A stretch of DNA of 31,148 bases from a virus. The notes under the pieces are model-generated. The model saw only the letters and a list, made by a program, of their open reading frames with translations, had not been told where the DNA came from and did no database searches. A program made the translations under genes and the position numbers. Within the stretch, counting starts at the first letter, position 1, and every line of letters starts with the position of its first letter. This document shows positions 1 to 31,148 of the stretch, piece after piece. The stretch covers positions 1-31,148 of the IMG/VR virus record IMGVR_UViG_3300020416_000038. One strand, 5' to 3'.

Positions 1-119
1 GGAATCATTAAAACTCCAAACCAACCAACATAAATGCGGTTGTTTGTACTTGTAACCCACTCACAAAACTCGCTCCACCCTGTAAGGAGACCTTGGTCTC
101 TTCTTTGTAAGGTAGTCAT
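1..119 (-). CDS. psbA: Photosystem II D1 protein, N-terminal part (runs off window)
   Basis: The first 39 codons of a cyanophage psbA are present; the rest lies before position 1. The translation begins [10 protein letters not shown] and continues with the D1 hallmark [20 protein letters not shown], the N-terminal region leading into the first membrane helix. D1 is the rapidly turned-over core subunit of photosystem II, and cyanophages carry it to keep photosynthesis running in infected cells. The ATG at 119 has no clear Shine-Dalgarno sequence. A consensus promoter lies at 249-221, leaving a leader of roughly 95 nt with a small hairpin (6-bp arms at 155-160 and 174-179). Identification is firm; the missing C-terminus cannot be judged. 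Confidence 0.96.
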
Positions 120-220
120 TGAATTTAAAAGAACGTTATTTGAATGGTAGTATTAGGACTGATGTCTCCGTTTAGTCCTGGTTAGGAGTAAGATGAATGT
201 CTGTTTTTCAAGACACATAT

Positions 221-249
221 ATTATATATGAAGTTTTGTATCTTGTCAA
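221..249 (-). promoter_or_regulatory. Consensus sigma70 promoter for psbA
   Basis: Read on the minus strand this is TTGACA (249-244), a 17-bp spacer and TATAAT (226-221), a 12/12 match to the bacterial housekeeping consensus. The TGA stop of the upstream hydrolase gene (248-246) lies inside the -35 hexamer. Predicted transcription start is near 214. Confidence 0.85.
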
Positions 250-635
250 GACTGCCAGTGGAAATGAAAGAAGTTTCCACTAGGGTCACACATCGGATCT
301 TCCGATGCTACGCGATATCTTAGCATAGTTTGACCCTTAAAGTCAGTTCTCTTTCCAATAATTTTGAATGCCTTAAGCATTTGATCGTTGTTCTTAAGGC
401 GAGAGACTACAGATGCTTTAGCAGAAGGGTTCTTGTAGAGGAATCCTTCGTATTGATTAGGTGAATACACAACACCTGCAACTGTGTTTGGATAGAGTGG
501 AGATTCTACTCGGTTTAAAATTGATGCTGCAACACAATATTCATCCATAGTATTAGGTGCTGCTTCTACTTGTACTGCTCGTGCAAGATGATTGTAGTCC
601 ATTGGCGTGAGTGCCAGAAGTGTTTCTAGAATCAT
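246..635 (-). CDS. SleB-type cell-wall hydrolase (Hydrolase_2 family)
   Basis: This 129-aa protein matches the SleB/Hydrolase_2 pattern: LARAVQVEAAPNT with the conserved Glu of the EA pair, AASILNRVESPLYPNTVAGVVY, and a downstream NQYEGF segment. Members of the family cleave peptidoglycan, so it could take part in lysis or cell-wall penetration; no signal peptide is seen. The ATG at 635 is chosen because it forms an ATGA overlap with the stop of the upstream oxygenase gene (634-632), which indicates translational coupling; a longer in-frame reading to 686 would lie inside that gene. Two perfect hairpins lie in its 3' part (257-281 and 291-307). Family is confident, role inferred. Confidence 0.85.
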   Translation of the reverse strand: MILETLLALTPMDYNHLARAVQVEAAPNTMDEYCVAASILNRVESPLYPNTVAGVVYSPNQYEGFLYKNPSAKASVVSRLKNNDQMLKAFKIIGKRTDFKGQTMLRYRVASEDPMCDPSGNFFHFHWQS

Positions 636-1201
636 TGATCTACATTCAATTGAAAAGTGTTTATGCCTGCGGTTAGTGTGTACCAACCTGTTAGTATATA
701 CTTGTCTCCTTTTAAAGGGGAGTTTCCTCTATGTAAATGTGTAAATGTTCCTGGCCATATGACTGCTGTTCCTTTCTTTGGTTTAATTCTAAGACTCTGA
801 TATAAGAATTCAGTTTCTCCACCTTCTTCTACATCATTTAAATAAACCATCCAAGCAACCCATCTAGCAGCATCTTGCCAACCAGAATTTTCACAGTGCC
901 AGTTATGGAAACCTTCAGTAGGACGTGTCTTTTGTAAGAGACATGAACCTGACAACCATTCACCCCTTTGTGCTAGGTAAGGAAAGTCTTTACAATAATA
1001 TTGAAAAGCATTATTAATTACATCCTCATTAATCTCCTTTGCCAATGTAGGGAAGTAAGGATCAATGGTCATTTGTCTATCTTTAATTTCTAAACCACGA
1101 ATCCTGTTAGTTGTAATGGTCTGCCTATCGATGAGTTCAATTAAATGATTACATCCCTCATCGGACAGCACATTGTCATAGGTTCTGATGAAATTTTCCA
1201 T
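632..1201 (-). CDS. 2OG-Fe(II) oxygenase, prolyl-4-hydroxylase-like
   Basis: A double-stranded beta-helix dioxygenase of the prolyl hydroxylase type. Visible elements, counted from an in-frame ATG at 1219, are WHCE (H108 and E110, an HxE metal pair), the core strand [16 protein letters not shown], the distal His in THLHRG (about 163), and a Lys in GDKYILTGWY suitable for binding 2-oxoglutarate. The substrate cannot be predicted. The ATG at 1201 is preferred because the -10 element at 1213-1208 overlaps the longer start. The nearest relative by layout in this window is the gene at 25470-26090. Family confident, start moderately sure. Confidence 0.85.
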   Translation of the reverse strand: MENFIRTYDNVLSDEGCNHLIELIDRQTITTNRIRGLEIKDRQMTIDPYFPTLAKEINEDVINNAFQYYCKDFPYLAQRGEWLSGSCLLQKTRPTEGFHNWHCENSGWQDAARWVAWMVYLNDVEEGGETEFLYQSLRIKPKKGTAVIWPGTFTHLHRGNSPLKGDKYILTGWYTLTAGINTFQLNVDQ

Positions 1202-1207
1202 ACCATT

Positions 1208-1236
1208 ATTATAGTGCATAAAAAACGGGGTGTCAA
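1208..1236 (-). promoter_or_regulatory. Consensus sigma70 promoter inside a terminator stem
   Basis: On the minus strand TTGACA (1236-1231), 17 bp and TATAAT (1213-1208) match consensus at 12/12 positions. The -35 hexamer sits in the 3' arm of the terminator hairpin ending the preceding hli operon. Predicted start of transcription is about 1201, the ATG of the oxygenase gene, so the message may be leaderless. Confidence 0.8.
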
Positions 1237-1258
1237 CTGGATTGTGCCAGTTACCCCG
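1220..1258 (-). terminator. Intrinsic terminator of the hli operon
   Basis: Two 6-bp stem segments pair: 1226-1231 with 1253-1258, and 1235-1240 with 1247-1252. A 3-nt bulge lies at 1232-1234 and the loop is 6 nt. On the minus strand the hairpin is followed by six T (1225-1220). It follows the 45-aa gene at 1288-1425. Confidence 0.85.
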
Positions 1259-1287
1259 TTGTTTGCGGCGAAGATATTCAGTTTTAT

Positions 1288-1425
1288 TTAGTCTCTTTTC
1301 AACCTGATAATGATTTGATCATTCTCAAAGTCTGCTTTAAATATTAAAGGTTTCTCTGGATCCCAACAGAGTTCCTCATATAAGGCATTGAGAGTTTCCA
1401 TATCTTGATAGAGGTCTGTTAGCAT
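1288..1425 (-). CDS. Small acidic protein, 45 aa, unknown function
   Basis: A short reading frame starting MLTDLYQDMETLNALYEELC and ending FENDQIIIRLKRD. It has the look of a compact helix followed by a beta pair, with no membrane segment. It is the last gene of the hli transcription unit, 30 nt before the terminator. It resembles small conserved cyanophage proteins in composition and context, but no function is recognised. A clean ATG, a sensible protein and its position before a terminator support it as real. Confidence 0.7.
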   Translation of the reverse strand: MLTDLYQDMETLNALYEELCWDPEKPLIFKADFENDQIIIRLKRD

Positions 1426-1492
1426 AAGATTGAATAAAAATACAAATTTATTTAGATTAAATTTTCTAATCCAAATTGTAGTTGTTGTAACA

Positions 1493-1677
1493 TTATATCA
1501 ATCCTAGCGATCCTGCAGTGATTCCAACACACATGAAAAATCCAAACTCTACGAGATCTCTAGAGCCTGGTGGCAAGGATGTTAATAGAACTGCAAGAGG
1601 TATCACTGGATTACTATTGAGAATACATCAGTGAGTGCTGTTGCTGCTAGAAGGCAAGCAAATAAAATGTATTGCAT
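1493..1677 (-). pseudogene. Frameshifted small membrane-protein gene (about 61 aa before the break)
   Basis: From ATG 1677, 24 codons read MQYILFACLLAATALTDVFS and then hit TGA at 1605-1603. In the -1 frame an uninterrupted stretch reads on through NPVIPLAVLLTSLPPGSRDL and VEFGFFMCVGITAGSLGLI to TAA at 1495-1493. The two halves join into one plausible two-helix membrane protein if a single base was lost between about 1627 and 1606; the interval of 185 nt is one short of 62 codons. No slippery heptamer is seen there, so a one-base deletion or a sequencing error is likelier than programmed frameshifting. It follows the 65-aa gene by one base (TAA-C-ATG). Function unknown. Confidence 0.65.
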
Positions 1678-1678
1678 G

Positions 1679-1876
1679 TTATGCTCCTGAGGGTGCGTAC
1701 GCTAAATCATCTTGACGAATTCGAATTCCTTTTCCACCTTCATCATCGTCATCATCATTGTTAAAGGTGCGAAGAATAAGTTCTATCAATACTAAAGCAG
1801 CCATTGGGTAGAAGCACCACAGTATAGCTGCTAAAGGTGATATGCTGTCTTGGGCGGCTATTGTGAAGTCGCTCAT
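1679..1876 (-). CDS. Small single-pass membrane protein with acidic patch, 65 aa
   Basis: The protein has a short N-terminal stretch, a hydrophobic helix at about residues 16-36 (LAAILWCFYPMAALVLIELI), then a run of five Asp and a charged C-terminal tail. The topology suggests one membrane span with a polar tail. It lies in the hli operon, followed after one base by the frameshifted membrane-protein gene, so a thylakoid or photosynthesis-linked role is possible but inferred only from context. It is not recognisably any named photosystem subunit. Confidence 0.7.
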   Translation of the reverse strand: MSDFTIAAQDSISPLAAILWCFYPMAALVLIELILRTFNNDDDDDEGGKGIRIRQDDLAYAPSGA

Positions 1877-1931
1877 TAATTTAGTCCGAATTGTAACGAT
1901 TTAATAATAAGTATTTAGTTTTGTAAACTTT

Positions 1932-2048
1932 TCAAATTATTCTTGTAATAGAAAAGGTTGCTGCTGAAACTACTAGGAGAGGCAAATTGATTGCCACTAG
2001 TAGTTTCACTAGATCAATTCTATTGACCGTGAACAACCTGCATGACAT
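1932..2048 (-). CDS. Tiny membrane protein, 38 aa
   Basis: The frame encodes MSCRLFTVNRIDLVKLLVAI followed by NLPLLVVSAATFSITRII, giving one hydrophobic helix. The ATG (2048-2046) shares a base with the TAA stop of the preceding hli-like gene (2050-2048) in a TAATG overlap, the same junction used by the next two hli genes upstream, which argues that it is translated. No family is recognised. Its position suggests a membrane partner of the Hli proteins, but that is inference. Confidence 0.6.
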   Translation of the reverse strand: MSCRLFTVNRIDLVKLLVAINLPLLVVSAATFSITRII

Positions 2049-2203
2049 TACACTAAACCAGGTATGAGTTGACCTGAGAAACTGTAACTAGCAAAGGCTG
2101 CAACACAACCAACGATAGCAGCAATACCATTCCACTTCTCAGCGATGGAGAAATCGACTTGATCTGTTTCATTGTTCTTTGATGATTGTTTTTGTTTTGC
2201 CAT
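2048..2203 (-). CDS. hli: High-light-inducible-like protein, 51 aa, lacking the Arg of the pigment motif
   Basis: A polar N-terminus rich in Lys, Gln and Ser (about 17 residues) leads into IAEKWNGIAAIVGCVAAFAS and then SFSGQLIPGLV, the single helix and GxxIPG tail typical of Hli proteins. The usual ExxNGRxAM pigment-binding motif reads EKWNGIAAI here, so the Glu and Asn are kept while Arg and Met are replaced by Ile. It starts with ATG sharing a base with the previous stop (TAATG at 2205-2201) and ends in the same way. Hli proteins bind chlorophyll and carotenoid and protect photosystems; whether this variant binds pigment is uncertain. Confidence 0.85.
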   Translation of the reverse strand: MAKQKQSSKNNETDQVDFSIAEKWNGIAAIVGCVAAFASYSFSGQLIPGLV

Positions 2204-2316
2204 TAGTAGATACCTGGAATGATGTGTCCTGTAAATGCGTAGGTTCCACAGATAACTAGGAAACCCATCATTGCCGCACGTCCTTGTGCTTTAAGAAAGA
2301 TATTTTGGTTTGACAT
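2203..2316 (-). CDS. hli: High-light-inducible protein, 37 aa, lacking the Glu/Asn of the pigment motif
   Basis: The protein reads MSNQNIFLKAQGRAAMMGFL and then VICGTYAFTGHIIPGIY. The GRAAMMGF core and TGHIIPGIY tail place it in the Hli family, but the Glu and Asn positions of ExxNGR are Leu and Gln (LKAQGR). It thus keeps the Arg that its two neighbours lack. A longer in-frame reading to 2394 is rejected because the ATG at 2316 forms a TAATG overlap with the upstream hli stop (2318-2316). At 37 aa it is close to the minimum for a one-helix Hli. Confidence 0.88.
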   Translation of the reverse strand: MSNQNIFLKAQGRAAMMGFLVICGTYAFTGHIIPGIY

Positions 2317-2423
2317 TAGAAAATGCCTGGAATGATTTGACCTGTAGTAGCATAAGCACCGAATGCTGCTACGAAACCGAGCATTGCTGCCCAACCATTA
2401 AACTTTTCTGCTTCTGGTGTCAT
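2316..2423 (-). CDS. hli: High-light-inducible protein, 35 aa, Trp in place of motif Arg
   Basis: A minimal one-helix Hli: MTPEAEKFNGWAAMLGFVAA, then FGAYATTGQIIPGIF. The pigment motif reads EKFNGWAAM, keeping Glu and Asn but with Trp at the Arg position. The start is supported by an AGGAG about nine bases before the ATG. It is the first of a chain of four genes joined by TAATG overlaps (2423 down to 1932). The 92-nt gap to the upstream hli gene contains a possible hairpin with CTAGCA/TGCTAG arms (near 2470-2494) and a TATAAA but no convincing separate promoter. Confidence 0.9.
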   Translation of the reverse strand: MTPEAEKFNGWAAMLGFVAAFGAYATTGQIIPGIF

Positions 2424-2503
2424 TGTTTTAAACTCCTTTCGTTTGATTTTTAATAGGGATAGAAAGTAACTAGCATTTTATACACGTTTGCTAGTGGTGT
2501 AAG

Positions 2504-2517
2504 AGACCTATAGGTCT
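2504..2517 (-). repeat. 14-bp perfect palindrome at the end of the first hli gene
   Basis: AGACCTATAGGTCT is perfectly self-complementary with no spacer and runs into the TAG stop (2518-2516) of the 71-aa hli gene. It could be a binding site for a dimeric protein or an RNA hairpin element; no factor is known. Confidence 0.5.
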
Positions 2518-2731
2518 AGAAGATACCTGGAATAACTGCTCCGAAGAGGATGTAGTTATGTACTAGTGCGAAGAATCCAATCATCGCTAGGCGACCATTG
2601 AGTTTCTCTGCATGAGGACCGTATCCTTCGTAGTTCTCAACATACTCCATAGGAGGTTCTGCTGCGAATACATTTTGTTTGCCGTACTCAGTCGTTGTAT
2701 ACTTCTTCATACTGGGCGTTGTTGAAGTCAT
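2516..2731 (-). CDS. hli: High-light-inducible protein with N-terminal extension, 71 aa
   Basis: The C-terminal half has a complete Hli motif, HAEKLNGRLAMIGFFALVHN, with Glu, Asn, Arg and Met all present, followed by a GAVIPGIF tail. About 38 polar residues rich in Thr, Tyr and Glu precede it, making it the longest of the four Hli-type proteins here and the only one with the full pigment-binding signature. It is the first gene after the consensus promoter at 2787-2759. ATG 2731 is taken; a second ATG at 2710 is possible because neither has a clear Shine-Dalgarno. Confidence 0.9.
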   Translation of the reverse strand: MTSTTPSMKKYTTTEYGKQNVFAAEPPMEYVENYEGYGPHAEKLNGRLAMIGFFALVHNYILFGAVIPGIF

Positions 2732-2758
2732 TTCTGTTTTGTTAAGAAACGTAACAAT

Positions 2759-2787
2759 ATTATATAGGAAAGATTAAGAGATGTCAA
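2759..2787 (-). promoter_or_regulatory. Consensus sigma70 promoter for the hli operon
   Basis: TTGACA (2787-2782), 17 bp, TATAAT (2764-2759) on the minus strand, a 12/12 match. It lies between the tandem terminators (2871-2802) and the first hli gene, giving an independent transcription unit that ends at the terminator near 1220. Confidence 0.88.
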
Positions 2788-2801
2788 GAGGTACGGTCTA
2801 T

Positions 2802-2871
2802 AAAAATTGCTTATCAATACCATAAGATACTGATAAGCAATAAAAAAGGAGGGATTTCCGCCCCCCCTTTT
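2802..2871 (-). terminator. Two tandem intrinsic terminators
   Basis: The first met by minus-strand transcription pairs 2844-2853 with 2862-2871 (one mismatch) and is followed by six T (2847-2842). The second pairs TTGCTTATCA (2807-2816) perfectly with 2831-2840 and is followed by five T (2806-2802). Together they insulate the hli promoter from the upstream operon. Confidence 0.85.
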
Positions 2872-2944
2872 AAAACATTGTAATCGCTATGTGCAACTAG
2901 CTTACTGTTGAAAAACCATCTAGTTTATAGTCTATTGGCAAAGA

Positions 2945-3211
2945 CTAGTTGAACGTAATCACATCAGGACTAGAACTCAAATTGAATTCAACTCCGTTTG
3001 TACTAAATGTGTCAGAAGTGTCAAAGGTAACTGTACCAAGGTCTGTATCAATGTCGAAATTAATTGTATCTTGATCAAGTTGTTTTGCAATTGCTTTAAC
3101 ACCTTGGTAGTGTCTCCAGATCTCACTCTGAGTATTTGCATCAACATTATTTTCCATAGCATCCTTGACACAATTTTCAAGTGCTTGAATTGCTGTTAGA
3201 TAAGGGTTCAT
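2945..3211 (-). CDS. Conserved-looking protein of unknown function, 88 aa
   Basis: The N-terminal half looks helical (MNPYLTAIQALENCVKDAME) and the C-terminal half is rich in Asp, Thr and Ser with short beta-like segments. No motif is recognised. The ATG (3211-3209) overlaps the TGA of the upstream oxygenase gene (3210-3208) as ATGA, indicating coupled translation. It is the last gene before the tandem terminators. Confidence 0.75.
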   Translation of the reverse strand: MNPYLTAIQALENCVKDAMENNVDANTQSEIWRHYQGVKAIAKQLDQDTINFDIDTDLGTVTFDTSDTFSTNGVEFNLSSSPDVITFN

Positions 3212-3816
3212 TTTACAACACGTAGATTAATTTGACTAGTTTGGTGCCCGAACTGACCTTCAATAAAGTAATTAAATGCTAATGAATATCTAACTTGATC
3301 AGATTTATTTACTTGTGTAGAGTGAGGTAAGTATGAGGGGAATATAAGGAGTGAATTTTTCCTTAACTCATGAAAGTATATATCAGTATTAAACTGATTG
3401 TCTCTATGAGATTCAAGTTTGATAGTTTTTGATCTGAAGACATCTTGCTTATGAAAGAAGATGCCTCCTCCATTTATAGGGGCATTTAAATAATAAACAC
3501 CACTGTAATAACAATTTGTATGATTATGCACTGGGGCAAAATCACCAGGATTATGATAGTTTATCCATGATTGAACAAGGACTGGAGTTCCTTGGGAACT
3601 CTGAAGAGTATCAAAATGTAGAACGTTTATAGCAGCATCAATTTGTTCTTTTAATTCTGCAAAAGGTTCTTCTTCAAGAATCAATTCATTTTCACTACTG
3701 TATCCAGTGCCACATCCATACATTTTATAATCTAGACCATTGAGATAGTCTAGATCAATATCAAATGGAATGATATCACTGTAAAGATAAGTTGGAAAAA
3801 GAGATTCAATTAGCAT
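3208..3816 (-). CDS. 2OG-Fe(II) oxygenase-like protein, HxH...H type
   Basis: A 202-aa protein of the putative 2OG-Fe(II) oxygenase group seen often in cyanophages. It begins MLIESLFPTYLYSDIIPFDI, a typical opening, has the core PVHNHTNCYYSGVYYLNAP (HxH metal pair followed by SGVYYL), and then LLIFPSYLPHSTQVN with the distal His and VRYSLAFNY with the cosubstrate-binding Arg. The ATG at 3816 overlaps the upstream stop by seven bases and is preferred to a longer reading to 3840. Substrate unknown; family assignment good. Confidence 0.8.
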   Translation of the reverse strand: MLIESLFPTYLYSDIIPFDIDLDYLNGLDYKMYGCGTGYSSENELILEEEPFAELKEQIDAAINVLHFDTLQSSQGTPVLVQSWINYHNPGDFAPVHNHTNCYYSGVYYLNAPINGGGIFFHKQDVFRSKTIKLESHRDNQFNTDIYFHELRKNSLLIFPSYLPHSTQVNKSDQVRYSLAFNYFIEGQFGHQTSQINLRVVK

Positions 3817-4046
3817 GATGCGTGATCTTTTACATAGCAAGGAACACCCTCAGGATCTAACCATTTAGTATATTCAAAGTCTTCCATAGCATAGTCTAGT
3901 TGCATAACACTGTCAAGAAGATACATGTCATTGTATCTCCTAGTGTACTCATTGAATTTTTGAATACGATAGTCTGGTTTACCATTGATCTCAAGTGTGC
4001 CACACTCAACATAACGATAAGGGAAACGTTCAAGAATTGTGTTCAT
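3810..4046 (-). CDS. Small unknown protein, 78 aa
   Basis: The protein begins MNTILERFPYRYVECGTLEI and contains a Tyr/Asp-rich middle (YTRRYNDMYLLDSVMQLDYA) and a short Cys-containing C-terminus (VPCYVKDHASC). No family is recognised. The ATG at 4046 is used because the longer reading to 4064 would need a TTG. It overlaps both neighbours, consistent with one operon from the tRNA region to the terminators. Confidence 0.7.
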   Translation of the reverse strand: MNTILERFPYRYVECGTLEINGKPDYRIQKFNEYTRRYNDMYLLDSVMQLDYAMEDFEYTKWLDPEGVPCYVKDHASC

Positions 4047-4245
4047 AATAAAGGTCTCGTTCAAGTTTGTTTAGGAGAATGTCATAATTCTCATCTACAT
4101 CACCATAGAAATCAACTCCTTTCTCCTCATAATATTTCATAATTTCATTATAAATGATAGGATACTCGGTGTCAAGAACTACCTGACGATCAATTGCTTC
4201 ATATAGTAAATCAATATGAGGCGAGAAGCGTTGTGCTGTAGTCAT
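4030..4245 (-). CDS. Small acidic unknown protein, 71 aa
   Basis: A strongly acidic, Tyr-rich protein beginning MTTAQRFSPHIDLLYEAIDR. A clear purine-rich ribosome site (AGAGGAAAG) precedes the ATG by a few bases. It is the first protein gene after the tRNA. Its coding sequence contains a 12/12 consensus promoter (4175-4147). No function recognised. Confidence 0.78.
   Translation of the reverse strand: MTTAQRFSPHIDLLYEAIDRQVVLDTEYPIIYNEIMKYYEEKGVDFYGDVDENYDILLNKLERDLYYEHNS
4147..4175 (-). promoter_or_regulatory. Consensus sigma70 promoter inside a coding sequence
   Basis: TTGACA (4175-4170), 17 bp, TATAAT (4152-4147) on the minus strand matches at 12/12 positions although it lies within the 71-aa gene. 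It would give extra transcription of the three genes down to 2945, including an oxygenase. Activity is not shown. Confidence 0.55.
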
Positions 4246-4284
4246 ATACTTTCCTCTAATGGACCGTTATGCCCTAAAGGGCAA

Positions 4285-4357
4285 CGAGTCAGGCAGGAAT
4301 CGAACCTGCGACCAACTGCTTAGAAGGCAGTTGCTCTTTCCGCTGAGCTACTGACCC
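4285..4357 (-). tRNA. trnR: tRNA-Arg (anticodon TCT)
   Basis: All arms fold by eye: acceptor GGGTCAG with CTGACTC (one G-T pair), D stem GCTC/GAGC, anticodon stem ACTGC/GCAGT around the loop CTTCTAA, and T stem GCAGG/CCTGC with loop TTCGATT. The anticodon is TCT, reading AGA/AGG arginine codons. The 3' CCA is not encoded. A small GCCC/GGGC hairpin lies just downstream (4271-4282). It is transcribed from the promoter at 4517-4489. Confidence 0.95.
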
Positions 4358-4462
4358 AACGGTAGTCCGTTCATTTTCAAGCTCTGCAAACTCATGCAAG
4401 TGATCGATCATAATATCGACCATAGCATCTTCTACTTCAAAATCAGTTTCTTCAAAGTTCAT
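4289..4462 (-). CDS. Doubtful small ORF running into the tRNA gene
   Basis: From ATG 4462 the frame reads MNFEETDFEVEDAMVDIMID followed by HLHEFAELENERTTVGS, then its last third is the tRNA-Arg sequence itself on the same strand. The first 36 or so residues are acidic and phage-like, directly behind a good promoter. It may be a real peptide gene truncated by the tRNA or a chance frame in the tRNA leader. No clear ribosome site is present. Confidence 0.35.
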   Translation of the reverse strand: MNFEETDFEVEDAMVDIMIDHLHEFAELENERTTVGSVAQRKEQLPSKQLVAGSIPA

Positions 4463-4488
4463 GAGAGACAATGATGGACTACCTTGTG

Positions 4489-4517
4489 ATTATAACAAAC
4501 TCCGTGAAGGGAGTCAA
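4489..4517 (-). promoter_or_regulatory. Near-consensus promoter for the tRNA-Arg operon
   Basis: TTGACT (4517-4512), 17 bp, TATAAT (4494-4489) on the minus strand, 11/12. It sits just after the stop of the SegE-like gene and drives the unit containing the tRNA and the genes to 2945. Confidence 0.78.
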
Positions 4518-4520
4518 CCT

Positions 4521-5003
4521 TTATGTGCCAGTATTGAAATAGTCCTTTCGCATGTACCTACCCAGTATGTTTGAATTGTAGAACGCTGGTGTGCCATCTG
4601 ACATTGCCTCCGTAAGTACATTGTTTAAAAATAGTTGTCGGGTCTCTTCAAAGTTTGTTTGACCCAGTGTAGTATGTAGGCTAATTATTTCTCTTTTGAA
4701 GAGGTGGTTTCCAAGTAACTTTCTATCTGCTTTAAGTTCGTCAGAACTTCCGTAATACTTTTTCCAGTCACTCTCAGACGTAACCCTTCTCTTGCCACCT
4801 CTAGGTTTACGACGCTGTGTGAAATATTTTCTGCCGATGTATTGCTTGCCAGTTTGTAGATTAGTAATCCTGTAGACGAAACCGAAGAAACCGTTAATGT
4901 CGTCAGAAGTAAAAGTTGAACCCTGATAGGTCCAGGGGTTTTCATAACTTCCCTCAGAAGTTTTCGTATCCTTTTCATTAGTCGCACTCTCCGTCTTCAT
5001 CAT
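4521..5003 (-). CDS. GIY-YIG protein, SegE-like putative endonuclease
   Basis: The centre reads FGFVYRITNLQTGKQYIGRK, a GIY-YIG nuclease core (VYRI and YIG segments), followed by a basic stretch RRKPRGGKRR and WKKYYGSSDELKADRK, as in T4 SegE-like proteins. Such proteins are homing-type or free-standing endonucleases; here no intron or split gene is evident. The start is uncertain: ATG codons at 5030, 5003 and 5000 are all inside the upstream 53-aa gene. ATG 5003 keeps the overlap short. Confidence 0.75.
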   Translation of the reverse strand: MMKTESATNEKDTKTSEGSYENPWTYQGSTFTSDDINGFFGFVYRITNLQTGKQYIGRKYFTQRRKPRGGKRRVTSESDWKKYYGSSDELKADRKLLGNHLFKREIISLHTTLGQTNFEETRQLFLNNVLTEAMSDGTPAFYNSNILGRYMRKDYFNTGT

Positions 5004-5139
5004 TAACTTGGGCATAGGATTTGATTCCATCGCCACTATCTATACGATAAGCAGAAGCATCTGAATAAACTTCAGACTTCAACTCTGCTAACGCTCTCTC
5101 TATGTCTGCTATCAGTGTCTTGAGGTTTCGTTTTTCCAT
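4978..5139 (-). CDS. Small unknown protein, 53 aa
   Basis: The frame encodes MEKRNLKTLIADIERALAEL then a more acidic tail ending DEDGECD. The N-terminus looks like an amphipathic helix or short coiled coil. Its ATG (5139-5137) shares a base with the TAA of the upstream gene (5141-5139) as TAATG. It overlaps the start region of the GIY-YIG gene. No function is recognised. Confidence 0.65.
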   Translation of the reverse strand: MEKRNLKTLIADIERALAELKSEVYSDASAYRIDSGDGIKSYAQVNDEDGECD

Positions 5140-5273
5140 TACTCCCAGTACTCATCTAAGTGTTCTAATACATTGAGCAGTATCCTTTGTGCTGCTCCTC
5201 GTTGTCTGTCATCCCATTCAGGATACCATCCATTATCTAACCCAGTTTTCATCTTCATGATATGGGCTACCAT
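5139..5273 (-). CDS. Small unknown protein, 44 aa
   Basis: From ATG 5273 the protein reads MVAHIMKMKTGLDNGWYPEW then a short helix-like tail ending LEHLDEYWE. A GTG at 5300, directly after the talC stop, would extend it by nine codons and cannot be excluded. The downstream TAATG overlap supports translation. Function not recognised. Confidence 0.6.
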   Translation of the reverse strand: MVAHIMKMKTGLDNGWYPEWDDRQRGAAQRILLNVLEHLDEYWE

Positions 5274-5300
5274 CGTTACCTTATTCACTCTACCGTTCAC

Positions 5301-5954
5301 TTAACCGCCTACCAGTTTTTGCCAATCCTTATCAAATTTCTCTAACCCTTTGTCAGTGAGAACGTGTTTATAAAGTTGGTAAAAAATGGGAACCGAAATA
5401 GTACATATGTCAGCTCCCACTCTAAAAGCATCGGAGACCTGAATAGGTTCTCTGATAGAAGCGGCAAGTACTTGCGACTTGACTTGGTGAGTAGCGAATA
5501 CATCTGCGATCTCCTCGATAAGGTGTCTTCCATCCCAGTGTTGATCGTATACACGTCCAACAAAAGGAGAAACATAAGTTGCTCCTGCTTTTGCAGCAAG
5601 GATTGCTTGTGCTGTACTGAATACTAATGTTACATTAACATGAACGTCATCATCTGTTAATGACTTACATGCTTTTAGTCCATCCACTGTGCAAGGGACT
5701 TTGATTGTAATGTTTGGTCCGATCTCCAGATACTCATCTGCCATTTTAAGCATCTCTTCTGTAGTTTCTCCGACTACTTCAGCAGAAACTGAAGCGTCCC
5801 AAGGAAAAATAGAAGAGATTTCTTTAATTACTTTTTTAGGATCATCGCCTGCTTGCAGCATCAGAGTAGGATTTGTTGTTACTCCATCGATTAATCCTGT
5901 TTCAAATGCAGAAGCAATAAGATCTGGGTCAGAACAGTCCAGAAAGATTTTCAT
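5301..5954 (-). CDS. talC: Transaldolase (TalC/MipB type)
   Basis: A 217-aa small-type transaldolase, the form carried by cyanophages. Visible are FLDCSDPDLIASAFETGLID near the start, GVTTNPTLM, the Schiff-base Lys region NITIKVPCT (about residues 80-88), ATYVSPFVGR, and a C-terminal VGADICTISV segment. Transaldolase moves a three-carbon unit between sugar phosphates; in phages it is thought to favour the pentose phosphate pathway and supply NADPH and ribose. ATG 5954 follows a clear AGGAG; a longer reading to 6011 would run into the upstream terminator. No strong promoter is seen between that terminator and the gene. Confidence 0.95.
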   Translation of the reverse strand: MKIFLDCSDPDLIASAFETGLIDGVTTNPTLMLQAGDDPKKVIKEISSIFPWDASVSAEVVGETTEEMLKMADEYLEIGPNITIKVPCTVDGLKACKSLTDDDVHVNVTLVFSTAQAILAAKAGATYVSPFVGRVYDQHWDGRHLIEEIADVFATHQVKSQVLAASIREPIQVSDAFRVGADICTISVPIFYQLYKHVLTDKGLEKFDKDWQKLVGG

Positions 5955-5994
5955 GACTCTCCTGTGATTTAGGTTATAGTATATATTAACACAT

Positions 5995-6019
5995 AAAAAA
6001 GAGGGGCACAACCCCTCTT
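5995..6019 (-). terminator. Strong intrinsic terminator
   Basis: AAGAGGGG (5999-6006) pairs perfectly with 6012-6019 around a 5-nt loop and is followed on the minus strand by six T (6000-5995). It ends the short unit containing the 46-aa and 59-aa genes, 25 nt after the 46-aa stop. Confidence 0.92.
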
Positions 6020-6044
6020 AGTATATCAACACATTAGAATGTGA

Positions 6045-6185
6045 TTAGCTTTTAGAAGCGAACTTACGTTCTACCTTGATACCACGATACATGAGATCAT
6101 GGTTTCTTTTCTGTGCTTCGATCTGTACCATCTTGCGGTACTCGTCAGTGTCATAGGTGACACCACGATAAGTGACTTGTGCCAT
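6045..6185 (-). CDS. DUF4278-like small protein, 46 aa
   Basis: The protein begins MAQVTYRGVTYDTDEY and ends with a second YRG segment, LMYRGIKVERKF. The paired YRG(V/I) elements are typical of the DUF4278 family, common in cyanobacteria and their phages; function is unknown. GGAG lies about eight bases before the ATG. It is the last gene of a unit bounded by the promoter at 6495-6467 and the terminator at 6019-5995. Confidence 0.8.
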   Translation of the reverse strand: MAQVTYRGVTYDTDEYRKMVQIEAQKRNHDLMYRGIKVERKFASKS

Positions 6186-6224
6186 TGTGTTACTCCAAAG
6201 TAGTAGGGATTTTACCCCGTTCCT

Positions 6225-6404
6225 TCAGTCAACTTTTGCGTCCCAGTTACATTCCAATCCGATGTCTCTGACAAGATCTACTTGATAAAGATCAATGATT
6301 TCTTGTCTTTGATGCTCAGTTAAATCAGGATAACTTTTTGCTCTCGCAACAAGACCTTCAATTTCTGAACATGTGATAGACGTAGCGATTAAAAGTTCTA
6401 ACAT
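6225..6404 (-). CDS. Small conserved-looking protein, 59 aa
   Basis: It begins MLELLIATSITCSEIEGLVA and ends GLECNWDAKVD. Two Cys and a helical middle are visible, with no membrane span beyond a mildly hydrophobic N-terminus. The layout resembles small cyanophage proteins of unknown role. The ATG lies at the edge of the second copy of a 15-bp direct repeat. It is the first gene after the promoter and palindrome at 6463-6495. Confidence 0.75.
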   Translation of the reverse strand: MLELLIATSITCSEIEGLVARAKSYPDLTEHQRQEIIDLYQVDLVRDIGLECNWDAKVD

Positions 6405-6462
6405 GGGATGAACGTATCCGTTCCGAGTCGGCTTACTTGCGTCCCTAATGGGATGAACGTAT
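6403..6462 (-). repeat. 15-bp direct repeats framing the leader of the 59-aa gene
   Basis: ATGGGATGAACGTAT (plus strand) occurs at 6403-6417 and 6448-6462. The far copy begins about where transcription should start; the near copy includes part of the start codon. Between them the leader contains a UCCC/GGGA tetraloop hairpin. It may be a regulatory leader RNA. Confidence 0.6.
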
Positions 6463-6495
6463 TGTCATGATAACATGACATAATTATTTAGTCAA
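6463..6495 (-). promoter_or_regulatory. Promoter with operator-like palindrome
   Basis: On the minus strand TTGACT (6495-6490), 17 bp and TATCAT (6472-6467) form a promoter for the 59-aa and 46-aa genes. A dyad, TGTCATG-ATAA-CATGACA (6463-6480), perfectly covers the -10 region, as expected for a repressor site. The -35 overlaps the TGA stop of the SET-domain gene. Confidence 0.68.
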
Positions 6496-6788
6496 GTTAT
6501 AGAGTAAAACGTGTACTTAAGAAAGAGTTCCTCTCCCTTCTTGATTTCCTTTGTAGTTTTCATATGATAGATCTTACCCCAATCTTCTTGTACATACCAT
6601 TTCACGCAGTTAGGATCTTCACTATGATTTACAAATCCACCTAAAGGAGTTCTCATAATATCACCATCCACCACAACATGAGAGATACCAAGATACATCA
6701 TAGCATCTATATCCTCCTTAGCAAATAGTCCTTGTCCTGCAACAGGACTATCTTTAATATGTAATTCTGGTGGAAGTGCTGTATACAT
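6492..6788 (-). CDS. SET-domain protein, 98 aa
   Basis: A minimal SET domain: SPVAGQGLFAKEDI (GxGLFA turn), GGFVNHSEDPNC (the NHxxxPN knot motif) and GEELFLKYTFY (final Tyr). SET proteins are lysine methyltransferases using S-adenosylmethionine; bacterial and phage versions have unknown targets. The length suggests a bare catalytic core without pre- or post-SET zinc regions. The ATG overlaps the upstream stop as TAATG. Confidence 0.85.
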   Translation of the reverse strand: MYTALPPELHIKDSPVAGQGLFAKEDIDAMMYLGISHVVVDGDIMRTPLGGFVNHSEDPNCVKWYVQEDWGKIYHMKTTKEIKKGEELFLKYTFYSIT

Positions 6789-7030
6789 TAAAAACTAGAC
6801 TCGTCGTACTTACCTTCTCTTTGTGCCCATAGATGACGTTCCATCTCCCACATTGCTTCTGCTGTTCCTTTTGGCAGTTCATGTTGACCTGCTTTATCTA
6901 ACAACCTATCATACTCTTCAGCACTATCAACTATTGCTTTTTTTAAATCCTCTAAGTCCCATTCTGGATCAGAGGGAGAATCCTGCGAAGGTGTCTTTTG
7001 TGACATCTTGTTTAATTCCTCCAACGACAT
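6788..7030 (-). CDS. Small acidic protein downstream of nrdB, 80 aa
   Basis: From ATG 7030 the protein begins MSLEELNKMSQKTPSQDSPS, has an acidic helix (LKKAIVDSAEEYDRLLDKAG) and ends GKYDESSF. It overlaps the end of nrdB. A second ATG at 7006, preceded by GGAGGA at about ten bases, is an equally good start and would shorten the overlap. No domain is recognised. It is coupled to the SET-domain gene by a TAATG overlap. Confidence 0.7.
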   Translation of the reverse strand: MSLEELNKMSQKTPSQDSPSDPEWDLEDLKKAIVDSAEEYDRLLDKAGQHELPKGTAEAMWEMERHLWAQREGKYDESSF

Positions 7031-8135
7031 AAGATTCAATCTCCGTTTCTTGTGGTGCATTTTGTTGTCCCTTAGATGTGAGCCAATGCTCAGTCCAAGG
7101 TAGTGGATTATTTCTAAGGGGTTGATCGTATATAGGTTTCAAACCTACTGCTTTCATCCTTCTGTTAGCAATCCACTCTACGTAATTGTGTAGTAGTCTT
7201 TCATTCAATCCAATCATACTACCTTCCTTAAACAGATAGTTTGCCCATGCTTTTTCTTCATCGACGCATTTCTTAAACATGTTTGCTACTGTTTCTTTCT
7301 CTTCTTCTGCTATCTCTTGCATCTCTGGATCATCTTTACCCTCAGACCAGTTCTTTAAGATCTGTTGTGTAAGCACAAGATGCTGTGACTCATCTCTTGC
7401 GATAAGGGATAAGATCTTTGCTGATCCTTCCATGAGTTTGTTCTCACCGAATGCAAAAGAGCAAGCGAAAGAAACATAAAAACGAATGCCCTCTAGAATA
7501 TTGACATTGGCGACTGCCCTGTAGAGGAATTTTTTAAGATCTCGTCTTGTCCACTCTGAATTAATATGAGACCTCATCTCAGGTGTCCAAGCAGTGCTCT
7601 GATCATATTCATGTGCGTAATTAATAAAGTCATCATAAGACTTTGTAACAGACTCTGCTCTAGAGAGAATGTTATCGTCAGTAAGGATATGATCTAATAC
7701 ATCTGAAGGATTAGAGTATACATTCTTGATGATGTATGTGTAAGATCTGCTATGAATCATCTCCATAAACTGCCACACTTGCATACATCCTTCCAACTCA
7801 GGTAAAGAACAGTATGGAATAAATGCCATACCAGGTGCTCTACCTTGTACAGAGTCCAACATAATCTGATACTTAAGATTACTTGTGAAGATATGTTTTT
7901 GTTGCTCTGTAAGAAGTGCGTAGTCGGCACGATCTTTCTGGAGTGATACCTCCTCAGGTCTCCAGAAATATCCTAGTTGTTGCTGTGTTAATCTGTCAAA
8001 CGTTGGGAACTTATACTGGTCATATCTCTGCACACTTAATGGTGCTCCAAAAAACATGAATTGTTTTGTAGTATCAACAGCTTTTTTATTAAAGACTGTC
8101 ATACCAGTGATTTCTTTAGACTGCACAACTGTCAC
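6969..8135 (-). CDS. nrdB: Ribonucleotide reductase class I, beta (radical) subunit
   Basis: A 388-aa NrdB. The di-iron site can be followed: D94 in QIMLDSVQG, E125 and H128 in FMEMIHSRSY, a Glu in ILEGIRFYVSF, and Glu/His in RDESQHLVL. Tyr132, four residues after the first His, is in place to carry the radical. It pairs with NrdA to make dNTPs for phage replication. The GTG at 8135 is chosen: it follows GAGGAGGAAG at about seven bases, whereas the ATG at 8102 has no ribosome site. The GTG start overlaps the last codons of nrdA by 20 bases. Confidence 0.95.
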   Translation of the reverse strand: MTVVQSKEITGMTVFNKKAVDTTKQFMFFGAPLSVQRYDQYKFPTFDRLTQQQLGYFWRPEEVSLQKDRADYALLTEQQKHIFTSNLKYQIMLDSVQGRAPGMAFIPYCSLPELEGCMQVWQFMEMIHSRSYTYIIKNVYSNPSDVLDHILTDDNILSRAESVTKSYDDFINYAHEYDQSTAWTPEMRSHINSEWTRRDLKKFLYRAVANVNILEGIRFYVSFACSFAFGENKLMEGSAKILSLIARDESQHLVLTQQILKNWSEGKDDPEMQEIAEEEKETVANMFKKCVDEEKAWANYLFKEGSMIGLNERLLHNYVEWIANRRMKAVGLKPIYDQPLRNNPLPWTEHWLTSKGQQNAPQETEIESYVVGGIKQDVTKDTFAGFSL

Positions 8136-10407
8136 AGACTTCCTCCTCGGTGGTTAATAGTTCGTTAATAAGATTGTCAACATTTACATCATCACCATCC
8201 TTCTTAGAATCATATGTGTTTTGATAGTAAGAAGTTTTCCAACCATACTTGTAGGTTGTTAGTAGATCCTTTGCCATTTCTGATACAGGTACTTCGTTAT
8301 CAGGATAGTTCTCTGGATTATAAGACCAGTTTCCACTGATCCCCTGATCAAAGAACTTTTGCATAATAGCAACTATGTTAATGTAACCTTTGTTATCTGG
8401 CATGTCCCATAGCAATGTATAGGCATTCTTTAAAGTCCCATAAGACGGAACAACTTGCTTAAGCGGTCCTTTCTTTGACTTCTTAATGGACAGGTAATCT
8501 CTAGGTGGTTCAATTCCATTGGTTGCATTTGACACAACGGAACTGCTCTCCGATGGCATTTGTGCAGACAATGTTGAGTTCCGTAACCCATATTTCTGGA
8601 TACGTTTCCTAAGAAACTCCCAGTCACATAGTAAGTCATTTGATATAATCTCGTCAACGTCCTTCTTATATGTATCGATAGGAAGAACTCCATCTGCGTA
8701 CTTAGTCTTACCGAAATAACCGCATGGTCCTTTCTCCATTGAGAGAGCGTTAGATGCACTCAATAGAGCAAACTGGAATCTCTCTGTAAGTTTGTGAACT
8801 AAATCATTTGCTTTTGCAGATTCATACTTAGCACCATTCTTAGCAAGATAATGTGCTAGACCAATGAATCCAACACCCAACGATCTTCTGTTCTTTGTAG
8901 ACTGTTCTGCTGCCTTTACAGGATACTGTTGGTAATCAATCAGAGCATCAAGACCACGGACAGCAAGTTCACATAGTTCATCAAGTTCCTCTAACCTGTT
9001 AATCTTACCAACATTAATAGCAGATAGAATACACAAAGCAATCTCACCATCACCATCAATGTGTTGGATAGGTTTGGTTGGTAGAGTAATCTCTTGACAT
9101 AGATTACTCATCTCAATCTTATCTTTAAATGAACTATGAGTATTACAATGATCAATATTCATCAAGTAAATACGACCAGTCTCTGCTCTCTCTTTTAGAA
9201 GATCAAGAATTAATTCTTGGGCACCAATAGTTTTTCTAGGGATGGATTCATCGGACTCGTATTGTTTGTATAGTTCATCAAAACTTTCAGTTCCGAAAGC
9301 ATCGTAAAGACCAGGCACATCGTGAGGACTGAATAAACTAATGGTGCCACTTTGCAAGAATCGCTCATAAAATAATTTAGATAGTTGAATAGAGTAATCT
9401 AATTTTCTTACTCTGTTGTCTTCTGTTCCTTTGTTGTTCTTGAGGACGATGATGTCTTCGATTTCTTGATGCCAGATAGGAAAGTGGACAGTAGCTGACC
9501 CTCCTCTGATACCGTTTTGCGTACAACATCTGACAGTTGACTCAAGTTTTTTAAGGAAGGGGATAACACCTGTGTGTTGAACTTCTCCACCACGGATTTT
9601 GCTGTTGATCCCTCTGATTCTTCCCGCGTTGATGCCGATACCTGCACGTTGTGCAACATATTTGCCAATCGCCATATCACCGCTAAAGATACTATCGAGG
9701 GTGTCATCAAGATCAACCAAAACGCAACTTGCAAATTGACGAATGGGGGTTCGCACTCCCGCCATGATTGGTGTTGGGATGTTGATTTTGTGTTTGCTGA
9801 TTGCGTCATAATACTTCTTAATATAATCTAACCTGTAGAACTTATCGTCATCTTGGAAGAGAGTAGCTGCAATCATAATGTACATGAACTGGGGTGTCTC
9901 AAACACCTCTCCAGTACTTCTATCTTGTACCAAATACTTATCAGTTACTTGACGAATGCCCGCATAGGTAAACAGGTAATCTCTGTCATGATCTATATAT
10001 TCGTTTAATTTTTCCCACTCTTCGTCTGTAAACTTAGTGAGAATTTCTTTGTCATATACACCCTTCTCAATACATCTATCTACATGATCTTTGAGGATAG
10101 GACGCTTGTCAGGATGTCCATTATACACAGACTTCCTCAAACCAAACAAGAGAAGTCTAGCAGCAACATACTGATAGTTAGGATTCTCTAAAGTAATTAA
10201 ATCATTAGCAGAACGAATAAGGATCTCTTGAATATCCTTAGTCTGAATTCCATCAAAGAATTGAAGACCACTGTTAATTTCCACTGCTGATTCAGACACA
10301 CCTGCCAGTCCTTCGCATGCGTGTTCAACCATCTTGTGAACTTTTTCAAGTTGTAGAGTTGCGGTCACGCCATCTCTTTTAACAACTTTGATTTCCGTTG
10401 GTGTCAT
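8116..10407 (-). CDS. nrdA: Ribonucleotide reductase class I, alpha (catalytic) subunit
   Basis: A 763-aa NrdA of normal length. Visible are an ATP-cone-like N-terminus (KVVKRDGVTATLQLEKVHKM), the redox-active Cys in FASCVLVDLDD, the active-site NLCQEITLP with Asn, Cys and Glu, the radical-transfer pair in TSYYQNTY, and a C-terminal CDSC that would reload the active-site disulfide. No intron or intein interrupts it. ATG 10407 overlaps the primase stop as ATGA with a purine-rich GGAAGAAAG before it. With NrdB it converts ribonucleotides to deoxyribonucleotides. Confidence 0.97.
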   Translation of the reverse strand: MTPTEIKVVKRDGVTATLQLEKVHKMVEHACEGLAGVSESAVEINSGLQFFDGIQTKDIQEILIRSANDLITLENPNYQYVAARLLLFGLRKSVYNGHPDKRPILKDHVDRCIEKGVYDKEILTKFTDEEWEKLNEYIDHDRDYLFTYAGIRQVTDKYLVQDRSTGEVFETPQFMYIMIAATLFQDDDKFYRLDYIKKYYDAISKHKINIPTPIMAGVRTPIRQFASCVLVDLDDTLDSIFSGDMAIGKYVAQRAGIGINAGRIRGINSKIRGGEVQHTGVIPFLKKLESTVRCCTQNGIRGGSATVHFPIWHQEIEDIIVLKNNKGTEDNRVRKLDYSIQLSKLFYERFLQSGTISLFSPHDVPGLYDAFGTESFDELYKQYESDESIPRKTIGAQELILDLLKERAETGRIYLMNIDHCNTHSSFKDKIEMSNLCQEITLPTKPIQHIDGDGEIALCILSAINVGKINRLEELDELCELAVRGLDALIDYQQYPVKAAEQSTKNRRSLGVGFIGLAHYLAKNGAKYESAKANDLVHKLTERFQFALLSASNALSMEKGPCGYFGKTKYADGVLPIDTYKKDVDEIISNDLLCDWEFLRKRIQKYGLRNSTLSAQMPSESSSVVSNATNGIEPPRDYLSIKKSKKGPLKQVVPSYGTLKNAYTLLWDMPDNKGYINIVAIMQKFFDQGISGNWSYNPENYPDNEVPVSEMAKDLLTTYKYGWKTSYYQNTYDSKKDGDDVNVDNLINELLTTEEEVCDSCAV

Positions 10408-11384
10408 ACTTTCTTCCACTCTGTAAATTTGATTTGTGCCTCTATGTTTTTGTATGTGTTTAATTGTACCAAAGAATTAACGTCGTGTCTAGCTAGTGTC
10501 ATATCATTTACATCTTTTTGTTGTATATGATTTGGCCAGATCACTACCTTGTCTCCTCTGTCGATTGACTTTGAGATCCTATTGACGATTTCTCTGTTGC
10601 GAGGTTCGTTATCATAAACCCAAATATAATCGCTCCAACCAAACGTCCGAGGATCAATGTCAGACCCAGCCATCGCAACCGAGTTGTCCAAGAGGGTAGC
10701 GTCAAACGGTCCCTCAGTAATGTAGATTGGTTTTGTTTCATCAATTTTATCTAGTCCGAAGATCTTTGGTTTGTTTTCATCTAACATCACAGTGATGTAT
10801 CTCATCTTGTCCTTAGGGTTTAAAGATCTTCCTTGAAATCCAAACCAGTTTTTCTCTGCATCAACAAAAGGTATAATAATTCTAGCGTGATCCTTTTTAA
10901 TGTCAGAGAAAGTAGGTTTCTGTGTGTTAACCCAAGTACAGAACTTGTCTGTAAAATAGAATAAGGACGGATTTAATTTCCGTCCTATGAGATATTGATA
11001 TGCTGAATGTTCTTTATTTAGATCAGAAACTTTTACAAGTTCACCTTGTTTTTTAAATACAGGTTTTTTAAATTTTGGTTTAGGAACATAAGATCCTTTA
11101 CCTGTTGTACCCTCCTTATATCTCTCCATAATATACTCATCATGGAGATCAGGTGCTTGATCTTTTAGGAAGTTAGGTAGGGTTCTGCTTACTCCACAGT
11201 TATGGCATTTATATACCATGTCTGCTTTCACACGAAAAAAATACCCCCTTGCCTTGTTCTTATGCTTCTGTGAGTCTCCACAGTAAGGGCAACGGAAGTT
11301 ATATAGATCTGTTTTTTTCCTAGCAAACTTGTCCAGTCTACCAGAAAGCAGACTTACATAATGCGAATCAACAAACTCAGACAA
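10404..11384 (-). CDS. 61: DNA primase, T4 gp61-like
   Basis: A 326-aa primase. The N-terminus carries a zinc ribbon (RCPYCGDSQ and KCHNCGVS, about residues 31-65), and the C-terminal half has a TOPRIM layout with TEGPFDATLL (catalytic Glu) and WVYDNEPRN (acidic pair). It makes RNA primers and works with the gp41 helicase encoded at 24100-25470. It is immediately upstream of nrdA with an ATGA overlap and itself overlaps the coiled-coil gene at 11377-11769 by eight bases. Confidence 0.93.
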   Translation of the reverse strand: MSEFVDSHYVSLLSGRLDKFARKKTDLYNFRCPYCGDSQKHKNKARGYFFRVKADMVYKCHNCGVSRTLPNFLKDQAPDLHDEYIMERYKEGTTGKGSYVPKPKFKKPVFKKQGELVKVSDLNKEHSAYQYLIGRKLNPSLFYFTDKFCTWVNTQKPTFSDIKKDHARIIIPFVDAEKNWFGFQGRSLNPKDKMRYITVMLDENKPKIFGLDKIDETKPIYITEGPFDATLLDNSVAMAGSDIDPRTFGWSDYIWVYDNEPRNREIVNRISKSIDRGDKVVIWPNHIQQKDVNDMTLARHDVNSLVQLNTYKNIEAQIKFTEWKKV

Positions 11385-11769
11385 TACGATGGACAGTCAC
11401 TGTATCCATACTAGCAGGTGATGCTGGTGTTGTCAAATTTCTTAAGATTTTCTGTCCGATTGGACTAACGATGACAGATATAACAGACAGAGCACCAAAA
11501 ATAGACCACATCTTCTTCTCCATGAGTCTAAGACGGTCATCAACTTTGCGTATGTCTCTTTCACAACCACGTTTAATTGCGTCTGTTTCTCTATTAAGAT
11601 CTGAGTGTAGTCTATCAACCTTCTCGAATAGAATCTCATCAACCTTATCCTGTTTATCTAACTTTTCATTATGAACAGCAAGTAGTTGACCCATCTTCAC
11701 AGAGTTTTCCTGAAGTGTGTCTACTACTCTTTCTAATCTTTCTATAATTGCAGTATTCAAATCGGACAT
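11377..11769 (-). CDS. Coiled-coil protein with one C-terminal membrane segment, 130 aa
   Basis: Residues 10-85 form a heptad-like charged coiled coil (RLERVVDTLQ through DDRLRLMEKK). A membrane helix follows at about 88-104 (MWSIFGALSVISVIVSPIG) and then a short polar tail. The arrangement recalls hemolysin XhlA-like or holin-associated proteins, but no diagnostic motif is seen. It starts with a TAATG overlap at 11769. Confidence 0.75.
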   Translation of the reverse strand: MSDLNTAIIERLERVVDTLQENSVKMGQLLAVHNEKLDKQDKVDEILFEKVDRLHSDLNRETDAIKRGCERDIRKVDDRLRLMEKKMWSIFGALSVISVIVSPIGQKILRNLTTPASPASMDTVTVHRIV

Positions 11770-13022
11770 TACTTATCCACAGTCGCCTGTGCTCCTCCTG
11801 CTCTTTGTTTTTTCATTAGAGATGCAGTTTTCTTTTGCAACTCTTTTCTAATCTGGACTATCTTATCGTTTGCTTTAGTTTTCTCAAGACCAATTTGCTG
11901 ACGAGTCATCTGTTGTTTCATCTGCGTCTCTCCAGTATTCTCTTTGACATTACGCATGTGCTTCATACGCTTGTCCATAAAGAACTTACCAGCTTCACCA
12001 GGCATAATTCTTTCAATAGAAATATCTCCACGATATCTGTAGTTAATAAGCAAACGTAACTTCTGACGTAGTTCGGCAGGATTACTTGCGTATATAACTG
12101 TCTCACCAACCTCAGGAAGTTTTACTTTATATTGAAAGAGACGACTCCTGACTTCCATTCCCTCTTGCAATTTGTTGCCAGGCATCACAAGTTTCTTATC
12201 TTCCTTACTCTTCTTAAGTTTCTTTCTAAACCTCATGACTGGATCATAACCAGCATTAGGACCAGTTGCAGCAGCACTACCACTAAAACCTCCTGTGCCT
12301 GCGGTCATCATCTCTTCTTTTTTAAACTTACCTGGTGTAGGTTTATGTCCTTTTCCAACGTAACCATCCTTTACATCTTTTACATGAGACTTTCTAAATT
12401 CTTTCTTACTCTCACCTTTATCTTTAAGACTGTAGATAGATGACTTAGTTAACTTACCAGACTTCCTTCCACCTTTTGCTTGGTAAGCAATGTTAGGTGA
12501 ATATTCTTTTAGCAGATCGCTAGTACAACTACACATATGTTCTATACCCTCGTTCATTCGGTTGTCATAAAAACTTGGTAATGGATCTTTCTTTATTCTG
12601 TTTGCGTATTCTTTCTTTGCAACGTCATCTTCTGTTGGGATTTTACCTTCAACTAAGTCTCTTACAAATCCCATCGTAGCAGCGTTCGCATATAAACTAC
12701 CACATCTTGCAGTAATAGTTTCCTTTAACCCATCGTAAATAATACTACCAGTAACATGACCAAGTGTATCTAGTTTATCACTAGGAACTTTGATCTTCAT
12801 AACAGTATACACATAGTCTCTATGTGGTCCTGGAAAAGCATGCGGAATACTTTCGTCAAGAATGTATGTTTCCATCTCACCCTTTCCAAATGAACCAAGT
12901 GTATTCCACTTCAACATAGTCTGAGTTACTTCATCTGGTTGACCATACTCTTCTATAAGTTTTTCAGCATACTTCTTTGCATCTTTATGCTTCCAATTTT
13001 TTAGTGAATCCTTTGAATTCAT
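11769..13022 (-). CDS. Conserved-looking cyanophage protein, Lys-rich, 417 aa
   Basis: The N-terminal 180 residues look folded (KWNTLGSFGKGEMETYILDE, then AFPGPHRDYVYTVMKIKVP). The middle is basic and low-complexity, and a Gly/Ala-rich linker AGTGGFSGSAAATGPNAGYD comes before another folded segment and a Lys/Gln-rich helical tail. I know this linker style from cyanophage virion-associated proteins, but no function is established. It is coupled to both neighbours by one-base overlaps. A structural or internal-head role is inferred. Confidence 0.75.
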   Translation of the reverse strand: MNSKDSLKNWKHKDAKKYAEKLIEEYGQPDEVTQTMLKWNTLGSFGKGEMETYILDESIPHAFPGPHRDYVYTVMKIKVPSDKLDTLGHVTGSIIYDGLKETITARCGSLYANAATMGFVRDLVEGKIPTEDDVAKKEYANRIKKDPLPSFYDNRMNEGIEHMCSCTSDLLKEYSPNIAYQAKGGRKSGKLTKSSIYSLKDKGESKKEFRKSHVKDVKDGYVGKGHKPTPGKFKKEEMMTAGTGGFSGSAAATGPNAGYDPVMRFRKKLKKSKEDKKLVMPGNKLQEGMEVRSRLFQYKVKLPEVGETVIYASNPAELRQKLRLLINYRYRGDISIERIMPGEAGKFFMDKRMKHMRNVKENTGETQMKQQMTRQQIGLEKTKANDKIVQIRKELQKKTASLMKKQRAGGAQATVDK

Positions 13023-13384
13023 CAGAGTTTCTCCAGTTGTTCTTGCAAATCAGGATCGACCTCTAAAGATGACATCATCCCTAAAGGATATTTATTCAAA
13101 TATATCAATAGAGTTTTCAGCAAACTCCAATATTCCCTTTCCATTTTAAAAAATAACAAGGGAGTCGCTGCTTCACCAAAAACATTATAAAGTATGATTA
13201 AATGATTGATAATAAGATGAGTTCTTAGAGAACCCCCTCGAACATAACGCTTCAAGAGTCTTTTCAGATACTTGAAGCGTTTCATATCTTCATCAAAATC
13301 CTCCCTAGTTATACAAGAAGGGTTGTCATAATGCTTTATGGCGAACAGAATGTAGTTAGACTCATTCAGTTCGTCAAATTTCAT
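13022..13384 (-). CDS. Conserved-looking phage protein, 120 aa
   Basis: A compact, mostly helical protein starting MKFDELNESNYILFAIKHYD with a basic RFKYLKRLLKRY helix and a hydrophobic HLIINHLIILYNVFG segment, then LLFFKMEREYWSLLKTLLIY. This pattern is familiar from T4-like phages of marine bacteria but has no assigned function. It is joined to the Ig-domain gene by TAATG and to the next gene by TGATG. Confidence 0.8.
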   Translation of the reverse strand: MKFDELNESNYILFAIKHYDNPSCITREDFDEDMKRFKYLKRLLKRYVRGGSLRTHLIINHLIILYNVFGEAATPLLFFKMEREYWSLLKTLLIYLNKYPLGMMSSLEVDPDLQEQLEKL

Positions 13385-13968
13385 TAGCTACTAAATGTGA
13401 GAGTTGCTACGTCAGAGATAACTTCTGGAGCACCATTGTTGGAGTTAACTTTAACTCTGTACTGGTTACCATCATTTGCTGCGGTCTGTCCTGTAAGAGC
13501 AAGGTTTGTACTAGTTGCACCAGATACATTAGAGAATCTACCTGTGCTGGTAGTACGCTTTTGCCATTGGAAGGTTGCTGTACCACTGTTGGTTACAGAT
13601 GCTACCACTGCGAATGTTGCTGCACCACTTGAAGTTGACTTGTCTGTGTTGTTTGTAGACAATGTGATAGTGTTCGCTGCGTCTGCTGCGATTGTGTCAT
13701 CACTTAGTGTCTCATCTGCATTTGCTTCTGGGTTAGTGAGAACCATAAGATGTTCTGCACGGTGACGAGTTGCACCAGATACATCAGTATAAGTATGATA
13801 TGCCCACCAACCAGGTGCTGTAATACCACGACTTTTATTTGCTGCTAACGCTGCTTCTGTTTCGTCACAAAAGACGATAGTTTTTGTAACCGACCCACCG
13901 CTGTTACCAATAGTAAGACCGACAGCGGTCTGGTTAGCAGTGGAGTCAACTCTTCCGTATAAAGACAT
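13384..13968 (-). CDS. Virion structural protein with C-terminal Ig-like domain, 194 aa
   Basis: The N-terminal 75 residues (MSLYGRVDSTANQTAVGLTI, then TIVFCDETEAALAANKSRGI and APGWWAYHTYTDVSGATRHR) match a domain found in cyanophage structural proteins. The C-terminal 90 residues are Ser/Thr/Asn/Ala-rich with an Ig-like pattern (TATFQWQKRTTSTG, then DGNQYRVKVNS). Such proteins often decorate capsids or fibres. An exact T4 late promoter, TATAAATA, lies 28 bp upstream of the ATG, supporting late virion expression. Confidence 0.83.
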   Translation of the reverse strand: MSLYGRVDSTANQTAVGLTIGNSGGSVTKTIVFCDETEAALAANKSRGITAPGWWAYHTYTDVSGATRHRAEHLMVLTNPEANADETLSDDTIAADAANTITLSTNNTDKSTSSGAATFAVVASVTNSGTATFQWQKRTTSTGRFSNVSGATSTNLALTGQTAANDGNQYRVKVNSNNGAPEVISDVATLTFSS

Positions 13969-13995
13969 GTTTCTCCGACGTGTATTCTGTATGAG

Positions 13996-14003
13996 TATTT
14001 ATA
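13996..14003 (-). promoter_or_regulatory. T4-type late promoter TATAAATA
   Basis: An exact TATAAATA octamer on the minus strand, recognised in T4-like phages by the gp55 late sigma factor, 28 bp before the ATG of the Ig-domain structural gene and within a true intergenic gap. I noticed no other exact minus-strand copy. Confidence 0.85.
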
Positions 14004-14006
14004 AAG

Positions 14007-14195
14007 TTAACTTTCTAGCAGTGCCTTTTCAAGTGCCTTAACTAGTTCGTCATCAACTTTGTTTCCTGTCTTAGCTGCTGCTTTCTTCAATAACTTAATT
14101 ACAAAATCTTTAATAACAGAATCGAGATCATCAGGAATTCTATCAACAGCTTTGTTAATGATGCTGATAGCAATGGGCATTAAAAAATTAATCAT
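14007..14195 (-). CDS. Small helical protein, 62 aa
   Basis: It begins MINFLMPIAISIINKAVDRI and continues as an amphipathic, Lys-rich helix. The N-terminus is hydrophobic but interrupted by charged residues, so a full membrane span is uncertain. Similar short proteins sit near structural genes in cyanophages; no function is recognised. Confidence 0.7.
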   Translation of the reverse strand: MINFLMPIAISIINKAVDRIPDDLDSVIKDFVIKLLKKAAAKTGNKVDDELVKALEKALLES

Positions 14196-14229
14196 TATTT
14201 TGTACCAAGGTAGGTACTCTATATATGCG

Positions 14230-15345
14230 TCAACACTTCCACTTTCTAAGTGCTAGTGCCTTACGAGTTGGTCTACCTTTTTCATCTTTCATCGGTCCTT
14301 TTACACCACTCATACGAGCACAGAATGATCTCTTTCTAGGACCACCACCTGGTTGTGGTGCTTTCAAATCAGAACCAGGATTCTCACGTTCGTAAGACTT
14401 TCTACCTTTCTCATTCAAACCACCAGTCTTATTCTTACCTTCCTTGCGTTGCCATGCAGCAGACTTCTCTTGTATTTTTTCTAACTGATCTAATGCTTTA
14501 CTCGACCAATATACATGTGTTTCTTCATTCTTTGGACGGCAATCAGGAACTAACTTACCACCCTTCATCTTCATACCTACTTTCTTATGAGTCTTCCAAC
14601 ACTCATCATAAAATTGGTTGAATGATTTTTCTTCTTTCATACGACGCTTGGCAGCGTTGCCTTGACCTTGAGCACTTGCACCTGTTCTCTTTCTTTGTGA
14701 AACTCTATTCTCACTAGTACCAGTTCCAAGTCTAAATGCTGTATCTCTATCAGCATCAGTTCTCTTGCCACCACCCTTCTTGATATCACTATCTTGCATC
14801 TCACGAGCACGTTGTGCTCTTGCACCAGTTAGTCCTTCATCTATATCTAAATTTTTTCTCCAAGAATATGATTCTTTCTTGCTGTTACCATAGTTAGCAG
14901 CACCTTTCTTACGGCATTGAACTAACCTACCAGATGCATATGCAGAAGGCCAGACACTAGCACTTGCTTTTACTTTATGGTAGCAAGCATCTTTCTTACC
15001 ACTACCTTTGCCTTTTTTATCTGCTTCGGAGATTTGAGTTTCTTCTTTCATTTTCTTTTTGGGTTTGTCAGTTGAAACATAAGTTGGTTTTGCAGCACCA
15101 GTTTTAGATTGTTGATTAGGATCTGCTTTCTTCTTACGACGTGAAGCAGATAATCTTTCTGCTTTGGTCATGCTTGCTCTTTTAGAAGATGACACACACT
15201 TAGGTGTACCTTCACCAGGTTTATCACTAGCACAAGTTCCACCAGTTACTACATTAACCCAACCTTTTTTGCCGTCCTTGGATTTAGATCCTGAGAACCA
15301 CTTGTGAAGATTACCTTCATCGATTAACTGGTGGACATTTGTCAT
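14230..15345 (-). CDS. Lys-rich multi-domain protein with DUF5872/DUF6321-like segments, 371 aa
   Basis: The N-terminus (LHKWFSGSKSKDGKKGWVNV, then GGTCASDKPGEGTPKC) and the segment KKDACYHKVKASASVWPSAY are DUF5872-like. The C-terminus (NPGSDLKAPQP, RKRSFCARMSGVKGP, RKALALRKWKC) is DUF6321-like. Both occur in marine phages without known role. The protein is very basic with paired Cys, suggesting nucleic-acid binding. An internal SFNQFYDEC segment resembles a capsid-targeting/gp21-cleavage motif. Domain names come from memory and are untested. Confidence 0.75.
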   Translation of the reverse strand: MTNVHQLIDEGNLHKWFSGSKSKDGKKGWVNVVTGGTCASDKPGEGTPKCVSSSKRASMTKAERLSASRRKKKADPNQQSKTGAAKPTYVSTDKPKKKMKEETQISEADKKGKGSGKKDACYHKVKASASVWPSAYASGRLVQCRKKGAANYGNSKKESYSWRKNLDIDEGLTGARAQRAREMQDSDIKKGGGKRTDADRDTAFRLGTGTSENRVSQRKRTGASAQGQGNAAKRRMKEEKSFNQFYDECWKTHKKVGMKMKGGKLVPDCRPKNEETHVYWSSKALDQLEKIQEKSAAWQRKEGKNKTGGLNEKGRKSYERENPGSDLKAPQPGGGPRKRSFCARMSGVKGPMKDEKGRPTRKALALRKWKC

Positions 15346-16169
15346 GTTCCTAGTCCTCTACCTTTATCGTAGTTGTCTTTCCCACCATACCTTGCCATGG
15401 TATCAACATAATTTTGGGTAGACTTGAACCCTCGTTTCTTTGCGTCACTAGCAGTTTGTTTCTTAGCGTCTGCTGCTTTCTTATACTTACCAGTACCTAC
15501 AGTAGACTTTGCACCTTTCACTTTCTTTTGTTGTTTACTGCCACCACTTGTCATGATTGCACCTTTACCATGTTCCTTCCTGATTTTATCAAGAACGAAT
15601 GACAATGCAGCATCCTTAGGTTTGTTCCCAGATGGTTTTTTAGTTCCACCCTTATCGTAACCCTTCTCTTTTTTAAGTCGGGTTGCTTCATGGAATTGTC
15701 CAAAGGTCAAGATCGAATTTTCAGTGCTCTCTTTTGTGCTTTTTTCTGAAATCTCTTCTTGACTGTCATAGGTTTTAGATTCAAAGTGGGGGTTTTTCAT
15801 TTGCGGACCTTTCATCATCTCTTTACGAGCTTTCTCATTATTTTTTAGGCGTTTTTTAAAGTCCGTCTCTAAGTATGTATCATCCTTTTTCTTTCCTTCT
15901 GACACTTCTTTTTTGAAGTGATCACCACCGCATGTTTTGCATGGGTCTTGACCGCAGTCACAGTCACATTTTCCCTTTCCTTCATGCACATATCCCAATT
16001 TCTTATACTTATCATGGTCAGCCATACTGTTGGCTTTATACTTCTTCCCAGTTTTCTTATCAATCATGATGTGAGGTTTAAACTCCTTCTCCATCATGTC
16101 CTTAAGTTTAGGATTAATCTTGACTGCAGTTTTCTTTTTTTCGTCTAGTGCTTTAAAACTAAGCATCAT
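15342..16169 (-). CDS. Lys-rich protein with Cys cluster, 275 aa
   Basis: From ATG 16169 it reads MMLSFKALDEKKKTAVKINP. A dense Cys cluster, CDCDCGQDPCKTCGGDH, lies around residues 70-85 and could bind zinc. The rest is very rich in Lys, and an internal LTFGQFHEATR resembles a capsid-targeting sequence. The start overlaps the upstream gene by 11 bases with AGAGG just ahead. It probably belongs with the neighbouring virion-internal-looking proteins; no function is established. Confidence 0.72.
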   Translation of the reverse strand: MMLSFKALDEKKKTAVKINPKLKDMMEKEFKPHIMIDKKTGKKYKANSMADHDKYKKLGYVHEGKGKCDCDCGQDPCKTCGGDHFKKEVSEGKKKDDTYLETDFKKRLKNNEKARKEMMKGPQMKNPHFESKTYDSQEEISEKSTKESTENSILTFGQFHEATRLKKEKGYDKGGTKKPSGNKPKDAALSFVLDKIRKEHGKGAIMTSGGSKQQKKVKGAKSTVGTGKYKKAADAKKQTASDAKKRGFKSTQNYVDTMARYGGKDNYDKGRGLGT

Positions 16170-16866
16170 CCTCTGCCTCGTCATGAATTACATGCTCATG
16201 CATGCCTCCCTCCAAAATTTCTAATTTAGAAACTGGAACATGCTTTTCAATACCATGCTCAAAGAAAACATCATAGTGTTGTACTACACCATTCTCATCA
16301 AGATCGTGCATTCCTTTGATGCAGTTACCAACACCAAACTCTTCATGTTTTACTTTAGATGCACAGTCATGCTTTTTCTTTTTCTTACTACCATAACCTT
16401 CACCCATCTCTTCTTTCTTCTTCTTCTTTTTCTTCATGTCACCATCATGAGATCCTCCACAAGTCTCTCCAAGAACTTCTAAGTTCTTATCATAGTTAAC
16501 AAAGTGTTCGTGTGGACCTTCTTTAATAATTTCTAATTCTTCTACAGGGACATTCTCCATAATGAAATTACCATCAGTAATATCATAGTGAGTTACAGTA
16601 CCATCTTCTAACAGGGTATGTGCTTCTGGAATTACATCATACTCTCTGTCTTCCATCTTAACTTTAGAAGCACAGAGGTGAGTTTTCTTACCCATCGCCT
16701 TGGTAACAGTCTTGCGGCGATTTAAAAGATAAGAATCAGTCTTATCTTTGTCACCGTCATTATCGATGTCACCATCCTCCTTACCGACAGGATCTAATTT
16801 TTTCTTTTCATACATCTGCACTTGTTTTAGTGCGTCCGATAAATCGGGTAGGTCTCTAAGATTCAT
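16159..16866 (-). CDS. Acidic/Lys-tract protein with an internal tandem duplication, 235 aa
   Basis: Near the N-terminus, KEDGDIDNDGDKDKTDSYLL resembles a calcium-binding EF-hand or dockerin loop. Two copies of a roughly 65-residue module follow: THLCASKVK...DGTVTHYDI...VPVEELEI...GPHEHFV and HDCASKVK...NGVVQHYDV...VPVSKLEI...GMHEHVI. Poly-Lys tracts separate them. The duplication is clear by eye; function is unknown, and a virion role is inferred from the neighbours. A GATAAATA sequence 25 bp upstream may be a weak late promoter. Confidence 0.75.
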   Translation of the reverse strand: MNLRDLPDLSDALKQVQMYEKKKLDPVGKEDGDIDNDGDKDKTDSYLLNRRKTVTKAMGKKTHLCASKVKMEDREYDVIPEAHTLLEDGTVTHYDITDGNFIMENVPVEELEIIKEGPHEHFVNYDKNLEVLGETCGGSHDGDMKKKKKKKEEMGEGYGSKKKKKHDCASKVKHEEFGVGNCIKGMHDLDENGVVQHYDVFFEHGIEKHVPVSKLEILEGGMHEHVIHDEAEDDA

Positions 16867-16870
16867 TTTA

Positions 16871-18016
16871 CTAACTGTCCTTGACGTTTTTATTTATCTT
16901 CCTAATGAATTCACCTGGTGTTAATCTTTTCATGTACCGAACAAGACTATCTGTTCCTTCCTCTCTTTCGGATGGTTTTAACCACCCTTTAACCTCTTTT
17001 AAGTCTCTTAACCAAGTACGAAAAAGATGATCAGACTCATCAATAGAGATGACGTAATTGCTACCACGACTAACAACCTTAGAAATGATACCTGTGTTAT
17101 TGTTTTCGACATAAGATCCTACCTCAAATAAATTTTGATTGAAATATACTTCTCGGAGACCTTGAGGATCTAACTTAGGAGCAATCTCATATAGATCATA
17201 TGATGCTTCTGCAAAATCATCAAACTCTTCTACTTGCATTGCTTGACGCAATGTCATATATAACTTCTCAGTACCATCTTTTCCTAGATTTTTTGACATT
17301 CCTTTACTAAAGGAATTGAAATCATCTTCTGCTGCTGCTTTACGAAGTTTAGATGCAGACATACCTTCTACACCTTCACCATCTGGATCTCTTGCTCCCG
17401 CAGAAACTACATTAATTTCATCAAATGTATATACATCTCCATTGTATTTCTGTGCAAGACTATTAAACTCACTAACTCTATCACCACCAACCACTAGATT
17501 GACTGAACTATATCCTTCTGCGTCAAGAGTGGTAAGAACATCAAAGATAGTTCTCATCTCTTCATTATTTTGAATAGCATTAGCATGATCAGGATATGCT
17601 TGCTTCATAAATTTAATTTTAGTTCCCGCATCAAGAGGGTTCTTCTTAGGATCTTCAGATCTAGACGGATATATTCTATACTCTCCTCCACTAGACTTTG
17701 CCTGTTGAGCAACCTTATCTAAAAGTTTCTCGTGACCAACAGTAGGTGGATTAAATCTTCCAAATGTAACAGATATGCTACCTTGATCGACCTGACCCTC
17801 GCCGCCTCCAGTTTCTTCTTCTCCATTTTGCTGCGTTGATGCTGCTGCTTGTTGAGCAGACACCTTAATTAGTTTACCATCCTTAGACAAGTGGGTGACG
17901 TTGCCATTTACATCGGCATACTTACCATACCCTACATGCTTAAGTTTTAATTTCTCTGCTTCTTTTGCAGCGAAGGATCTTTCGGCTTCAGTTAGGAAAG
18001 CACTGAACTTTTTCAT
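16871..18016 (-). CDS. Nucleotidylyltransferase-like protein with capsid-targeting-like N-terminus, 381 aa
   Basis: Residues 80-230 form a cytidylyltransferase/NMN-adenylyltransferase-like domain: VTFGRFNPPTVGHEKLL (HxGH-type loop as NPPTVGH, about 89-95), LVVGGDRVSEF, and SASKLRKAA (220-228), the ISSTxxR-like motif. Such enzymes transfer a nucleotide to a small phosphate compound. The N-terminus MKKFSAFLTEAERSF resembles T4 capsid-targeting sequences with a gp21 protease site after LTE. The C-terminal 130 residues are unassigned. Fold confident; substrate unknown. Confidence 0.82.
   Translation of the reverse strand: MKKFSAFLTEAERSFAAKEAEKLKLKHVGYGKYADVNGNVTHLSKDGKLIKVSAQQAAASTQQNGEEETGGGEGQVDQGSISVTFGRFNPPTVGHEKLLDKVAQQAKSSGGEYRIYPSRSEDPKKNPLDAGTKIKFMKQAYPDHANAIQNNEEMRTIFDVLTTLDAEGYSSVNLVVGGDRVSEFNSLAQKYNGDVYTFDEINVVSAGARDPDGEGVEGMSASKLRKAAAEDDFNSFSKGMSKNLGKDGTEKLYMTLRQAMQVEEFDDFAEASYDLYEIAPKLDPQGLREVYFNQNLFEVGSYVENNNTGIISKVVSRGSNYVISIDESDHLFRTWLRDLKEVKGWLKPSEREEGTDSLVRYMKRLTPGEFIRKINKNVKDS
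16891..16898 (-). promoter_or_regulatory. Possible late promoter GATAAATA
   Basis: One mismatch from TATAAATA on the minus strand, 25 bp before the ATG at 16866. It overlaps the end of the upstream coding sequence, so it could be chance. Confidence 0.35.
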
Positions 18017-18974
18017 TCTGCCAATTCTTACTAAGGTTAAAGTTTGCTTTACTAAAGGTCAACCGATCTACAATTTTGTAAGGATTATTTGAAACTGTCA
18101 CGAACCCCTCATGCTGAGAGGATTCACCATCGATGTAACATTCAACATTTCCATTTACAAAAATCGCATCGAGTAGACGCTGTTTCAGTTGGAAGATTTG
18201 ATGCCATACCCTGAAGGTACTTACATTTACTTCTCCCTTATATTTAGCATCTAATGTATCGTACATTTTTTGAGGACGCGGAAGTGTCCCTTGTCGTACG
18301 AATGAATTGATATGTTTTGCTATCTCTGTGCGGGATTGGGGAACCTTTGCCACCATGATTGTAGGTAGTATTTTTGCTAGATGTCTCCATCCCAAAGGTG
18401 GTTCTACAGTAGCATTATTAGTATCAACAAAGTAGCAACTAGAAGTGCTATCAAGACTAACTCCTATCTTACCCTCAGCAGTAGGACTGAGTTCTGTATA
18501 CTCTGTATGTGGTGCTAGAATAATTTGTTCAGAAATCTTATGATCAAACTTATACTGAATAGTATTAGGACAATAAACACTGCCCCCACCGACACCGATC
18601 CAATCAGCTTGGATAATACGATTGATGCGAGGAAGGTGATCAAGACATAACCTAAGAATGTCAGCGACAGTGCCTTGATGATTCTTATCAATGTCCTCAT
18701 GACTGTAATTGATTTTGATTTTGCGTTTGTTGAAAACGGACTTAGTGCCCACAAAGAACTTACCATTCTCAGGATTAGTACCAAACACTATGGCAGGAGC
18801 ACCGTCCCATTTGACAGACAGTCTAGTAACTGTCACAAGTTCTTTGATGGCATCTATTGCAACCTTACGTCCTTGAAGGATTGAATCTTCTGGGTGTTCA
18901 AGGTGTTTGTTGGGCATCTGAACCGTTTCTGATACCCATATTATACTACATCCACACGCTGTTTTAGGTCTCAT
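17988..18974 (-). CDS. DUF6267-like protein with ligase-type nucleotidyltransferase motifs, 328 aa
   Basis: The KWDGAPAIVFG segment (K55, D57, G58) matches motif I (KxDG) of covalent nucleotidyltransferases such as RNA and DNA ligases; GKFFVGTKSVFN follows, EGFV (289-292) matches motif IV and YKIVDR (299-304) could be motif V. The HLEHPEDSIL start and KWDGAPA core agree with DUF6267 proteins of T4-like phages. ATG 18974 follows GAGGAAAG; ATG 18917, just before PNKHLEHPED, is an alternative. The gene overlaps the nucleotidylyltransferase gene by 29 bases. Activity is inference. Confidence 0.78.
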   Translation of the reverse strand: MRPKTACGCSIIWVSETVQMPNKHLEHPEDSILQGRKVAIDAIKELVTVTRLSVKWDGAPAIVFGTNPENGKFFVGTKSVFNKRKIKINYSHEDIDKNHQGTVADILRLCLDHLPRINRIIQADWIGVGGGSVYCPNTIQYKFDHKISEQIILAPHTEYTELSPTAEGKIGVSLDSTSSCYFVDTNNATVEPPLGWRHLAKILPTIMVAKVPQSRTEIAKHINSFVRQGTLPRPQKMYDTLDAKYKGEVNVSTFRVWHQIFQLKQRLLDAIFVNGNVECYIDGESSQHEGFVTVSNNPYKIVDRLTFSKANFNLSKNWQNEKVQCFPN

Positions 18975-18987
18975 TGTGCCACTTTCC

Positions 18988-20385
18988 TCACTGGAGCTTC
19001 CAATACACAGACGACTTGTCCGACTGTGATGATGCGTACAAATATATTTCCTTTATGATCTGGTCAGAATCTCTATGAGTGGACACCCAATCTAAAAATT
19101 TTAATCCCGCATATTTACTATACTTCCATGCTTGTTCTGCCTCATCTTTAATCCATGCCATATCAGTTGCTTTATTCTTCAAACCCTTTGCTTTATATTT
19201 TACCAGTAAATTATAGATTTCCTCATCCAACTTATTAGTCTTTGCTTTAGTCCAAGTATCTGTTCCACCATACTCAGGTAGTGTACCAAACTTACCATCC
19301 TTTAGTAATTCTTGTACCTTCTTACCTTGTATCTTACCCTGTGCAGCAGACTTACCTTTCAACTCTAACTTCCAATCACCTTTGGTAGGACCACCAAAAT
19401 TTCTTGCCTGAAATTTTTCAAAATTACCTGTGCCGTAGTACACATAAACATCCATAGGATGACTGTCACCCTTTCTACCATTATCGAATACCAAATCATA
19501 CTTTGCAAAGTATGCTTTCTCGTTTGCTTTTCTTTCAGCAGGAGGTCTATCGTTTAATAGTTTCATCTTAGGCAAACCTTCAATCTTCTTCAAAGATATA
19601 CCAACCAACTGTCCGTCTGCTCTCAATTGTAACAAAGCATTGTTTAGACAATCAATAGTAGTTTCTTTATTAAGATGATTTTTTACTTTAGTCTTATCCT
19701 TTACCATCCATATATCAGAAGGATTCCATTTATCTTCAGAAGATAAGTTAGTTTGACTCTTTACTCTATTGAATGCATTCTTAACTGCACCATCATCAAT
19801 CATAGAATCACCCCTAACAAATGTCCATCCCTTACCACCTACTTTACCAAATATTTCATTAGCACCTGCCCAAGATGATTCTTGCCAGTCCTTTCCTAGT
19901 GAAAGAATTTCATCTAACTTTGCAGTTACGTCGCAATACCGCATGCCACATTTAAAATCTTCTTCAGTAAATGCTTTCTTCTTTTCTATATTAGGACAGT
20001 AATATCTCATGGCAGCATAGACACACTGTGCAGATTCTACCAGTGCAGTTTGTGCAGCACCACCACCAGATCCTTTACTGTTCTCTGGTTTAACTTCTAC
20101 TCTAATAACTTGCTTCTCTCTGATTGGAATATCTAAGGAAGTGCCTTTCGCATTAGTTGTAATTCCTGGATAGTTTTCATCTAATGCACTTTTTATATTT
20201 TGAACTGCTGTAAGTCTTTTTATTTGAGGAACAAAAACTTTTAATGCTATCTGAACTTTCTTGGTTGAGTCCTTTTCTTCTACGTTCTTAACATCAAATA
20301 AGTAATACGAATAATCATCACCTCCCAATGCCTTCATCACATCTTCGAAGGCAGACTTATTTACTGGAGGAATTGTTATTGCCAT
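18988..20385 (-). CDS. Unknown protein with a possible PD-(D/E)xK-like core, 465 aa
   Basis: The segment KPENSKGSGGGAAQTALVES (about 99-118) is glycine-rich and conserved in phage proteins I have seen. NPSDIWMV (D224) followed about 40 residues later by LVGISLKKIEG (S264, K266, K267) has the spacing of a restriction-nuclease-like core but lacks the usual acidic residue before the Lys. The rest is mixed alpha/beta. It starts by a TAATG overlap at 20385. No function can be assigned. Confidence 0.78.
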   Translation of the reverse strand: MAITIPPVNKSAFEDVMKALGGDDYSYYLFDVKNVEEKDSTKKVQIALKVFVPQIKRLTAVQNIKSALDENYPGITTNAKGTSLDIPIREKQVIRVEVKPENSKGSGGGAAQTALVESAQCVYAAMRYYCPNIEKKKAFTEEDFKCGMRYCDVTAKLDEILSLGKDWQESSWAGANEIFGKVGGKGWTFVRGDSMIDDGAVKNAFNRVKSQTNLSSEDKWNPSDIWMVKDKTKVKNHLNKETTIDCLNNALLQLRADGQLVGISLKKIEGLPKMKLLNDRPPAERKANEKAYFAKYDLVFDNGRKGDSHPMDVYVYYGTGNFEKFQARNFGGPTKGDWKLELKGKSAAQGKIQGKKVQELLKDGKFGTLPEYGGTDTWTKAKTNKLDEEIYNLLVKYKAKGLKNKATDMAWIKDEAEQAWKYSKYAGLKFLDWVSTHRDSDQIIKEIYLYASSQSDKSSVYWKLQ

Positions 20386-20591
20386 TAGTCCTTGTGATTG
20401 CCCAAACTATTTAGATATACACTCTCATTTTGATAGGGCATTTTATCACCCGCCCAAATTTCATACCCTTCTACAAGTTCAGGTACTAACCACTCATCTA
20501 AACGAGAGCAATACTTCCAGTTAACTGGTTGAATACAATTGAGCACAACCACCTCGTAAAATGCTACGAGATGAATCCATAAAGTAAGCAT
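20385..20591 (-). CDS. Small unknown protein, 68 aa
   Basis: It begins MLTLWIHLVAFYEVVVLNCI, a hydrophobic stretch that could be a signal or anchor, and continues with a polar WLVPELVEGYEIWAGD part. Both ends use TAATG overlaps (20593-20589 and 20387-20383), good evidence for translation. No family is recognised. Confidence 0.7.
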   Translation of the reverse strand: MLTLWIHLVAFYEVVVLNCIQPVNWKYCSRLDEWLVPELVEGYEIWAGDKMPYQNESVYLNSLGNHKD

Positions 20592-20767
20592 TAATTAGCA
20601 GAACCAGGACGAGGATAATGAATAATAATGTACTCTTCAAGGGTGCCGTCTTTGTTTGGCATTGTTTGTCTATACCACTTTGCATCTTCTCCATAGACTG
20701 CACATACCTGAGCAACCTGCATGGTTGCAATAGCATCCTTTTCTTTCAATGTCATTTCTTTACTCAT
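20591..20767 (-). CDS. Small unknown protein, 58 aa
   Basis: The frame reads MSKEMTLKEKDAIATMQVAQ, continues VCAVYGEDAKWYRQTM and ends IIIHYPRPGSAN. It lies just downstream of the oxygenase gene at 20773-21315 and shares its stop with the next start (TAATG). A short alpha-beta fold is likely. No function is recognised. Confidence 0.68.
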   Translation of the reverse strand: MSKEMTLKEKDAIATMQVAQVCAVYGEDAKWYRQTMPNKDGTLEEYIIIHYPRPGSAN

Positions 20768-20772
20768 TGTTT

Positions 20773-21315
20773 TCAGGGGGTGAAATAGTTTAAGTTTATC
20801 ACAGTTTTAAGACGATTGTCAATTTGACTGACACCTCTATGTTTAATGTTTGATGGAAATTTTATCAAACGGTTAGCAACACATTGTGTTTTTGTACCAT
20901 CTTCAAACTCTGTATATCCATCGCATGTATTAATATAGTAAATGGCAGTTGTCATTTTACTAGAGGGAATTGGATTCTCTATGGAATCTGCCCAATCATA
21001 GTGAAAGTCACTAAAGAATCTTTTACTCTTTAGAGGTTCCAGATTTGCTTTTACTTTATGTAATGCAAGGAAGTTAATTTTATTTAGTAGAGGTACAATG
21101 GTCTCAAAATCAGGGGACATTCCATATTGGAAGTGACCATTCCATGATTGTTGAAAATAAAATTCATGTTCAAATTGGTAATTGTCAATGTCATTTTCAT
21201 TTGAACCATTAGTAACTTTATAAGGTTGATATTTCCATTGAATAATATCTATTAGATATTTTCTAATACTTTCAAAATCTTGATATGGTAAGAAATTATC
21301 TAGTACTTCCATCAT
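20773..21315 (-). CDS. 2OG-Fe(II) oxygenase-like protein, HxD type
   Basis: A 180-aa protein. FHYDWAD gives a His-x-Asp metal pair, TAIYYINTCDGYTEFEDGTK is the core strand region, IKHRGVSQ carries the distal His, and LKTVINLNYF has a Lys/Arg position for 2-oxoglutarate. It is the last of four consecutive genes of this fold and overlaps the preceding one by ATGA at 21315. Substrate unknown. Confidence 0.8.
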   Translation of the reverse strand: MMEVLDNFLPYQDFESIRKYLIDIIQWKYQPYKVTNGSNENDIDNYQFEHEFYFQQSWNGHFQYGMSPDFETIVPLLNKINFLALHKVKANLEPLKSKRFFSDFHYDWADSIENPIPSSKMTTAIYYINTCDGYTEFEDGTKTQCVANRLIKFPSNIKHRGVSQIDNRLKTVINLNYFTP

Positions 21316-21845
21316 AGTGGAATCAAAGACATCATATGTTGAGGTTCCATAGGTTCAGTACAAACATCAAACCCTAATGTTATTCTTGGTTCAGTAAAGT
21401 TATCTTTAGCAACAACTCTATGATGTCTGTAACCAGGACCGATGTATATATTTCCAACCTTATTCTCTATCTCGAAGCATTCAAATTCTGTTGTAGAATT
21501 TTTTGGATCTATACTTATGTAACCATGATAAGGCCACTCATGGTTGTGCCATTTTAAAACTGTGTCTGGAGTATGATAGTTTAACCAACACTGCATCCAC
21601 TTATACTTTGATGGAATATAGTCATGTATAATATCTTTCAATTCAAAAAACAATTCTCGGAAAAGTAAATTGGGAGATGTTAATGCAAAGAAATTATACA
21701 ACCCATAGGTATATGTTGAGTCTTGACCATGAAAAACATCTTGATGTGTCTCATATGCTCTGTGTATCAACTCAACCATCTCATCTTTATGATCAATGAT
21801 CAATTGAGATTTATAGATTTTGTGTTCAGTCATTCCATTAGCCAT
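21312..21845 (-). CDS. 2OG-Fe(II) oxygenase-like protein, 177 aa
   Basis: The core is MQCWLNYHTPDTVLKWHNHE (His pair), then HGYISIDPKNSTTEFECFEI, GNIYIGPGYRHHRVVAK with the distal His, and PRITLGFDV with an Arg. This is the double-stranded beta-helix layout, although HxH replaces HxD. ATG codons at 21845 and 21833 are both possible; the first overlaps the upstream stop. Fold likely, catalysis unproven. Confidence 0.75.
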   Translation of the reverse strand: MANGMTEHKIYKSQLIIDHKDEMVELIHRAYETHQDVFHGQDSTYTYGLYNFFALTSPNLLFRELFFELKDIIHDYIPSKYKWMQCWLNYHTPDTVLKWHNHEWPYHGYISIDPKNSTTEFECFEIENKVGNIYIGPGYRHHRVVAKDNFTEPRITLGFDVCTEPMEPQHMMSLIPL

Positions 21846-22971
21846 TTGTTTTCCAATCTGGATGCCAATTTATACAAAGATTAAAAGATATTGCAATACG
21901 ATCATTATCGTACTGATTATTATCTACAGAGTGAGACAAATGAGATGGAAATAAGAGTAATCTTCCCTCTATTGGAGGATAACAAGTATCATCCCATTTT
22001 ATATTATGTTGCAATAATATAAATTCTTCTTGTTCTGGTCTAAAAAATCTTATAGATCCTTGATCTGAGTCTCGTAAACATTTTACATAATAAACTCCAG
22101 ACATAAAAGCACCTGGATGTGTATGTCTAATGTGATGTCCTTTGTTTGGATTTATATTTACCCAATAATTTATAACAGATAATGTTCTTTTATCATTCTC
22201 ATCTTTAGCATAGTATGATTTGAAAATAGTATTAGATACAGTCGTAACATGATCAACTAATTTAAGTATATTACCTCTTCTTACATCAAAGTCTAGATCA
22301 TAAGATTGATACCCATCTCTTGTGCTACATGTTCTACCTTCAGGGTGTGAGTTTTTAACTTCATAACACTCCTTTGCAATTGCATCAGTGTTAAGATCTA
22401 AATCGACCCACCACATTGGTGTTGGAAACAAATATTCTGTGTTAATTTGATTGCTAGGTGCTTGCATAGTCTCAACATCAAAAGTAAATGCCACAGTCAG
22501 TCTCGGATTAGTACTACTATTTGCTGGAACATAATGTTGAATTGTACCATCAAAAATTAAAATATCACCCTGTTCTATCTGAGGTGATTCTAAATTTGGA
22601 TCAGTAAACTGTGTTGCACTATGCCTATCCTTATCAAAAATCATATAATGAATGAAGGTAAACCCTCCGTCATGATTATGAGGTTCTTGATACTGTCCAG
22701 TCTTGTAATAATTATACCATATTGATCCAAAACCATTAAACTTTAAACCATTTTTTTCACAAAATATAATTGCTTCTTTCTCATATTCAGTTTTTAAAAA
22801 TTCATAATCAATTGGTTCAGCATCAAGATCATCATCATGCACTACATGACAATTACAATTCCATCTATTCTTAGATGGAAATTTTTCATAGTTTCTTTCG
22901 ATAGCACTAATATTTTTTTGTACAAAATTACTAGTCCATTCAAGTTTTTTCTTATAGAATTTACTCTTCAT
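21838..22971 (-). CDS. Fusion of two 2OG-Fe(II) oxygenase-like domains, 377 aa
   Basis: Domain 1 (about residues 1-170) has PHNHDGGFTFIHYMIFDKD, GDILIFDGTIQHYVP and NPRLTVAFTFDV. Domain 2 starts at TEYLFPTPMWWVDLDL and has HIRHTHPGAFMSGVYYVKC, GRLLLFPSHLSHSVDN and RIAISFNL. Each has a proximal HxH or HNH group, a distal His and an Arg, so both could bind iron. No stop or frameshift lies between the halves. ATG 22971 overlaps the upstream stop by 11 bases; a longer reading would need TTG. Confidence 0.8.
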   Translation of the reverse strand: MKSKFYKKKLEWTSNFVQKNISAIERNYEKFPSKNRWNCNCHVVHDDDLDAEPIDYEFLKTEYEKEAIIFCEKNGLKFNGFGSIWYNYYKTGQYQEPHNHDGGFTFIHYMIFDKDRHSATQFTDPNLESPQIEQGDILIFDGTIQHYVPANSSTNPRLTVAFTFDVETMQAPSNQINTEYLFPTPMWWVDLDLNTDAIAKECYEVKNSHPEGRTCSTRDGYQSYDLDFDVRRGNILKLVDHVTTVSNTIFKSYYAKDENDKRTLSVINYWVNINPNKGHHIRHTHPGAFMSGVYYVKCLRDSDQGSIRFFRPEQEEFILLQHNIKWDDTCYPPIEGRLLLFPSHLSHSVDNNQYDNDRIAISFNLCINWHPDWKTNG

Positions 22972-23422
22972 CGAAATCAAAAGCTATTGTGTATCTTTCA
23001 TTCTCTTGATGCACAGGTGCAGAATGAAATATGTGTGCTGGAAACACAACTAGTGTGTTCTTAGGAACATTGATTTGAAAATTTTTTCGTATACCTTTAA
23101 AGACTGTATTAGGTCCATCATCAAAATAGTATACACATGTATATCTGTGTGGATGAGTGTGCCAAACAAACTCATCAGGAAATCCTTTTCTTGTATAGTT
23201 TAACCAGCACCTTCCAACATTAACACCTCCACATGCGTTGAATAATTTAGATAGATCAACTTCTCTGTGTATATTTGGTGGAGTTTGAAGACCTGGTGAG
23301 TTCTCAAATTCCTGTAAATATAATTTTGTTTTTTCTAGGATACTCTGACGTTCTGAATCTGTGTATATGTTGTAGTAGAATTTGAAATCATAGAATATCC
23401 TAAGAAAAACATTCTGTATCAT
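22961..23422 (-). CDS. 2OG-Fe(II) oxygenase-like protein, 153 aa
   Basis: Motifs are GRCWLNYTRKG, FVWHTHPHRYTCVYYFDDG (HxH pair and core strand), LVVFPAHIFHSAPV with the distal His, and ERYTIAFDFDEE with an Arg. It is the first gene of the four-gene oxygenase run. The ATG overlaps the upstream 63-aa gene stop as ATGA. The N-terminus (MIQNVFLRIFYDFKFYYNIY) is hydrophobic and aromatic but not a clear signal. Confidence 0.77.
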   Translation of the reverse strand: MIQNVFLRIFYDFKFYYNIYTDSERQSILEKTKLYLQEFENSPGLQTPPNIHREVDLSKLFNACGGVNVGRCWLNYTRKGFPDEFVWHTHPHRYTCVYYFDDGPNTVFKGIRKNFQINVPKNTLVVFPAHIFHSAPVHQENERYTIAFDFDEE

Positions 23423-23610
23423 TCGTTTAGTCCCTCTTCAACTTTCTCTAGTAAAGGAACTACATGAATGATGTTATCAATATTAGACATCATATCTGCA
23501 ATGTGTTTTGCAATGTATGGTTTCTCAGTACGTGCTGCAAATGCTAATGCATTACGTAAACTTTCTTGTGCTTCCAACAAAGAAGATTCAACTTGATTGG
23601 ATAGTGCCAT
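23419..23610 (-). CDS. Small helical protein, 63 aa
   Basis: It begins MALSNQVESSLLEAQESLRN and continues ALAFAARTEKPYIAKHIADM, an alpha-helical protein without membrane segments. It has the look of short conserved cyanophage proteins near mazG and gp41. The stop overlaps the next start as ATGA. Function unknown. Confidence 0.75.
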   Translation of the reverse strand: MALSNQVESSLLEAQESLRNALAFAARTEKPYIAKHIADMMSNIDNIIHVVPLLEKVEEGLNE

Positions 23611-23613
23611 GAT

Positions 23614-23691
23614 TTAATGAGGGTTGTATACTTTTAAAATAATAATTGCTGACGAGATTGCAACAATTGTAACTAATGTAATTATATGCAT
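23614..23691 (-). CDS. Tiny membrane peptide, 25 aa
   Basis: Encodes MHIITLVTIVAISSAIIILK followed by VYNPH, a single hydrophobic helix. The ATG shares a base with the mazG stop (TAATG at 23693-23689), and the 63-aa gene starts three bases after its stop. The clean hydrophobic composition and coupling support it as real, but 25 codons is short. No family is recognised. Confidence 0.55.
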   Translation of the reverse strand: MHIITLVTIVAISSAIIILKVYNPH

Positions 23692-24107
23692 TAGAGATCT
23701 CCTTCTTTTCTATTTTCTGAATAGTATACATCAAAGGAACCATCAGGATATCTTGCTGCAAGTTTTTCAACATTCATAGCGATGATTTCATCAATTGTAG
23801 TGTCAAGTGACATACATGCTTGAGCAACATACCACATGATATCTCCAAGTTCTCTCTTCATATGAAAGATGTTATCTTCGGTAACTGGTTTACCTTGAAA
23901 TACGATCTTCTTTACTACCTCAGTAAACTCACCACCCTCAGCAGTAATACCAAGAGCAGCAGTCACAAGTCTATGAATAGGCAATCCGTTTTCACCTGAT
24001 TGTAAATCAAAACATCTAGAATTAAAGGAAATATAATCCTTAGATTCTTGGGATGTTACCGCATCAACGAATTCTAAATAGGCATTCGTGTTTACTTTCT
24101 TAGTCAT
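23691..24107 (-). CDS. mazG: MazG-type nucleoside triphosphate pyrophosphohydrolase
   Basis: A 138-aa MazG-like protein. The metal-binding ExxE...ExxD arrangement is seen in GITAEGGEFTEVVKK (about 53-67) and MKRELGDIMWYVAQ (about 83-96). Cyanophages commonly carry mazG; the enzyme hydrolyses NTPs or dNTPs to monophosphates, and a role in alarmone or nucleotide balance has been proposed. It overlaps the gp41 gene by eight bases. Confidence 0.9.
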   Translation of the reverse strand: MTKKVNTNAYLEFVDAVTSQESKDYISFNSRCFDLQSGENGLPIHRLVTAALGITAEGGEFTEVVKKIVFQGKPVTEDNIFHMKRELGDIMWYVAQACMSLDTTIDEIIAMNVEKLAARYPDGSFDVYYSENRKEGDL

Positions 24108-25470
24108 ATTTTAGATCTTGAAAAGTTTTCTTTGCTGTAAATTTTTTTACTAAGTCAACCTCAGGTTCACCAGAGTCAACTAGATCTTTCTGAGCTTCAT
24201 CTATATCATACAACCTCATCTTTGATCTGTCAATACCTACACAGAATCTTTTATATACAGTAGGATCATTGTATCTATTTTTTAATTGCTTAACCATGAT
24301 CTGATTCATTCCTTCGAGTTCCTCAGTAGAAATGAGAGCAAACATAAGGTCGGCAGTAGCGGGAAGACCGAATGACTCAGAGGTATCTGTAAGATCAACG
24401 TCACTACTACCGTACCCACTACGAGTGGTCTGAGTTGCTGATACGATAGGAACATTTGTTTCCACCGCAAGACCACGAAGTTCTTCTGCAATCGCTTTGA
24501 CATAGGTATAAGAGTTAACAATACTCCCTTTGTATCTTTGGGATGCACATATATTTAAATAATCAATAAAAATAATGTCTGGTTTTACAGATCTTTTAAG
24601 TGCAAGATCACCTATGAGAGATTTAAAATGTCCTACATGTGCAGACGCAGTAGGATATTCTTTGATGATAAGTTTGCCTTGTGTTTTCTTTGCTAGACTT
24701 CCTATCTTCTTCTCAAACATTACTTTCGGAATATCTCCGATTTGTTGAATAGGGATGTTGAGTAGATTCGCATCAATGCGTTCAGCGATTTTTTCCTCCG
24801 CCATTTCCAACGTGATATAAAGTACATTTTTCCCTTGAAGAAGTACCGAGGAAGCACAATGGCACATAAACAAAGACTTGCCCACACCAGTGCCAGCAAG
24901 TGCGATATTAAGAGTCTTATTAGGAAGACCACCCTTCGTAATCTTATTGAAAAGAGACAAATCAAAGGGTATTTTATCTTCTTTACGATGGTAGAAGTCG
25001 TATCTTGATTCTGCGTCTGAGACATAATCGTGTCCTACGTGTTGGTCGAATGAAACCCCTAATGCTTCTGACAAAATTTGAGGAATAGCACCCTTATCTT
25101 TCTTAGGATCCTGACCATCAGCAATCTTAACACTCTCCATAAGAGATAGGTAGATTGCACGTTCTTGACACCACTTCTCTGTAGTATTAACAATCCAATC
25201 ATGGTCTGATGGATCATCAGAGAGAATATTTAGAACTCCAACAACTTCTTTATACTGTTCTTCAGTAAGATCAGTTCTTTCTTGGCATTCAATTCCTAAA
25301 GCATTGAGAGAAGGCAATGAATCATACTGACTAATGTATTCATGGATCTCCAAGAATACAATTTTATATTCACGAGCAGTAAAGTATTCTGACTTTAGGA
25401 AGGGAAGTACTTTCCTTGCATACTTTTCACTGTATACAAGATTACTAAGGATAGTTACTTCTAAATTCAT
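24100..25470 (-). CDS. 41: Replicative DNA helicase, T4 gp41-like
   Basis: A 456-aa DnaB-family helicase. Walker A is AGTGVGKSLFM (about residues 192-202), Walker B lies in KPDIIFIDYLN, and VPIVSATQTTRSG resembles the H3 motif of RecA-fold helicases. An N-terminal domain of about 150 residues comes first, as in gp41. It unwinds DNA at the phage fork and pairs with the gp61 primase. The ATG shares a base with the upstream stop (TAATG at 25472-25468). Confidence 0.95.
   Translation of the reverse strand: MNLEVTILSNLVYSEKYARKVLPFLKSEYFTAREYKIVFLEIHEYISQYDSLPSLNALGIECQERTDLTEEQYKEVVGVLNILSDDPSDHDWIVNTTEKWCQERAIYLSLMESVKIADGQDPKKDKGAIPQILSEALGVSFDQHVGHDYVSDAESRYDFYHRKEDKIPFDLSLFNKITKGGLPNKTLNIALAGTGVGKSLFMCHCASSVLLQGKNVLYITLEMAEEKIAERIDANLLNIPIQQIGDIPKVMFEKKIGSLAKKTQGKLIIKEYPTASAHVGHFKSLIGDLALKRSVKPDIIFIDYLNICASQRYKGSIVNSYTYVKAIAEELRGLAVETNVPIVSATQTTRSGYGSSDVDLTDTSESFGLPATADLMFALISTEELEGMNQIMVKQLKNRYNDPTVYKRFCVGIDRSKMRLYDIDEAQKDLVDSGEPEVDLVKKFTAKKTFQDLKYD
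24205..24233 (-). promoter_or_regulatory. Possible sigma70 promoter inside the gp41 gene
   Basis: TTGACA (24233-24228), 17 bp, TATGAT (24210-24205) on the minus strand, 11/12. It is about 100 nt upstream of mazG and could give separate expression of mazG and the genes below. It lies in coding sequence, so it is a prediction. Confidence 0.42.
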
Positions 25471-26090
25471 TACAAATAGTGTAAATAAGTTCCGAGAATG
25501 TATTTTGTGCCTTTAGTTACTGGACGACCTGCGTGGCGATACATCCAATTTGGAGGGAACAATAATATTCTAGCACGTTTTGGGGTAATTGATAGTGAAA
25601 TTTTTGGGAAGTCTGTAGTTCCACCTTCCTCTACGTCATTTAAGTATAGGAAACATACCAAAAATCTACGAGCAGAATTGTAATCACCAACGTCAACATG
25701 ATCTGCAAATTCATCATCAGATTGTTGACGATATTTTTTAATTCTATACTCTTCAAAGGCATATTTAGAAGGAAAGTCTGCACCTAAATCCAAGTCACTC
25801 ATATACCTACTAACAGATTCAATAAAATATGCTTGGATTTGTTGTTGGATAGACATCCAAGTCACATCTCTCTTCAAATATTCCTGAGATACATTCATCT
25901 CAGTAAAAGTAGGTCTCTTTAATCTATCGATGTAGACATGTTTTTCTTTTTGTGATTCAAATGCCTCTACAATTTGGTCGCAAGTTTCTTCATCACAAAT
26001 GTCATCATAAACTTGTACATAATCTGCAAGTCTTGTGACAGAAGGTCTAATTACATCAGTTAGAGATACCTCTAAAGGATTATAATCCAT
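25470..26090 (-). CDS. 2OG-Fe(II) oxygenase, prolyl-4-hydroxylase-like
   Basis: A 206-aa protein with [20 protein letters not shown] (HxD pair), [35 protein letters not shown] with the distal His and a Lys for 2-oxoglutarate. Its [12 protein letters not shown](D/E)F core is nearly the same as in the gene at 632-1201, so the two are likely paralogs. It lies between uvsX and gp41, a position that hints at a link to early or replication functions. ATG 26090 overlaps uvsX by 11 bases. Confidence 0.87.
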
Positions 26091-27090
26091 AACAGAATTC
26101 CTTCTTGGCAATTTCATCAAGTGCCTGCATTACTTCAGCAGTAAAATATGTTTCTGGATCCTTAAGTATTTGTTTGGCATAAACTTTCTTACCATCCATC
26201 TCATATCTACCTGCTACATTCTTCCAAAGTCCACCTTTCTCACCTAATTCTAACAATCCATAATACCTATCAAGACCTTTATCAAAGAACAAACGTGTTT
26301 CAACTTGAGAATTCTCTTTAGTTAGTCTGGACTTGTGCGTTTTGCATTTGATAATATTTCCAACAACCTCCGTACCATCCTTTTCCTTCTTTTTTGATAG
26401 ATATACAATTGTTGATGAAGCATACTTAAGTCCACTGCCACCTCCCATTTCTTTTGTCGGTACATAAGAACCGATCACATCATATGTATGATTAGTAACG
26501 AGCATTGGAACATTTGCTTTACCTAATTTTAACGTAAGTACACGAAAAGCACCTTTAATAAGTTGACTCTTAGTCATATCACGTACTTGTTTATCTGCTG
26601 TAACATCATCAATTTCTTTCTGTGTAGAAAGCATGCCCAGAGAATCTAAAACAAACATTAAGGGTTTCTTTTCATCTTCTGTTTGATCTTCATAATTTTC
26701 TAATACTCTGCTTGCTTGAGTTCTGAATTGTTCAATAGTTGCAACAGGAACAATAACCATACGTTTAGAGTCAATGCCACGATCTTCAATCATTTGCTTA
26801 GAGATAGCAGACTCAGACTCAAAATAAATTACTCCAGCATCGGGATTTGATTCAAGAAAATGCTTGACAATCCCAAGACAAAAGAAAGTCTTACCAGTGC
26901 TAGACTCACCAGCGATAGCAGTGATCTTATTTGAGGGGACACCTCCGAAGATTGAACCACTAACCAGAGCATTGAAAATGTAACTACCAGTGTCAATGAA
27001 CTCAGCACTGTCTCCTGCTGAGATACCATCACTAACAAGTCCTGCATACTCATTACCAATTTCCTTTGCAATTTTTTCTAAAAAACTCAT
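26080..27090 (-). CDS. uvsX: RecA-like recombinase, T4 UvsX
   Basis: A 336-aa recombinase. Walker A is [13 protein letters not shown] (about residues 61-73), Walker B lies in [12 protein letters not shown], and [14 protein letters not shown] with [20 protein letters not shown] matches the UvsX/RecA core. It catalyses strand exchange for recombination-dependent replication and repair. The ATG overlaps the preceding 49-aa gene as ATGA. Confidence 0.95.
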
Positions 27091-27236
27091 GGTTTCTCTA
27101 ATAGTTTTGTAATATAATTCGAACGTTTCATGGCACGTTCAAACCATTTTGCTTCTTCTTTGTCAAAGAATTCTTTTGCGGAGAGATTTTCTCCAGCACT
27201 AAATGCTTTTTGATATTCAACAATGTATGTGGTCAT
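27087..27236 (-). CDS. Small protein between gp43 and uvsX, 49 aa
   Basis: It reads [20 protein letters not shown], then [20 protein letters not shown] and YITKLLEKP. The ATG overlaps the gp43 stop as ATGA and its own stop overlaps the uvsX start in the same way, so it is coupled to both. The strict placement between polymerase and recombinase suggests co-regulation, but no function is recognised. Confidence 0.75.
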
Positions 27237-29719
27237 CCGAATAGAAACTCCAGTGATGCTACTTTTTCTGCTTTCCATCCAATCGTGTCCATAATAACTT
27301 TAATAGGTTCAAGGAAACTCTTACTGAATTGTAAGTCATAGTCTACCTGTTTGTCAAGTCCCAATTCTTTTGGGAATGTACCAAGGTAACTGATAACATT
27401 CTCATTAATTTTATTAGGAGTCTTCAGATAAACAAACTTAATCTTCTCACCTTCCTGAATTAGAGGATACTTATGGGTAAGTTTATTTTTCTTGTTATAG
27501 AAATTATACAACAAAGCACCACGCACGTGAATTGGAGTGCCTTTACTATAAAGTGTTGTGGGATTAGACCATTTATTTAGATTACTACATCCTCTAGGAA
27601 ATGAAATGTCCTCAACTGGCAATGAGGTAAACTCATCCCTAAAATCAGAGATAAATTTCTGTGCTGCTTCCTCATCTTTATTCATAATTACCTTCATACA
27701 ATCCCTAATTGCAGTGCGACAGGCAGCAGGTGTAGAAGATTTGACTGCCTCTAGACCCATGATTTTTAGTTTAGGTTTTTCATAACGAACACCTTCACTA
27801 TCCCACACATTAAGGATGTAACGTTTCTTAGCAGTCCATATACCTTTATTGGCGATGTTCTCACGTTTCATGAACATCTTCTGATCATAAGCACCAACAT
27901 AATCTGCTAGTTCTTGATATGACTTAGTGATAAAAGGTTCTATTTTTTCTTTGCAAGCAGCGTCGATGAAACTGACGATCCTCTCTGAAGAAATTTTCGG
28001 GTCAGGAAATACATTGCGTACAAGTAAATCAAGACAGACATAGATGCTGTCAGTATCGGAAGCAATAACATAATCTTGATCCTCAGTTTTTAGTAGTTTG
28101 TTCAGGTAACTATTTACCTTCCCTTCAATCCAACGAATACTTACTTGTCCACTGAGTGTGATTGCTTCAGCGTTCGCAAGATTGTAGTACCTGAAGTATT
28201 GGTTACCGATAGCACCGTAGGCAGAATTAAGTTGAATCTTTCTTGCCATTTGGATGTTGTTGAACTTTGAGATGTCCCTTTTGAGTTGTTCAGTTGGTTT
28301 CTTTTCATTTTCCTGTTTGGCGATGAGCATTTTCTTTTTATAAATCGTTCTCTCATCGTAAATCTTTTGCATTATTTCTGGTAAGAATCCATGTATGTCC
28401 TTACGATACTGAGCACCGTTAGCACACGTAGCAAACTCACCATCAAAATCTATCTCCCGTTTGAGAATCCGTTCAACGCTCGCACTGGGATGTCTAGTCT
28501 CCCTGAGTGTCTCTGGGGAGATGTTGTACTGCATAATAAGATGGGGATACAGACTATTGAGATCAAAACTGACCACCCAATCATACTTTCCTGGAATCGG
28601 TTCCTTGACATAAGCACCTGCGTATTTTTCGTCTTTTTTAGATCCCTTTCGGGGAGGAACAACAATGTTCTTTTCACTTAAGTAGTTATATATCATCGTG
28701 TCCCACATTCTTACCTGTGAATACACATCTTCAAAGTTTACCTTTGCGTCATAAGACATAGTGATTGCTAGTTCTAGCAACTTCATCTTGTCTTCAAGGC
28801 GGTCAATCAACTCAACGTCTTGGATGTTGTATTCCATGAACTTCTGCCAATCAGATGTATAGAAGTCCTTAAAGTTTTCATACTCACTATGATCAACCTT
28901 ACGTTGTCCTAATTCGACAAAAGCAATGTGATCAAGTCTGTAGGATTCTTGGTTACTATAAGTAAACTTACGGTAAAGGTCAAGGTAGTCAAGAATGTTG
29001 ACCCCACTAATATCATAAGCATAGTTTTTACGTCCTTGGACATATACTTCCCTCTCATTTGCACGGTTCCATGGAGACAGACTCTTCATCCATTTCTCAC
29101 CAAGAACTCTATTTACACGACGAGCAATGTATGGAACGTCATATAGATTTACATTCCAACCAGTCAAGATATCAGGTGTATGCTCAACCCACCAACCAAG
29201 AAAGTGATTCAACATCTCTTTCTCGTTCCAAAATATATTAGTTTCTACATCTTTAGGTGCTTCAAATTCACGAGTTGCCCAACAATAATATTTCTTAGTC
29301 ACCATATCTTTAATGGTGATTGAGAGCATTTCTTCTGCTGCCTCTTCTACATTAGGAAATCCATTCTCACACTGAACCTCAATGTCCATAGCATAGATTT
29401 TCATCTGATTGATGTTGTAATCAACCTCGTTAGGAAATTCTTGAGCGATGAATTGGTATACAAACCTTTCATACCCATGAACTTTGAATCCCTCAACACT
29501 TTCATACTGTGCAATGAACTCTCTTGCTTCTCTTGCTGATTCAAATTTAACAGGACGTACGTTATCACCCTCTAAAGTTTTATACTTTTCTTCCTTGTTT
29601 GAAGACACAAACAATGTAGGACTAAAATGGGCACGAGATTGGACTGGTTGTCCGTTCTCGTACCCACGATAAAGAATTACATTGCCTGCAAGTTGTACGT
29701 TGGTATAAAACCTACTCAT
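27233..29719 (-). CDS. 43: DNA polymerase, family B, T4 gp43-like
   Basis: A complete 828-aa polymerase. Exonuclease motifs are YAMDIEV (Exo I), ILTGWNVNLYDVPYI (Exo II) and YNIQDVELI (Exo III). Polymerase motifs are SFDLNSLYPHLIMQYN (motif A), KIQLNSAYGAIGN (motif B) and ASDTDSIYV (motif C). All catalytic acids are present, and no intein or split is seen. It leads the core replication cluster ahead of uvsX and gp41. A near-consensus promoter lies just upstream at 29789-29761. Confidence 0.97.
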   Translation of the reverse strand: MSRFYTNVQLAGNVILYRGYENGQPVQSRAHFSPTLFVSSNKEEKYKTLEGDNVRPVKFESAREAREFIAQYESVEGFKVHGYERFVYQFIAQEFPNEVDYNINQMKIYAMDIEVQCENGFPNVEEAAEEMLSITIKDMVTKKYYCWATREFEAPKDVETNIFWNEKEMLNHFLGWWVEHTPDILTGWNVNLYDVPYIARRVNRVLGEKWMKSLSPWNRANEREVYVQGRKNYAYDISGVNILDYLDLYRKFTYSNQESYRLDHIAFVELGQRKVDHSEYENFKDFYTSDWQKFMEYNIQDVELIDRLEDKMKLLELAITMSYDAKVNFEDVYSQVRMWDTMIYNYLSEKNIVVPPRKGSKKDEKYAGAYVKEPIPGKYDWVVSFDLNSLYPHLIMQYNISPETLRETRHPSASVERILKREIDFDGEFATCANGAQYRKDIHGFLPEIMQKIYDERTIYKKKMLIAKQENEKKPTEQLKRDISKFNNIQMARKIQLNSAYGAIGNQYFRYYNLANAEAITLSGQVSIRWIEGKVNSYLNKLLKTEDQDYVIASDTDSIYVCLDLLVRNVFPDPKISSERIVSFIDAACKEKIEPFITKSYQELADYVGAYDQKMFMKRENIANKGIWTAKKRYILNVWDSEGVRYEKPKLKIMGLEAVKSSTPAACRTAIRDCMKVIMNKDEEAAQKFISDFRDEFTSLPVEDISFPRGCSNLNKWSNPTTLYSKGTPIHVRGALLYNFYNKKNKLTHKYPLIQEGEKIKFVYLKTPNKINENVISYLGTFPKELGLDKQVDYDLQFSKSFLEPIKVIMDTIGWKAEKVASLEFLFG

Positions 29720-29960
29720 TCTTTGAATTGTACTCCTTTACAATTTGTTCTGATGGATCCACTATAGTCAAAATTGACTCAGATGTCAAGAACAAATCAC
29801 GTTGTGAAGCAAAAGGGGGAAACTCTTCAAGTTTTCCATCACTAGTAATGCTAAAACATTTTTCAATTAAGACTGAGGGTTCCTCGTCTAACTCAGTTAC
29901 ACGACCTACTAGACACTCACTCCTGTTTGTCATCAACAGGATTTTCAGATTCGATTCCAT
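29712..29960 (-). CDS. Small protein upstream of gp43, 82 aa
   Basis: It begins MESNLKILLMTNRSECLVGR and has a beta-rich look (VTELDEEPSVLIEKCFSI) that recalls small barrel (Sm-like) proteins, with a polar tail. ATG 29960 follows GGAG at about eight bases; a longer reading would need TTG. It overlaps gp43 by eight bases and its 3' half carries the gp43 promoter. Possibly related to the next gene; function unknown. Confidence 0.72.
   Translation of the reverse strand: MESNLKILLMTNRSECLVGRVTELDEEPSVLIEKCFSITSDGKLEEFPPFASQRDLFLTSESILTIVDPSEQIVKEYNSKNE
29761..29789 (-). promoter_or_regulatory. Near-consensus promoter for gp43
   Basis: TTGACA (29789-29784), 17 bp, TATAGT (29766-29761) on the minus strand, 11/12. 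The predicted start is about 35 nt before the gp43 ATG, within the 3' part of the preceding small gene. This could give independent transcription of the polymerase-uvsX-gp41 block. Confidence 0.6.
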
Positions 29961-30282
29961 TTGTTGCTCCAACTAGTTGATTGTATTTTGAGACTACATC
30001 ATCATGTGTTTCATAAGCACTAATGATTTCATCATAACGAACGATGATTTGTTGTTCTTTTGCAAGAGGTGCATAAGGTTCCATCGTAATTTCAGGATTG
30101 CTAAGTTTATGAATGTTACCATCATCATCCTCAGCATTCATTCCTTCAGAAATCCAAACGGTGTATGGTTTATTCAACTGATAACCAAGAACCTTTTTTT
30201 CGGTATCTCCTTCTTGACTAATTTCACGAATGTCACAAATGACATCCTCACCGTTTCTTGTTCTTACGACCCTTACGCTCAT
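29917..30282 (-). CDS. Small beta-rich protein, 121 aa
   Basis: It opens MSVRVVRTRNGEDVICDIRE and contains NKPYTVWISEG, NPEITMEPYAPLAKEQQIIV and an acidic tail. The beginning (short strand, NG turn, VICDI) resembles the next gene and small Sm-like barrels of T4-like phages, though this is a visual impression. A strong AGGAGGAG precedes the ATG. Function unknown. Confidence 0.78.
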   Translation of the reverse strand: MSVRVVRTRNGEDVICDIREISQEGDTEKKVLGYQLNKPYTVWISEGMNAEDDDGNIHKLSNPEITMEPYAPLAKEQQIIVRYDEIISAYETHDDVVSKYNQLVGATNGIESENPVDDKQE

Positions 30283-30478
30283 AACTCCTCCTTTGAATTT
30301 CGTTTACTGCTTCCCTAAAAATATCCTTAAGGATTTTATCTTGGGATGTATTTTTTTGTTCTGCGATGGGTCTAACATGTTGCAGAATCTCTTCACTATA
30401 AGATGAAGGAACCTCAATTGTCAAGAGGTCAGACTCACCATCGTAATTATTCGGTTTTAAATTTACATAAACATTCAT
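30248..30478 (-). CDS. Small basic-tailed protein, 76 aa
   Basis: It reads MNVYVNLKPNNYDGESDLLT, then a helix (ILQHVRPIAEQKNTSQDKIL) and a very basic C-terminus (RRSYERKGRKNKKR) that suggests nucleic-acid binding. ATG 30478 follows GAGG at about six bases, better than a longer reading to 30505 that would run into the terminator-like hairpin. It is the first gene of the replication block. No family is recognised. Confidence 0.73.
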   Translation of the reverse strand: MNVYVNLKPNNYDGESDLLTIEVPSSYSEEILQHVRPIAEQKNTSQDKILKDIFREAVNEIQRRSYERKGRKNKKR

Positions 30479-30491
30479 AGTAACCTCAAAC

Positions 30492-30516
30492 AAAAAGAGA
30501 CCCATCGGGTCTCTTT
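30492..30516 (-). terminator. Terminator-like hairpin at the head of the replication operon
   Basis: AAAGAGACCC (30494-30503) pairs perfectly with 30507-30516 around a 3-nt loop and is followed on the minus strand by a run of five T (30496-30492). It lies between the 62-aa gene and the first replication-block gene, ending only 13 nt before that ATG. A TATAAT (30540-30535) lies just ahead of it without a good -35. It may terminate or attenuate. Confidence 0.82.
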
Positions 30517-30534
30517 GATTGTTTATTATATATG

Positions 30535-30723
30535 CTAGTAATCATCATCACTTGTTTGTGACTCCACCCATTCAGCATTGTTTCTACAGTATGCATCAGC
30601 ATCTATTTCCATATGCCAGTGGGTGACAGTATGAAGAGTCTGTATCAAGACCATCAGACCTAGTAAGATAACAGGTCCTGACCACAGTGGATGCATCATT
30701 ATCTCACCTGGTGTTTGTTTCAT
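30535..30723 (-). CDS. Small single-pass membrane protein, 62 aa
   Basis: One hydrophobic helix (PLWSGPVILLGLMVLIQTLH, about 12-31) is followed by a His-rich stretch (THWHMEID) and an acidic tail ending TSDDDY. ATG 30723 is used; ATG 30699, preceded by GGTGAG, is an alternative that would start just before the helix. It follows a promoter at 30781-30753. No function is recognised. Confidence 0.7.
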   Translation of the reverse strand: MKQTPGEIMMHPLWSGPVILLGLMVLIQTLHTVTHWHMEIDADAYCRNNAEWVESQTSDDDY

Positions 30724-30752
30724 ACTCTACAATAAACTTTTTTATATAGAGC

Positions 30753-30781
30753 ATCTTAAACTTATTTTAATCTGATGTCAA
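30753..30781 (-). promoter_or_regulatory. Probable sigma70 promoter
   Basis: TTGACA (30781-30776), 17 bp, TAAGAT (30758-30753) on the minus strand: perfect -35 and a 4/6 -10. The -35 contains the TGA stop (30780-30778) of the 44-aa gene, the same arrangement seen ahead of psbA. It would serve the 62-aa gene. Confidence 0.55.
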
Positions 30782-30912
30782 TTGCAATATACTAAACATG
30801 ATTGATTTGTCGGATGATCATCACATTCTTTTTCCCAAAAAGATTTTTTGGGAACTCTTTTGATATCCGACTTAGCGTCTTTGATAACGCTGAAAGGACT
30901 AGTGAGTTTCAT
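30778..30912 (-). CDS. Small protein with CP12-like C-terminal motif, 44 aa
   Basis: It reads MKLTSPFSVIKDAKSDIKRV and ends FWEKECDDHPTNQSCLVYCN. The tail fits CxxxPxxxxCxxY (C30, P34, C39, Y42), the C-terminal signature of CP12, the redox-sensitive inhibitor that binds glyceraldehyde-3-phosphate dehydrogenase and phosphoribulokinase. The rest is shorter than known CP12 and has no N-terminal Cys pair. AGGAGG lies six bases before the ATG, and the ATG overlaps the Hsp20 stop as ATGA. The gene is solid; CP12 kinship is a hypothesis. Confidence 0.83.
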   Translation of the reverse strand: MKLTSPFSVIKDAKSDIKRVPKKSFWEKECDDHPTNQSCLVYCN

Positions 30913-31148
30913 GATGCACCTCCTAGGTAATCTTTGCGTGTGTGATGTTCTGGAATTACTTTTCCCAATTCCACGGACAAGAGTCCGTCTTCAAATACGA
31001 CCTGTCGAACTTCGCAATCTTCGCTGAGTTGCCAAGAGCGTTTGAATGAACGTTGTGCCAAGCCCCTGTGTTGATATGTTGCATCTGTTTCTTTATCTTC
31101 TTTGATGCCTTCAACATGTAATTTTCCAAACTCTGTGAAGACTTTGAC
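30909..31148 (-). CDS. hsp20: Hsp20-family small heat-shock protein, C-terminal part (runs off window)
   Basis: The last 79 codons are present, in frame to the window edge. YQHRGLAQRSFKRSWQLSED is the alpha-crystallin beta-strand region with the RGLAxRxF signature, followed by VFEDGLLSVELGKVIPEHH, the GLL(S/T)VEL motif and the end of the domain. Small heat-shock proteins hold unfolded proteins; T4-like cyanophages commonly carry one. The N-terminus lies beyond 31148. The stop overlaps the next gene's start. Confidence 0.93.
   Translation of the reverse strand, partial: VKVFTEFGKLHVEGIKEDKETDATYQHRGLAQRSFKRSWQLSEDCEVRQVVFEDGLLSVELGKVIPEHHTRKDYLGGAS

Follow-up and report, generated by a model that had tools for sequence, protein, structure and literature searches.

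The question raised by this locus is whether a nucleotidylyltransferase of a T4-like cyanophage is packed into the phage head and carried into the host. The window, meaning the whole stretch of 31,148 nucleotides that was analysed (IMG/VR record IMGVR_UViG_3300020416_000038, a 31-kb virus record), belongs to a relative of the Prochlorococcus phage P-SSM7, to which it showed 87% DNA identity covering 58% of the query. It is a fragment without gp21; the related P-SSM7 has an annotated gp21. The features of the locus are as follows.

18988..20385 (-): PHROG 1462 protein without tag; its homologue is labelled as virion protein in S-SCSM1
17988..18974 (-): DUF6267 protein with a KWDG motif (Pfam), probable start at 18917 (MPNKHLEH), conserved among homologues
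16871..18016 (-): nucleotidylyltransferase, T4-GC190 (Pfam CTP_transf_like, PHROG 395, AF2, Foldseek)
17987..18016 (-): predicted T4-type capsid-targeting sequence MKKFSAFLTE (sequence, invariant residues in 79 homologues, T4 mutagenesis in PMC9026906)
17846..17986 (-): shared module of about 40 residues, residues 11-57 of the nucleotidylyltransferase (HMM search of 4844 ORFs)
16159..16866 (-): Lys-rich protein without tag; its homologue is labelled as virion protein in S-SCSM1
15342..16184 (-): Lys-rich protein, PHROG 1784, real start probably at 16166 (PHROG, relatives)
16140..16166 (-): CTS-like candidate N-terminus MLSFKALDE/KK of the PHROG 1784 protein (recurrence among ORFs)
14230..15345 (-): Lys-rich DUF6321 protein, T4-GC119 relative (Pfam, P-SSM7 relative)
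15316..15345 (-): weak CTS-like candidate N-terminus MTNVHQLIDE/G of the DUF6321 protein (N-termini of relatives)

Relatives of head proteins are encoded beside this cluster.

The open reading frame at 16871-18016 starts with ATG, and its N-terminus reads MKKFSAFLTEAERS. The predicted gp21 cut lies between E10 and A11 (MKKFSAFLTE/A, where the slash marks the cut). In T4, gp21 cleaves after L/I-x-E, and mutagenesis of the IPIII capsid-targeting sequence assigned targeting to residues 4 and 7 and processing to residues 8 and 10 (PMC9026906). In the T4 record, ipII and ipIII begin with MKTYQEFIAEA, and GSFLTEAEIGG is found within gp23. The earlier note had likened the start of the nucleotidylyltransferase to the targeting sequence of the T4 internal proteins, and this was borne out by the same four key positions and by a start-codon pattern that is unique in the window. 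When the strict pattern M..[FYW]..[FY][ILVMH].[ED] was applied at the start codon, only the nucleotidylyltransferase gene matched, with a chance expectation of about 0.016 such N-termini in the 36 window proteins. In 49 kb of T4 the same pattern picked out ipII and ipIII alone; in P-SSM7 it matched only GC190 and GC119 and in S-SM1 only GC190, besides one antisense artefact in each of the two cyanophages. These sequence comparisons support a capsid-targeting sequence of the T4 type at the N-terminus of the nucleotidylyltransferase. The tag very likely works in head targeting and is quite likely to be cleaved after E10.

The conservation of the tag was then followed in 79 IMG/VR homologues, those with a complete N-terminus, at loci picked independently of the motif. 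F4, F7, L8 and E10 were invariant in 79 of 79, residue 9 was variable and the consensus was MK[KS]F[SN][AS]FLxEA, where x is free. The overlap with the upstream gene was 29, 14, 0 or -1 nt among the homologues and the tag stayed constant. The overlap therefore does not explain the conservation of the tag, and we rejected it as a side effect. Distant homologues in P-SSM2, S-SSM7, S-SCSM1 and S-CREM2 retained the tag, with the remaining N-terminal region diverged; the homologue of the Pelagibacter phage HTVC008M has no tag. The cleavage site of T4 gp23 has a counterpart in cyanophage gp23, where the sequence is likewise of the L-x-E form (QVLNE/T in P-SSM7, QILTE/T in S-SM1).

Published virion proteomes were compared with these predictions. 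Sullivan and colleagues found T4-GC190 among the proteins of S-SM1 virions examined by mass spectrometry and counted it as cyanophage core (PMC3037559), and NMNAT belongs to the virion proteome of S-SCSM1 (PMC9602691). In the S-SCSM1 record, neighbours homologous to the PHROG 1462 protein and to the 16159-16866 protein of the window are labelled as virion proteins. For S-CREM2, 52 of 219 proteins were detected in the virion, among them the cytidylyltransferase gp154 with 3 unique peptides only (PMC10665884). A strict T4-type N-terminus occurred in 3 of the 219 S-CREM2 proteins, the SAM lyase gp6 (MKDFDSFLEE; Pfam, E = 2.3e-19), the kinase gp14 (VKRFDAFLTE) and gp154 (MKNFSSFLTE), and all three are in the virion (Fisher P = 0.013). 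Shuffled N-termini gave a mean of 0.067 strict matches (P = 1.5e-4). Extending the search to the first 40 residues added gp12 (LRFASFMAE), gp13, gp136 and others. Of the 8 matches, 7 are virion proteins (P = 2e-4), although the baseplate protein gp122 among these seven is probably a chance match. A broader N-terminal pattern matched 6 virion and 6 non-virion proteins and was discarded as unspecific. All four S-CREM2 virion enzymes that the authors had classed as regulatory or replication/metabolism carry the tag, in gp12 at residues 18-27 and not at the start. Virion mass spectrometry does not distinguish between inside and outside, and no N-terminal mapping of cyanophage head proteins was found in the accessible literature. 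The tag gives a reason independent of proteomics to regard the virion enzymes as packaged.

The enzyme behind the tag has a core at about residues 79-260 and a C-terminal beta domain at about residues 302-342. The AF2 model had a low mean pLDDT of 61.9 and was confident chiefly in the core. In this model the core fold resembles NaMN/NMN adenylyltransferases, which made up the best 15 Foldseek matches with E-values down to 1.4e-5; PPAT and FAD synthetase folds matched with weaker scores. We give NMN or NaMN an even chance of being the substrate. Across the family, both the nucleotide-binding motif (GRFNPPTxGH) and SASKxR show strict conservation, which argues for an active enzyme.

Between tag and core lies a second module of about 40 residues, roughly LGLxxxGxGxWxDxxGxxVAKTxxGxL. 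An HMM was built from 39 seeds, comprising NMNAT-like and other tagged proteins, and searched against 4844 ORFs. The window protein, itself one of the seeds, matched with E = 3.7e-15. Outside the seeds, the module was recovered from kinases of four phages, duplicated in three of these, from large proteins of the gp12 type and from gp179 of ACG-2014f; the next-best ORF had E = 0.07. S-CREM2 gp154 has no such module. One guess is that the module binds DNA or the core.

To see how far the tag extends, the IMG/VR DNA was scanned twice for ATG followed by codons for MK-[S/T and similar]-F-x-x-F-[I/L and similar]-x-E and then K or A. Each scan returned at least 120 stretches, and a permuted control with the same codons rearranged returned 5 in the entire collection. 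Among the 252 matches listed, only 10 were closed ORFs shorter than 45 residues, and the ORFs of at least 70 residues grouped into 66 clusters. Pfam matches of 54 cluster representatives included DUF6267, adenylate kinase, Acb1 (E = 1.7e-14 in locus L129), lytic transglycolase, GNAT and cytidylyltransferase-like proteins. One tagged representative matched Phage_capsid, so the tagged matches are not all cargo. In 11 large tag-bearing records, gp23 was found in 9 and a gp21-type protease (Peptidase_S77) in 7; the control records, which are smaller than the tagged ones, had neither (0 of 4).

The earlier note had gone further and suggested that the whole late cluster may encode cargo, with FxxFxxE segments inside the two Lys-rich proteins and the ligase-motif protein included. 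The two segments are present, SFNQFYDEC at about 14599-14625 in the 14230-15345 protein and TFGQFHEA at about 15684-15707 in the 15342-16184 protein. However, the 36 window proteins contain FxxFx(x)[ED] 7 times, where 4.0 occurrences would be expected (P = 0.11). Both segments lack L/I-x-E; a narrower pattern, [ST]FxxFx(x)E, reached P = 0.026 and was chosen post hoc. The segment of the 15342-16184 protein was found in a subset of its relatives only, with variable spacing. We therefore rejected the internal motifs as cleavage sites. The N-termini of these proteins are better candidates as judged from sequence. The 15342-16184 protein probably starts at 16166 with MLSFKALDE/KKK, and the pattern M-L-[ST]-F-x-x-(Y)-L-x-E-[KR]-K was found in 65 ORFs with 22 variants, the x of L-x-E being free and the other positions fixed by the search pattern; a 10-residue variant, MLSFKAYLAE/KK, occurs in its relatives. 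Relatives of the 14230-15345 protein begin with MKNFHQLIDE/G and, in P-SSM7, MKTYSQFIEE/G, which weakly suggests MTNVHQLIDE/G of the window protein as a CTS-like candidate. The ligase-motif neighbour at 17988-18974 is a Pfam DUF6267 protein, and K36, D38 and G39 of the KWDG motif are invariant in its homologues. The Foldseek matches of its AF2 model (pLDDT 84.9) were nearly all ligases or capping enzymes, with a best E of 9.4e-3 and low TM-scores, which weakly suggests a fold like that of RNA and DNA ligases. No tag was found at its N-terminus in the window, so DUF6267 was rejected as tagged cargo here; it is probably not cargo in this lineage. Tagged DUF6267 proteins were found only elsewhere, in two IMG/VR matches (L229, L255). 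These two proteins, the recurrence of the real internal motifs in some relatives and the virion label of a Lys-rich relative in S-SCSM1 speak for the reading in full. It is nevertheless quite unlikely, given the motif count, the lack of the cleavage signature and the untagged DUF6267 protein, and the P-SSM7 orthologue of DUF6267 also lacks the mark 'similar to S-SM1 protein', which we read as borne by families detected by mass spectrometry. What stands of the proposed head packaging is the T4-type targeting sequence of the nucleotidylyltransferase and the virion association of its orthologues in three phages; cleavage, injection and an effect on host NAD or RNA are inferred.

The virion association might also arise if an abundant metabolic enzyme co-purified with the virions and the N-terminal motif were a coincidence or an oligomerisation helix. 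The authors of the S-SCSM1 proteome raise possible co-purification (PMC9602691), as does a second author group, and the few peptides of S-CREM2 gp154 would fit it. Against this, the detections come from three separate phages, the motif exceeds chance and is constrained exactly at the positions critical in T4, and unrelated virion enzymes share it; we consider co-purification quite unlikely. Alternatively, the N-terminus could bring the protein into the prohead to serve there as scaffold or as a structural component. The protein would then never be injected, and its enzyme domain would be vestigial or active in assembly. The adjoining genes for head-protein relatives would agree with this, as would Lys-rich neighbours that could be core or DNA-condensing proteins. 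Such a role is unlikely, since the strict conservation of GRFNPPTxGH and SASKxR argues for an active enzyme and the tag is found on many different enzymes elsewhere.

We conclude that this T4-like cyanophage probably carries the nucleotidylyltransferase as a protein inside its head. The ten residues at the N-terminus would act as a capsid-targeting sequence of the T4 type, bind to the prohead core and be removed after E10 by a gp21-type prohead protease. The cleaved protein would stay inside the head alongside the DNA and enter the host at infection, a step towards which we lean with some reserve. There, the mature enzyme, most likely of the NMN/NaMN-adenylyltransferase type, may act on the NAD of the host, or on a nucleotide related to it, ahead of phage gene expression. 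We also lean, slightly, to a general modular head delivery in marine T4-like phages, where the T4-type tag, with or without the portable module of about 40 residues, would be joined to a wide range of unrelated proteins, among them NMNAT-like enzymes, kinases, SAM lyase, the anti-CBASS protein Acb1, adenylate kinase and DUF6267, and counter-defence or takeover enzymes would enter the host with the DNA. Virion proteomes of cyanophages have included enzymes without deciding whether these are contaminants or packaged cargo. A signal in the sequence whose mechanism is known from T4 allows the question to be tested for each gene and lets cargo be predicted from sequence alone. If true, abundant ocean viruses bring enzymes at infection, SAM lyase (likely anti-restriction) and Acb1 (likely anti-CBASS) among them, and the tag on many enzymes of related viruses suggests a widespread delivery of ready-made proteins with viral DNA.

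The kind of system is already known, since reviews on T4 present the tag as a means of loading the head with diverse proteins, often with counter-defence roles (PMC3012670, PMC9026906). What appears to be new is the set of cargo proteins in cyanophages, together with the second module. In a literature search that left subscription papers largely outside, 'capsid targeting sequence' scarcely co-occurred with 'cyanophage', and earlier recognition is possible. The virion kinases, SAM lyase and NMNAT-like proteins of S-CRM01, S-CREM2 and S-SCSM1 are orthologous or similarly tagged; the reports on these virions gave no packaging signal and left the location open. With T4 IPII and IPIII, the nucleotidylyltransferase shares a ten-residue tag at the extreme N-terminus, aromatic residues at 4 and 7, L or I at 8 and E10 followed by A. 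In contrast to the T4 proteins, the cyanophage tag sits on a large enzyme, its cleavage is predicted and it often precedes a second conserved module that IPII and IPIII lack. T4 Alt, a head-packaged ADP-ribosyltransferase (PMC9026906) compared here by description, is likewise a head-packed enzyme that would use NAD chemistry on host targets, but it belongs to another enzyme class and is processed at the C-terminus as well. NadD/NMNAT enzymes share the core fold and the GxFxPP(T/H)xGH and SxSKxR-type motifs at 12-17% identity, whereas the window protein has in addition the viral tag, the module and an extra C-terminal beta domain.

The nucleotidylyltransferase gene (window 16871-18016, minus strand), which carries the ten-residue T4-type capsid-targeting sequence (the tag), lies next to the untagged DUF6267 gene (17988-18974, minus strand). 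The PHROG 455 profile spans both (window 16871-18974), and since one profile covers the two proteins, certain phages may carry them as a single fusion whose junction contains the tag. With tblastn, two nucleotidylyltransferase pieces were found in several relatives, namely S-WAM2, S-CAM1, S-CAM4 and Sf-CH3. In S-RIM44 the gene is divided between two ORFs (L096:6055-6815).

In the window (18988-20385, minus strand), S-SM1, P-SSM2, HTVC008M and ACG-2014f, differing proteins occupy the gene position that lies upstream of either DUF6267 or the nucleotidylyltransferase. By eye, these proteins resemble PD-(D/E)XK nucleases; a family match was sought for the window protein and none was found. For the Lys-rich protein at 15342-16184 (minus strand), the homologues begin at the position equivalent to 16166; the annotated-style start, at 16184, probably lies six codons ahead of the true one.

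In S-CRM01, tag-like N-termini were observed on five consecutive genes (L095:1205-5783), including a protein kinase and the nucleotidylyltransferase; in one of the five the tag-like segment sits behind a short leader. This run looks like a cargo operon. Adjacent tagged genes also occur in pairs at L314:639-1591 and L242:3736-4529; the first gene of the L314 pair shares a domain with the window DUF6321 protein and its S-SM1 relative.

The protein at L200:35-1336, starting with MKTFENFLVEK, is probably the tagged representative that matched Phage_capsid, cautioning that part of the IMG/VR tag matches are not internal cargo.

The tag also opens Acb1-like (anti-CBASS) proteins at L129:7670-8173 (Pfam E = 1.7e-14) and L138:3606-4097, which suggests counter-defence delivered via the head. 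A tag of the perfect type, MKDFDSFLEE, begins the SAM lyase gp6 of S-CREM2 (L101:3837-5081), a protein that published mass spectrometry detected among those of the virion (PMC10665884).
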